Shown here one piece after another: positions 1 to 52,620 of a DNA stretch of 52,620 bases. How positions within the stretch are numbered: position 1 is the first letter of the stretch; the number at the start of each line of letters is the position of its first letter. Location: positions 1 to 52,620 of the forward strand of contig JAAXHO010000214.1 of assembly GCA_012270795.1 (NCBI GenBank). The letters are read 5' to 3'. The stretch comes from Candidatus Poribacteria bacterium (lineage in GTDB: Bacteria; Poribacteria; WGA-4E; WGA-3G). The position numbers and the translations under genes were made by a program. The notes under the pieces are model-generated. The model had not been told where the DNA came from and ran no database searches. It saw nothing but the letters and a program-made list of their open reading frames with translations.

Positions 1-25
1 CGACATCATTTTTTAGAAATGGTAT
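1..25. repeat. Right end of a MITE-like element, cut by the window edge
   Basis: The sequence ending in TTTTTTAGAAATGGTAT matches the right terminal inverted repeat of the complete copies at 14770-14926 and 44817-44970. The rest of the element lies outside the window, so only the end can be called. Confidence 0.55.
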
Positions 26-42
26 AACTTATATTTCCTAAG

Positions 43-84
43 GTAGGAGCGACCTCCTTGTCGCGACCGAGAGGCCGCTCCTAC
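43..84. repeat. Palindromic repeat (GTAGGAGCG...CGCTCCTAC)
   Basis: The arms GTAGGAGCGACCTC (43-56) and GAGGCCGCTCCTAC (71-84) pair with one mismatch around a GTCGCGAC core. The same palindrome occurs inside the MITE at 14812-14857 with perfect 16-nt arms, and in decayed form at about 44863-44895 inside the second MITE. It is a dispersed REP-like unit that appears able to sit inside or beside the MITE. Confidence 0.75.
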
Positions 85-86
85 AG

Positions 87-152
87 AAGATAGGGAAAAT
101 CGTAGTCGAAAACCCATACTACAATAGGACATTTTCGACCGTTGAATACCTA
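87..152. repeat. Dispersed repeat related to 46815-46880
   Basis: This stretch, with GGGAAAATCGTAGT, TCGAAAACCC, ACTACAA, GGACATTTTCGACC and GTTGAATACCTATG, aligns by eye with 46815-46880 upstream of the first tandem glycosidase gene. The alignment has scattered substitutions. It appears to be the right flank of a non-coding element. I see no gene between it and the first tRNA. Confidence 0.45.
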
Positions 153-232
153 TGAGAATTAATTTGACATCCATGTAAAAATATGTTAAAATACATACGC
201 ATTAACAGAGTTATTGTTCTTATCGCGTCTCT

Positions 233-304
233 GCGGGAGTAGCTCAGTGGTAGAGCTCCACCTTGCCAAGGTGGAAGTCGCGAGTTCAAATCTCGTCTCC
301 CGCT
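233..304 (+). tRNA. tRNA-Gly (GCC)
   Basis: The cloverleaf folds cleanly: acceptor GCGGGAG pairs with CTCCCGC (297-303), the D arm is AGCTCAGTGGTAGAGCT, the anticodon stem-loop is CCACCTTGCCAAGGTGG with anticodon GCC, and the T arm contains GTTCAAATC. No CCA is encoded. It is the first of three closely spaced tRNAs on the same strand, probably one transcript. Confidence 0.97.
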
Positions 305-312
305 TTCTTTCA

Positions 313-387
313 GGTGGCGTAGCCAAGTGGTAAGGCCGGAGTCTGCAAAACTCCTATTCGTCGGTTCGATTCCGACCGCCACCTCCA
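313..387 (+). tRNA. tRNA-Cys (GCA)
   Basis: Acceptor GGTGGCG pairs with CGCCACC (377-383), the anticodon loop is TCTGCAAAA with anticodon GCA, and the T loop is GGTTCGATTCC. The discriminator is U, as expected for tRNA-Cys. The following bases 385-387 read CCA, so the tail appears to be encoded. It starts only 8 bases after tRNA-Gly. Confidence 0.96.
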
Positions 388-400
388 TTACCCTCAAATC

Positions 401-474
401 GGGCGGTTAGCTCAGGTGGCCAGAGCACTTGCTTGACATGCAAGAGGTCACAGGTTCAAGTCCTGTATCGCCCA
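401..474 (+). tRNA. tRNA-Val (GAC)
   Basis: Acceptor GGGCGGT pairs with ATCGCCC (467-473) with one G-U pair. The anticodon arm CTTGCTTGACATGCAAG gives anticodon GAC, and the T arm has GGTTCAAGTCC. No CCA is encoded. It lies 13 bases after tRNA-Cys and closes the small tRNA cluster. Confidence 0.96.
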
Positions 475-547
475 TCCCTCCTTTTTTTGAATTGAATGGT
501 GGTATTTATTCTACGTTCGTAAACTCTAACCCATGGAGGCACTGTTA

Positions 548-2821
548 ATGAAAATCAATCCGTTTCTTATTCCCATAATCTTTCTGGTTAATTTTTCTGT
601 TCTATCAGTAACTATGGCAGCAGATGCCCCTGACAGGATACTTACAGGACATACAGACTACGTATATTCCGTTGAGTTCAGTCCCAATGGTGATTTGCTG
701 GCGACTAAGAGTGATGACTCAACAATACGCCTATGGGATCCTCATACTGGACAGCTTTTGAGAACCATACATACAAATTCAGGGGGAGGTATTGCATTTA
801 GTCCTGATGGAAAAGTACTCGCAAGTGGCGGTGGAGCAGAAAAGGTTGTAAATATTTGGAATCCAAATACCGGAAGACACTTGAGAAGTTTCAAAGCACA
901 TCACGACAACGTCGGCAGTGTTGCATTTAGTCCAAATGGAGAATTTTTTGCAAGTGCAAGCACGGATGGGATGATTCGTCTCTGGAAACCCAACACAGAC
1001 CATCTTCTAAGAATCCTACATCCAATGAAAATCGACGGCATTGCTTTCAGTGCTGATAGCAGAATACTCGCAAATGGGGGTAGGGAAGATGCAAACATAA
1101 AACTATGGAATACCGAAACAGGAAAACTTATACACACGCTAAAACCAGACGTTCAGGATGTCTTTGATATCGCATTCAGTTCTAAAGAACACTTTTTAGC
1201 AAGTGCTGGTTGGAATGGATTAGATATGTGGGATGGTCACACAGGAGAATTAGTACGAAGTTTTCCGAGAGAAGGCGGAAGAATTATGTTGTGCGTTGCC
1301 TTTAGTCCTGATGGAAATATACTTGCATGCGGAAAGGACAGAGGGGGAATCAACCTATGGGATACAAACAACGGAACTCTAATAAGAAACCTTACTGGAG
1401 ATGGACAAACAGTATATGATGTCGCTTTTAGTCCCGATGGACGACTCCTTGCAAGTGTAGGTAGTGATGACAAGATTAGACTCTGGAAAATTACACCCTT
1501 ACAAGAAATTGTACCTCCGACATTCCCTGAAGGTCTAACCGGTCCAAACATAAAAAGATGGGCTGAGGATTTCAACAACGGAAATCTGGATTCGTGGACA
1601 AGCCGTGAACACCAACGTGAAAGAGTCAAATGGCAGGTAACCCATGGACAGTTGGACGTACAGACACAACCTTTCTGCAACGGCAAATTGAATCTTAATG
1701 ATATTTTGGCATTTAATACCAATTACAGTTTTGAATTTACCGCATTTCCATTAGATGCTGAACAGTTACGTGTCAAACTGAAAATCATTGATACAGAAAA
1801 TGCAAATGCTGGACTCTTTATCGGCAAAAAACCTGACAGTTTATATCATCAAGTCATGCAACAGGCATATCTATTCACAAACCATACCATCGGCGGACCC
1901 TATAATGCAACAAATTCTGGGGAACCGACTATCGGTTTTAACCTTACTGAAATAGATGTAGTGTTTGATCGTGGACAATTCCATCTCTATTCCGAAGGTA
2001 AATATATCACCGACTTCCGCTCCAGCCTCCGATCTATAGATTATGTTGGGATTGTTGTTTTTCCAAAAAGTTGTGGAAACAACGCTGCCGTAACTCTTGA
2101 CGATTTTCAAATTTCCGGTCCATCTGTTTCCACTGTTAGAATACCAAAAGAAGAACCAGAAGACAAAGGTATTGATAAGCCAAATACAATTGATGGTGTT
2201 TGGGTTGAACGCTTTAATAATGATAAACTTGAGTCATGGACACAACCAAAACACGAAGCAAAAGAAAAGAGAGCCACCTGGCAACCGAAAAATGGGCTGC
2301 TGGATGTGTGGATTCAACCAATTCCATCACATGCATTAATACAAACATATCAGTTGAAATTTACCGATTTTCCAATTAATACAAAAGAGTTACGTGTTAA
2401 GGTCGATGTTCTTGAAACACATAATGCTAATGTTGGAATTCTTATCGGTCAATATGACGCGGACGGTAGAGGAACGTATCATCGCACCTATAAATTTCTA
2501 CACAAATCAATTTGGCATGCAATAGATTTGAAAGAGCCACCAGATATTAAATTTGAAAATCTAAATGATATAGAAATTGTCTTTAATAGTGGACATTTTG
2601 AATTGTTGTCTGAGGGAAAACATATCCTTGAGTTTAAGGAACCTAACCTTCCTACAATTGATTGTCTCGGTCTTATAGCCTATACATCTGAGTTCCCGAT
2701 TGCACATTTTGTAATGGATGATTTCATTGTATCTAATAGTACTGCTCCATTACCAGGTAGTTTGAGTGTCCAAGCTAAGGACAAGGCAGCTGTCCTATGG
2801 GGTGAACTTAAAAAGAAATAA
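548..2821 (+). CDS. Secreted WD40 beta-propeller protein with two C-terminal jelly-roll-like repeats
   Basis: The start at 548 is preferred over the in-frame ATG at 533 because GGAGG at 535-539 then lies 8 bases upstream and the product begins with a clean signal peptide (MKINPFLIPIIFLVNFSVLS, then MAADA). Residues about 30-325 hold roughly seven WD40 units with VAFSPDG and IRLWD-type strands, enough for one propeller. Two homologous segments of about 180 residues follow, opening with WAEDFNNGNLDSW and WVERFNNDKLESW. Both carry ...LDVQTQP/LDVWIQP and end in LDDFQISG/MDDFIVSN strands, suggesting a duplicated beta-sandwich (concanavalin-like) domain. No catalytic motif is evident. Likely an extracytoplasmic binding scaffold. 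The ligand cannot be told from sequence. Confidence 0.88.
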   Translation: MKINPFLIPIIFLVNFSVLSVTMAADAPDRILTGHTDYVYSVEFSPNGDLLATKSDDSTIRLWDPHTGQLLRTIHTNSGGGIAFSPDGKVLASGGGAEKVVNIWNPNTGRHLRSFKAHHDNVGSVAFSPNGEFFASASTDGMIRLWKPNTDHLLRILHPMKIDGIAFSADSRILANGGREDANIKLWNTETGKLIHTLKPDVQDVFDIAFSSKEHFLASAGWNGLDMWDGHTGELVRSFPREGGRIMLCVAFSPDGNILACGKDRGGINLWDTNNGTLIRNLTGDGQTVYDVAFSPDGRLLASVGSDDKIRLWKITPLQEIVPPTFPEGLTGPNIKRWAEDFNNGNLDSWTSREHQRERVKWQVTHGQLDVQTQPFCNGKLNLNDILAFNTNYSFEFTAFPLDAEQLRVKLKIIDTENANAGLFIGKKPDSLYHQVMQQAYLFTNHTIGGPYNATNSGEPTIGFNLTEIDVVFDRGQFHLYSEGKYITDFRSSLRSIDYVGIVVFPKSCGNNAAVTLDDFQISGPSVSTVRIPKEEPEDKGIDKPNTIDGVWVERFNNDKLESWTQPKHEAKEKRATWQPKNGLLDVWIQPIPSHALIQTYQLKFTDFPINTKELRVKVDVLETHNANVGILIGQYDADGRGTYHRTYKFLHKSIWHAIDLKEPPDIKFENLNDIEIVFNSGHFELLSEGKHILEFKEPNLPTIDCLGLIAYTSEFPIAHFVMDDFIVSNSTAPLPGSLSVQAKDKAAVLWGELKKK

Positions 2822-2863
2822 ATTCATACAAATAGGAAATTTGACAACCGTAGTCAACCTGAT

Positions 2864-4003
2864 ATGAAAATCATCGTTGCCCCAGATTCATTCAAGGGGA
2901 GTGTAACAGCACTACAAGCTGCACATGCCATAGAACAAGGATTACACCGCGTGTTTCCTGATGCTATCATTGAGAAAATTCCGATGGCTGATGGTGGAGA
3001 AGGTACAATCCAATCTCTTGTTGATGCAACAGGTGGAAAAATCAAAACTGCTCAAGTACTTGATCCGCTTGAAAACGAAATAGATGCCAAATTCGGAATA
3101 CTTGCTGATGGTCAAACTGCTGTCATTGAAATGGCATCTGCTTCTGGACTAACACTAGTTCCACCTGAAAAAAGAAATCCCTTAACCACAACAACTTATG
3201 GGACTGGACAACTCATCCGTAAGGCATTGGATTTAGGTTGTAAACGACTCATCATCGGCATAGGGGGAAGTGCAACTAACGATGGTGGCGCGGGGATGGC
3301 AGAAGCACTTGGCGTGAAATTCACCAATGAAGATGGAAAACCAATTGAACGTGGAGGGGGTGGACTTAGAACATTAGCATCAATTGACATGACTGACCTA
3401 CATCCTGCAATTGCTAAAACAGAGACAGTAGTCGCATGTGATGTCAACAATCCACTGACCGGTCCAAACGGTGCGTCCCATGTGTATGGTCCACAGAAAG
3501 GGGCAACACCAGAGATGATAAAGTTGCTTGATGCAAACCTTAGGCACTATGATGAAATATTGGCAAAAGCATTTGGACAATCCTATAATAACATTTCAGG
3601 TGCAGGTGCCGCAGGGGGCTTAGGTGCCGGTCTTATGGCATTCCTCAATGCTGAACTAAAACTCGGAGTCGATATTGTCATAGATACCGTCAATCTCAAA
3701 GAACGAATGAAAGATGCCTCTCTCGTTATTACTGGTGAGGGACAAATTGATTATCAAACCGCCTATGGAAAAACGCCTGTTGGTGTTGCTAAGGTAGCAA
3801 AGGCGGAAAATATCCCTGTCATTGCAATTGCTGGTGGAATTGGAGAAGGAGCAGAAGCGGTCTATGATGCAGGAATTGATGCAATGTTAGGCATTGTGCA
3901 AGCACCGATGTCCCTTGATGACGCAGTAGAGGACGCACAACGGTTGATAGCTAACGCTGCTGAACAAGCAGCGAGATTACTTGTAATTGGAAGAATAGTA
4001 TAG
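2864..4003 (+). CDS. Glycerate 2-kinase (GarK/GlxK family)
   Basis: This 379-residue protein has the usual family length and starts with the signature MKIIVAPDSFKGSVTALQAA. It continues with the glycine-rich segments IPMADGGEGT (about 41-50), IGIGGSATNDGGAGMAEALG, SGAGAAGGLGAGLMAFLNAEL and the late VITGEGQIDYQTAYGKTPVGVA. The family phosphorylates D-glycerate, mainly to 2-phosphoglycerate, feeding glycolysis from glyoxylate/tartronate or sugar-acid breakdown. It sits 42 bases after the WD40 gene on the same strand. Nothing nearby shows which glycerate source is used. The protein is cytoplasmic with no signal peptide. A gene symbol is withheld because garK, glxK and glxK-like paralogues cannot be separated here. 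Confidence 0.95.
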   Translation: MKIIVAPDSFKGSVTALQAAHAIEQGLHRVFPDAIIEKIPMADGGEGTIQSLVDATGGKIKTAQVLDPLENEIDAKFGILADGQTAVIEMASASGLTLVPPEKRNPLTTTTYGTGQLIRKALDLGCKRLIIGIGGSATNDGGAGMAEALGVKFTNEDGKPIERGGGGLRTLASIDMTDLHPAIAKTETVVACDVNNPLTGPNGASHVYGPQKGATPEMIKLLDANLRHYDEILAKAFGQSYNNISGAGAAGGLGAGLMAFLNAELKLGVDIVIDTVNLKERMKDASLVITGEGQIDYQTAYGKTPVGVAKVAKAENIPVIAIAGGIGEGAEAVYDAGIDAMLGIVQAPMSLDDAVEDAQRLIANAAEQAARLLVIGRIV

Positions 4004-4079
4004 GATTGAAATAAGTTAGGTTTATGATTCACAGATAGCCAATGGTAAGCACAGAAACCAACCTACGTCGCTCGATCAT

Positions 4080-4139
4080 TTAGTTCCGAGCCAGACCAAG
4101 GTCAACGAGCCAGACTTCACCGCGGTTGGGTTTCGGCAT
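4080..4139 (-). pseudogene. Remnant of a PemK/MazF-like toxin gene
   Basis: Reading leftwards from an ATG at 4139, the frame encodes MPKPNRGEVWLVDLGLARN and stops at 4080-4082. RGEVWLVDLG is the opening beta-strand motif of PemK/MazF-type mRNA interferases, which normally run about 110 residues. The ATG overlaps the 3' end of the antitoxin-like gene, as in intact toxin-antitoxin operons. Just beyond the stop, another frame reads RRRLVSVLTIGYL before stopping, possibly the next degraded segment. The rest of the toxin is gone and the glycerate kinase gene ends at 4003 from the opposite strand. Confidence 0.7.
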
Positions 4140-4323
4140 CATTCCCCTCCGTTTCATCATGCATAACAAATAGGTTATCTGCAATTTCTGTGAGGGCATC
4201 ATCAGTTAGCTGCGGGTAATCCATAAGTGTTACTGTTTTGATGATTTCAGAGGCAAGAGCATGTTTTTCTATTTCAGGTAGTGCATTGAATGCTTCCAAT
4301 ATGGTTTGGGATGCAGCGTTCAT
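4117..4323 (-). CDS. Orphan antitoxin-like protein (addiction module component type)
   Basis: This 68-residue acidic protein begins MNAASQTILEAFNALPEIEKHA, then EIIKTV, then DYPQLTDDALTEIADNLF. The pattern of an N-terminal helix with LPEIEK, then DYPxLTDxxLxxIAxxLF, is one I recognise from small antitoxins paired with PemK/MazF-like toxins in cyanobacteria and related genomes. A good GGAG lies upstream of the start. The remnant of the toxin overlaps its last codons (4080-4139), so this gene now lacks a functional partner at this locus. It may be a relic, or it may counteract a homologous toxin elsewhere. Family assignment is from motif memory. Confidence 0.7.
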   Translation of the reverse strand: MNAASQTILEAFNALPEIEKHALASEIIKTVTLMDYPQLTDDALTEIADNLFVMHDETEGNDAETQPR

Positions 4324-4446
4324 TGATCAACTCCGTATGCTTAGGTCTTAGAGTATATTATACCAAAAACATCAGAGAAATACAAAGCAATTTGTTGGTT
4401 TATAGGATTAGTAAAATGTTTCATACTTGACAAATATGCATTTAAT

Positions 4447-4508
4447 GCTTGTCTACTTGTCTGAATATAGACTCTCAGGCGAATCCTAATGCAGACAAGT
4501 AAACAAGC
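4447..4508. repeat. Inverted repeat downstream of the sulfatase gene
   Basis: The arms GCTTGTCTACTTGTCTG (4447-4463) and CAGACAAGTAAACAAGC (4492-4508) pair over 17 bases with one mismatch across a 28-base loop. It ends 5 bases past the sulfatase stop, so it could end or stabilise that transcript. There is no U-tract, so it is not a standard intrinsic terminator. The rest of 4324-4513 shows no gene. Confidence 0.6.
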
Positions 4509-4513
4509 ACAAA

Positions 4514-5851
4514 CTATCCCAACAATACCGGAACATCTTTCATAAAGTCATCGGTCTCGTTCTGCCATCTTTTTAGTTCGGCTGCCAATGTCTGGATACG
4601 ATCTTGGTGTTCAGAAAGGTCCGAAAGGTTAGCAATTTCCCACGGATCGTTTTCAAGATCAAACAGTTGGAGACAATCTGTCCCTTTTCCAGTTTCTTTA
4701 GAAACATAATTACGTATAAGTTTCCAACGACCATCACTGACAGTGCGATGAATGTCCTTGTAGGCAGCAAAAACAGAATCACGAACTTTATCTACACAAC
4801 CTTCCATTAACGGAACTAAACTGGTACCCTCAACAGTATCAGGACAGTCAACATCGGTTAGGTCACACACAGTGGGAAAGACATCGTAGAGATAGGTCAA
4901 TTCATCTACTGTTACACCTTCAGAGACTCCTGGTCCTGCGAAGATGGATGGCACACGGATACTATGCTCATACAGATTCTGCTTCCCGAACAATCCGTGT
5001 TGACCGACAGCAAGTCCGTGATCAGACGTATAGATTACGATTGTATTATCCAGACATCCTTTTGCTTCTAACGTCTTTATCACTCTTCCCATTTCGTAAT
5101 CTTGACTGCTGATCATGCCGTAGTAATCGGCAATATGTTGTTGTACTATCTCTGGAGTGCGAGGAAACGGTGCTAACTTTTCGTCTCTTATTCGCATCTC
5201 TCCGTTGTCAAATGGGTGTTGAGGATAGAAGTTCTCTGGTAACGGTATATCTTCCGGTTTATACATCGTAGCATATTCACCAGGAGGGGTTCTCGGATCG
5301 TGTGGTGATGTAAAGGAGAGATACAGGAAAAACGGATCGTTTCGGTCATAGTCCTCTAAGAACTGCACAGCAGCGTCTGTGAACAACGTTGAAGAGAACT
5401 TGTCGCCAATATATCTATCCTCTTTAGGATATTTGCCTGTCGGATCGAAATCAAAAACCGGCACTTTATATTGGTTTCCCATGCCACCGAAAAATATCTT
5501 AGCAGCATCGTCAAAACTATTTGAGAAAGTGTTTCTATCGTTGTGCCATTTGCCACTAAAGAATGTCCGATAACCTGCTTCTCGCATCACTTGTGGCCAA
5601 ACTGCCAAATCAGGGTTTATCTGATTTCCACCACTACGGAATAGATTCGCACCTGTAAGAACTGCTGCACGACTCGGAACACATACAGCACCTACAAGGG
5701 ATCCCATTATATGGGTTTTTCGGTAGGTTGTCCCACGTTCCATTAGGGAATCCATCGTTGGTGTTTTCACCGTCGGGTCACCCATACCTGCAATGGCATC
5801 CCATCGATGGTCATCAGCGATCATAAATACAACATTAGGTCTTGAAGACAT
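4514..5851 (-). CDS. Type I (formylglycine) sulfatase, cytoplasmic-type
   Basis: The 445-residue protein opens with MSSRPNVVFMIADDHRWDAI, the N-terminal metal-binding strand of alkaline-phosphatase-fold sulfatases. It has the formylglycine signature CVPSRAAVLTG at about residue 57, followed by FFSGKWH. The late segment IVIYTSDHGLAVGQHGLFGKQNLYEH carries the conserved DHG metal ligands. A strong AAAGGAGG precedes the start. No signal peptide is visible, unlike the three sulfatases at 16397-22598, and the dockerin-like and sorting domains are absent. The substrate is a sulfate ester, probably on a carbohydrate, but cannot be specified. Its neighbours upstream are a PhyH dioxygenase and a NIPSNAP protein on the same strand. 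Confidence 0.93.
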   Translation of the reverse strand: MSSRPNVVFMIADDHRWDAIAGMGDPTVKTPTMDSLMERGTTYRKTHIMGSLVGAVCVPSRAAVLTGANLFRSGGNQINPDLAVWPQVMREAGYRTFFSGKWHNDRNTFSNSFDDAAKIFFGGMGNQYKVPVFDFDPTGKYPKEDRYIGDKFSSTLFTDAAVQFLEDYDRNDPFFLYLSFTSPHDPRTPPGEYATMYKPEDIPLPENFYPQHPFDNGEMRIRDEKLAPFPRTPEIVQQHIADYYGMISSQDYEMGRVIKTLEAKGCLDNTIVIYTSDHGLAVGQHGLFGKQNLYEHSIRVPSIFAGPGVSEGVTVDELTYLYDVFPTVCDLTDVDCPDTVEGTSLVPLMEGCVDKVRDSVFAAYKDIHRTVSDGRWKLIRNYVSKETGKGTDCLQLFDLENDPWEIANLSDLSEHQDRIQTLAAELKRWQNETDDFMKDVPVLLG

Positions 5852-5897
5852 ATTTCCTCCTTTAATTGGTTGTCGGTTTTATGTTAGAAAATACTTT

Positions 5898-5941
5898 TTT
5901 GTCTGAACCAGGATTATCAGGATTTGTAGACTACCAGGATT
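5898..5941. repeat. Dispersed repeat (GTCTGAACCAGGATT family)
   Basis: TTGTCTGAACCAGGATTATC, then AGGATTTG and CCAGGATTAC, recurs in the opposite orientation at about 40560-40595 and, altered, at 40358-40400. A short piece (TGGTTCAGACA) lies at 7371-7381. All copies lie between genes. The unit has repeated AGGATT blocks and no coding content. An in-frame stretch here (5866-6048) has no start signal or family match and I do not call it a gene. Confidence 0.6.
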
Positions 5942-6070
5942 ACCCCATCAATACTACCAAAGTGGTCTCATCGGGTCCAATCGTTCCTATAGACAAACCC
6001 AAGATTGTGGCAGCAATCGCCCACAAAAACAGATGTGGAATCGACTGAGATTGACAGTTAAAGAATTCAC

Positions 6071-6817
6071 TTAAACAACAGGTTTACGATGTGACACATA
6101 AGGCGGTTCCAACATCAACTTCTGATCTTCCTCAGACATCAGGTTAAGGAGTGCTTCGTCATATCTTTCTCGTCCCCATGAAGCATGCCCAGGAGAATAC
6201 TTGAAGAGAATGGAACGGCGTTGATGTGAAGCAGTCCACGGCAAGGTGCCATGCGTCAACGCTTCTGTAAAAATGACAACATCTCCTGCCTTCTGATGCA
6301 CTGGTGCCATACATGTCTTATTTTCCGCAACAGGACGGAACTGCGGCGGACACGGATAGTTACTCTTATGACTACCGGGAATACAGCAAAAACCTCCGTG
6401 TCCTGGCAGCATGTCAGTCAACGCCCAAGAAACAACTGTTAAGCCGTTATACATCCTATCATTTCGGAAGACGTAATACTGTGATGGATCGTAAGGTGTG
6501 CCACCACCGTGGAGTGTGCCACCGGGGTTTCCATCTTTCATCAGGATACCGTAAACGTGGTCAAGCCGAAATTTTGGACCGACGATCTCAGCTAAACACG
6601 GCATTATACGGGGATGATTCAGAAGATTGCGAAAAGCTTCGTCCTCCCATTTTAAGAAGCCGCCAAATCGTTGCGAATGGATGTTATCATCAGCAGGATC
6701 AGGATAGTCTTGTGCATCAATCAGTGCATTCAATTTCGCAAGTTCATCTTCACCTAAGACCCCTTCAATGTTGACATAACCCCACAGGTCAAACAGATAT
6801 TTTTCTTCAGCATTCAT
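6071..6817 (-). CDS. Phytanoyl-CoA dioxygenase (PhyH) family protein
   Basis: This 248-residue protein fits the small PhyH family of Fe(II)/2-oxoglutarate dioxygenases. It has the N-terminal helix YLFDLWGYVNIEGVLGEDEL, the jelly-roll core with LHGGGTPYDPSQYYV, and SWALTDMLPGHGGFCCIPGSHKSNY, with GDVVIFTEALTHGTLPW near residue 185 carrying the distal histidine. Arg in HQRRSILFKYSPGH is placed to bind 2-oxoglutarate. The usual HxD pair is not obvious: LHGGG has His but no Asp two residues later, so activity is uncertain. GGAG lies 7 bases before the start. Substrates in this family are highly varied. Confidence 0.87.
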   Translation of the reverse strand: MNAEEKYLFDLWGYVNIEGVLGEDELAKLNALIDAQDYPDPADDNIHSQRFGGFLKWEDEAFRNLLNHPRIMPCLAEIVGPKFRLDHVYGILMKDGNPGGTLHGGGTPYDPSQYYVFRNDRMYNGLTVVSWALTDMLPGHGGFCCIPGSHKSNYPCPPQFRPVAENKTCMAPVHQKAGDVVIFTEALTHGTLPWTASHQRRSILFKYSPGHASWGRERYDEALLNLMSEEDQKLMLEPPYVSHRKPVV

Positions 6818-6916
6818 AAGCCAACTCCATTGCTGTTATTGTGAACGTTTGCCATCGTAATATTTGCTGGCAATCTAGAAGATTATGCTACGTTCATTGG
6901 TCATCTCTATTGCTAC

Positions 6917-7240
6917 TTATTGATGTGGTGAGCGCGAGGTCGGTTCAAGACGTGTTACAACGATTTTTGATCTATCAATGAGTTCCCCTACACGCGCAGA
7001 GATTTCATTTACCCAACGTTCATCTTCATAAACCGCCGCGTATAGTTTTTCACGTTGTTCTTCGCTTTCAAACCGTCGTATCCAGACGTAAAGGTCATCC
7101 TCCTCTTCACCAATGAAACTACCGATAACAACCATACCTTTAGATATCTGGAACGGTATCACCGTTTCCTCCATGTATTTCACCCAGTTTTCATGTTGCC
7201 CGGGTTGCGTTCTATATTGACGTAATTCAAAAAATGCCAT
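6917..7240 (-). CDS. NIPSNAP family protein
   Basis: A 107-residue protein starting MAFFELRQYRTQPGQHENWV and continuing FIGEEEDDLYVWIRRFESEEQREKLYAAVYEDERWVNEI. This matches the ferredoxin-like NIPSNAP fold (stress-responsive dimeric alpha/beta barrel relatives). It lies about 100 bases upstream of the PhyH gene on the same strand with AAAGGAG before the start. Bacterial members have no settled function. Their frequent pairing with PhyH and sulfatase genes in such genomes suggests a catabolic context, which is inference. Confidence 0.88.
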   Translation of the reverse strand: MAFFELRQYRTQPGQHENWVKYMEETVIPFQISKGMVVIGSFIGEEEDDLYVWIRRFESEEQREKLYAAVYEDERWVNEISARVGELIDRSKIVVTRLEPTSRSPHQ

Positions 7241-7404
7241 AAGCGTCTCCTTTTTAATGTTAATGAACTTTACCTTTTTTATGGAAGATCACAAATTCAG
7301 TCTTCTGGTTTCTACTGACTTCTCACCAAATTGCAATGCACCTCCTTTAGTAACCTTTGATTTGCATCTACTGGTTCAGACAATAAACAATTTCCTTAAA
7401 TTGC

Positions 7405-10400
7405 CTACCTATCATCCCCCAGTCTGTTGTTCAAGCGGACATCGTTTAGGATGTCATCCCAATCCCACAATAGCACAGTACCATCTTCAGACCCACTTGC
7501 AAGTGTTTTCCCATCGGGTGAGAAGGTTAGCGTATTTATCGATTCTGTATGACCATAGAGTGTTAGCAGTTTATTTCCACTATTGATATCCCATAACAGA
7601 ATCTGTGCTTCACAGAACCAATCATGTAAGAGATGGTCTGATTCGAGAAAAATGGTGTTATCAGGAGATATTGTATGAGAAGTATTATACAGAGTTGAGT
7701 AAAATGCACCTATCTCCCCAATAAAGAGCGGTTCTTCTGGCACACTCAAGTCCCATAAAACAACATCATTACTATGATTACAGGCGAGTATATTGCCATC
7801 AGCAGAAAATACACTCGGTTCACCTGTACCGAGTGTTGTGAGTAACTCTTGTTTTTGCACATTCCAAATCTTTGTTGGTTCGTTAAACCATCCACCTGTG
7901 ACAAGGAGCTGGCTGTTGGGTGAGAAGAGTATTGCGTCATTTTTAACGTCAATCTGAAAGAGATCCTTCCCATTTCTCACATCAGATATGCTGATCTGGT
8001 TATATTTGCGTCTTGCAATATATTTGTTATTCTGTGATAAGACGATGTCTCTTGCGGATATCTGTGTGGGGAGTTCTTTACCAGTCAACACGTCCCATAT
8101 CCTAAAATCCCCCGGAATACGCTGAGATGAAGCGTATCCATCATACTCTGTTCCCTTTATATTGAAAACTATAGGATTCTCTAAGGGTTTACATGCTAAC
8201 AGCGATGCGTCAGGTGTAAGCACAACTTGTTCAGCGACGATTTGTGTGTCGGCAGTGAAAGTTGAGAGTTGTTTCAGTGTGGTTACATCATATTTTTGGA
8301 CGGTGCCGTTGAACATAGCACATGAAAGCGTAGAACCGTCTGAGGAGAACGCTATTGCCTTTACCGATTCTGTGTGTCCAGTAGCAAAGACCTTCATTTC
8401 TTCTCCACTGTTTGCATCCCAGAACCGTATTGATCCATCAGCACTGGCACTTGCAAACGTTTTCCCATCAGGTGTGAATGTCAATGCGACAATTGTATTC
8501 GTATGCCCTTTGAGTGTTGCTAATTCTTTGCCATTTTCCGTTTTCCATAATCGGAGAATGGCATCAGTATCCCCACTTGCGACTGTATTGCCATCTTTTG
8601 ATAATGCGACAGAGGTAACCCACCCTGTATGTCCTTTCAACGTATGTCGTTTTTTGCGGCGTTTCACATCCCACAAGCGTACCGTCATGTCTTTGCTGCC
8701 ACTTGCGATATATTTTCCATCATAAGAGAAGTCTAATGCAAGAACATCTGCCTTTTGTCGTTTGTTCTTGTCTCCGAAGGGTCGCCATCCATCCAGGAAA
8801 TGGGAGTGTCCTTTTAGTGTTGCGATTGGTTCCTCTTTAGATGTATCCCAAATATTAAGTTTATCCTTATGTGTATCTGCAACAAAGGTGCTGCCATCAT
8901 AAGAGATTGAATATACAGATCTATATGCGTAGGCATCTATGTCTAAGATAGGTGTATTACTACCAGTGGTAATATCCCAATGTTTTACATTCCCGTTATT
9001 ATTCAGACTAACCAGTGTATTGTTATCTTTAGAAAATGCTAAAGCTGTAACCGCGTATTTCGGTTTATTATTTATCCTACCGCTATAGGGGACTGGAATG
9101 GCGGGTAATTCTTTTCCATTCTGCAGATTCCATATCTGTATCACTGGGTTTGAGGCACCACCACACGCAAGCAACTTACCGTCATGGGAGAAGGCAATAG
9201 CATGGATTTCAGCAGTTATTTTGCTTCCAAAATCCTGTTCTTTTCCAGTGTTGACGTCGTAGATTATCAAACCGACATCTGTACCAACTGCAAGGTGCCT
9301 ACCATCAGGTGAAAACCGCATAACATTGATACCCCCTTTGCCGAGTCGTGCTTTGGCCGATGTAGGGAGACCGGATGGCGTTTCGTGCCGTTCATAAACA
9401 TAACCGAATTCGGGGGTTTCTCTACTCTGTCTATTTGTTGGTGGTTGATGTAATGCTGGATTATGATTCCGAATCGTATCAAGCGGCGTAAAATCTTGGA
9501 CAGGATTCTGTTTTACATTTAGCTCTTGTAAAGCAGTGAAATTTTCAACAACACTGATGTCTTTGATGGCGTTATATGCAAGACCTAAATGTGTCAGTTC
9601 TGTTAGTCTGGCAAGTGGTGAAATATCAGCAATATTGTTCCCACCAAGGGATAGTGCGTTAAGCTTCGTCAGTTCTGCAAGTGGGGAAATATCTTGGATT
9701 TTATTTTTATGCAGTTCTAATATAAGAAGTTCGGTCATGCCATTCAGGGGTGTAATGTCCGATATTTTATTGTTATGCAGGCGTAAAGTCGTAAGATTGG
9801 TTAAGTTCGCAAGGGGTGTGATGTCTGATATTTGATTGTCTTCAAGTCTCAGTTCAGTCAGATTGGTTAAGTCCGCAAGGGGTGTAATGTCTGTGATGTA
9901 ATTTGCATAGAGCATCAGATTTTCAAGTTTTGTCATACCAGCAAGTGCGGAGATATCATTGATTGAACTGTGAAGTAATAAAGATGTCAAGTTCGTCAAC
10001 CCTGCAAGGGGTGAGGTGTCTTTCACAAGATTGTGGTATAGATTCAACGCTGTAAGGTTTGTCAATCCGGATAGAGCGGATATATCGGTGATGTAATTAT
10101 CGTTTAGGTTCAGTTCAGTCAAGTTTTTCAGTTCAGCGATCGGTGCAAGATCGTCTATGTGTACTTTGCTTATGGTTAGTTTTGTCAGTTGTGTTAGACC
10201 CGCGATTGGACTGATGTCATTAAGATTCTTGTTCTCTACAAACCACAGAGATTTGAGGTTCTTCAAATTTTTGATGGGAGTCAGATCAGTTATCGGATTA
10301 TTCCCGATATATAAAGCCTCAAGATTCGTCAAATTTGCAAGTGGTTTGAGGTCACTTATGCTATTATAACTAAGGGTCAACCCAGTGAGATTTGTTAGCT

Positions 10401-10767
10401 TTTCCAGTGGTTTAATGTTGGTGACACTGTTGAAAGAGATAACTAAGTCCTCTAACTTTGTAAAGTTTGAAAGTATGGAAATGTCTTCATTTTCATAATT
10501 GCCAGATATCCTAAAGTCTGTAAGTCCAGTTGCATGCTCTAATCCTTTTAGACTTTTTATTTCATGATAGTATCCTATTCTCAATTCAGTTAATTCCGAT
10601 AGTTCTTTCTTGGGGATCGGGTCAAGGGGACTTAGTTCTAATTCATGTCTTAAGACTTCTGCCAATTTTTCATCGGGTATATTTACGTATTCTGAAGATT
10701 GTTTAGCTTGTGAACAACTCATCAGAAGGCAGATAAACAGAAATGACAATAATATTCGTTGTGCCAT
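7405..10767 (-). CDS. Giant lipoprotein with internalin-type LRRs fused to WD40 repeats
   Basis: I place the start at 10767 rather than 10806: it follows an AAAGGAG and gives MAQRILLSFLFICLLMSCSQ, a lipoprotein signal with lipobox LMSC. The mature protein is about 1,100 residues. Residues about 50-440 contain a long run of 22-residue leucine-rich repeats of the internalin type (LTNLTxLxLxxNxISDITPLAxL). A short linker is followed by two stretches of WD40 repeats reaching the C-terminus (for example FSPDGKTLASGSEDGTVLLWD), enough for about two propellers. It is probably anchored to a membrane and used for protein or glycan binding. No enzyme motif is seen. The neighbour upstream is the HEAT lipoprotein on the same strand. 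Confidence 0.9.
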   Translation of the reverse strand: MAQRILLSFLFICLLMSCSQAKQSSEYVNIPDEKLAEVLRHELELSPLDPIPKKELSELTELRIGYYHEIKSLKGLEHATGLTDFRISGNYENEDISILSNFTKLEDLVISFNSVTNIKPLEKLTNLTGLTLSYNSISDLKPLANLTNLEALYIGNNPITDLTPIKNLKNLKSLWFVENKNLNDISPIAGLTQLTKLTISKVHIDDLAPIAELKNLTELNLNDNYITDISALSGLTNLTALNLYHNLVKDTSPLAGLTNLTSLLLHSSINDISALAGMTKLENLMLYANYITDITPLADLTNLTELRLEDNQISDITPLANLTNLTTLRLHNNKISDITPLNGMTELLILELHKNKIQDISPLAELTKLNALSLGGNNIADISPLARLTELTHLGLAYNAIKDISVVENFTALQELNVKQNPVQDFTPLDTIRNHNPALHQPPTNRQSRETPEFGYVYERHETPSGLPTSAKARLGKGGINVMRFSPDGRHLAVGTDVGLIIYDVNTGKEQDFGSKITAEIHAIAFSHDGKLLACGGASNPVIQIWNLQNGKELPAIPVPYSGRINNKPKYAVTALAFSKDNNTLVSLNNNGNVKHWDITTGSNTPILDIDAYAYRSVYSISYDGSTFVADTHKDKLNIWDTSKEEPIATLKGHSHFLDGWRPFGDKNKRQKADVLALDFSYDGKYIASGSKDMTVRLWDVKRRKKRHTLKGHTGWVTSVALSKDGNTVASGDTDAILRLWKTENGKELATLKGHTNTIVALTFTPDGKTFASASADGSIRFWDANSGEEMKVFATGHTESVKAIAFSSDGSTLSCAMFNGTVQKYDVTTLKQLSTFTADTQIVAEQVVLTPDASLLACKPLENPIVFNIKGTEYDGYASSQRIPGDFRIWDVLTGKELPTQISARDIVLSQNNKYIARRKYNQISISDVRNGKDLFQIDVKNDAILFSPNSQLLVTGGWFNEPTKIWNVQKQELLTTLGTGEPSVFSADGNILACNHSNDVVLWDLSVPEEPLFIGEIGAFYSTLYNTSHTISPDNTIFLESDHLLHDWFCEAQILLWDINSGNKLLTLYGHTESINTLTFSPDGKTLASGSEDGTVLLWDWDDILNDVRLNNRLGDDR

Positions 10768-10837
10768 GAATTTGCATGCTCCTTTAACTTTGAGAACCAG
10801 TTTCATTTAAACCAATTCCGTTTAAACTGAGATTAAA

Positions 10838-13800
10838 TTATAACCTATCATAGCCATAACCGTTGCCAGTAATTTCATAGAGTGCGGATGCTGCTAAGAA
10901 ATGGATATCAGCATCAGTATCTTCTAAGACCGTTTCCAGAATTTGTGTGCTACTGCTGTTTTTTGCTTCCCCTAACGCTCTTATTACATCAATACGAAGG
11001 GCACGTTCAGTTTGGTCAGAATGCAACTGGGATAATAGTGCAATGAGTGCTGAAACCCCTTTATCTGTAGCGATTTTCCCGAGTGCACGTGCAGCATCTC
11101 TTCGGATTTCTATATGGTTATCTGTGTTATTCATAACTTCAACCAACGGATCAGCCGTTGATGCATCAGCAAGTTCGCCTAAAGCTTGTGTTGCTAATCT
11201 CCTGACATCTTTATTGTCCTCATTTTGTCCATTTGCGACGAGAATAAGGTCTGGGACTAATGCGATTGTTCCCGTTTCCCCGATTTTTCGTGCAGTGTCT
11301 TTTCTGGTATCAACATCTGAATCAGCAAGTGCCTCCCTGAGCTCAGGAACATCAAGTGACCGGGTACGTCCTAATGCAACAGACGCTGCATTTCTAATCG
11401 ACTTTTCTTCCCATTTGTCGTCAATGCGAGTTTGCATCTTTTCAGCGATGAACTCAGGTAGGTTTAGTTTTTTCGCAGCACCGACAATAACTTCCCAACT
11501 CCAGTTTCGTTTCCTATCATTTAGTGCCAAATTCCGCCTGTTTCCCGCATCTTCAAGTGCGACAATATACTCTGTATCGTCAATAATGCGATTAGCAAGC
11601 GCGAGCGTTGCTTCCGGTCCCTCAATTACCCCCAATGCTACCGCAGCTTTTATACGGGGTGAGGTATTTGCTAAAGCAGCGGTGCTTGCATCTAATGGAA
11701 TCCGTTTATCCTCCAAGATAGCAATTAGACGAGGAACTGCATTTATGCTTTTTAGTTTTCCCAGTGCAATAATTGCATTGTTGGAGATATTACCAATTCG
11801 ATTGTCAAGTGCGCGGAGGAATAGATCTTCAGAAAATGGATCTCCAATATTGCCAAGTGCAGTGACAGCCGCAGCACGAATGACATCCGTTTCTAATTGG
11901 TTTTCGACCATTTCACTCAATTTTGTTACTGCTTTAGCGTCCTTGATACTGCTCAAAGCTGCGATTGCCTGCAACCTTATAGCACTATTACTGTCATTGA
12001 GTGCTTCACGGAGTGCTGGTGCTGCGCGCTCATCACGAAGTGCGTTCAATGAGGATATTGCAGCAGCACGAATAGACACAGATTCATCAAGGTTTTTGAG
12101 AATAGAAATCAACGGTTCAACAGTTTTTCGGTCTTTAAATCCACCAAGTCGAGTAACTGCCTCTTTTCGTATAATAAAACTTGGACTTTTCAACGCTTCA
12201 AGAATTGTGTCCAATGCTGAACTGTCATGTATGACACCCAGCATATACATGATTGCCCAACGAGTCCATTCATCATCCACAGATTTTAGCGCGTCAAGTA
12301 GGAAACCGGTTGTCGTTGCATTCCCGTTATGGATAAGAGCACCGATAACTTCATTTTGAACCGACAGAACTTCATGACCGTCTTCAAAACTTCCAAGCCC
12401 TTTTTTCACAATGTCAACTAACGCTTTGTCCACAAGCGAAGGATTTATTTCTCTGAGTGCTTTAGTGGCCTCAAGACGTGCGGTTTCATACTTATCAGTT
12501 CTAATTATATCAAGTAAAGGATCCGCACTTTTCTCTGACTTAATTGTTCCTAAAGCAATTGCAGCCTCTTGACGTACTACACCCTGTTTATCCTTTTTTA
12601 AAGCAGTAATCAACGCATCTACTGCGGCATCTCCTCCGATCCTACCAAGTGCCCATGCAGCACTACGTCGCACTGTTGCTCGCTGATCGTCTGTCAATGC
12701 ATTTACAAGGGGTTCTACTACAGAATTCCCTTTGAAAATACCGAGTGTCCGTGCAACTTCACTACGAACAAGACTGGGAATAGGCTTAAGTTCTCCCCAA
12801 ATCCTATAATAGGGACGGGGATAGTCTGCTGTCCACTCAATTTCCAATGAATCAAGGTGGGTTCGCAATGCTTCAAGTGTTTTATACTTCCGTTTCATGT
12901 GCCTTTGGAAATCGGAGATAGCATCATACTGCATAGACAAAACCCAAAACAGCACAGGTAAAGTATCTGTGTCTTTAATACGACTCAATACTTTTACAGC
13001 GTTTGCACGGATAACAGCACTTGTATCATCGCTTAGGATTAGCAATAGCATGGGTTGGGTTGCATTCTCAGGTTTCATCTGCCACAGAGCATTCATTGCT
13101 GCAGAACGTACAGTTTCTCTACGGAGTTTATCCATTGAAATTGCTATCAATTTGCGGATCGTATCCTCTGAAGATACATTAATTTTTCCAAGTGCTTCGG
13201 CTGCGTTTGTCACCGTTGTATCATTCCAACCAAGAACTGCAGTAAGTGCATCTATAGCTGCGTTGTTAGTCCCTCTTGCTCTCATGTCACCCAAACCTTT
13301 TGCAGCAATCGGTTTAACTTCTTTGGAGACTTCACCAGTTAATATGTCAATAAACGGTTGTATTGCACGCCGATCGCCGATGCTACTCAGTGTATTTGCT
13401 GCCTCTGTTTGTATAGATATTACATCAGCTTGTAGTGCTTCTATGAGTACAGGAACTGCTAATCCGCGCATGGCAATCAAAGCAGAACGAGCTGCACCTT
13501 TTAGTTCTTCATTCGCAAGTAGTTGAATTAAGGGTAACACAGCAGCTTCTGCTCTGAGTCTCCCCAAAGTAACAATTGCCGCTGATTGTACTCTCAGGCG
13601 GTACTTCTTCTTCCAAGGATCGTCTATATACGCACTGGCAATGTAACGGTATTGGTCGGAATAACCATTGTCTTCATCTGGGATGACACTTCTTCCACCT
13701 GTCTCAAGTATCTTCAATAGTGTGTCAACTGCTGAAAGTCCAATTCTATCAATTGCATCTATTGCTGTATTTCTCACAAAACCGTTAGAATCTGCTAACA

Positions 13801-14695
13801 ACTTCACCAAATCATCAATAGCTGCTTCCGATTGAAGTTTGCCAAGTAGTTTCGCAGCATGCATTCTAACTTGAGCATTGTTGTTCCTTGTTGCTAATTG
13901 AAGTACTGGTACTATTTTGGGATTCGGTTCAAATTCCGGTTTGCAGAGTTCACCTATAGCAACAATGGTACTATATGCTACATCAGGAGTTTCGTCTGTT
14001 TTGGTGAGAATTGTTATGTATGTTGGAATTAGTTTATCGGCTTGAATTTTGCTTAATTCTTGGATAGCAGCTTTTCTTATATTTGGGTCCTGATGTTGGG
14101 TAGCATTTTCCTGCAGTGAGGTAATATAAGATTCTGTTACATCTATATCGCTTTGGAGTTTCTGTAATAGTTTTGACGCTGAAATGCGTGCTGATGGTTG
14201 ATAGCATTTTCTTGCTTCTAACAGTCCCGTCACGACGACAGCATCAGTTCTTTTAACCAAATCCGAAAGAAGGGTTGGACTTTTTTTGACTGCCATTGCA
14301 AGTGAAGAAGCTAACAATCCTGAAATAGCGTTCCGTGACCGAATATGTCGTTCCTGTCGATCAAGTTCATCTGAATCAGGATCCTCCAATATTGAAATTG
14401 CATTGATCTCTGTATTTAAGGATTCAAGATGGACTAATATTTGACCAATGGCTTGATGCCAACTGTTTGTGTCTGTGTTGTTCCGTAACAACAGTAATCG
14501 GTCAAGATATACCGCTTCCTGATTGTCGGAATCGTTAGCGCGCGAATTTTTCACTGAAATTTCCGCTGCAGTATAATCTCCTTCAACGATTGCCTTCCGC
14601 GCTGACAGTATGTCTTTATCTTCTTTAGTTCCACAACCAATGAGAAAGACGATACAAAGGATGAAATGAATACAGATAATAGCATATTTTTTCAT
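10838..14695 (-). CDS. Giant HEAT-repeat lipoprotein
   Basis: The ATG at 14695 follows AGGGA at 7 bases and yields MKKYAIICIHFILCIVFLIGC, a lipoprotein signal with lipobox LIGC, so it is preferred over the ATG at 14719. The mature protein of about 1,260 residues is almost entirely alpha-helical HEAT/PBS-lyase-like repeats of about 30 residues. Typical units are VRRSAAWALGRIGGDAAVDALITALKKD and IRLQAIAALSSIKDAKAV. The repeats cover about residues 170-1280, separated by a few less regular inserts, giving roughly thirty units. Such solenoids serve as protein-binding scaffolds. No bilin-lyase-specific feature or enzymatic domain is apparent. The extracytoplasmic location is inferred from the lipobox. 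Confidence 0.9.
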   Translation of the reverse strand: MKKYAIICIHFILCIVFLIGCGTKEDKDILSARKAIVEGDYTAAEISVKNSRANDSDNQEAVYLDRLLLLRNNTDTNSWHQAIGQILVHLESLNTEINAISILEDPDSDELDRQERHIRSRNAISGLLASSLAMAVKKSPTLLSDLVKRTDAVVVTGLLEARKCYQPSARISASKLLQKLQSDIDVTESYITSLQENATQHQDPNIRKAAIQELSKIQADKLIPTYITILTKTDETPDVAYSTIVAIGELCKPEFEPNPKIVPVLQLATRNNNAQVRMHAAKLLGKLQSEAAIDDLVKLLADSNGFVRNTAIDAIDRIGLSAVDTLLKILETGGRSVIPDEDNGYSDQYRYIASAYIDDPWKKKYRLRVQSAAIVTLGRLRAEAAVLPLIQLLANEELKGAARSALIAMRGLAVPVLIEALQADVISIQTEAANTLSSIGDRRAIQPFIDILTGEVSKEVKPIAAKGLGDMRARGTNNAAIDALTAVLGWNDTTVTNAAEALGKINVSSEDTIRKLIAISMDKLRRETVRSAAMNALWQMKPENATQPMLLLILSDDTSAVIRANAVKVLSRIKDTDTLPVLFWVLSMQYDAISDFQRHMKRKYKTLEALRTHLDSLEIEWTADYPRPYYRIWGELKPIPSLVRSEVARTLGIFKGNSVVEPLVNALTDDQRATVRRSAAWALGRIGGDAAVDALITALKKDKQGVVRQEAAIALGTIKSEKSADPLLDIIRTDKYETARLEATKALREINPSLVDKALVDIVKKGLGSFEDGHEVLSVQNEVIGALIHNGNATTTGFLLDALKSVDDEWTRWAIMYMLGVIHDSSALDTILEALKSPSFIIRKEAVTRLGGFKDRKTVEPLISILKNLDESVSIRAAAISSLNALRDERAAPALREALNDSNSAIRLQAIAALSSIKDAKAVTKLSEMVENQLETDVIRAAAVTALGNIGDPFSEDLFLRALDNRIGNISNNAIIALGKLKSINAVPRLIAILEDKRIPLDASTAALANTSPRIKAAVALGVIEGPEATLALANRIIDDTEYIVALEDAGNRRNLALNDRKRNWSWEVIVGAAKKLNLPEFIAEKMQTRIDDKWEEKSIRNAASVALGRTRSLDVPELREALADSDVDTRKDTARKIGETGTIALVPDLILVANGQNEDNKDVRRLATQALGELADASTADPLVEVMNNTDNHIEIRRDAARALGKIATDKGVSALIALLSQLHSDQTERALRIDVIRALGEAKNSSSTQILETVLEDTDADIHFLAASALYEITGNGYGYDRL

Positions 14696-14769
14696 AGAAT
14701 ATTCCCTAAACAATCTCAAGTATGATTGAGGGTGTCAGATATACGTGGTTTTTACTGACATCCGTTATA

Positions 14770-14926
14770 ATACCATTTCTAATTGATAATGTCTCATTAG
14801 TTGCAGAAATACGGTAGGAGCGACCTCCAGGTCGCGACCGAGAGGTCGCTCCTACCGAAGAGATGCCCCCAAACCAACAATAACAGTGGAATTCCTTAAT
14901 GAGACATTATTTTTTAGAATTGGTAT
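14770..14926. mobile_element. MITE-like element with 30-bp terminal inverted repeats
   Basis: The left end (14770-14799, ATACCATTTCTAATTGATAA...) and the right end (14897-14926, ...TTTTTTAGAATTGGTAT) are imperfect inverted repeats ending in TGTCTCATTA/TAATGAGACA. The interior holds a perfect palindrome, CGGTAGGAGCGACCTC (14812-14827) against 14842-14857, around GGTCGCGACC. There is no coding capacity. A related copy of similar length is at 44817-44970 and fragments lie at both window edges. The right end is 3 bases from the HtrA pseudogene stop codon. Confidence 0.8.
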
Positions 14927-14929
14927 AAC

Positions 14930-16382
14930 CTATTTATTACTTAACTCCACCGTTACCTTTTCTATGCCATGGATACTTTTAATATCAAGAGTCAAGTATG
15001 ATGTGTCTTGTTTATCTTGAAGAAACGTTTCAAGTGTTTGAACATCAATAATTTCTTGCCCATTAATAGCAATGATAAGGGCGTTACGTGGAATATTTGC
15101 ATTGAATCCGGGGGAATCTTTCTTAACTTTTTCAATGATTATACCACGATCTTCCTTACTTAGATAGGCATATCTTTGAAAATTCCATTTTCTAATTTTC
15201 GCACGGCTAACCCAAGCGTTTTCCAAGAAACAGACTCCGTTTCCACAGAACGCCCCACTAATTCAGGCATCATCTCATCAATAGTCACATTGAGTGTGAT
15301 TTCCTGTTTTTGCCGTAGTACCTTAATGGGATATTGCTTACCGATCTGGCATTCCGCAACCATCAATCTGAATCCATAAAGGCTTGGCACCTTTTCCTCA
15401 TTGAATTCAATAATGATGTCGTTAGCTTCTAAACCGCATTGAGATGCGGATGTGTCAGATTCTACTTTTGTGATTTTGATACCTTGTGATACATTTTGCA
15501 TATTCGCATCAATGTAGCCACGGATAACTCTCCCATGTGCAATCAACTGATGTCCAATCGTTTTCGCGAGGTCGCTATTAATCGCTAAGGTTGATCCCTC
15601 TCCCGGGTTTAGGGTAGCGATACCAATAACTTCACCATGAATATTCAGTAAGGGACCACCGCTACTGCCTGGGTTAATCCAAGCATCTGTTTGGATATAA
15701 TTATTATGATATTGAAAGAGTTTTGTTTCTTTCGGGTGAAAACAGCGATCTTTACCACCGACGATACCAGCGGTCACAGTTTGTCTATAACCTATCGGAT
15801 CACCGATAGTAATAGCAAATTGTCCAACCTGAACCCTTTTGGATTCCGCTATTGAGAGAAACGGAAACTTTTCGTCGCGTTCAATCTTTATAACCGCTAT
15901 GTCAGTGTTCGGATCGCTCCCGACCACTCTTGCATCAAACGTACTACCGTCGAATAATCTTACCTTGATACTTTTTGCCCCATTTACTACGTGCTCATTT
16001 GTTAAGATATGACCATCTTTCTGAAAAATAAAACCGGAGCCTGTAGTATTGTTATTTTTTTCTTCATCTTTTTTTATAGTAAGACTAACAACAGCAGGCT
16101 TACTCTGATCAACGATCTTAGTAATAGCGTTTTCAAAAGAGTTTAATATCCCAAAATCTGTGAAAAAAAACGGAGATACTTTTTGATGATGTTCATAATA
16201 AAATTGCGCCTATTCTCTGGCAATCTCCAATTTTGTAAGATCGGTTACAGCATAGACAAGTTTTGCAAGACACGTTTATCACTAACCGCATCATTTTTCA
16301 AAGAAAATGTTAGCGAGCCCAACTCAACCCACTCATCAACGATGGCTGCGAAGCTAATAAATATCAGCATTCCGGCTATCAT
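14930..16382 (-). pseudogene. Decayed HtrA/DegP-type serine protease with two PDZ domains
   Basis: Reading leftwards, a start at 16382 gives MIAGMLIFISFAAIVDEWVE, a signal anchor, and stops at 16245. The next frame carries LAKLVYAVTDLTKLEIARE and an in-frame TAG at about 16198. A third frame holds the protease: TGSGFIFQKDGHILTNEHVV with the catalytic His, PNTDIAVIKI with Asp, and NPGSSGGPLL with Ser. A first PDZ domain (GIKITKVESDTSASQCGLEANDIIIEF) follows. At about 15165 the frame shifts again and the second PDZ (GIIIEKVKKDSPGFNANIPRNALIIAINGQEI) runs to 14930. At least three frameshifts and a nonsense codon make this a real pseudogene rather than one sequencing error. The catalytic triad itself is intact. 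Confidence 0.85.
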
Positions 16383-16396
16383 AAGGTCTTATGATA

Positions 16397-18447
16397 CTAT
16401 TTCCTTATCAGCATTTTTCGTGTCGCTATAAATTCTCCTGCTATCAAGGTATAGAAATAGACTCCACTTGCAACAGGTTCACCAGCGGAATTATGTCCAT
16501 CCCAATGTGCAGATCGCGATTGCATGCGATATGTTCCTGCAGTTTGAAAACCGAGTGATAACTTACGGATTAATTCACCTTTCAGGTTAAAGATATGGAT
16601 GTGGACATCAGTGTCTTGTGCTAAGTCATAAGGTATCCACGTCTCTGGATTAAAAGGATTCGGATAATTCGGCAACAAAACCGTTTTTTCTGGTATAACG
16701 CTACTAAGCAATGCTTCTAAGGCGGTGATACCACGCTGGAGCACATCAGAGTCAGTGTTCACAACGCGTGCTTCAGTCAACCATTCATCAATGTAGTCAA
16801 CATGCTTCGGTGGAACAATTATGGATTTTGGTGATGCAGCTATGTTACTGGATTCAGTGAAATGTGCAGCAACGATGAGTAAGTCAATGATGTTAACATT
16901 GCCATCCTTGTTTACGTCAACTTTAGGATTTTCCAGGGACGATTTACCGAAGTTATTTGAGATTAGAATTAGATCTTGAATATCAACAATACCATCATTA
17001 TTTGTATCCCAGGTTAACGTCTGTGGGACAGAGATATGCCCTGGCACATCTGGCAAAGCTGCTTGCCAACCAGCCTTTAGTTGATCACTAAGCTGCGCAA
17101 CAAGTTCTTTGTTTTCTGAGAGGTTTGCGATATTCACTGTTTCATTCGGATCAGCGTAATAATCATAGAGTTCCTTTCCACGTTGTCCATTGTTCCCCCA
17201 TTCGGTGTATCGGTATTGTGCTGTCCGTATGGAACTCCCTCCGCCTCCTCGGTCAAGCTGACTAAAGGCGGTAGCTTTCCATGGACGCGTCGGTTCCTCA
17301 ATGACAGGTAACATGCTTATACCTTCTAATTGGGGGGTATTGGAACTTGGCACGCGTCGCACAGAGTCGGAAAAATATCCACCAACTCAACCAAGGCATC
17401 AGTTTTCGTTCCTGGGTGAGTATTTCCTGGTACGCTAACTATTAATGGGGAACGTAGGGATACTTCAAAAAGCGTATTTTTGCGCCATGTTCCATGTTCT
17501 CCAAGATGAAACCCGTGGTCACTGCAGAAAGTAATAACTGTATTTTTATCTAACCCCATTGTCTCCAGTTGGTAAAGGATACGTCCTACTTGCGCATCCA
17601 TAAAACTTGTTGATGCTGCATATCCCCACATTAGCTCTATTGTTTTCTCCTCAGAAATCGGAGCATCGCCATCAGGGATATCCGCATATTCCCTAATATC
17701 GTTCCGTGGGTGTGGGTTTATAGGTTGAACATCTGTGAATATTTCAGGATCATATAATTCGTAATATTTTCGTGGAACATTATACGGAAGATGAGGTTTA
17801 TGGAAACCTACGGCAAGGAAAAATGATTGGTCCTTTATTTCTTTTAGAATATCTATGGTTGCGTTTGCAATTTTACCATCCCATAGATCTTCATCATCTA
17901 CATCAAGTGCTTCCCAAGAAGGGGTAATGGATTTAATTATTGTCCAACGTTGATTCCAAATAGGTGCACTCCATGAGAATTCATCGTCCCAGGTAGCAGC
18001 ATGAGCAATTTTCCCAACGGAACGAGTATGATAACCATGGTATTTAAAATGTTGAGGAAGCGTTATTACACAAGGTAATGCCTCTCGCCATCCTATAGTA
18101 TTACCGTATACACCAGTTGTGTCAGGTCTCAGACCGGTCATCATAGAAACACGAGATGGATTACAGAGCGGATATTGGCAATAGGCACGATTGAAGAGTG
18201 TGCCTCGCTTTGCTAAGGCATCAATGTTCGGCGTATGCATCTCTGTATGACCGTAACATCCGAGCAAAGGGCGTAGGTCATCAACAATTATGAACAGGAC
18301 ATTGTATTGTCCTGATGCATTTGCGTTAAGTTTTGGCAATAATCCCGTTGTGAAGGCGGCAACACCTGCTTTCAAACCTGTCGAGAGAAAATCGCGTCGT
18401 GTAAAGTTTCTTGAGAAATGTCCTCTATCTGTCCGTGTTTTTTCCAT
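16397..18447 (-). pseudogene. Tat-exported sulfatase with dockerin-like and sorting domains, broken by one frameshift
   Basis: The ATG at 18447 has GGAGG 7 bases upstream. The product opens with a twin-arginine signal (FTRRDFLSTGLKAGVAAFTT) and continues as an iduronate-2-sulfatase-like enzyme with NVLFIIVDDLRPLLGCYG, formylglycine motif CNPSRVSMMTG and CSDHGFHLGEHGTW. At 17332-17337 a run of six G (C on the coding strand) shifts the frame, so CQVPIPP is followed by a stop. One extra C restores QLEGISMLPVIEEPTRPWK, matching both paralogues upstream. After the break come a dockerin-like pair (DTNNDGIVDIQDL, DVNKDGNVNIIDL) and the PNPFNPETWIPY sorting domain ending ATRKMLIRK. It may be a pseudogene, a phase-variable gene or a read error. 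It is the third of three tandem sulfatases. Confidence 0.85.
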
Positions 18448-18468
18448 CAATTATCCTCCGCGAGAAAT

Positions 18469-20544
18469 TTATTTGATAATCATCATTTGCCGCGTTGCCT
18501 TGAATTTGCCAGCTTGAAGTGTATAGATATAGACTCCACTTGCAACAGGTTCACCTATTGAGTTACGTCCATCCCAATACACTGCACGGGAAGGTGTTCG
18601 ATATGTGCCTGCGACCTGATGTCCCATCGCTAACTGTCGGACACGTTCTCCTTTCATGTTATATATGTCTATTTGAACATCTGCATCTGTTCCTAAGTCG
18701 TAAGGTATCCATGTTTCTGGATTGAATGGATTTGGATAGTTTGGTAGAAGAACCGTTTTTTCGGGTATAGCGATTTCAAGTAACGTTTCTAAAGTCGTAA
18801 TGCCCTGTTTAAAGGCTTTCGTGCCGTCATCTACTAAGTTTGCCTGTGTGAGCCATTCTTCAATGTATTCAACATGCTTTGACATAAGACCGTTTGAAAT
18901 TTGCGGTACTGCCTCATGTGAAGATTCTCCGAAGTGCGCTGCAACTAAGACCAAATCAAGAATGTCAACACTGCCGTCCTGATTCACGTCTGTTTTCGGG
19001 TTTTTAGGCACATCTGCACCAAAATCGTTAGCAATGAGAACAAGGTCTTGTATATTCACAGTTCCATCGTCATTTATATCCCAAAGTAATGTTTCTGGTT
19101 TGGGCGTTATTTCTTGCATCTCTGGCAAAGCCTGTTGCCATCCTTCCTTTAGTTTCTCACTAAGATGTGTGACAAGTTCAGCATTTTCTGGGTGATTCGC
19201 AATGTTGACAGTTTCATCTGGATCAGCGAAATAATCGTAAAGTTCTTTTCCATTTATCCCGTTGCTTCCCCATTCCGTATATCTGTACTGTTCAGTTCGC
19301 ATAGACATACCTGTTGTTCTTCCTCGTTTCATCGTGCTAAAAGTCGCAGTTTTCCAGGGACGACTCGGTTCCTCAATCACAGGCATCATACTCAAACCTT
19401 GTAATTCTGAAGGTATTGGTATTTGACATGCGTCGCATAAAGTAGGATATATGTCAACGAGTTCCACCAATGCGTTTGTCTCATTAGGTTGTAGTCCAGG
19501 AACACTGATAATCATGGGAGAACGGAGGACGATTTCAAAAAGTGTATTTTTTCGCCACGTTCCATGTTCTCCCAGATGGAAACCGTGGTCACCAACAAAA
19601 ACAATCACGGTTTTTTGAGATAGACCCAGTGCATCTAACTGTTGGGTAACGCGACCAACTTGAGCATCCATGTAACTTGTGGATGCAGCATACGCCCTAA
19701 TCAATTCTAATGTTTTCTCATCGGATATAGGTCCTTCATCTGGAATATCGGCATAAGCTCTAAGACCATCTAATTTGTTATTTGCAATCTCAGGTGCGTC
19801 AATGGGAAGCGTAGTCGTTGCAGGAAGGGAGAAGTCTTGTAAAGTGTAGAGATCGTAATATTTCTTCGGGGCATAAAGTGGCAGGTGTGGTTTCTCAAAA
19901 CCAACTGCCAGGAAAAATTGTGAGTTTTGTATTTCATCTAACACCCCAACAGCTTTGTCAGCGGTTCTGCCATCTGATAGTACGTTATCTTCAACGTCAA
20001 GGGCTTGCCAAACAGGTATTTTTATAGGATTAAAGGGAATCCATGGTGGTAACCATGAAGGCACACTCCATGAGTATTCATCATCATGGGACGATGCGTT
20101 ATGACCAATTTTGCCGACAGATTGTGTATGGTAGCCGTGTACTTTAAAGTACTGCGGAAGTGTTACTGCATGAGGCAATTTATCACGAAATTCGTCTGCA
20201 TTGAAGAACACCCTTGTAGTGTTAGGTCTTAATCCAGTTAACATTGATGTGCGGGATGGGTGGCACAATGGATTTTGACAATATGCCCTGTTGAAAAGCA
20301 TACTGCGTTGCGCAAGATTGTCAATATTCGGTGTGTGCATCTGTGAATGACCGTAACAACCCAATAAGGGACGTAAGTCATCTACGACAATAAGTAAGAC
20401 ATTATATTTGTCCTGAGGGTTTGCGTGTAGTTTGGGAAGAAGTCCAGTGGTGAACGCAGCAGTACCTGCTTTTATACTTTTGGAAAGGAAATCTCGTCGG
20501 GTAAATGGTTTTGAGAATGATTTATGTTTCGTAGTCTGTCTCAT
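18469..20544 (-). CDS. Tat-exported sulfatase with dockerin-like and C-terminal sorting domains
   Basis: The 691-residue protein begins with a twin-arginine signal, FTRRDFLSKSIKAGTAAFTT. The sulfatase domain (about 45-480) has NVLLIVVDDLRPLLGCYG, formylglycine motif CHPSRTSMLTG and VFVGDHGFHLGEHGTWRK, resembling iduronate-2-sulfatases. A dockerin-like duplication follows at about 495-550 (DINDDGTVNIQDL, DVNQDGSVDILDL), then the sorting module at about 605-691 with PNPFNPETWIPYDLG, GEPVASGVYIYTL and ATRQMMIIK. It removes sulfate from a glycan, probably outside the cell. It lies 11 bases downstream of the next sulfatase and 18 to 21 bases upstream of the frameshifted one, so the three are probably co-transcribed. 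AGGAAAA precedes the start. Confidence 0.95.
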   Translation of the reverse strand: MRQTTKHKSFSKPFTRRDFLSKSIKAGTAAFTTGLLPKLHANPQDKYNVLLIVVDDLRPLLGCYGHSQMHTPNIDNLAQRSMLFNRAYCQNPLCHPSRTSMLTGLRPNTTRVFFNADEFRDKLPHAVTLPQYFKVHGYHTQSVGKIGHNASSHDDEYSWSVPSWLPPWIPFNPIKIPVWQALDVEDNVLSDGRTADKAVGVLDEIQNSQFFLAVGFEKPHLPLYAPKKYYDLYTLQDFSLPATTTLPIDAPEIANNKLDGLRAYADIPDEGPISDEKTLELIRAYAASTSYMDAQVGRVTQQLDALGLSQKTVIVFVGDHGFHLGEHGTWRKNTLFEIVLRSPMIISVPGLQPNETNALVELVDIYPTLCDACQIPIPSELQGLSMMPVIEEPSRPWKTATFSTMKRGRTTGMSMRTEQYRYTEWGSNGINGKELYDYFADPDETVNIANHPENAELVTHLSEKLKEGWQQALPEMQEITPKPETLLWDINDDGTVNIQDLVLIANDFGADVPKNPKTDVNQDGSVDILDLVLVAAHFGESSHEAVPQISNGLMSKHVEYIEEWLTQANLVDDGTKAFKQGITTLETLLEIAIPEKTVLLPNYPNPFNPETWIPYDLGTDADVQIDIYNMKGERVRQLAMGHQVAGTYRTPSRAVYWDGRNSIGEPVASGVYIYTLQAGKFKATRQMMIIK

Positions 20545-20555
20545 TAATTATTTTC

Positions 20556-22598
20556 CTATTTTGTTATTACCATTTTACGAGTTGCTTTCGTTTGTCCTGC
20601 GCGAAATGTGTAGAAATAGACACCACTTGCGACAGGTTCACCAGCGGAATTATGTCCATCCCAATGTGCAGATCGCGATTGGGTGCGGTATGTGCCAGCA
20701 GTTTGAAAACCGAGTGATAACTTACGGATTAATTCACCTTTCAGGTTAAAGATATGGATGTAGACATCAGTACCTTGTGCTAAGTCGTAGGGTATCCATG
20801 TCTCTGGATTGAAAGGGTTAGGATAGTTCGGTAACAGTACAGTTTTCTTGGGAATAACACTGTGAATCAATCCTTCTAAGGTAGCAATACCGCGATCATA
20901 GACATGGGAGTGTTCGTTAACTTTGTGTGCTTCAGCGTGCCATTCTTCAATACGGTCAACATGTTTCAACAGAACAGAGGTAGTTTTGGGAGCGGCTGCT
21001 GTGTAACTGGATTCAGTGAAATTTGCTGCAACAATCAGCAAATCAATGATGTTAACACGACCATCGTTATTCACATCTACTTTAGGATTGTCTAAGTTCG
21101 TTTTACCAAAGTTGTTAGAGATAAGAATTAAGTCTCGAATATCAACAACACCGTCGTCGTTAATATCCCAAGTTAGCGTCTCTTGTTCGTAGGGTTGGTT
21201 ATAAATATCTGGTAGGGCTGCACGCCATCCTGCTTTTAATCGTTCACTGAGAAGTGCTACGAGTTCTGCGTTTTCTGGGAGATCGGCAATATTTGTTTCT
21301 TCGTTTGGATCAACATAATGGTCGTAGAGTGCTTTCCCAAACACAGCATTTGCCCCCCATTCAGTATATCTATATTGATCTGTGCGTATGGTCAGATTTA
21401 AATTAGATGGGGCACCTTGACTAAAAGTAGCACTTTTCCATTGACGTTTCGGCTGTTCAATAACTGGAACCGTGCTGATGCCTTCAAGGTCTGTTGGAAT
21501 TGGCAACTGGCAAGCATCACATAACGTTGGATAGATATCAACAAGTTCAACAAGCGCATCTGTATTGGTGCCGATGTGTGCTTGCCCGGGGATGCTAACA
21601 ACCAGAGGTGAACGGAGTGCAGCTTCATGAGTAGTTCCCTTGGCAAATGTGCCATGCTCACCAAGATGAAACCCATGGTCACCTGCTAAAACGACAACTG
21701 TCTTTTCGGTTAGTTCAAGTGCGTCTAGTTGATCTAAGACGCGCCCTACTTGTGCGTCCATATAACTGGTAGATGCAGCATATCCCCGAATCAACTCTAA
21801 TGTTTTTTCTTTAGACAGCATACCGCCTTCTGCGGGAATATCCGAATATACTCTCATCTCATGATGGGAATGTAGAATTACATCTTCAACATCTTCAATA
21901 ATTTGAGTGTCGTACAAGTCGTAATATTTTGTTGGCGCGTTGAAAGGCAAATGAGGTTTATAGAAACCAACGGCGAGAAAGAACTGATCATTCCGCAGTT
22001 CTTCTAAAACTGCCATTGTGTGTTTTGCGACTTTGCCATCTCTCAATTCATCGTCTGAAACATCAAGTGATCGCCAAGATGGAAGATTAAGATAGGGTTC
22101 AAATTTAGGAGACCAACTTGGAGCACTCCAAGACCTACGATCCGCAAATGGACCATGAATTATTTTACCTATTGAACGTGTATGATAACCGTATGCTTTG
22201 AAGTATTGTGGTAAAGTAACCACATCAGGTACTGTAGTCCGAAAATGTGTGTTATTATCTTGTACGCCATTTGTCTCCGGGCGCAACCCTGTCAGTATGG
22301 AAGCACGTGAAGGGTTACAAACCGGAAATTGGCAGTAGGCACGGTTGAAAAGTGTACCACGTTGTGCAAGTCTAGCAATGTTAGGTGTATGCATTTCTTG
22401 ATGACCATAACAACCTAACAAAGGGCGCAAATCATCAACTATGATAAATAGGACATTATATTGTCTCTGAGCTTTTGCAGAGAGATTAGGTAAAAGTGCA
22501 GTTGTGAAAGCAGCGGTCCCGGCTTTTAAACTCGTTGAAAGAAAGTCTCGTCGCGTGAACAGGTGTTTTTGCACGTGCGATTTTAAATTATGCTTCAT
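20556..22598 (-). CDS. Tat-exported sulfatase with dockerin-like and C-terminal sorting domains
   Basis: A 680-residue paralogue and the first gene of the tandem trio. It has the twin-arginine signal FTRRDFLSTSLKAGTAAFTT, NVLFIIVDDLRPLLGCYG, formylglycine motif CNPSRASILTG and VLAGDHGFHLGEHGTF. A dockerin-like pair lies at about 486-541 (DINDDGVVDIRDL, DVNNDGRVNIIDL), and the PNPFNPETWIPYDLA module ends ATRKMVITK. The 3' end is nearly identical in DNA to the first-listed paralogue at 16397-18447 (about 20630-20770 against 16478-16615), closer than either is to the middle gene, pointing to recombination. The three active-site regions differ enough to suggest distinct or graded substrate preferences, which cannot be read from sequence. 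Confidence 0.95.
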   Translation of the reverse strand: MKHNLKSHVQKHLFTRRDFLSTSLKAGTAAFTTALLPNLSAKAQRQYNVLFIIVDDLRPLLGCYGHQEMHTPNIARLAQRGTLFNRAYCQFPVCNPSRASILTGLRPETNGVQDNNTHFRTTVPDVVTLPQYFKAYGYHTRSIGKIIHGPFADRRSWSAPSWSPKFEPYLNLPSWRSLDVSDDELRDGKVAKHTMAVLEELRNDQFFLAVGFYKPHLPFNAPTKYYDLYDTQIIEDVEDVILHSHHEMRVYSDIPAEGGMLSKEKTLELIRGYAASTSYMDAQVGRVLDQLDALELTEKTVVVLAGDHGFHLGEHGTFAKGTTHEAALRSPLVVSIPGQAHIGTNTDALVELVDIYPTLCDACQLPIPTDLEGISTVPVIEQPKRQWKSATFSQGAPSNLNLTIRTDQYRYTEWGANAVFGKALYDHYVDPNEETNIADLPENAELVALLSERLKAGWRAALPDIYNQPYEQETLTWDINDDGVVDIRDLILISNNFGKTNLDNPKVDVNNDGRVNIIDLLIVAANFTESSYTAAAPKTTSVLLKHVDRIEEWHAEAHKVNEHSHVYDRGIATLEGLIHSVIPKKTVLLPNYPNPFNPETWIPYDLAQGTDVYIHIFNLKGELIRKLSLGFQTAGTYRTQSRSAHWDGHNSAGEPVASGVYFYTFRAGQTKATRKMVITK

Positions 22599-22658
22599 TA
22601 ATGCATGATTCCCATACTCTGAAGTAGATCCGTTTTGCCAACAAATTCTGAATAACTA

Positions 22659-23660
22659 TCACCCATTATACCTTAATTTTGCCATTGTGTCATGGAAAAT
22701 ATGTGCAATACTTGAATTTAATTCAAACGGAACTCTGGGAGGTACAGGATGTAAGGTATGATAAGCATAATTCAGGAATGTTTTGTCCAATGATAATTCG
22801 CAGAATTCACATAAAGATAACAATGTTTCCTCAGGTGCTGTGGTCAACTCTTCAAAACGAACTGTGTAAATACAATCTGGGTAGTTTTGTATTAGATTCA
22901 GACCTTCATGCATAGTCAATACCCATTCAATCGCTGCTCTGTCCAAATGTCTATCACACTGTTTTATATCCTCAACCACATCTTTCAAATCATCGGCAGT
23001 GGAAACAAGTTGATCCACTAACAGATGCCACTTACGGTCATTGACCCCCCACCAATCGTGTCTCTCACCATTGACTTGAACACCGAGTCGTTTTGACCAA
23101 TTCGCAATTGAATGGCAGGTGTCCCAGCCGTTTCTAACAAGAAAGATAAAACGTGCATCCGGAAATATAGCACGTACAAAATCTATTCTGAAGATCAATT
23201 CCGGATATTTATCCACAAGCCGTTTTGAACCTGTTACAGATAGGTATGCGCCAAACATTTGGGTAGCACGTTGGCGTATCTCGTCTGTTACCTCTTCTGC
23301 TTTCAAGCGATATTGAGCATGTTCACGGCTATAGTTTCCGATGATGTCTTCATTTGGATAGATGAGATGCCATATTGCTTTCGGTTCATTTAAATATCCG
23401 ACATCTTTATGCATGGATAGGACTATCCCAAGGATTGTTGTACCACTACGTCCCGTGCCGAGGATAAAAATAGGTTTGTGAACAGGTTGAAATTGTCTAT
23501 GACTTGTTGCAGCTGCTTTCAGAAGTGAAAACATGACTGGATTTATCCATCTACCTTTTGTTGTAATTGGTCGTCCCTCAAACAGTGCATAACTGATGAG
23601 ACGGGTTATTGCTTTTATCGGACGCGTTTTGATATAATCGGAATTTATTTGAGCAATCAT
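22659..23660 (-). CDS. Sulfotransferase family protein
   Basis: A 333-residue protein with the PAPS 5'-phosphosulfate loop KPIFILGTGRSGTTILGIVL at about residues 63-82 and the second nucleotide-binding segment DARFIFLVRNGWDTCHSIANW at about 165-185. Such enzymes transfer sulfate from PAPS to a hydroxyl group of a glycan or other acceptor. It starts 60 bases upstream of the first sulfatase gene on the same strand, so synthesis and removal of sulfate esters are directly adjacent. AGGAAA precedes the ATG. No signal peptide is evident, so it probably acts on a cytoplasmic or inner-face acceptor such as a lipid-linked repeat unit. Confidence 0.92.
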   Translation of the reverse strand: MIAQINSDYIKTRPIKAITRLISYALFEGRPITTKGRWINPVMFSLLKAAATSHRQFQPVHKPIFILGTGRSGTTILGIVLSMHKDVGYLNEPKAIWHLIYPNEDIIGNYSREHAQYRLKAEEVTDEIRQRATQMFGAYLSVTGSKRLVDKYPELIFRIDFVRAIFPDARFIFLVRNGWDTCHSIANWSKRLGVQVNGERHDWWGVNDRKWHLLVDQLVSTADDLKDVVEDIKQCDRHLDRAAIEWVLTMHEGLNLIQNYPDCIYTVRFEELTTAPEETLLSLCEFCELSLDKTFLNYAYHTLHPVPPRVPFELNSSIAHIFHDTMAKLRYNG

Positions 23661-23684
23661 GTTTTCCTATAGATTAATATTGAA

Positions 23685-24710
23685 CTAAAACCGTCTTTTT
23701 AGAGTTTCACGTATGTTCTTTATTCTGTCAAGATTACAAAGAAATGCTAACACTAATTTTATAGGAAACGAAAGGATGTTTATTGTTAAACCAAAGACGT
23801 TTGGACGGATTGAGATAGGCATATAATTGTGCTTTTGCATCAATGTTCCATTGAGTTTTTGGCTGATGTATATTTCCGATGAACTGAGGTTACTGACATT
23901 TTTATTGCTGTCATTCCAGTTTCCAGCGCGTTCTGGGTTTATACCAAGTTGTCCTGGCTTATCGGTGTTAACTGAAGAACCCACTTGCGGCACTTGGAGC
24001 AATGACTTATCGTATTCAATATCTAAAAAGTTGCATAAACGCGAAACCGTGGCTTCGGGATTTTCAAGCAGTTTTTCAAAGTAGATCGTCATAACCCGTG
24101 CATTATCAGTAAACCTATCTGTAGTACTAACGGCAGTGTGCCAAATTTTGTTAATCGTAATAGGGTGATAGTTGATCCAATCCCGCAAACTTTCCTTTAT
24201 TGGCATATCAGAACCTCCCAAAAACCTGCGTTTCCATTTGCGTTTTTGTGATAAGAGTACATCCCGCGGGTCGCGTATCATATTTATGATTTTTGCGTTC
24301 GGATAGTATTTTAGGATTTCATCAATATAAAAGACATTGCGCGGAGTCTGATCACAAGGAATGGTTTTTCCATGCAGGGAAGCCTCGTAACTAAGGAACT
24401 CGGAATAGAGTTCTGCTGGATCAATTGGAAAATTTGTCAACGTTTCACAAAATGTTCGTGCATCTTGTTCAAAACTTTGAGCATTGCCGTGTGTACGATA
24501 GCCTTCACGTTGGATACAGAACAATTTTGCAGCTAATGTTTCTGCATCTGGTTGATTTAATTTCGTTGATACTGCGGGTGACCAAAGCTGTCCAAAAAAG
24601 TGGAGTTCACCAAAGGTGAAAACGTCAAAATGATTCCCCAATATACGTCCCATCATTGTAGTACCACTACGACTGTTCCCGACGACAAATAGCATTTTAG
24701 CAGAATTCAC
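23685..24710 (-). CDS. Sulfotransferase family protein
   Basis: A 341-residue sulfotransferase with KMLFVVGNSRSGTTMMGRIL at the N-terminus (PAPS loop) and AKIINMIRDPRDVLLSQKRKW at about 143-163. The start is a GTG at 24710 whose last bases overlap the stop of the upstream glycosidase gene (GTGA), indicating translational coupling. An ATG five codons downstream is an alternative. The C-terminus has a hydrophobic stretch (FGLTINILSFPIKLVLAFLC) that may attach it to the membrane. It is one of four divergent sulfotransferases in this locus, whose low mutual similarity suggests different acceptor positions. Confidence 0.92.
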   Translation of the reverse strand: MNSAKMLFVVGNSRSGTTMMGRILGNHFDVFTFGELHFFGQLWSPAVSTKLNQPDAETLAAKLFCIQREGYRTHGNAQSFEQDARTFCETLTNFPIDPAELYSEFLSYEASLHGKTIPCDQTPRNVFYIDEILKYYPNAKIINMIRDPRDVLLSQKRKWKRRFLGGSDMPIKESLRDWINYHPITINKIWHTAVSTTDRFTDNARVMTIYFEKLLENPEATVSRLCNFLDIEYDKSLLQVPQVGSSVNTDKPGQLGINPERAGNWNDSNKNVSNLSSSEIYISQKLNGTLMQKHNYMPISIRPNVFGLTINILSFPIKLVLAFLCNLDRIKNIRETLKRRF

Positions 24711-26332
24711 TTGAGAACCTCAATTACACCGAAACTGTTTTTTGGAATTAATAACTCTTGTGCTTTCCCCCTCCATTCTTGTAGACGCACCTCGATTTCC
24801 CCTGAACCTTCCAACTCAGCATTACCACCGTTCGTAGCCTTTAGTCTTTCATTTGCCACAAAACGATATGTAATATCCTTCTTTAATCGTTTTCCATTAA
24901 TGATTATTTGGGGGTTAAGTTCTTCACTGGCACGGTTGCTGACAAAAATGAAAAGCTGTTGTGTACTGCCAATTGTCTGTGTCTGAATGCCGTCCATCAT
25001 TTGTCCTTTATAGTCTAAGTGTCCTTCAAGCAGCGGTACATTTGCATTATGAACTGTGAATTGTGTATCAGCTTGTGAAAAAGCAGCACCGATAAGTTGG
25101 AAAGTGTAGTAGACGGTGCGACGTATTGTATCTCCGTAGTCTGATTCTGGTTCACCATCATATTTCCAAAAGGAGCGTTCTGAAACAGGAGTAATTCGAG
25201 AAAAGACAGGGAACCCTTTGCCGGGGCCTGTGATCACATGAAAATTAGCATGTGTAATTTTCGGTGTATTTAGGATTTTGAGAAAGAAATTACCAGCATA
25301 CATTGCATGGAGTTGTGTGTTCGCAACACGGTTAGCAGGATTCGCAATATTCCATTCTGTGATCCACATCTCTTTATCTGGGAATAACGTTTGATAGTAT
25401 TCCATAGCCTGATCAAAATCGTGGTGTATCCATCCGAATAAATATCCACGCATCTGTTCAATATCCACATTACGTGTAGCTTTGTATGCATAGACGTGAA
25501 CAGAGAATGCATCATACCAACTTGATGCTGATGGCGTATTCAGGTTAGCCAAACCTTCATCCCATTTACGTTGGGGTGTTCTTATTAGGAAACCCTCTTT
25601 GTGAAATGCAACTGGTGATGCACACACCGATACCTTTATGTTTGGATCAACTGCTTTCATCGCTAAAGCGTGCTGCCTTGCTTCTCTCATGTAGATTTTG
25701 GCTGTAGGGAATTTGTTAGCATAATGGGGAAGATAATGCTCATTTCCGAGTTCCCAATATTTAACATTATATCCTTTATTTTTCGCATAACGAACCCATT
25801 CGGCACTCTCTTCGGGACTACCTGTCCATAGATTTACCATGACAATAGGTGCGATATCTAATCCTTGACATAACCGCATGAAGTCGTCAAAAGAGATTAT
25901 GCCGTTCCGACGTTTCTGTAATCTGACGAAGTTCCCCCTATTGCGTTTGTTAAGTTGTGGACTCAATGTCGTCTCCATTTCATCTCTAATAAACCCTTCA
26001 GTTTTCCAGTGATAGAAATTGCCGACAGTTCCCCCTGGAAACCGCAAAGTCTGTGGTTGAAGGACTTTTGTAAGTGCCACAAAGTCTTCATCAAGGTAAC
26101 CGTAATCTCCACTCATCATGTTCGTATTGAAACCGTGGAGTTCTTTTCTTAATGGTTTTGATGTCTGCATGTTAACCTCTAAGCGGATTGCTCCTTCCAA
26201 ATAAGCTCTTTCAACACATCCACGTATGAGGACTACAGATAACATGCTAATGGCTAAACTGATGCATATCAGGAAAGTCATTGAAGTAAAAGATTTCCAT
26301 TTCTTTGTTTGATCTTGATTCATAAGTCTCAC
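24707..26332 (-). CDS. Membrane-anchored glycoside hydrolase, clan-A type (GH51/GH79-like)
   Basis: This protein of about 540 residues has one N-terminal membrane segment (MTFLICISLAISMLSVVLI). The catalytic barrel follows with TLRFPGGTVGNFYHW, NVKYWELGNEHYLP and EMWITEWNIANP. GNE and TEW fit the acid/base and nucleophile glutamates of clan GH-A retaining enzymes such as arabinofuranosidases and heparanase relatives. A beta-rich C-terminal domain ends the protein. The start may be the GTG at 26332, overlapping the upstream stop as GTGA, or the ATG at 26323. Sitting between a polymerase-like gene and a sulfotransferase, it may trim or release the polymer made by this locus. Family number is uncertain. 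Confidence 0.85.
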   Translation of the reverse strand: MRLMNQDQTKKWKSFTSMTFLICISLAISMLSVVLIRGCVERAYLEGAIRLEVNMQTSKPLRKELHGFNTNMMSGDYGYLDEDFVALTKVLQPQTLRFPGGTVGNFYHWKTEGFIRDEMETTLSPQLNKRNRGNFVRLQKRRNGIISFDDFMRLCQGLDIAPIVMVNLWTGSPEESAEWVRYAKNKGYNVKYWELGNEHYLPHYANKFPTAKIYMREARQHALAMKAVDPNIKVSVCASPVAFHKEGFLIRTPQRKWDEGLANLNTPSASSWYDAFSVHVYAYKATRNVDIEQMRGYLFGWIHHDFDQAMEYYQTLFPDKEMWITEWNIANPANRVANTQLHAMYAGNFFLKILNTPKITHANFHVITGPGKGFPVFSRITPVSERSFWKYDGEPESDYGDTIRRTVYYTFQLIGAAFSQADTQFTVHNANVPLLEGHLDYKGQMMDGIQTQTIGSTQQLFIFVSNRASEELNPQIIINGKRLKKDITYRFVANERLKATNGGNAELEGSGEIEVRLQEWRGKAQELLIPKNSFGVIEVLK

Positions 26333-27678
26333 AAGCCAATCTTTATAGTTCTGTAGGTTTGTAGGGATGCATCACTTGCAAACATGAGTCCTGCACACAA
26401 CCAAAAATAGAACCCGTATCCTCTGAATTCAAGTGTCCGATTAAAAAAGAGCAGGAATACAGTCACAGTTACTAAGCAAAGCATAGCCATCGCGATCTCT
26501 TTTGTGTATTTGCCGACTGCGCGTTTGTAGATACTTAATGCAGCCATAAAGAGACGGAGAAAAATTAAGGCAAATAATCCTAAACCTAATAACCCATAGA
26601 AACAGAGGATAGCGACCCAATACACATCTTTAAATCCTTTTTTGCTTAGGACTTTGAGAAGAAATGAACGTTTGCTCATATTGAGTCTTTCAATTGTAGT
26701 GTTCTGATCTGCACCATATCCTAAAATAGGTTTGTTTGCAAGGACAGTCGGGACATTTCCGATGAGAGCACCGAGTCTCTGTTTTTGTGCTACGCGTACA
26801 TAAGACCCAGAAAAAACACCCGTAATATTCCCGACCATACCGACTTTTGCTTTGCGCGGGTTAACGTATTCCAATCCAAATGGGTTCACAATTGCCAACA
26901 AAATTCCAAAAATGAGTATTATTGCTAATGCTAAACGTAGTGCTTGCTTCCAACCGTATTGGAAGAAGTACCATGCGGCACAAGCCAAAATAGCTGAAAA
27001 AGTTGCGGCGCGGGAATAAGATCGGGCAATGAACATTAACAATATCGCTATACCGAGTAGATTCAAATATTCTAAACGTTTTATGCGGGACAAAAAGATG
27101 GTTAGTATAAGGATCATAAAGACCCCATAAATGACAGTATCGCCTAAAGTACCGTAGATACTGCCGATTTCTCGTCCTAATTCCAACAATCTGTACTCTT
27201 TTGTAAATCCACCAACTTCAAGAGTTGATGCACGCGGTAAGAAGAAGTCGAAGGCACTGGGTCCGCCAACCCACTGTATCATACCCACGAAGAGTTGGAC
27301 GACACCTACACACAATATAATCCGCAGTAGAGTCCCAATTCTTTTTTCAGATAATGAAGAATTTGCAATGAGATAGAAAAGGACAATATATCGAGCGAAC
27401 GGTCTGATATTGTAAAGACTTCCGATCAGTGGTGAACGGTTTATCACCATTGAAAGGAATACTACGAGGTAAAAGCCAATAACGGGTATATCAATTGCAG
27501 TTTTGACAAACGGAATTCCTTTGTAGAGTTTGTGGATAACAAGTTTTCCGAATGCTACGTAGATTAGCATTTCACCTATGAATCTTAAATAGGAATAGAC
27601 GGTGTCACTTACAGGTAAAAACTTAAGAACAAACTCTTCAAATGCGAAATAACCTGTGAGAAAATATATTATTGACAT
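26329..27678 (-). CDS. O-antigen polymerase/ligase-like membrane protein
   Basis: A very hydrophobic protein of about 449 residues with roughly ten to twelve membrane segments and one larger periplasmic loop (about residues 255-330) containing QRLGALIGNVPTVLANKPILGYGADQNT. That layout is typical of Wzy polymerases and WaaL-type O-antigen ligases, which join lipid-linked oligosaccharides in the outer leaflet. The ATG at 27678 is used. A TTG four codons upstream is possible. The gene is followed, with an overlap, by the anchored glycosidase. Whether it polymerises or ligates cannot be decided from sequence. Confidence 0.85.
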   Translation of the reverse strand: MSIIYFLTGYFAFEEFVLKFLPVSDTVYSYLRFIGEMLIYVAFGKLVIHKLYKGIPFVKTAIDIPVIGFYLVVFLSMVINRSPLIGSLYNIRPFARYIVLFYLIANSSLSEKRIGTLLRIILCVGVVQLFVGMIQWVGGPSAFDFFLPRASTLEVGGFTKEYRLLELGREIGSIYGTLGDTVIYGVFMILILTIFLSRIKRLEYLNLLGIAILLMFIARSYSRAATFSAILACAAWYFFQYGWKQALRLALAIILIFGILLAIVNPFGLEYVNPRKAKVGMVGNITGVFSGSYVRVAQKQRLGALIGNVPTVLANKPILGYGADQNTTIERLNMSKRSFLLKVLSKKGFKDVYWVAILCFYGLLGLGLFALIFLRLFMAALSIYKRAVGKYTKEIAMAMLCLVTVTVFLLFFNRTLEFRGYGFYFWLCAGLMFASDASLQTYRTIKIGL

Positions 27679-27717
27679 TTTGGATACCAACCAAATAAGA
27701 CGATATTTTTATTGTCT

Positions 27718-28623
27718 TTAAATGGATTCCTTATGGATATTCCAATGTGTTAAATTTTGTCCTAATAATTCAGCCAATTGTTCGTTATGCGGTTTAAAAT
27801 AGTTGGCTAATTCAATGCGCGTTTTTGGGTTTATTGGTGGCGGTGTAAAAGGTTTGTTGCTTAAATCCAAAATGGTCTTTCTGATCTTATGCGCTGCAGA
27901 TGACGGGACGAGTTTACGGATTGCACGCCTGAGTGGGTTGTGAGATGCAAGAAATTGAGTAAACAGATAACCGAATTTTTCTGAACGTGGCATCGCTGCT
28001 TGATTGTGCTGCAGTTCTGCATTCGGTTCAAAATCCTCGCGAACACCGAGCAGGTTAAAGATACGTTTGCATACTGCAATAGCATCGATCTTTAATTCAT
28101 CTGTCAAAACGCAACTTATTTGCCCTTCTCCAAATTGTGTTATCAGATTGTTGATATGTGGATAGTAGGTGCTATTGAACTTATAGACACATTGCCTCCA
28201 TTTAAACCAATCTTCATCAAGTCGGTTTTTCTCTGCTGCAAGTGCCTCTTCAAATGTTTTGATGTTCTCCCATCCTCTACGACGTGCCCACCAATAAGCA
28301 GAATAGGCGCGGGCAACCGGTTCACGCAAGAGAACAACGAGATGAATCTTCGGATTGTGTTGATAGATTCGTTGCATAATTTCAGGTGAGTGCATCACCA
28401 TGACATTTTTGGCGATGAGTTTATTGTCCTCTGGACATTGAGCAAAGTATTTCGCATAAGCCGATTCGTAACCGCGTGTATACTCATGGTCTTGTAAGAA
28501 AAAAGTCATCTCAGGCTGCGGATGCGTATGGATATCGGGGTGCTGTACTAAATAGCGCAACAGTGAGGAAGTTCCTGATTTCTGTGTACCCACAATCATG
28601 AGTTGAATTGACTTATTGGCCAA
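27718..28623 (-). CDS. Sulfotransferase family protein
   Basis: A sulfotransferase of about 301 residues with LMIVGTQKSGTSSLLRYL (PAPS loop) close to the N-terminus and KIHLVVLLREPVARAYSAYWWARRRGW at about 100-126, typical of the heparan-type sulfotransferase group. I choose the TTG at 28623 because AAGGAG lies 6 bases before it. The ATG at 28662 would add 13 residues including MCPNNYLTTRRF, with no comparable ribosome site. The gene is 39 bases upstream of the polymerase-like gene, and an intergenic stretch of about 550 bases with the tRNA-like element separates it from the next sulfotransferase gene. Confidence 0.9.
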   Translation of the reverse strand: MANKSIQLMIVGTQKSGTSSLLRYLVQHPDIHTHPQPEMTFFLQDHEYTRGYESAYAKYFAQCPEDNKLIAKNVMVMHSPEIMQRIYQHNPKIHLVVLLREPVARAYSAYWWARRRGWENIKTFEEALAAEKNRLDEDWFKWRQCVYKFNSTYYPHINNLITQFGEGQISCVLTDELKIDAIAVCKRIFNLLGVREDFEPNAELQHNQAAMPRSEKFGYLFTQFLASHNPLRRAIRKLVPSSAAHKIRKTILDLSNKPFTPPPINPKTRIELANYFKPHNEQLAELLGQNLTHWNIHKESI

Positions 28624-28876
28624 ACTGAATCTCCTTGTAGTAAGGTAATTATTTGGACACATGGATCAGTGCCCTTGCAAGGCACCCCAACAGTGGGATG
28701 TTTTATTTATTGAATATTTTACAATAAATAAAAACGCAATCAGTCGTTTTGTGGTTAAAAAAACTATTTTTTATAATTTATTGAAAAAAGATTTGACTCC
28801 ATTTAAATTTTATTATATAATAATTGTATGTGAACATTGATTTGCAAAATACGTATACCTTGTTCAGGATAAAAAC

Positions 28877-28987
28877 AACCGCTGAATGCGGTATGGAGCT
28901 GTGGGGAGTCGAACCCCAATCTTCCGAGCGTCAACCACGATTGTTTTACCGATTAAACTACAGCCCCATATCTTACATTCAGCGGTT
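28877..28987. other. Perfect 12-bp inverted repeat enclosing a tRNA-like sequence
   Basis: AACCGCTGAATG (28877-28888) and CATTCAGCGGTT (28976-28987) are perfect complements. Both outer sides continue into five or more A/T, so a transcript from either strand would end the stem in a U-run, as at a bidirectional terminator. Inside, a second stem extends the tRNA acceptor by three pairs (TAT against ATA). A minus-strand transcript would form a long rod capped by the tRNA-like fold, with an internal loop of 5 and 3 bases. The remaining sequence of 28624-29177 is AT-rich (notably 28700-28830) and shows no gene. Confidence 0.7.
28894..28967 (-). tRNA. tRNA-like gene, anticodon uncertain (possibly decayed)
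   Basis: On the minus strand, acceptor GGGGCTG pairs with CAGCTCC (one G-U), followed by TA, a D stem GTTT/AAAC with a GG-containing loop, and a perfect T arm TGGGGTTCGACTCCCCA. The anticodon arm is poor. The best fit is stem TCGTG/CTCGG, with one U-U mismatch and one G-U, around loop GTTGACG, giving UGA (Ser). However, the variable loop is short, unlike tRNA-Ser, and position 37 would be C. No CCA is encoded. It may be a tRNA pseudogene, a tRNA mimic or an unusual tRNA. The amino acid should not be taken as known. Confidence 0.6.
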
Positions 28988-29177
28988 TTTTTAATTATAC
29001 GACAATTCCCACCGAATTACAAATTATTGAGACAATCAGAGGTATTCAATTGTTGAGTTTTGCTATTGTAAAATCCTTACCTTATACGTGTAAGTCTTCC
29101 CTTCTTTTCTTTGAAAATTGCATCTCCCACTCCCAAAATTTCTTATCCCAAATAGGAAAAACTTGTTTTTATCTGTT

Positions 29178-30155
29178 CTATTGTGTTAATGTAAAAGTAT
29201 CCCATGGTGGCATTTTACCGATTAATTCTGCAAGATTTTGCACATCGTCCTTGTAATAATTGATTAATTGATTTCGTGTATCTTCTGACATGTTGACGTT
29301 TTCGGTTGGACGTGTGTTTAAGCGAAGATAAATCGGCTCAATTGTTCGTCTCAACAGTCTAAAGGAGTTGTGTATCATCGGTTTGTCATGTGTCCATTTA
29401 CGTAATCGGAATCGGAAGTCTCTATATTTTTTATGTACCTCTGAGTTTTTCATCGTTTCAGTCCGATTCGTGACTTTAAAGACAAAATCCTCATAAAAAC
29501 TTGCATCTATACCTGCGAAATGACACAGATTTTTGAGAACTGTTAAAGGATTTGCTGCAAGGTCTTCATAAAAGAGGATGTGTAAACGTGAGGGTTCAAA
29601 CTGACTATAATACTCCTTCAGATAAACCGAATAGCATCCTTGTTTGAGTGTTTGCCAATACTGTTCGTGGATAGGTTCTCCCTCAGCGTCAACGTTGTCA
29701 GTTTCTAACTTGCCATCCGCGTAGTCAAAGAGTAATTCTACATAGGTATCAAAAGTAAAGTCTTGTGGTAATTTTCCATCCTGTTTTGCAAACCGATACC
29801 ATGAGATCAACCTTGAAATAGGTTCACGCAGACTAAAAACTAACTTTGCATTGGGTAGAAACTTTGCAATTCTATCAAGCGCGTGTGGACAATAGAGATA
29901 ATCTGGCGTTGATTCAAGTCGAATTTGATCATCTTCACATTGGGGAAACAGTTGGTCATATTCCTCTACATCACCGGTAAATCTATATTTTGATGGCAAC
30001 GGGTAATCAGTGTGGAGAAAGAAACGTGTTTCTTTGTAGGTGGCACCACATATTGATGGGTGATTAGCAAGATATATGAATAAGGATGTGGTTGCAGCCT
30101 TAGTTGTTCCACCTACAATCAAATAATGGTAATCACATACCTTTTTTGTTGACAT
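29178..30155 (-). CDS. Sulfotransferase family protein
   Basis: A 325-residue sulfotransferase with YLIVGGTTKAATTSLFIYLA (PAPS loop) at about residues 11-30 and AKLVFSLREPISRLISWYRFAKQDG at about 110-135. The ATG at 30155 overlaps the stop of the flippase gene by one base (TGATG), strong evidence for this start. A longer reading from 30260 would encode a cysteine-rich tail (CCYCCCK) from inside the flippase frame and is rejected. Like its three relatives it should use PAPS to sulfate a glycan hydroxyl. No gene lies between it and the tRNA-like element downstream. Confidence 0.92.
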   Translation of the reverse strand: MSTKKVCDYHYLIVGGTTKAATTSLFIYLANHPSICGATYKETRFFLHTDYPLPSKYRFTGDVEEYDQLFPQCEDDQIRLESTPDYLYCPHALDRIAKFLPNAKLVFSLREPISRLISWYRFAKQDGKLPQDFTFDTYVELLFDYADGKLETDNVDAEGEPIHEQYWQTLKQGCYSVYLKEYYSQFEPSRLHILFYEDLAANPLTVLKNLCHFAGIDASFYEDFVFKVTNRTETMKNSEVHKKYRDFRFRLRKWTHDKPMIHNSFRLLRRTIEPIYLRLNTRPTENVNMSEDTRNQLINYYKDDVQNLAELIGKMPPWDTFTLTQ

Positions 30156-31489
30156 CACTTTAATAAAGAAGCACCAGTTTTTCCAAGTAAATATGATAAA
30201 TTTACAACAGCAATAACAGCAGTGAGTGAAACTGCTAACGCGATACCAGTTAATCCCCAAACACTGACCAATCCTAATGCCAAAGCAAAGTTTAGCACAG
30301 CCATTGTAACCATATTTCTAAATATAAATCCAAAAGCTTTTTGTGCATAGAGCCCCGCATTTAGAACGGGTATCAAGCAAAAAAACACCGTAGCGAAACT
30401 TAGACATAATAGGATGTGGGCGATCTGTTGCACAGATTCTTCAGCAAACTTATCTCCATATAGAACCTCTGCTATTACTGATGCCCCGAATAGAAACAGC
30501 AGCATAATAGGAACTGCAATATATATCACTGTTCGTATGTTCCCAATGATCATTCGTCTGAACTTTTGCTTGTTTTCTTCGGTGTTATCCTCTGCCATAT
30601 CAGGTAAACCTGTTGTAGCAATACTAATGCCTATGAGTGTCTGAATTGCAGAAAAAATACGGAAGGCACTGTTGTAAAGAGTAATCGCACCTTTACCAAG
30701 TTTTCCGACTAAAAACACTTCAACTAACAACCGGGCAGTTATCTGTCGGATTGCGAATCCCAGAGTAGGCAAGGAAATTGTGTTTCTTAACGAACGGAAC
30801 ACATCGCCTGATACCCATGTCAGCATATACGACTGTCCTGCACGATACGCACCGAAAAATAACCATACAAAGTATGCCAAAAAACCACAAGCGTATCCTA
30901 CAGCGACATAATGTGCAAGGTTTTCATTCCCCGATAGAAGAAGGAAAACTACAGTTGCTATCCCAGGTGGAAGGGCGTTTCGTAATGCGACCGTATTAAA
31001 ATGTTTCTGACTATTTAGAAATGCGCCAAGAATCGTACTTGCAGATCCGAATACTACCAATGGTGCAGTCAATCGCAAAATGATTATCATTTCGGATTGG
31101 GCTTCAATAGAACTATTTGGTAACACAATGATTGCAATCCAGGATGCAAACACCTCTATTAGCAACATGAATATTATGCCCACACAGAGCGATAAATTCA
31201 AGATGCCGTTTGTAAATAATTTGAAATTCTCTCTGTTTTTCTGCCTCGCTTCATTTATGAATAAAGGTACAAGGCTAAATTTTGCACCTTCTCTGATTAC
31301 AATGTCAAATAACAAAACTACTTTTAGGGCTGCAATTAATGCATCCGCTGTTTCACTTAAACCAAGATATCTTGGAATTAACACCGCATGAAAAAGCAGG
31401 CTTAATCCCATTCCAACAGAGGTAATCACCATTACCCAACGAGTTGGAGACTGCCAAAATTTAACTATGGAATTGCGAAATTGGTTCAT
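30155..31489 (-). CDS. Polysaccharide/lipid II-type flippase (MurJ/Wzx superfamily)
   Basis: A 444-residue multi-spanning protein with about 12 membrane segments. The opening (VMVITSVGMGLSLLFHAVLIPRYLGLSETADALIAAL) and REGAKFSLVPLFINEARQ resemble MurJ-type flippases, in which this segment carries residues of the substrate cavity. The MOP superfamily flips lipid-linked saccharides across the cytoplasmic membrane. MurJ is usually nearer 500 residues, and the setting among polymerase, epimerase and sulfotransferase genes fits a polysaccharide flippase better than the housekeeping lipid II flippase. It lies 16 bases downstream of the epimerase gene and couples to the next sulfotransferase through a one-base overlap. 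Confidence 0.87.
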   Translation of the reverse strand: MNQFRNSIVKFWQSPTRWVMVITSVGMGLSLLFHAVLIPRYLGLSETADALIAALKVVLLFDIVIREGAKFSLVPLFINEARQKNRENFKLFTNGILNLSLCVGIIFMLLIEVFASWIAIIVLPNSSIEAQSEMIIILRLTAPLVVFGSASTILGAFLNSQKHFNTVALRNALPPGIATVVFLLLSGNENLAHYVAVGYACGFLAYFVWLFFGAYRAGQSYMLTWVSGDVFRSLRNTISLPTLGFAIRQITARLLVEVFLVGKLGKGAITLYNSAFRIFSAIQTLIGISIATTGLPDMAEDNTEENKQKFRRMIIGNIRTVIYIAVPIMLLFLFGASVIAEVLYGDKFAEESVQQIAHILLCLSFATVFFCLIPVLNAGLYAQKAFGFIFRNMVTMAVLNFALALGLVSVWGLTGIALAVSLTAVIAVVNLSYLLGKTGASLLK

Positions 31490-31505
31490 TCAGTTCATAA
31501 TCCAC

Positions 31506-32504
31506 TTAATTTTTCCATGCATCCGGTAAGTTTTGGCTAATCTCAATTTCGTTAAATTCAGTTGGAGGACGAGGTCCAACAGATTTCGCCCATGTTGCCA
31601 TTTGATGAAGGCCTTCTGCTAACGGAACCTGAGATGAATTGCCGAATATCTTTTGAAACTTTTCATGTGAACAATAGGCGTGTTTAACTTCATCCCTTGC
31701 TTGAAAATGCTTTATAGTCACTTCCTTTCCCATTGCAATCATGACGAGTTCTGCTAACTTATTGACAGACACATGTGTATCGGACCCTACGTTGAAAACT
31801 TCACAGGATGTTTCTGGAATAGCCACGCAGCGAGCGATATGGGGTGCGACATCTGCAATATGTGTAAACGCGCGAGTCTGTTCGCCGTCACCGAAGATAA
31901 TCAAAGGTTCACCTTGCATGATCTTGTTCATGAAAATGCCGATAACATTTCGGTATTTGTCACTGATATTTTGCAGCTCACCATAGACGTTGTGTGGGCG
32001 GAAAATGGTATAATCCAGGTCAAAGAGTCGTTTAGAGACAACGAGTTCCTGTTCCACAGCATATTTTGCAATGCCGTAAGGGTCTTCAGGCATCGGTATA
32101 AGTTCTTCGTGCATCGGCAGCTGATTTTCACCGTAGACCGCAATGGAAGAGGTGAATACAAACCTTTTAACATTGAAGTTGACTGCGGCATTAATTAAGT
32201 TGACGCTACCGATAAGGTTATTTTGATAATTGAACCGTTTGATGAAATGACTCAGCCCTTCGGCGGCATACGCTGCGAGATGATAGATATAGGAAAAGTT
32301 GTATTTTTCAAAGAGTTGATTTATTAACTCAACATCAAGGATACTGCCTTCAATGAAAGTCGCTTCGGGGTTAACATTTTCACGGAATCCGCCGCTGATG
32401 TCGTCAAGTACAACAACTGTATGGTCACCGTCGCGGAGCAGTTCGTTGACAACGTGTGCTCCCATAAAACCTGCACCACCGGTAACCAATGATGTCTTTT
32501 TCAT
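31506..32504 (-). CDS. NAD-dependent nucleotide-sugar epimerase/dehydratase
   Basis: A 332-residue extended short-chain dehydrogenase. The N-terminal SLVTGGAGFMGAHVVNEL is the GxxGxxG NAD-binding loop. DDISGGF follows strand two, FVFTSSIAVYGE carries the catalytic Ser/Thr and YGIAKYAVEQE the YxxxK pair. Then FDLDYTIFRPHNVYGE and DGEQTRAFTHIADV, typical of UDP-sugar 4-epimerases and dTDP-glucose dehydratase relatives. It supplies a nucleotide sugar for the polysaccharide locus, most likely by C4 epimerisation, though the sugar is unknown. It is immediately upstream of the flippase gene and 12 bases downstream of the FG-GAP surface protein gene. Confidence 0.92.
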   Translation of the reverse strand: MKKTSLVTGGAGFMGAHVVNELLRDGDHTVVVLDDISGGFRENVNPEATFIEGSILDVELINQLFEKYNFSYIYHLAAYAAEGLSHFIKRFNYQNNLIGSVNLINAAVNFNVKRFVFTSSIAVYGENQLPMHEELIPMPEDPYGIAKYAVEQELVVSKRLFDLDYTIFRPHNVYGELQNISDKYRNVIGIFMNKIMQGEPLIIFGDGEQTRAFTHIADVAPHIARCVAIPETSCEVFNVGSDTHVSVNKLAELVMIAMGKEVTIKHFQARDEVKHAYCSHEKFQKIFGNSSQVPLAEGLHQMATWAKSVGPRPPTEFNEIEISQNLPDAWKN

Positions 32505-32516
32505 TTCCTTTGCCTT

Positions 32517-35141
32517 TTACTTTAATACGACAAGTCGTTTTGTCAGTCTTGTTTTTGGAGTCACTAATTCGTAGATATATACACCACTTGCAACTGCCTC
32601 CCCAGAATCATTGCGGCCATCCCAATATGCGGCTTTGCTTCGGTTAATATAATATCCTGATGTCTGATGTCCAGAAAAAACTGTTTTCACAACCTTACCA
32701 GCTGTATCATAGATACGAATAGTAATTTCAGCGTCCTCCGCAAGTTGGTAAGGTATCCATGTCTCAGGGTTGAATGGGTTTGGATAGTTTGCATGGAGTT
32801 TTGTTTTGATAGCTCCATTAACCGGCATTAATAGTTGTTTAAAAAACCGTTTCACTAATTCTATTTGTGTGGAGTCGCCTTGCATTTCTTCAATTTTTAG
32901 ATAAAACGTATAGAATAGTGCGATGTCGTTTTCTGTCAACGATGGGAAGCGATTTAACATTGCGCTTGCATTGGCAACGTTCTGATGTTTCTGAGACGGT
33001 GCGGCGTTACTATTCTGGTTTTCCTCAATAATCTTGATAATCCAAACCACATCATCAAGGTTTACCTCTCCATCTTTGTTTGCATCAATTCGCTCGTTTG
33101 AGGGAGGAGACTCTCCAAAATGTGCAACGACAATAAGGAGGTCAAGTATATCTATATGTCCATCCTGATTGACATCGCCAGGGTGCCGCGTTTGGACACC
33201 ATTTTCAACAACGTGCAATACCTGGTTAACTTCAATGTCGGTCAATTTTTGAAATATCCCACTGGGCCAATAGATTGCCAATTCGCTGACTTTCTCATTC
33301 TGAGCGAGTCCAAAATGAATCCGTTTTTGGTCTTGTTGAGCCCAATGAATTCCACCACCGTTTTCTCGTAATTGGGTTTTGCCACCAGGTGTTGTTGCAA
33401 ACAGCCGTGCCCCGATACCGTCCCGATTTGAGACAGTGCCTTCCAAGTCAACCTGCAGCCAATTGTTGCCACTATTGATATTGCGAAAGAGTTGATCAGG
33501 CCCCTCACTAAACGGGTATTCACCTCTACCGTTTGTGACGAAGATATCAAGATAACCGTCCTTATCGTAGTCTGCGACTGTAGCACTCTGTCCTCTGCCT
33601 TGTCTGCTTCCAACTATCCCACTTGAACTGGCGCGTTCTATGAATGAACCGTTTCCAAGATTTTCATAAAGGTGGTTTGGTGGATTTTCACTTGTCCTTG
33701 AACGAACAACATAGATATCAATATCCATATCATTATCAAAATCGCCTGCAGCAACGCACCGCCCATCTGAGGATATACCGGGACTACCCAATGCCGATGA
33801 GACATGGAAAATGCTCCCGCCATTGTTAATCAGAAGACGAGATGGGGGTTGTTCCTTTAGGTCTGTTGAGGAAAAGTTTATTGTCTCTATTTCGGTTATA
33901 GGTTTAGACGATTTAATTATGGCAGTCACAGGACGTTTATGAGATAAAAGTGTCCATTTTTGGGTCTCTGGTTCATAGCCTACGTAGATGCCAAAATTCT
34001 CATTTTGCGGACGCGCCTTGAGACCAACAACTTTCGGATCATCAGGAGATAGCGTAACTTTAAATGTAGCAGCTCTTAGAGTTGGTTGGACTCCCTGAAA
34101 TTCACCATTCTGAAATGCTGTCACTTGATGTCCCGCAACACCGATTTTGACTAACGAAAGCCGAGGGCCCCACTCTGAATAGATTTCATAAGATACATCC
34201 CCTGCTGTTTTAAAGCTCAAACCTTTTTCTGTTTCAATGCTTCGCAGATTCAATTCCAACTTGTTAGCATCTACCTGTCCAATAAAGGACTGGTAAAGTC
34301 CGCGAGCAATAAAGATATCTGAAAGTAAATCTCCGTTGAAATCTGCAATTACGGCATCCTGAACGGAGTAACCGTTGGGAATCGTCAAGTTTTCAGTTAT
34401 ATTTCTAAAAGGTGTAATTGATGTATCAAGTACTACAAGAGGGTAGCGATGATAACTTACAACCAAATGCATCGTTCCAGCGGGGGTTATACTTGCCAAC
34501 TGTGCTAAAGCTACGTTATCTTCAAGAGAAAAACCTGCCTGATCACTTTCATTTTCAAATCCACTTACTGTTTGACCAAATAAGGCAGATTTCACCAAGA
34601 CTCCTTTACTATCTTTTCTGGTTATTCCAGTAAGAAGAACATCAAGCTTTCCATCGCCGTTCCAATCAAACCAGAGAGGAGTTCTCCCCCGTAAAAGTGG
34701 GTAATCTATGCCAAGTTCAGCGGCACTTTCAATCAGCATACCGTTCTCATTGATGTAGAAATGGTTTGCATGGTTGTTGTGTGCGCCAGTGCTTAATCCA
34801 CCGCCACTACCGGATAAAATGATTAAATCTTGGTCCCCATCGTTGTCATAGTCTGCCCATGCCACACCGTGTGTATCTGCATGAGGATTCGCATCCCATA
34901 CGACATCAATAATGTCTGTGAAAGTACCATCACCGTTGTTACGATAGAGACTCGGTTTGTGTCTGTGGTTTGTCACCCATAGGTCAAGATACCCATCTCC
35001 ATCAAAATCCCCCCACGCATTTCCCCAGCTTTCCCCGATACGTGTGATCCCCGCTTGATGGGAAACATCTTCAAACTGTATTTCACTTGACGCAGTGGAC
35101 AGTAGACATAAAATGAACAATAATGTTATGAAATTTCGCAT
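32517..35141 (-). CDS. Secreted FG-GAP/VCBS repeat protein with ASPIC/UnbV, dockerin-like and sorting domains
   Basis: An 874-residue protein with a signal peptide (MRNFITLLFILCLLSTASSE) and AAGGAG before the start. FG-GAP/VCBS calcium-binding blades recur from about residue 40 to 530 (WGDFDGDGYLDLWVTN, WADYDNDGDQDLIIL, VADYDKDGYLDIFVTN), folding as a propeller. An ASPIC/UnbV domain follows at about 570-660 (NWLQVDLEGTVSNRDGIGARLFA). Then come a dockerin-like pair (DVNQDGHIDILDL, DANKDGEVNLDDV) at about 672-725 and the PNPFNPETWIPYQLA sorting module. It is a likely outer-surface adhesion or glycan-binding protein. It is 12 bases upstream of the epimerase gene, so it may be transcribed with the polysaccharide genes. 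Confidence 0.93.
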   Translation of the reverse strand: MRNFITLLFILCLLSTASSEIQFEDVSHQAGITRIGESWGNAWGDFDGDGYLDLWVTNHRHKPSLYRNNGDGTFTDIIDVVWDANPHADTHGVAWADYDNDGDQDLIILSGSGGGLSTGAHNNHANHFYINENGMLIESAAELGIDYPLLRGRTPLWFDWNGDGKLDVLLTGITRKDSKGVLVKSALFGQTVSGFENESDQAGFSLEDNVALAQLASITPAGTMHLVVSYHRYPLVVLDTSITPFRNITENLTIPNGYSVQDAVIADFNGDLLSDIFIARGLYQSFIGQVDANKLELNLRSIETEKGLSFKTAGDVSYEIYSEWGPRLSLVKIGVAGHQVTAFQNGEFQGVQPTLRAATFKVTLSPDDPKVVGLKARPQNENFGIYVGYEPETQKWTLLSHKRPVTAIIKSSKPITEIETINFSSTDLKEQPPSRLLINNGGSIFHVSSALGSPGISSDGRCVAAGDFDNDMDIDIYVVRSRTSENPPNHLYENLGNGSFIERASSSGIVGSRQGRGQSATVADYDKDGYLDIFVTNGRGEYPFSEGPDQLFRNINSGNNWLQVDLEGTVSNRDGIGARLFATTPGGKTQLRENGGGIHWAQQDQKRIHFGLAQNEKVSELAIYWPSGIFQKLTDIEVNQVLHVVENGVQTRHPGDVNQDGHIDILDLLIVVAHFGESPPSNERIDANKDGEVNLDDVVWIIKIIEENQNSNAAPSQKHQNVANASAMLNRFPSLTENDIALFYTFYLKIEEMQGDSTQIELVKRFFKQLLMPVNGAIKTKLHANYPNPFNPETWIPYQLAEDAEITIRIYDTAGKVVKTVFSGHQTSGYYINRSKAAYWDGRNDSGEAVASGVYIYELVTPKTRLTKRLVVLK

Positions 35142-35191
35142 TTTTTCTCCTTATATATTCCGTAAAACATCTTTACGGAAACGGTTTGAAA

Positions 35192-37306
35192 TTACTTCCT
35201 GATGACCATTTTTCTTGTAGCGGTGAAACCATCAGCAGAAAGCGTATAGAAATAGATTCCACTTGCCACAGGCTCCCCAAATTCATTATTTCCATCCCAA
35301 TATACCGCGCGAGATTTGTTGTGATATCTTCCAGCAGCGGATTGCCCTAATTCTAATGTTCTTATAAGTTTTCCACCAGCAGAATGTATGGAAATTGTAA
35401 CCTTTGCTGGTTGTGCTAACTGATACGGTATCCACGTTTCTGGGTTAAACGGATTTGGATAGTTTACCCCCAATGCTGTTGTCTTCGGCTGAAATTCTAC
35501 AGACATAAACGTTACTAACAACTGTTCCAAAATAGCTATCCCTTTTAAAAGATGGGGTTCTTTGCCATCAAGCTGCTTTGCAAGCTGGATCCACTTCGTA
35601 AGTTTTTCGGCAGTAAGATTAGACCTTTCTATAGAGTTTTTACTGAGTACGGGTGCTGCTGTAACAGAACCAAATTCCGCTGCGACAAGAAGTAAGTCTA
35701 TAATATCAACATCACCATCGCTGTTGACATCTGGATAAATGTTATTTTGTGCAAGAGCGTTTAAGTCAGGATCATTGAAGTTTGATGCAATAACGACTAA
35801 ATCCAAAATATTGACCACCCCATCGCGGTTCACATCCTCTGGTTGCGTAGAGGGCAGTGTTTGATGGGCATCGTCATATTCCACTAAGTCCCCTATCAAT
35901 CCTGCAATTGGAGAAAAATCTGAAATACGGTTGTTGCTTAAATCAAGGTGTGTCAGTTCTATCATATTCATCAGCGGTGATATATCCGATATTTTGTTAT
36001 CGTGAAGATCTAACATTGTGAGATTTACCATATTTTCCAATGGTGAAATATCCGATATTTTATTGCCATCAAGATCTAATATTGTGAGATTTACCATATC
36101 TCTTAGCGGCGACACATCAAATATTTTGTTATCATCAAGATCAAGGTCCGTGAGTTGTATCATATTTTTCAGTGGGGATATATCCAATATCGTGTTGTTG
36201 TGGAGATCCAATATTGTAAGATTCACCATATTTTTCAGTGGGGATATATCTGATATTTTATTACCATCAAGATCAAGTTCAGTGAGATGTACCATATTTC
36301 TAAGTGGTGATACATCTGTGATATTATTGCCATCAAGGTCTAACACCTTCACATGTGTTAAATTCTCAAAAGGTGATAAATCTGATATTTCGTTATCGTC
36401 AAAATCGAGTTTTCTCAATGTTTTTAAATTTCTTACAGCAGAAATATCAGGTATATTGTTGTCATGAATATCCAACACTACCAATTTTTCCATGCCTTCA
36501 ACTATTGAAATATCCGAAATTCCATTACTATCAAGATCAAGGTTTTCCATCGCCTTCATATTTCTAAGTGGGGACACATCAGCAATCATATTATCGGAAG
36601 CATCTAAGTGAATAAGTTTTGTCATATTTCTGAGAGGGTACACATCAGTGATCAAATTGCTGTCAAAATCTAAGTATGTGAGATTAGTCAAATTTTCTAT
36701 AGGTGACAAGTCTGAAATTCTATTAGCTTCCATATCGAGTTCTGTCAGATTTGTCAAAACACTGAGTGGGGAAATATCCGACAAAGTATGGTTGTAACCG
36801 ATATGCAAATATAAAAGATTTGTCAAAGTACTAAGCGGGGAAAGGTCTGTTATATGGTTACCTCTAATGGATAACCTTACCAATTTTTTCAAGTTTTTTA
36901 GTGGTAAAATACTGGAAATTCTCTGGTTGCGGCTAAGGTCTAATACTAACAAATTATTTAGGTTTTTTAGCGGTGTCAAATCTGAAATACGATTAATTAC
37001 AAGTTGGAGAGAAATAAGATTGACAGCATGCTCAATACCACTTAGATTGCGAATGCCGGATTCAGGAGCATCAAGTGATTTTAAATTTGCCATTTCTGTT
37101 TGCGTAATATCTGCCCCTGCTTCTTTTCCCAGAGCTAATTCAATAGCAGCACGGAGACCTGGATCTGGAATATCGACCGTCTGACCTATGGCTATCCCAT
37201 CAAGTCCTACCAAGAATGAAAACAAGCAAAGAATTAAACTGAAGACATTGGAAAACTTACAATGCTGACGCTTAAGATTTGTGTCTGTTGATAAAGAAAT
37301 ATTCAA
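35192..37306 (-). CDS. Internalin-type LRR surface protein with dockerin-like and sorting domains
   Basis: A 704-residue protein. The start is a TTG at 37306 supported by GGAGGT 8 bases upstream. A signal peptide follows (VFSLILCLFSFLVGLDGIAIG). Residues about 65-455 are about seventeen 22-residue leucine-rich repeats (NLTxLDLDxNxISDISPLxNM), nearly uniform in the middle. A dockerin-like pair is at about 475-530 (DVNRDGVVNILDL, DVNSDGDVDIIDL), and the C-terminus is the PNPFNPETWIPYQLA module ending RKMVIRK. The DNA of the LRR region is a 66-bp tandem repeat of high identity (about 35930-36700), prone to unequal recombination. Likely surface binding, with no catalytic domain. Confidence 0.93.
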   Translation of the reverse strand: MNISLSTDTNLKRQHCKFSNVFSLILCLFSFLVGLDGIAIGQTVDIPDPGLRAAIELALGKEAGADITQTEMANLKSLDAPESGIRNLSGIEHAVNLISLQLVINRISDLTPLKNLNNLLVLDLSRNQRISSILPLKNLKKLVRLSIRGNHITDLSPLSTLTNLLYLHIGYNHTLSDISPLSVLTNLTELDMEANRISDLSPIENLTNLTYLDFDSNLITDVYPLRNMTKLIHLDASDNMIADVSPLRNMKAMENLDLDSNGISDISIVEGMEKLVVLDIHDNNIPDISAVRNLKTLRKLDFDDNEISDLSPFENLTHVKVLDLDGNNITDVSPLRNMVHLTELDLDGNKISDISPLKNMVNLTILDLHNNTILDISPLKNMIQLTDLDLDDNKIFDVSPLRDMVNLTILDLDGNKISDISPLENMVNLTMLDLHDNKISDISPLMNMIELTHLDLSNNRISDFSPIAGLIGDLVEYDDAHQTLPSTQPEDVNRDGVVNILDLVVIASNFNDPDLNALAQNNIYPDVNSDGDVDIIDLLLVAAEFGSVTAAPVLSKNSIERSNLTAEKLTKWIQLAKQLDGKEPHLLKGIAILEQLLVTFMSVEFQPKTTALGVNYPNPFNPETWIPYQLAQPAKVTISIHSAGGKLIRTLELGQSAAGRYHNKSRAVYWDGNNEFGEPVASGIYFYTLSADGFTATRKMVIRK

Positions 37307-37341
37307 GCGATTCTACCTCCAACGTTTTAAAGATAGAAAAA

Positions 37342-37395
37342 GACTGGAAGAAAGAACAAGAGACAACAAATGTGTTCTCTATCTAACTTCCAGTC
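37342..37395 (-). terminator. Intrinsic terminator after the lamin-tail lipoprotein gene
   Basis: On the minus strand the arms GACTGGAAG (37395-37387) and CTTCCAGTC (37350-37342) pair over nine bases, and nested AGAGAACA-like segments can extend the stem. The downstream arm is followed by TTTTTC. It lies about 40 bases beyond the stop of the gene at 37436-38017 and 36 bases before the LRR gene start, so it separates the two transcripts. Confidence 0.75.
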
Positions 37396-37435
37396 AGGCA
37401 TTACTATGCATGATGAAACATGATTGCTAAACTGC

Positions 37436-38017
37436 TTAGTTTGCAGCCCCTGGAGTTGCTATTACAACTTGGAATTCACCAGTACCATTCGGAATACGTC
37501 CGAAAGAAACATCCGTCTCTTGCTCTTCAAATGTAACACTGTCCAGGACCGTATTGCCCTGAGTATCTGTATCTACAAGCATGACCGTTTCACCGCTTTT
37601 TGAAAGTTTGAAGTTAGCATGCAGCCCTTCATTAGCAGTTTCGTCATCATGATCTTCATCTAACCATACAATTAAATATCCATTCGCTGGAATCTCAGTG
37701 CCTTCAGGAAATTGCCATTTTGTTGGATTATCCTCTTTGTCGGAAAGATACATCCCTGTAAGTGTTATTGGACTTTCAGTGCGATTATATAACTCAAGCC
37801 AATCGTCATAGTCCCCTTGTGGATCAGGAACGGTATTGTCGTTATCTGCCATTAGTTCATTAATTACGACAAAGGGACCATCCATAGGAGGATCTATTAT
37901 TGGGTCTGGTGGTCTTGGATTCCGTGGATCTTTCATCACATTTGACGCATACTCACACGACACAAACATTGATGTGCAAATTAAGATAAGTAGCATAGTA
38001 ACTTGAAATTTTACCAT
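37436..38017 (-). CDS. Lamin-tail domain (LTD) lipoprotein
   Basis: A 193-residue protein with lipoprotein signal MVKFQVTMLLILICTSMFVSC (lipobox FVSC) and GAAGGAG before the start. A proline-rich spacer (PRNPRPPDPIIDPPMDGP) leads into a lamin-tail beta-sandwich from about residue 48: VVINELMADNDNTVPDPQGDYDDWLELYNRTESPITLTGMYLSDKE, ending VSFGRIPNGTGEFQVVIATPGAAN. LTD domains in bacteria occur on secreted and surface proteins, often beside nucleases or CotH. This one stands alone. It probably binds another surface component. A terminator separates it from the LRR gene downstream. Confidence 0.9.
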   Translation of the reverse strand: MVKFQVTMLLILICTSMFVSCEYASNVMKDPRNPRPPDPIIDPPMDGPFVVINELMADNDNTVPDPQGDYDDWLELYNRTESPITLTGMYLSDKEDNPTKWQFPEGTEIPANGYLIVWLDEDHDDETANEGLHANFKLSKSGETVMLVDTDTQGNTVLDSVTFEEQETDVSFGRIPNGTGEFQVVIATPGAAN

Positions 38018-38158
38018 TTTTTCTCCTTCAATATACGGTATTAGTAAATGTTATCTTTTACAATGTAATGTTAAACCTGCAATAATAAATCGCAAAATTA
38101 CAGGACCATTTTAGCAAAAAATGGAAATTAATAAAAATGGAATTTTACTTTATTTTTA

Positions 38159-39361
38159 TTACAAAACCATTTCATAAATGTTAAATATTTTCTGATAGTG
38201 AATATCAGCATTAAACTCCGTTTCCATTTTTTTACGTCCTGTTTTTCCCATCTCAGCAGCTTCGTCTTTATGTTCAAACACCCATAACAATTTCTCTCGT
38301 AGTGCCTCCGTTCCTGCCGAAGGAACGAGAAATCCATCTACACCGTCAATAACGAGTTCAGGAATGCCGCCTATATCCGCACCAATCACCGGTTTACCAT
38401 AGGCAAAGGATTCTAACACAGACATAGGACAGTTTTCATACCATTCAGAGGGTAAAACAGTGCAGATGCTATTCAAAATCAATTCTTGGAGTTCATCTCC
38501 CTGTTTAAAGCCTAGGAGGTGAATGTGATCACATTCATTTTGTTCCACAATACGTTGAACTTCTGGCATCGCTTCACCGTCACCAACGATATAGAGTGGT
38601 ACTTCTTTCAACGGTGCAGCAGCTTCTATCAGTGTCAAAATCCCCTTACTCCGATGTACTCTACCAAAATAGAGTATATATTCACCTACAGAGAAATTCG
38701 GTGTAATGTCAGAAACATCTGTAAAGTTATGCACAGTAGATATTTTTTCTTCAGGAATCCCGTATTGTATCATCTTTTTCCGAAGGAAGTGAGACACAGA
38801 AATGAAGTGATCAAATTTATCAACGCAACCGAGGAGACGGGAAACATAAGACTCAGTAACGCTAAGTGCAGTGCGTGCAAGTGAACCTCTATTACACTTT
38901 TTCGGCAGCGCACGCCAGAAATGTTTGCCTTCACAGTCCTCACAAATCTCATCGTTTGACAGATGACTATAGACAGGGCAGGTTAATTTATATTCGTGCA
39001 ATGTTTGAATGAGGGGTATACCCGCATTCTTCAGACTTCCCAAAATGGAAGCAGTTAATTTGCCGTAGTAAATATGGAAATGTGCAATATCTATATTTGT
39101 CTTGTTCAGTAACTTATGAATTGATTTAACAGCATCGCGTGAATACAAAAAACGTAGCAGGTCAATTGGTCCCGGATTGTCAAAATCTGCTGCCCGCGGA
39201 AAATACGGAGCCCATTCAGTCGGTTCATTTTTTGGACTCGCTGCGGTGAACGGAATTACCTTGTGTCCATGTTTTTGTAGCAGTTCTCCCATCGTAAAGA
39301 AGTACCTATCGGAACCGCCGCGAACATAGTGATTTTGGGAGACATTCAGAATTGTCAACAT
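38159..39361 (-). CDS. Family 4 glycosyltransferase (GT-B fold)
   Basis: A 400-residue GT4 enzyme. The N-terminal NVSQNHYVRGGSDRYFF has the donor-side glycine loop. The central YILYFGRVHRSKGILTLIEAA and the late PSEWYENCPMSVLESFAYGKPVIGADIGGIPELV carry the nucleotide-sugar-binding E-x7-E region. A cysteine-rich insert (CPVYSHLSNDEICEDCEGKHFW and CNRGSL, about 133-165) is seen in many polysaccharide GT4 enzymes and may bind metal. It transfers a sugar from a nucleotide donor to a growing glycan and is cytoplasmic. The beta-helix lipoprotein gene is 6 bases or more upstream. It is the only clear glycosyltransferase in the window, so the polysaccharide locus must rely on others elsewhere. Confidence 0.92.
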   Translation of the reverse strand: MLTILNVSQNHYVRGGSDRYFFTMGELLQKHGHKVIPFTAASPKNEPTEWAPYFPRAADFDNPGPIDLLRFLYSRDAVKSIHKLLNKTNIDIAHFHIYYGKLTASILGSLKNAGIPLIQTLHEYKLTCPVYSHLSNDEICEDCEGKHFWRALPKKCNRGSLARTALSVTESYVSRLLGCVDKFDHFISVSHFLRKKMIQYGIPEEKISTVHNFTDVSDITPNFSVGEYILYFGRVHRSKGILTLIEAAAPLKEVPLYIVGDGEAMPEVQRIVEQNECDHIHLLGFKQGDELQELILNSICTVLPSEWYENCPMSVLESFAYGKPVIGADIGGIPELVIDGVDGFLVPSAGTEALREKLLWVFEHKDEAAEMGKTGRKKMETEFNADIHYQKIFNIYEMVL

Positions 39362-39367
39362 AATCTT

Positions 39368-40297
39368 TCACTCCCGTGGACCAGCTTCCTCAAAACGCGT
39401 TTCGGCAATTGGCGTATAAGTGACTGTACCAATAGGTTTCGTTATAATATCTGTGTCCGCAGAATCCAAAATGACCCTTTCAATCTCATTATTAGCAAGA
39501 GTTCCCCACCAATTATCTGGTATAGCAAGGTCAAATTTTACATTTAACTTTATAGAGTAATCGTTTTTTTCAAAGTTATTATGGCGAATAATAGATTGTA
39601 CATTCTCACAGAAAATTCCAAACTCATTACTGTTTATATTATTATATTGAATTTGGGGGCGATTTTGCCGTTCTATAGTACTTATACCGATCTCATTCTC
39701 AAGAATATCATTATACTGGATTATTGAGTCACTACCATCTAAAGCGAGGGCAGTTTCATTATTGCGAAGTGTGCAATCTAACACAGTGGGAGAAGTTGTC
39801 TTGATATCAAGTGCGATCTGCGCGAATTCTATGACTGTACCTCTCAGGTAACTTGTAGCATCGCGCGTAATGTCAAAGAGGATACCCTTCCAATCTCCAG
39901 GCCTTGGATGGGTGTTATTTGAGGTTAAATATACAAGTTCGTCTAATATTGTCTGCGTCAATGGCGTTCCAACCTTTAGTATTGCCTTGAGACCTGAGAC
40001 CTTGATTTGTGCATCACGATCAAATTTGACAACCGTACCAGGAAGTATTTCAAGCGTAACTTCAGCGGGAATCTCCAATGTCCCATGCACGATGTAAGTT
40101 CTATCTGGCTCCCACGTTTCGTCTCCAGAAAGACGATAATTGCGTAAGACTAATTCTGAATCTTTATCAGAACCGTCAATATTAGAGGTTGAATCTTGGC
40201 ATCCGCTTATTGCTAAACCGATACCAAAAATTATCAAACAAAAGAATGCTATAAAACGGATAATGTTCATGTTCTGGTTTTGTTGTAAAACTCCCAT
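39368..40297 (-). CDS. Parallel beta-helix lipoprotein
   Basis: From the ATG at 40297 the protein is about 309 residues, with a lipoprotein signal (NIIRFIAFFCLIIFGIGLAISGC, lipobox ISGC). Starts at 40270 and 40408 are possible, but the extra N-terminus from 40408 comes from the dispersed repeat next to it. A beta-sandwich segment (GTLEIPAEVTLEILPGTVVKFD) precedes a right-handed beta-helix of short rungs (TVLDCTLRNNETALALDGSDSIIQYNDILENEIGI, PQIQYNNINSNEFGIFCENVQSIIRHNNFEKNDYSI), then PDNWWG. Such proteins resemble NosD/pectate-lyase-like solenoids that bind or cleave polysaccharide. No active site is evident. It is close upstream of the GT4 gene and probably co-transcribed. Confidence 0.85.
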   Translation of the reverse strand: MGVLQQNQNMNIIRFIAFFCLIIFGIGLAISGCQDSTSNIDGSDKDSELVLRNYRLSGDETWEPDRTYIVHGTLEIPAEVTLEILPGTVVKFDRDAQIKVSGLKAILKVGTPLTQTILDELVYLTSNNTHPRPGDWKGILFDITRDATSYLRGTVIEFAQIALDIKTTSPTVLDCTLRNNETALALDGSDSIIQYNDILENEIGISTIERQNRPQIQYNNINSNEFGIFCENVQSIIRHNNFEKNDYSIKLNVKFDLAIPDNWWGTLANNEIERVILDSADTDIITKPIGTVTYTPIAETRFEEAGPRE

Positions 40298-40333
40298 GTT
40301 TTCTTCAATTAATGCAAGTTCGATCAATTTGAA

Positions 40334-40640
40334 GGGTGTGTAAAGTTTTTGGCATGTGTCTGAACCAAGACTTACAGGATTTACAGGAATTACAGATTTA
40401 CAAATCAACGGTATGAATCATGGCGAATTCCATGCGCGCATTCCCCGGGATTGGAGTTGATCATCAAGTTCCCCACTTAGGCGAAACGTCTTTTGTATAT
40501 AGCCAAGGCAGTTTCTATTTGGAATGGAACTCAACTGCATCAGACTCTAATCCCGTAAATCTGATAATCCTGAAAATCCTGGTTCAGACAAGTGAAAAAA
40601 ACTTTACTCACAATTCATGCCAAAAACCTTACACACCCCA
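40334..40640. repeat. Two inverted copies of a dispersed repeat between genes
   Basis: The plus strand at about 40336-40405 reads GGGTGTGTAAAGTTTTTGGC, ATGTGTCTGAACCAAG, then repeated ACAGGATT/ACAGGAATT. The minus strand of about 40555-40640 reads GGTGTGTAAGGTTTTTGGCA, then TTGTCTGAACCAGGATTTTC and CAGGATTATCAG. They are two copies facing each other, related to 5898-5941. The region 40409-40678 holds nothing else I can call a gene. Confidence 0.6.
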
Positions 40641-40678
40641 ATTTGAATGTAATAGATAGACAAGGTTTCAAAACGCAT

Positions 40679-43234
40679 TTACAACCTTGGATCCACTGTT
40701 TCACTTTCAAGAGCTAAAACCCCGAAAACGCACTCATGAACCTTAGAAATGGGTTCATGGTTTACGAACCTTTCAAGTGCTTCTATACCTAAAGCGAATT
40801 CTCTGATGGCAAGGGAACGTTTGTGTGATAATCCTCTGTTTCGGAGACGTTCTAAATTGTGTTCTAAAGTATATTCCGGTCCATATATGATACGAAGGTA
40901 TTCTCTTCCGCGACATTTGACTGCCGGTTGGGCAAGTCCACGTTTTCCTTTGACAATGAAATCCAACGGTTTGATCACAAAACCTTCACCCCCTTGTGCG
41001 GTGAGTTCTTCCCATTGACGAATCGCAGCAGCTTCGCTATCTTGATCAGATAGGTCAACTATGCCATTGCCAGTTGAGAAGAGCAGGTTATCGCCAGCAC
41101 ATTCACAAAGTTTTGACAGCATTTGCATGTGCCACAAATGGTCTTTATCAATAAATACTGCCCCTTCTGCAGCCAACAGATGAAACGGAGCGAGTCTGAG
41201 GTCTGTAATAGACAGTACTTGCCAACAGTATCGTTGATAGGCATTGATGTATTCTTTCGCTGCAATAGTCCGTTGACGGTACCCATCTAAGAGACCATTT
41301 AGTTGAACCCCGCGTTTTTCAGCAGTTTCTAACGAACCAATCACATGGTCTATAGCAACACGTGCAGATGTCCCTACCGGTGCATACTGTTGTCGTAATA
41401 ACTCTTGTGCCTTTACGGACCAAGGCATCAGTTCACAGTCAAGACAGAACCACTCCGTTTTCAAGTCCTCCCAAAAACCAACTTTGTCTGCTGCTGTTTT
41501 AACTTGTGTCAGCAGCTCATTTTCTAATGCTGCATCGTCAAAAAAAGGTCTGCCAGTACGTGTGTAACATATACCAATTCTATCTTCCGCAGAACCAAAA
41601 CGTGCCTTCGCGACTTCAAAGGATTTGCATACAATGACAATAGTACGTGATCCCATGTGTTTCTCCTGCCAGACCACTTTGGAAACACCTTGATTCCGAT
41701 AATACTTAAAACCTTCAGCAGGATGTTCAAGTAAATTCGGTTTCGTTGTCGTCTCTGTTGGAGACATGGTTGGCGGCAGATAGATAAGCCATTTTGGATC
41801 TATTGCAAAACGACTCATCACCTCAAGTGCTGCGATGGTGTTTTCTTCACGAATAGTAACGTTGTGATTTAAGCGAGTGCTAATAACGCGCTTGCCTATC
41901 ACATCATTTATATCTAAGATGCCTTCATCTTTTTGTAAATCTGAAGATGTTTGTTTTTTCAGCAGTGGTTTTGCAGGTTCATAATAGGTCTTGCGCGCCG
42001 GAACCGAAACAAGTTCTCTTTCTGGGTATCTCAACGCAGTCAATTTCCCACCATAGACACAACCAGTATCCACATTAATTGTACGATTTATCCATTGCGG
42101 TTCAATCACGGGTGTGTGTCCGTAAACGACAGTCGCACTACCGCGATATTCCTCCGCCCAATTTAAACGAATAGGCAATCCAAATTCATCCGTTTCTCCT
42201 GTGGTTTCCCCATAAAGCGCGAATTCACGCACGCGCCCAGATGCTCTGCCTTGTAATTCCTTTTTCATACCCGCATGTGCTACAACAAGTTTCCCGTTGT
42301 CAAAGACATAGTGACTTATCATGCTTTCAATGAATTCTGCGATCTGCGTCTTAACTTCTTCGGACTCGTGTTCCAATTGAGACATAGATTCTGCTAAACC
42401 GTGTGTCTGTGTTACATTTTTACCTCTAAGGGCACGGGCAAGTTTCACATCATGATTGCCAGGAACACAAATACCCACACCAGTATTGTGCATCTCCATG
42501 ACCAATTGAAGCACTTCAACAACCTTAGGACCTCTGTCAACATAATCACCTACAAAAATTACCTTTCTATCTTGCGGATGTTTAACAGACAATCCTCCGT
42601 CCGGCAGATTAGATAATTCATAACCGAGTAACTCAAGCAATTCAACAAGTTCATCATAGCAACCGTGTATATCTCCAATGATGTCAAAGGGACCTGTTTC
42701 ATCTGTGCGGTTTGTCCACAACGGTTGACGCTCCACTTGTGCCGCTTCTACCTCTTCTGGAGTTGACATGACATACAAGAAATTGCGGAAACCTTCGCGC
42801 TTAAGAGATCTGAGTGATCTACGTAATTGACTGGTTTGATTCCGCACAACATGCGATTTGAAATTTCGGTCAGGACGCACTTCGTTCCTCTCATGACAAA
42901 GTTTTGATGGCATGTTCAACACAATTCCAACAGTCAAATAGTGATATTCACGTGCCAATGCATGTAGTGTTTTCCTTGCGTCGACTTGAACGTTTGTCGC
43001 ATCAATCACCGTCAACTTTCCTGCTGCAAGACGTTTTGCGGCAATATAATGTAGCACATCAAACGCATCTGTCGTCGCAGACTGATCGTTTTCATCGTCA
43101 GATACAAGACCACGACAGAAATCAGATGAAAGGATTTCTGTAGGTTTGAAATGCTTGTGAGCAAAGGTAGACTTACCGGAGCCAGAAGCTCCAATAAGGA
43201 TGACAAGCGAAGGGTCAGGAATTCTTATATTCAT
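40679..43234 (-). CDS. pnkp: Polynucleotide kinase-phosphatase-ligase of the Pnkp/Hen1 RNA repair system
   Basis: An 851-residue trifunctional enzyme, close to the 870 residues of the characterised Clostridium thermocellum protein. The N-terminal kinase has SLVILIGASGSGKSTFAHKH. The central binuclear phosphatase, from about residue 188, has IIGDIHGCYDELVELLELLG, KVIFVGDYVDRGPKVV, CVPGNHDVKL and VVAHAGMK. The C-terminal ligase-like adenylyltransferase has VVWQEKHMGSR with the nucleotidyl lysine and further ligase motifs ending in EGFVIKPLDF. It heals 5'-OH and 2',3'-cyclic phosphate ends of cleaved RNA and, with Hen1, seals them. It begins 17 bases downstream of hen1 in one operon. All three domains look intact. 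Confidence 0.96.
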   Translation of the reverse strand: MNIRIPDPSLVILIGASGSGKSTFAHKHFKPTEILSSDFCRGLVSDDENDQSATTDAFDVLHYIAAKRLAAGKLTVIDATNVQVDARKTLHALAREYHYLTVGIVLNMPSKLCHERNEVRPDRNFKSHVVRNQTSQLRRSLRSLKREGFRNFLYVMSTPEEVEAAQVERQPLWTNRTDETGPFDIIGDIHGCYDELVELLELLGYELSNLPDGGLSVKHPQDRKVIFVGDYVDRGPKVVEVLQLVMEMHNTGVGICVPGNHDVKLARALRGKNVTQTHGLAESMSQLEHESEEVKTQIAEFIESMISHYVFDNGKLVVAHAGMKKELQGRASGRVREFALYGETTGETDEFGLPIRLNWAEEYRGSATVVYGHTPVIEPQWINRTINVDTGCVYGGKLTALRYPERELVSVPARKTYYEPAKPLLKKQTSSDLQKDEGILDINDVIGKRVISTRLNHNVTIREENTIAALEVMSRFAIDPKWLIYLPPTMSPTETTTKPNLLEHPAEGFKYYRNQGVSKVVWQEKHMGSRTIVIVCKSFEVAKARFGSAEDRIGICYTRTGRPFFDDAALENELLTQVKTAADKVGFWEDLKTEWFCLDCELMPWSVKAQELLRQQYAPVGTSARVAIDHVIGSLETAEKRGVQLNGLLDGYRQRTIAAKEYINAYQRYCWQVLSITDLRLAPFHLLAAEGAVFIDKDHLWHMQMLSKLCECAGDNLLFSTGNGIVDLSDQDSEAAAIRQWEELTAQGGEGFVIKPLDFIVKGKRGLAQPAVKCRGREYLRIIYGPEYTLEHNLERLRNRGLSHKRSLAIREFALGIEALERFVNHEPISKVHECVFGVLALESETVDPRL

Positions 43235-43251
43235 TTTCTTAATAAAATCAC

Positions 43252-44670
43252 TTATTTAGGGATATTCTCACCATGACTTTCTCGTTTAAACACAGCCATC
43301 TGCGTGGGAGAACCAACAACTTCATCCGTATCCCCGATAGGATGAAACGAAACATCATAGCCAAATCTTTTGGAAACATCTGATGCCCAAGATTGAAATT
43401 CTGCGCGCGTCCATTCAAAACGGTGGTCTCTGTGCCGAAGTTTGCCTTCAGGTAGATTCTCAAATTTAACGTTATATTCCACATTAGGCGTTGTCAACAC
43501 TACCATTTCAGGCGAAGCAAACTCAAACAGAACGCGTTCAAAAGCAGCAAGACGCGGCACATCCAAATGTTCAATCACCTCTACCACTGCAGCAGCATCA
43601 TAACCTTCCAATCTCTTGTCTCTATAGCAGAGGGAACCTTGCATTAACTTAAGCCGTTCTTTCTGCTTCTCTGGCATACGATCATAACGCAACCGCTGTT
43701 GGGCAATTATCAAAGTTTGATGCGATACATCCATACCTACTATTTCTTCAAACTGTTTTTCTCTCATGAGTTTTCGCAGCAATTTCCCTTCGCCACACCC
43801 TAAATCAAGAACACGTTTTGCCCCAGACTGCTTGATCACTTCAACCGTCCGCTTTAAACGGATTTCATTCAGACCGATACGTTGTTCAATTTCCGCTTCT
43901 CCTTCATGAGTCTGTTCCTCAACTTCTTCTATCTCTTCATCGCGCAATTGCGTAAGTGCTTGACGCGTAAGTCTTCGTTGATGTTTCAGATAGCGATTAA
44001 CAATAGTTTCTTGCTCAGGATGATCAGGAAGCCACTCCTCACCGTGTTTCAGTAGTTTCCTAATCTCCGCTTCGTCAACCCAATAGTGTTTATCATCGTC
44101 AAGGACAGGAATTAGCACATATAGGTGTGTGAGGAGTTCGGACAGGCGGCACTTAGACTCCAGTGTGACGCTAAAGTAGCGGCTATCACCCCAATCCGGA
44201 TACTGCGTATCTAATCCATGTCGTTCTGTCCGGACAGTATAACCAAGGGGTTCAAATAATCGCCTAAGGTATTTTTCTCCACCTCGGCAAGGTAACGTGG
44301 ACAACTTGGCAGCTAAGGGTATCGGTGTGTCTGCAAGTTCCGGTCGTTCTTTGCTCTTCCCAGACAAACTACTTCGAAAAACCTTAGCAATTGCAACGCT
44401 CATAAACGAGGAGGCAACATAAGATCGGTCATTGACATATTCGGCTAATGCAAAACTATCCCGAAATTGTCCACGATTTTTACGCACAAGTCCAACAGAA
44501 TCAATTTCAAGCAGCAAGGCTGCTGTACATCTATCTGCATGCGCTTCTGGATAAAAAACGTGTGCTTGTCCGTAAGCAAGACTAAAGGTGTGAAGTCTAT
44601 CAGGATGTTTGTGTAACAGAAACCCGAGGTCTGTCGCAGGAGAATAGGTCGTTGTGATTGTTAACAGCAT
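43252..44670 (-). CDS. hen1: 3'-terminal RNA ribose 2'-O-methyltransferase Hen1
   Basis: A 472-residue bacterial Hen1 of normal length. The N-terminal half (about 1-240), MLLTITTTYSPATDLGFLLHKHPDR and PLAAKLSTLPCRGGEKYLRRLFEPLGY, is the domain that supports the Pnkp ligase. The C-terminal methyltransferase has SAM site AKRVLDLGCGEGKLLRKLM and metal-site VVEVIEHLD (ExxEH), with a further His in HRDHRFEWTRAEFQSW. It adds a 2'-O-methyl group at the 3' end of the cleaved RNA before ligation, so the repaired site is protected from recutting by ribotoxins. It is upstream of pnkp in the same operon. A MITE lies in the divergent intergenic region in front of it. Confidence 0.96.
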   Translation of the reverse strand: MLLTITTTYSPATDLGFLLHKHPDRLHTFSLAYGQAHVFYPEAHADRCTAALLLEIDSVGLVRKNRGQFRDSFALAEYVNDRSYVASSFMSVAIAKVFRSSLSGKSKERPELADTPIPLAAKLSTLPCRGGEKYLRRLFEPLGYTVRTERHGLDTQYPDWGDSRYFSVTLESKCRLSELLTHLYVLIPVLDDDKHYWVDEAEIRKLLKHGEEWLPDHPEQETIVNRYLKHQRRLTRQALTQLRDEEIEEVEEQTHEGEAEIEQRIGLNEIRLKRTVEVIKQSGAKRVLDLGCGEGKLLRKLMREKQFEEIVGMDVSHQTLIIAQQRLRYDRMPEKQKERLKLMQGSLCYRDKRLEGYDAAAVVEVIEHLDVPRLAAFERVLFEFASPEMVVLTTPNVEYNVKFENLPEGKLRHRDHRFEWTRAEFQSWASDVSKRFGYDVSFHPIGDTDEVVGSPTQMAVFKRESHGENIPK

Positions 44671-44816
44671 TTCTTAGATGGTATAAATTAGATATTATTA
44701 GATTTCAATTATATCTTTTATTTCACATATTGTCAAGAGATATGTTGCTATCCACATTTTCAGATTTGACTATATCCAACTTGTGTGGTATATTAAACCA
44801 ATCAGATACCTAAATA

Positions 44817-44970
44817 ATACCATTTCTAAAAATAAGATACCATTTGGCGAAATGTTATGGTAGGAGCGACCTCTGGTCGCGACCGTGAGGTTGAGCTTAG
44901 AAAAGAAAGTCTTTAATCTGAAAATAACTTATGAATTCCTAAATGACACATTATTAATTCGAATTGGTAT
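44817..44970. mobile_element. MITE-like element, second copy, decayed interior
   Basis: The ends ATACCATTTCTAAAAATAA (from 44817) and TTATTAATTCGAATTGGTAT (to 44970) match those of the copy at 14770-14926, and the size is similar. The inner palindrome GGTAGGAGCGACCTC is followed by a degraded partner (GTGAGGTTGAGCTT), so it can no longer pair well. It occupies the space between the divergent hen1 and TrpD-like genes, ending 15 bases before the latter, and may carry or replace its promoter. No other gene is seen in 44671-44984. Confidence 0.75.
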
Positions 44971-44984
44971 AAGAGAGTAAATAA

Positions 44985-46439
44985 ATGTATACACCACAAT
45001 ATCCTGGTCCCAACGAAGTCCTACTTGAAGCACAGGCAAGAGTATGCACCGGTCCCCACCAAACCCGTCCGTTAGGAAAGAAAGAAAATGATGGACCGCA
45101 ACCTGATGCTGTCCTTGAAACTATTCTAAAATCACTTGATGGCAAATTAGATGAAAAAAATATGGTTTCAGAAGCACAGATAGGCGCGTTTTTTGTTGCA
45201 ATGACGCTACGCAAGTATTTTCCAGAAGCAACACAATGGTCTCAAGCTGAGAAAGCAGCATTCCAAAAATACCATCATGCATTATTGCTCCGGCTTCCCA
45301 AAGAAGTTCAATTCCTTTTGAAACCGGAACTTGGATATGTTCCATCAAATCCAACCGAAGCGTTAGTTGTCAAAGCACTGGAAAAGATTATAATAGCCAA
45401 ACATTTGAGTTATGCTGAAACACGGCAGATGTGTGAAGCTATCCTCACAGATGATGTCAAACCTGCCCTCAAAGCTGCAGCACTCATCGGTCAACGGATG
45501 AACCGAGAAACCTACGAGGAGGTGCGCGGCTATCTTGATGCATATTTCGGTCCTGAACAGGTCACACCAATTGATGTGGACAGTCTAACACATTTCGGTC
45601 AACCCTACGATGGGGCAACACGCTATTTTCGTCCAATACTTTTTATCGCCGCTGTTCGGGCAGCTTTGGGAGAACCCTCACTCCTTCACAGTGTAGATAT
45701 AATGCCGCCTAAGAACGGTGTTACCGAAGAGAACCTTTTACAAGCACTCGGTGCCAAAACCGACCTATCTCTTGAACAGGCTGCTTCCCTCATTACAAAT
45801 AAATCAGTTGGTTTTGGTTATATCAGTCAACGAGAATATTCACCCGGTGCTTATAATATACGTGAACTACGTGTGCATATCATGAAACGTCCGCCGTGGG
45901 CAGCAACAGAAAAGGCACAACAATTCTTTGCTGCACGCCGAATGAACTACATGGTAATCGGATATTATCATATCGGTTATGAAAAACCCTTACTTCAAAT
46001 GGCATTAGAACGTGGTTTTCAGGGAGCAGTAGCAATAAAAGGTGAAGAAGGGACCAGCCATTACGCACTCCGTCTGGGAAAACCCTCTACCTCTGATAGA
46101 ATGGCAGTCAACTATTCGCAAGGTTTCCGATGTATTAAAGGAAAACGTGAAGACTTTGCTTTGGATATTGATCCAAAAATTTATGGATTTGAATATAAAC
46201 TCAACCCGCGTCCTGAAACCACCAGCGCAGATGCCTTCGTCAAAGCAGGTATTGGCGCGTTATCAGGTGAAAAGGGACATATCTACGACAGGATACTGCT
46301 CAATACAGCGATGATTGATTACCTGTTAGGAATATGTCCAGACCCGCATTTTGCCATTCAGCGCACAAAATCTGTTATGGATGACGGCAGCGCATTGAAA
46401 CATTTGCAAGCGTATGTTGCTGCAAGCCAAGAAGTTTGA
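44985..46439 (+). CDS. Anthranilate phosphoribosyltransferase-like protein (TrpD/glycosyltransferase family 3)
   Basis: A 484-residue protein, longer than TrpD (about 340). A segment of about 100 residues at the N-terminus precedes an alpha-helical domain (SYAETRQMCEAILTDDVKPALKAAALIGQRMNRETYEEVRGYLDAY) of the TrpD helical type. The alpha/beta domain includes DIMPPKNGVTEENLLQALGAK and YYHIGYEKPLLQMALERGFQGAVAIKGEEGTSHYAL, echoing the TrpD2-type KGEEGTDE motif. The glycine-rich GTGGD loop that binds PRPP in TrpD is not apparent, so tryptophan synthesis is unlikely. It could be a nucleic-acid-binding TrpD2-like protein, which is inference. It is divergent from hen1-pnkp. A short GAGAG precedes the start. 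Confidence 0.8.
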   Translation: MYTPQYPGPNEVLLEAQARVCTGPHQTRPLGKKENDGPQPDAVLETILKSLDGKLDEKNMVSEAQIGAFFVAMTLRKYFPEATQWSQAEKAAFQKYHHALLLRLPKEVQFLLKPELGYVPSNPTEALVVKALEKIIIAKHLSYAETRQMCEAILTDDVKPALKAAALIGQRMNRETYEEVRGYLDAYFGPEQVTPIDVDSLTHFGQPYDGATRYFRPILFIAAVRAALGEPSLLHSVDIMPPKNGVTEENLLQALGAKTDLSLEQAASLITNKSVGFGYISQREYSPGAYNIRELRVHIMKRPPWAATEKAQQFFAARRMNYMVIGYYHIGYEKPLLQMALERGFQGAVAIKGEEGTSHYALRLGKPSTSDRMAVNYSQGFRCIKGKREDFALDIDPKIYGFEYKLNPRPETTSADAFVKAGIGALSGEKGHIYDRILLNTAMIDYLLGICPDPHFAIQRTKSVMDDGSALKHLQAYVAASQEV

Positions 46440-46487
46440 TTATTCAAACAAGTAAGTTTTAAAGTCCGATATATCAACTACTATATA

Positions 46488-46880
46488 CCAGAAGCATTCA
46501 ATTGTCACGAAGCATCTTTCTTGGAAAACATTTCAACAATAGAATACCAATAATTTATACATGATTTCTATTGTTCTTAAAACAGAAAACACAACACAAA
46601 AAAACGACAAAAAAACCATTTAGTTGTTTTTTTCAAAATTTCGCAAATTCCAAAAACATTCATAAACCCATACCACAACACGCTCGAGAACACTCATGAA
46701 AAAACAAGAAAAACACAAAAAAACAACTAAAAAATTCCACGATGAAGACAGGATACAAATCGAAAGCATTCAATTGACGATTAATCACACCCGTTAACAA
46801 TAGGATGTTTCTGTAGATGGAGAAAATTGGGGTTGAAAACTCCTACCACAAGAGTACATTTTGACAATTGAATACCTCTG
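46488..46880. repeat. AT-rich intergenic region with a palindromic element interrupted by extra sequence
   Basis: GAAGCATTCAATTGTC (46489-) and TTGACAATTGAATACC (46861-) form the outer ends of the element family seen intact at 48438-48572. Between them is about 300 bases of A-rich sequence with a 15-bp perfect inverted repeat, TTTAGTTGTTTTTTT (46619-46633) against 46717-46731. A second GCATTCAATTGAC lies at about 46764. Parts of 46815-46880 also match 87-152. I see no gene in 46440-46996. It probably contains the promoter for the glycosidase gene at 46997. Confidence 0.55.
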
Positions 46881-46996
46881 GTTCACTTACACAATTAATT
46901 GAATCGTACTACATCTCATGTTACACTATATGTCGTTACAAAACGAATACGATTGTTTTGACACCGTATACAACCTTTCCATTCAGGAGACTTTTT

Positions 46997-48433
46997 ATGA
47001 AATGTCTGTTCAAGGCAGTTCTTACCTACAACAAACTTGTGTTGACTTTACTCATACTTGTATCCCTTTGCTCAATTGCATCACAGGAAACCAAAGCCGA
47101 AAAGGAAAATAATATGGAAGAAAATCGAATCAAAATATACACGAAAAACCCACGTTACTGGCAATACAAAGGCGAACCAATCTTGCTAATTGGTGGCTCA
47201 GTTGAAGACAATCTATTTCAGATACCCAATCTCAAGGAACATCTTGAACTATTGAAATCAGTCGGTGGTAACTATGTGCGGTCTACTATGGGTTGGAATG
47301 ACGAAGGAAATATACCCCCCTTCGAAAAAGTCGGGGAGAAGTATGACTTAAATCAATGGAACGAGGAATTCTGGAACAATTTTCGGAACTTCATCAAGTG
47401 GACACACGAAATGGACATTATCGTCCAAATTGAAGTCTGGGCAACCTTCACATATTACCGAGAATCGTGGGCGGAAAATCCATTCAATCCAAAAAATAAC
47501 AGCAATTACACCGCAGAAGAAACAGGGTTACCTACTGTTGTAAATAGTCATCCTGTTGCAACACAAAACAACTTCTTCTGGTCTGTCCCCAAAGAACGCA
47601 ACCAGAAAACCGTCCTGAAATATCAGGAAAAGTATGTGGATAAACTTCTTGAAGAGACACTTCCTTACGGACATATACTCTACTGCATGGACAACGAAAC
47701 TGCCGTGACAGCTGCATGGGGTGAATACTGGGCAACATACATTCAAATAAAAGCAAAAGAAGCTGGACGTGCCGTTGAAACAACTGAAATGTGGGACCCA
47801 TGGGATTTGTCCGATAAGAAACATAAAGCCACTTTTGACCATCCCGATACCTACTCCTTTTGTGATATATCACAAAACAACCATCAAAAACGACAGCGGC
47901 ATTGGGATAACGCACAGAAAATTCGTACTAAACTCTCTCCTATTCGTCCCATCAATAACATTAAGATTTACGGTGCTGATGGTGGACGTTTCGGCAGCAC
48001 GCAAGACGGTTTAGAACGATTTTGGCGAAACATCTTCGGCGGATTTGCATCCGCACGGTTCCACCGTCCAGATAGTGGGGTAGGACTGAGTGAAATCGCA
48101 CAAGCACACCTCAAAAGCATGCGAATGATCACTGACGAAATGAATGTATTTGAGTGTGAACCCAACAATAACTTGCTTTCCAACAGAGAAGAGAACGAAG
48201 CTTATGCCTTCGCAAACCCCGGAGAAGAATATGCTATCTATTTCCCAAAAGGTGGCGAAGTTGATCTAAATTGGATTGTTGACAAAAGCATAGATGCTAA
48301 CACAGTAACAATAAAATGGCTCAATATCCGCAAAAGTGAATGGGCATCGGAACAGGAAATCCCCTTTAGTGATAGCATAACATTAGCCACAGAAACCGAA
48401 GAACATTGGGCAGTTTTGATTCAATTAAAATGA
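46997..48433 (+). CDS. Secreted glycoside hydrolase-like protein (TIM barrel, DUF4038-like)
   Basis: The start at 46997 follows AGGAGA at 6 bases and gives a signal peptide (MKCLFKAVLTYNKLVLTLLI, then LVSLCSIASQ). The 478-residue protein has [22 protein letters not shown] and [16 protein letters not shown] at the N-terminal edge of the barrel. Then come WTHEMDIIVQIEVWATF and GHILYCMDNETAVTAAWGEYW, in which DNE is a plausible catalytic acid pair. A beta-sandwich ends it (YAFANPGEEYAIYFPKGGEVDL). The layout recalls DUF4038/apiosidase-like glycosidases, but I cannot name the substrate. It is the intact copy of a tandem duplicate pair. Confidence 0.75.
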   Translation: MKCLFKAVLTYNKLVLTLLILVSLCSIASQETKAEKENNMEENRIKIYTKNPRYWQYKGEPILLIGGSVEDNLFQIPNLKEHLELLKSVGGNYVRSTMGWNDEGNIPPFEKVGEKYDLNQWNEEFWNNFRNFIKWTHEMDIIVQIEVWATFTYYRESWAENPFNPKNNSNYTAEETGLPTVVNSHPVATQNNFFWSVPKERNQKTVLKYQEKYVDKLLEETLPYGHILYCMDNETAVTAAWGEYWATYIQIKAKEAGRAVETTEMWDPWDLSDKKHKATFDHPDTYSFCDISQNNHQKRQRHWDNAQKIRTKLSPIRPINNIKIYGADGGRFGSTQDGLERFWRNIFGGFASARFHRPDSGVGLSEIAQAHLKSMRMITDEMNVFECEPNNNLLSNREENEAYAFANPGEEYAIYFPKGGEVDLNWIVDKSIDANTVTIKWLNIRKSEWASEQEIPFSDSITLATETEEHWAVLIQLK

Positions 48434-48437
48434 AATG

Positions 48438-48572
48438 AATTCACAGAGGGATTCACTTGCCACAAAACATCTTTGTTGGAGGGGTTTCTAACCCCGATTT
48501 CTACTGCTGTGTATCTCAAATCGGGATTAGAAACCCCTCCAACAACGAAACCCGACAATTGAATGCCTCTGA
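48438..48572. repeat. Palindromic element between the tandem glycosidase genes
   Basis: Arms 48473-48500 (TTGTTGGAGGGGTTTCTAAC...) and 48518-48545 are 28-base inverted repeats with one mismatch around a 17-base loop. Outside these, ATTCACAGAGGGATTCACTT (48439-) pairs imperfectly with GACAATTGAATGCCTCTGAA (48550-), so the whole unit is a nested palindrome of about 135 bases. Its ends match those at 46488 and 46861, upstream of the first copy. It lies 28 bases before the next gene start. Confidence 0.8.
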
Positions 48573-48600
48573 ATGTATTCACAACCTTAAAGGGAATCTT

Positions 48601-50029
48601 ATGAAAAATCTGTGGAGACTACACTTAGTTGTAAAAAAAATCGTGTTAGTTCTACTTATATTCTTATGCTCAGAAGTGGCATGGGAGACCAGAGCCAAAA
48701 AGGATACAGAGATGAAAAAAAACAGAATCCAGATTTACAAAGAAAACCCACGTTACTGGCAATACAAAGGCAAACCCGTTTTGCTAATCGGTGGTTCTGT
48801 GGATGACAATCTATTTCAGATACCCAATCTCAAAGAACATCTTGAGTTATTGAAATCTGTCGGTGGAAACTATGTTAGGTCTACGATGGGATGGACTGAA
48901 CCAGGCGATGTGCCCCCCTTCAAAAAAGTCAGTGAAAATATGACCTAAATCAGTGGAATGACGAATTCTGGACGCGTTTTCGGAACTTCATCAAGTGGAC
49001 ACACGAGATGGATATTATCGTCCAAATTGAAGTCTGGGCAACCTTTAACTATTATAGAGATTATTGGGAAGTCAACCCTTTCAATCCCAAAAATAATAAC
49101 AATTACACCGCAGAAGAGTCAGGCTTACCCACTGCCGTTAATAGCCATCCAAGCGCAGCGAAAAATAATTTTTTTAGAGCTGTGCCGAAAAAAAACAACC
49201 AAGAAATCGTCCTGAAATATCAGAAAAAATATGTGGATAAACTCCTCTCAGAAACGCTTCCTTATGGGCACATACTCTACTGTATGGACAACGAAACTGC
49301 AGTTACACCTGCATGGGGTGAATACTGGTCAACGTATATCAAAAAACGAGCAGCCGAGGCAGGACGTTCCGTCGAAACAACTGAGAGTTGGAATCCATGG
49401 GAAGTAGACCATGAACAACATCTAAATACAAAGGAACATCCAGAAATATATTCATTTTGTGATATATCACAAAATAATATGCAGAAGCAGCAGACACATT
49501 GGAACAACGCACAGAAATATAGATCAGAACTTTCACCGATCCGTCCCATCAATAATGTTAAGATTTACGGTGCCGATACTGGGAAATACGGGACGACACG
49601 TAATGGGTTGGAACGGTTCTGGCGAAATATCTTTGGTGGATTGGCAACAGCGCGGTTCCACCGTCCCCCCAACGGACTCGGTTTAAGTGAAACTGCACAA
49701 GCAAGCATTAAAAGCATGCGAATGATCACGGACGAAATGAATGTGTTTAAGTGTGAACCCAACAATGAACTACTCTCCAACAGAGAAGATAACGAAGCTT
49801 ATGCATTCGCAAATCCCGGAAAAGAGTATGCCGTTTACTTTCCTAAAGGGGTTCAGTTGATCTTGACTTGAGTGTTGGCAAGAACACTGATGTAAACAGA
49901 ATAAGAATGCAATGGTTAAATATCCGTAAAAGTGAATGGAAAAAAGCAGAAGAAATCCCTTTCAGCGATAGTATCACATTAATCGCACTGACCAAAGAGC
50001 ACTGGGTGGTCTTGATCCAACCAAGATAA
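48601..50029 (+). pseudogene. Second glycoside hydrolase-like gene, broken by two single-base frameshifts
   Basis: A tandem paralogue of the gene at 46997-48433. AAAGGGA precedes the ATG and a signal peptide follows ([20 protein letters not shown]). The reading ends early at KVSENMT because the A run at 48935-48938 lacks one A. With it restored, the paralogue's [12 protein letters not shown] continues. The second break is in a G run at 49848-49851: FPKG is followed by VQLILT and a stop, whereas one more G restores GSVDLDLSVG, then RMQWLNIRKSEWKKAEEIPFSDSI to a stop at 50029. All conserved motifs (CMDNETAVTPAWGEYW and others) are kept, so the damage is recent, phase-variable or technical. Confidence 0.82.
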
Positions 50030-50112
50030 GATTACTTGTGGGTTTTTTCTTGACTTCTTAAATGCATAAGTCCTAACTATTTAACACGAAACGAGAAAGG
50101 AGACCTTAAATA

Positions 50113-51195
50113 ATGTTTAAATTAGCACATCCCCAGGGGCAACCTACGGGGATAGTTTGCAAGACTTTATCATATCTGAATATCGGGGTGATGGTCATGG
50201 TACTATCGTTTGCTGTCATCCTCAGTAGTTGTGAACGTATACAGAAAATAGGCACAGTAGGGGGTGAAACATCTCAAACGACAGCACTGACAATTACAGC
50301 TGGATCCCACGGTGGTAGTTTTACACCCTTCGCGACCGCAATCAGTAATATCGTGATGCAGCATGAACCGCAACTAGTCCTAACAATTGAAGCCTCGCCA
50401 GGTTCTGTTGAAAACACACGGCGGGTCAACGATAATCCTGATTATCTCGGAGTGGCTTTTAGATCAGAGGTATATTCAGGATACCACGGACAAGAGGTAT
50501 TTGCTGAAGAAGGACATAAAACGAATATCCGTGGAGTAACCCTGCTCTATATAGCGTATGCACAGGCAATAGTCCTTGCAGATAGTGACATTCAGCATTT
50601 TGCTGACTTAGCAGGTAAAAAGATTGCCAACGGTCAGCTCGGTTCTGGATCCGCAAAGACTGTAGAACGTTTGGCAATGTCAGTCGGTATTTGGGACGAA
50701 ATCACACCGATCTACAAAAGCGGAACCGAAGGTATTGAAGCACTTTTATCCGGAGAAGCAGCCCTTTTTCAATGGTTAGTTAGCGTTCCGAATAGCACAA
50801 TACAGGGATTCGCAGAGACTCATGACATTAGGATGCTTGATCTGGACATGTCTGCACAAGGATCTCAATTTTATGAACAGTATCCATTCTACCTACCAGG
50901 CAGGCTGCCAGATGACGCTTATGGCGGCAATGTAGAACCTGTAAACACACTTTTGATGCCAACACTACTGATCGCTCACAAAGAGATTCCCACGGAAGTC
51001 ATCTATACAATCTTAAAACGGGTCTATACGCAAGAAGGGTTGCAGTCTATGATATCTGCCACTGCCGGAGCCGCAGCAGATATGACCATTGAAAACACAT
51101 CAAAAGCGTTTGGTATTCCGCTACACCAGGGTGCCTACCAATTCTGGCTTGAACAAGATGTCTCAATTCCTGAAGCAGCAATGCCAGTAGACTAA
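50113..51195 (+). CDS. TAXI-family TRAP transporter solute-binding lipoprotein
   Basis: A 360-residue protein with AAAGGAG before the start. The N-terminus includes a lipoprotein signal (IGVMVMVLSFAVILSSC, lipobox LSSC). The TAXI signature follows: LTITAGSHGGSFTPFATAISNIV, IEASPGSVENTRRVND, IVLADSDIQHFADLAGKKIANGQLGSGSAKTVERLA, and YKSGTEGIEALLSGEAALFQW. TAXI proteins deliver a ligand, often a carboxylate such as glutamate, to a fused TRAP membrane unit. No such unit is within the window, so the partner is elsewhere or the protein acts as a sensor. It follows the glycosidase copies on the same strand but is probably separately expressed. Confidence 0.92.
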   Translation: MFKLAHPQGQPTGIVCKTLSYLNIGVMVMVLSFAVILSSCERIQKIGTVGGETSQTTALTITAGSHGGSFTPFATAISNIVMQHEPQLVLTIEASPGSVENTRRVNDNPDYLGVAFRSEVYSGYHGQEVFAEEGHKTNIRGVTLLYIAYAQAIVLADSDIQHFADLAGKKIANGQLGSGSAKTVERLAMSVGIWDEITPIYKSGTEGIEALLSGEAALFQWLVSVPNSTIQGFAETHDIRMLDLDMSAQGSQFYEQYPFYLPGRLPDDAYGGNVEPVNTLLMPTLLIAHKEIPTEVIYTILKRVYTQEGLQSMISATAGAAADMTIENTSKAFGIPLHQGAYQFWLEQDVSIPEAAMPVD

Positions 51196-51241
51196 CACCA
51201 TTTCTAACTTATAGTCAACGTTGAAATTATTGGGACATTTT

Positions 51242-51399
51242 TGTAGCACAAACTTTTAGTTTGTGCTACAAAACCCCTGGTAGGTGCGATCCTAACCAAT
51301 GCAGAATACCACACGGGGAATGCCATATAGCATTCATACCTGCCAAATGCCTAAATGGCATTTGTAGCGTTGATTTGGGGGAATGCCTAAATGGCATTC
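51242..51399. repeat. Cluster of small palindromes downstream of the TAXI gene
   Basis: A 13-bp perfect hairpin with a 3-base loop is at 51242-51270 (TGTAGCACAAACT/AGTTTGTGCTACA). Three smaller palindromes follow: 51318-51335 (GAATGCCATATAGCATTC), 51345-51363 (AAATGCCTAAATGGCATTT) and 51381-51399 (GAATGCCTAAATGGCATTC). The last two share AATGCCTAAATGGCATT. None ends in a U-run. They fill the gap after the stop at 51195. A MITE-end-like ACCATTTCTAACTTATA is at 51198. No gene is seen in 51196-51617. Confidence 0.7.
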
Positions 51400-51450
51400 A
51401 TACCGTTGATTTCTTGATTTGGCGTATTCTGCCGAATGCCCGATTAATTC

Positions 51451-51607
51451 TAAAGTCTACAATATGTAATACAGACGCATTCCGCATTGATAAGGGAGTA
51501 GGGGGTAAATAGACAGATTTTGGGGATTATGATCCCACATTTCCAGACGCTATCGCTATGGGGATCTTTTCACCTTATCAAGTAGACTTTAAGAATAAAT
51601 GCGTCTG
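51451..51607. other. Crossed inverted repeats, possible pseudoknot or switching RNA/DNA structure
   Basis: Three short segments recur as complements: TAAAGTCTAC (51451-51460) with GTAGACTTTA (51582-51591), CAGACGCATT (51472-51481) with AATGCGTCTG (51598-51607), and TTGATAAGG (51487-51495) with CCTTATCAA (51573-51581). The order A-B-C...C'-A'-B' means A and B pairings cross each other, unlike a simple hairpin. It lies 10 bases downstream of the nucleotidyltransferase-HEPN stop codon. An inner GGGATTATGATCCC-like palindrome sits between the arms. Confidence 0.55.
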
Positions 51608-51617
51608 TCATGATTCA

Positions 51618-52373
51618 TCAGTTATTTTCATTTTCTTCAATTGGTAGTTTCAACTCTGCCCGAACCCCTTGGCGCACCTTTTCGCAGATCCGCATGGCAT
51701 TTTCAGCATCTGCAGCAGTGGGAGATTGACCCACATATCGCGTGTCCACTGCATGTTTGGATAATACTGAAAGATCTGTTTTCCAAGAACGCCAAGATGG
51801 TATTGGCGGTAGAATCAAGTTTAACAATTCATCTAAATTATGTGTCCTTGGAACAGGGATATTATTTTCTTGGAGCCAGGCCTTCAGATATTTTTCTGCA
51901 CACTGCTGAGCATGGAAACATATACCGTTCCGCATCGCAAGTTGTTCTCGTTGAATTAATCTTGCTATAGCATAATCTTCCTCAGCTAATTCAACCCACT
52001 CCGAAGTTAAAGGATTCATATCAGTATTCTCTTTTTTATGGGGTTTAAAATAAAAATCACCGGATTCATAAAGCACCTGACCTTTTTCAGTGACTTCTCG
52101 AAGAAACCAATCGTTGTGTGAGACGCGATAAGCGATCTCTTCTGGTGAACGCACAAGGATGTCCAAACTGAATCGACATGGAATACGTTGACGTATTTCT
52201 ACTGCTTGGTCTCGCGTTTCCGAATTTGCTATCGGCATCACGACTAACAGATCAACATCCGAATATTCAGACGGCATCCCATACGCGTATGACCCAAAAA
52301 GAATTACCTGCAACGGGGCAAATTCACGTACAATATCATCACACGTAGCTTGAATGTCTTTGCGACTAACCAT
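51618..52373 (-). CDS. Nucleotidyltransferase (MNT)-HEPN fusion protein
   Basis: The start at 52373 follows AAAGGTG and gives MVSRKDIQATCDDIVREFAP. A start at 52415 is possible. The N-terminal half (about 1-105) is a minimal nucleotidyltransferase with VILFGSYAYGMPSEYSDVDLLVVMP (GSx10DxD). The C-terminal half (about 125-250) is a HEPN domain with WVELAEEDYAIARLI and RNGICFHAQQCAEKYLKAWL. MNT and HEPN are usually separate genes forming a type VII toxin-antitoxin pair, in which MNT adenylylates the HEPN RNase. HEPN here has RNGICFH, only loosely the catalytic Rx4-6H form. Fusion in one chain is unusual but known. It is the last gene in the window. Confidence 0.9.
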   Translation of the reverse strand: MVSRKDIQATCDDIVREFAPLQVILFGSYAYGMPSEYSDVDLLVVMPIANSETRDQAVEIRQRIPCRFSLDILVRSPEEIAYRVSHNDWFLREVTEKGQVLYESGDFYFKPHKKENTDMNPLTSEWVELAEEDYAIARLIQREQLAMRNGICFHAQQCAEKYLKAWLQENNIPVPRTHNLDELLNLILPPIPSWRSWKTDLSVLSKHAVDTRYVGQSPTAADAENAMRICEKVRQGVRAELKLPIEENENN

Positions 52374-52449
52374 TTTTTCACCTTTGTTCAGTTTGTGGTC
52401 TAAACTTGCATACAATTCATCAAGAAATCGGTTTATTTCTGGTTATATT

Positions 52450-52485
52450 ATACCATTTCTGATATAAAATGTCTCTCTTTTGTAA
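52450..52485. mobile_element. Left end of a MITE-like element
   Basis: ATACCATTTCTGATATAAAATGTCTC matches the left terminal repeat of the copies at 14770 and 44817, including the TGTCTC block. The rest of a normal copy is not seen before the terminal palindrome, so it is partial or diverged. Confidence 0.5.
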
Positions 52486-52547
52486 GGTAGGGTTATTTGG
52501 TTTTCTGTATTTTGGCAGATATTCATAACATTCGTGAATTAGATGCG

Positions 52548-52620
52548 TAGGTCGGGTAGAGCGTTGCGAAACCTCACACATTTTGTTCCTGTCGGGTTTC
52601 GCAACGCTCTACCCGACCTA
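52548..52620. repeat. Perfect 26-bp inverted repeat at the window end
   Basis: TAGGTCGGGTAGAGCGTTGC plus six bases (52548-52573) is perfectly complementary to 52595-52620, around a 21-base loop. The stem is G+C-rich compared with its surroundings. It could be a REP-like element or a strong bidirectional hairpin. The right arm ends exactly at the window end, so it may be longer. Confidence 0.85.

What the first reader, a model, noticed from the sequence alone, without database searches (positions are those of the whole stretch)
28877..28987. tRNA-like fold clamped inside a 12-bp perfect inverted repeat ending in a U-run
A minus-strand transcript would form AACCGCUGAAUG:CAUUCAGCGGUU, then a 10-bp extended acceptor stem, then a tRNA-like head with perfect T and D arms but a poor anticodon arm. 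The best anticodon is UGA, without the long variable arm of tRNA-Ser. The outer stem is followed by UUUUU. It could be a tRNA mimic used as a transcription terminator or RNA-stability element, or a decayed tRNA caught in a palindromic element. I know of no standard feature class that matches.
Basis: partly seen in the sequence, partly recalled or inferred. Interest (0 to 1): 0.62.

Follow-up and report, generated by a model that had tools for sequence, protein, structure and literature searches.

The report
Hairpin-clamped alanine-tRNA-like RNA gene
A bacterial lineage known from sponges (Candidatus Poribacteria) carries a small, mobile family of RNA genes that look like alanine tRNAs locked inside a long hairpin but wear anticodons for other amino acids, which suggests either deliberate mistranslation or a new kind of regulatory RNA.

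Summary
At window 28877-28987 (- strand) a perfect 12-bp inverted repeat encloses a tRNA-like fold whose anticodon position reads UGA. It is not isolated: about 24 homologous units lie at 16 places in 7 of 85 genomes of the phylum (Candidatus Poribacteria), all in one family. The outer stem is kept by compensatory changes (7 of 12 pairs change on both sides). In an ortholog the tRNA core is 76/76 identical while flanking spacer is 63-78% and neighbouring genes 83-87%. The units descend from tRNA-Ala: they keep G3:U70 (17/18) and A73 (18/18), the alanyl-tRNA-synthetase signals, but carry diverse, mostly non-Ala anticodons with U34 and an abnormal C37. Most have a promoter-like sequence whose start lies at the outer stem, a U-run behind it, and an opposing near-consensus promoter on the antisense strand. 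One copy is absent from the same site in relatives. Best reading: a mobile, stand-alone RNA gene giving a clamped, alanine-chargeable tRNA-like RNA. Mistranslation, an antisense-controlled RNA toxin and a non-decoding carrier remain undecided. Closest known kind: allo-tRNAs and natural mistranslating tRNAs. Terminator-only and simple-decay readings are disfavoured.

The parts
28976..28987 (-). 5' arm of outer stem, AACCGCTGAATG
   Evidence: covariation
28877..28888 (-). 3' arm of outer stem, CATTCAGCGGTT
   Evidence: covariation
28893..28968 (-). tRNA-Ala-derived core: acceptor GGGGCUG/CAGCUCC with G3:U70 and A73, D arm, anticodon arm, T arm
28931..28933 (-). anticodon position, UGA, in loop GUUGACG with C37 (ARAGORN's GAC is shifted by one base)
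28870..28876 (-). U-run behind the outer stem (GUUUUU); the trailer can also form a local ACCGC-AUUCA-GCGGU terminator hairpin
28994..29022 (-). promoter-like sequence of the tRNA-like strand: TTGTAA-17-TATAAT, with conserved GGTGGG in the spacer; transcript would start at the outer stem
28793..28821 (+). opposing (antisense) promoter-like sequence: TTGACT-17-TATAAT, reading into the element
28781..29035 (.). whole conserved unit (both promoters plus clamp plus core), 90-96% identical to the ortholog in G013 against 63-78% in the spacer outside

Best explanation
It is a stand-alone, horizontally mobile small-RNA gene derived from tRNA-Ala, of a family found only in Candidatus Poribacteria. Transcription from the adjacent promoter starts at the outer stem and ends at the U-run behind it, giving an RNA of about 115 nt in which a tRNA-like cloverleaf is clamped by a 12-17-bp stem and a 3-bp extension of the acceptor stem (inferred from sequence). 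The clamp should slow RNase P and require prior cutting of the outer stem (inferred). Once released and given CCA, the core should be charged with alanine, because it keeps G3:U70 and A73 while AlaRS does not read the anticodon (inferred from established AlaRS rules). Its anticodon is mostly not an alanine anticodon, so the likely product is an alanine-bearing tRNA-like RNA that either inserts alanine at foreign codons at a low level or serves outside normal decoding. The opposing promoter would make a fully complementary antisense RNA that restrains it (inferred). Shown here: the family, the clamp covariation, the conserved core, the identity elements, the promoter-like sequences, and presence/absence at one site.
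For: Homologues with outer stem plus core in G000 (5 places), G013 (3), G016 (2), G012, G014 (tandem pair plus 7-unit array), G028, G004 (3). Outer stem: 92% of cells paired, 7 of 12 pairs with both-side changes, 24 compensatory cells against 8.8 in shuffles (0/500); five members not used to build the model also match. Ortholog G013: core 76/76, spacer 63-78%, genes 83-87%; 28881 and 28983 change together G-C to A-T. G3:U70 17/18, A73 18/18. Anticodon loop with U34 18/18, C37 17/18, positions 35-36 variable. Strand: G.U outnumbers A.C by about 24 to 4 in anticodon, acceptor and T stems (3:70 excluded) on the tRNA strand. The -10-like box ends 5-6 nt before the outer stem in 11 of 14 loci; an antisense promoter with 10 or more of 12 matches in most of the 14 loci. 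Copy in G012 absent at the same site in G006 and G015, flanks 91-96% identical. Literature: leader/RCCA pairing slows RNase P (PMC9433436); AlaRS ignores the anticodon and needs G3:U70 (PMC11415595).
Against: C37 is almost unknown in decoding tRNAs, and several copies have lost the D arm, which argues against efficient translation. No expression, processing or charging data exist here. No dedicated AlaRS: one per genome, with or without elements (none found in G007). G3:U70 could partly be inherited from tRNA-Ala rather than selected. Two copies (G012, G000 C185) lack a good U-run. The outer stem shows G.U and A.C about equally (4 and 7), so that stem does not say which strand is the functional one.
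Confidence: 0.5

Rival explanations
1. A miniature mobile DNA (MITE- or REP-like palindrome) that once captured a tRNA-Ala. The palindrome is kept because a transposase acts on the folded DNA, and the tRNA part is passenger sequence.
For: Presence/absence of about 200-250 bp in G012 against G006/G015; different intergenic sites, tandem array in G014; outer stem favours neither strand; in G004, G014 and G000:C227 a scarce IS1595 transposase or remnant lies within about 1 kb, flanked on both sides by elements in the first two.
Against: Only 1-5 places per genome; outer arms differ in sequence between copies, unlike terminal repeats; ten other IS1595 loci lack any clear element; no target duplication seen; the core is more conserved than the rest in the window ortholog pair; G.U bias on the tRNA strand.
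Confidence: 0.22
2. An RNA toxin with an antisense RNA antitoxin: the alanine-charged tRNA-like RNA with a wrong anticodon poisons translation and the opposing promoter makes the complementary antidote.
For: Near-consensus antisense promoter in most loci; sporadic mobile distribution; diversified anticodons; array next to a CRISPR-like repeat array in G014; an RNA toxin that sequesters tRNA is known (CreT, PMC8501985); odd allo-tRNAs were suggested to belong to transposons or toxin-antitoxin systems (PMC7609411).
Against: No toxicity data; antisense transcript unproven; the CRISPR neighbour is seen at one locus only.
Confidence: 0.15
3. One reading: the palindrome ends transcripts of neighbouring genes and the tRNA head only adds stability.
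For: U-run behind the stem; terminator-like site on the - strand.
Against: A promoter-like sequence precedes it by 5-6 nt in most copies; copies occur in various orientations to neighbours; a terminator does not need a conserved tRNA core with G3:U70 and U33-U34.
Confidence: 0.05
4. A decayed ordinary tRNA gene with a chance or ordinary terminator.
For: Lower tRNA score (49.4 bits), mismatch in the anticodon stem, lost D arms in other copies.
Against: Core 76/76 identical between two species with spacer at 63-78%; outer-stem covariation.
Confidence: 0.05

Closest known systems
allo-tRNAs and irregular tRNA polycistrons (Mukai et al. 2017, as reviewed in PMC7609411)
   Same: tRNA-like genes outside the normal set, very diverse anticodons, amino-acid identity set by the body, some with G3:U70 and alanine insertion, polycistrons, some degenerate copies linked to transposons
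   Different: Allo-tRNAs have a 12-bp acceptor domain (8/4 or 9/3) and a long variable arm; these units have 7/5 geometry, a short variable loop, a tRNA-Ala body, C37 and an outer clamp with opposing promoters
natural mistranslating tRNAs (yeast CUG-Ala tRNA, human tRNA-Ala(ACC); PMC11415595; the Streptomyces tRNA-Pro variants are from memory)
   Same: tRNA-Ala body with a foreign anticodon, possible because AlaRS ignores the anticodon
   Different: As far as I know those are ordinary tRNA genes without hairpin clamp, antisense promoter, C37 or mobility. Mistranslation is not shown here
ordinary bacterial pre-tRNA with paired leader and trailer
   Same: leader/trailer pairing that hinders RNase P (PMC9433436)
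   Different: 12-17-bp covarying stem, against a mean of 6.1 bp in 39 ordinary tRNAs of this genome
MITEs, REPINs and other small palindromic mobile sequences (PMC3116915, PMC2229807)
   Same: small, intergenic, palindromic, present or absent between relatives
   Different: low copy number, no constant terminal repeats, tRNA-Ala core conserved
CreT RNA toxins (PMC8501985)
   Same: small RNA acting on tRNA supply; next to CRISPR-type repeats in one locus here
   Different: no tRNA fold or clamp in CreT as I know it; no Cas genes tested here

Membership tests
functional decoding tRNA | cloverleaf with 7-bp acceptor, T arm, D arm | tested here: met
   for the window copy; D arm lost in several others
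functional decoding tRNA | U33 and purine at 37 | tested here: not met
   U33 16/18, but C37 17/18
tRNA-Ala (AlaRS substrate) | G3:U70 and A73 | tested here: met
   17/18 and 18/18
tRNA-Ala (AlaRS substrate) | charged with alanine in vitro or in vivo | not testable with these tools
   needs biochemistry
tRNA-Ala decoding GCN | anticodon NGC | tested here: not met
   window copy UGA; only two of 18 aligned units (G000:C276 UGC; array unit U4, CGC after shifting the loop by one) have an Ala anticodon
tRNA-Ser(UGA) | long variable arm | tested here: not met
   5-nt variable loop; normal class II Ser(UGA) exists elsewhere
allo-tRNA | 12-bp acceptor domain (8/4 or 9/3) and long variable arm | tested here: not met
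   7+5 pairs, short variable loop; definition from PMC7609411
mistranslating tRNA | insertion of the wrong amino acid shown | not testable with these tools
   identity/anticodon mismatch only
MITE | constant terminal inverted repeats and target duplication | tested here: inconclusive
   outer arms vary between copies; no clear duplication at the one empty site examined
intrinsic terminator | hairpin followed by U-run | tested here: met
   - strand; poor in G012 and G000:C185 copies

The most novel reading that the evidence does not exclude
A mobile RNA-only module in which a clamped alanine-accepting tRNA with a foreign anticodon is the effector (programmed mistranslation or RNA toxin) and a fully complementary antisense RNA from the opposing promoter is its control, with copies diversifying at anticodon positions 35-36.
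Probability: 0.2. Interest if true: 0.88.

Novelty: new variant of a known kind. Interest (0 to 1): 0.62.

Why it matters
If the core is charged with alanine, this would be a mobile, clamp-controlled source of alanine at Ser, Thr, Leu, Pro, Arg, Ile or Val codons in a bacterial phylum with no cultured member that I know of, and a natural system for asking whether bacteria use mistranslating tRNAs on purpose. If it is not used in decoding, it is a set of natural aminoacyl-RNAs freed from the ribosome. Either way the family is probably missed or misnamed by annotation: ARAGORN calls the copies Val, Thr, Ser, Leu or Pro, and the antisense strand yields spurious ORFs.

Tried and rejected
Phage or plasmid origin: blastn found nothing in plasmids and only a weak phage tRNA-His match; viral pattern scans hit unrelated contigs and one phage tRNA array. 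tRNA-Ser: rejected (no long arm; normal Ser(UGA) present). IS1595 as the mover: linkage at three loci, but ten other copies lack a clear element. Dedicated AlaRS paralogue: none; one per genome, with or without elements. Second empty-site test at L098: spoiled by a high-copy repeat in the flank. Matches below about 44 bits with R2 that I inspected are ordinary tRNAs, except the G004 copies at 37.6 and 31.3 bits, which I accept on anatomy. Nearest-tRNA alignment by whole unit is noisy; descent from tRNA-Ala rests on acceptor sequence and G3:U70/A73. Mukai et al. 2017 itself is not held; I rely on the review PMC7609411.

Full report
Observation. The inverted repeat, the cloverleaf, the 10-bp extended acceptor stem and the U-run are all in the sequence at the stated coordinates on the - strand. 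ARAGORN reports tRNA-Val(gac) and Rfam gives 49.4 bits. The fold is far more stable than shuffles (z -5.2).

Homologues. A DNA search of 60 relatives gave four clear homologues outside the window genome. A covariance model of the core (R1) and one that includes the outer stem (R2) were run over the family and over all 85 genomes held for the phylum. Accepted members: G000 C152 (the window), C185, C8, C227, C276; G013 C185, C58, C315; G016 C20, C50; G012 C225; G028 C93; G014 C50, with a tandem pair in one outer stem and an array of seven alternating units; G004 C41, three more divergent copies at 908, 2312 and 4728. Lower-scoring matches that I inspected were ordinary tRNAs. Record titles name two of the contigs Candidatus Poribacteria. 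No related element was found in phage or plasmid records.

The clamp is real. On the 12-sequence alignment A3 the outer stem pairs in 92% of cells, 7 of 12 pairs change on both sides, and compensatory cells number 24 against 8.8 in shuffles with none of 500 as high; sliding the partner by one column drops pairing to 32-39%. Five members found later and not used for the model fit it too. Between the window and its ortholog in G013 the pair 28881/28983 changes from G-C to A-T on both sides. Ordinary tRNAs of the genome have a mean longest leader/trailer helix of 6.1 bp and one of 10.

The core is under constraint. In the same ortholog pair the core is 76/76 identical, the promoter-bearing flanks are 90-96% identical, the spacer outside is 63-78% and the two neighbouring genes are 83-87% identical.

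Identity. Acceptor stems are of two types, GGGGC.G (as in ordinary tRNA-Ala(CGC), seen in L055 and L063) and GGGGGUG (as in ordinary tRNA-Ala(UGC), seen in L037); compare. G3:U70 is present in 17 of 18 aligned units and A73 in all. By established rules these are the main AlaRS determinants, and AlaRS does not read the anticodon (PMC11415595).

Anticodon loop. In the 18 aligned units U34 is invariant, U33 is in 16, C37 in 17, A38 in 14, and positions 35-36 vary (one array unit, U4, is out of register by one in that table and reads CGC when shifted by eye). Anticodons: UGA, UGU, UAG, UGG, UCU, UAU, UAC, UCA, UGC, CGC; the G004 copies read GCC, UUA and CAU by eye. The genome has an ordinary tRNA set in the regions read, including class II Ser(UGA), so the extra UGA is not needed for Ser codons. 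C37 is foreign to normal decoding tRNAs (general knowledge), so efficient decoding is doubtful.

Strand and promoters. Changed pairs in the anticodon, acceptor and T stems are G.U far more often than A.C on the tRNA strand (about 24 to 4, leaving out 3:70), so that strand is probably the folded functional one. The outer stem shows no such bias. A TATAAT-like box ends 5-6 nt before the outer stem in 11 of 14 loci, with a -35-like hexamer 17-18 nt upstream and a conserved GGTGGG in the spacer of many; on the other strand a TTGAC[A/T]-17/18-TATAAT-like promoter reads into the element in most loci, usually beyond shuffles (window scan). These are sequence matches, not expression data.

Mobility. 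The G012 copy lies between a fumarase-like and a transporter-like gene. G006 and G015 have the same neighbours at 91-96% identity without it, and G000 C185 shares only the 193 bp of the unit. Sites differ between copies and share no neighbour. In G004 and G014 a scarce IS1595-type transposase sits between elements, and a remnant lies near the G000 C227 copy, but ten other IS1595 loci have no clear element, so the mover is not identified.

Mechanism and status. Shown: family, covarying clamp, conserved core, AlaRS signals, promoter-like sequences, presence/absence at one site. Inferred: transcript ends, clamp-delayed processing (leader/RCCA pairing slows RNase P, PMC9433436), alanine charging, antisense control. 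Open: what the charged RNA does. I put about 0.5 on a mobile alanine-chargeable RNA gene, with mistranslation, RNA toxin and non-decoding use as branches.

Relation to known kinds. Allo-tRNAs are the nearest described kind: diverse anticodons, body-set identity, some with G3:U70 and alanine insertion, polycistrons, degenerate copies suspected of transposon or toxin-antitoxin links (PMC7609411). Their defining geometry is not met here. I found no description of hairpin-clamped tRNA-Ala derivatives in the papers searched.

Noticed in passing
L049 7226-7630 (G014:C50): CRISPR-like array of 30-bp repeats (CTTCTAATCGAACCAATTTGGAATAGAAAC) about 170 bp before the seven-unit tRNA-like array; Cas genes were not looked for.
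   Followed up: no
L062 1377-2273, L049 5414-6364, L099 4769-5111: IS1595-type transposase or remnant close to tRNA-like elements in three genomes, although strong matches of this transposase number only one to three per genome.
   Followed up: partly
L062 900-997, 2312-2428, 4728-4833 (G004:C41): Three more divergent clamped units with anticodons GCC, UUA (ochre) and CAU; nearby long hairpins (GCACGTGC...GCACGTGC) precede promoter-like boxes.
   Followed up: partly
L098 4484-4774 (G013:C58): High-copy dispersed repeat next to the element, with about 16-29 matches in several genomes of the genus.
   Followed up: no
L051 7041-7253, L054 4914-5123: The antisense of the element reads as short ORFs of the type known from antisense tRNAs; these are likely spurious gene calls.
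   Followed up: no
window 28870-28892: In the window copy the trailer alone can form ACCGC-AUUCA-GCGGU followed by UGUUUUU, an alternative to the outer stem.
   Followed up: no
L100 and L098, 3' side of the elements; window 28826-28868: The leader of the antisense transcript can form a hairpin (TGTCCTT...AAGGACA; TGAACA...TGTTCA in the window) whose sequence differs between copies while pairing is kept, judged by eye.
   Followed up: no
window 35942-36337: 66-bp tandem repeat array, seemingly coding leucine-rich-repeat-like units.
   Followed up: no
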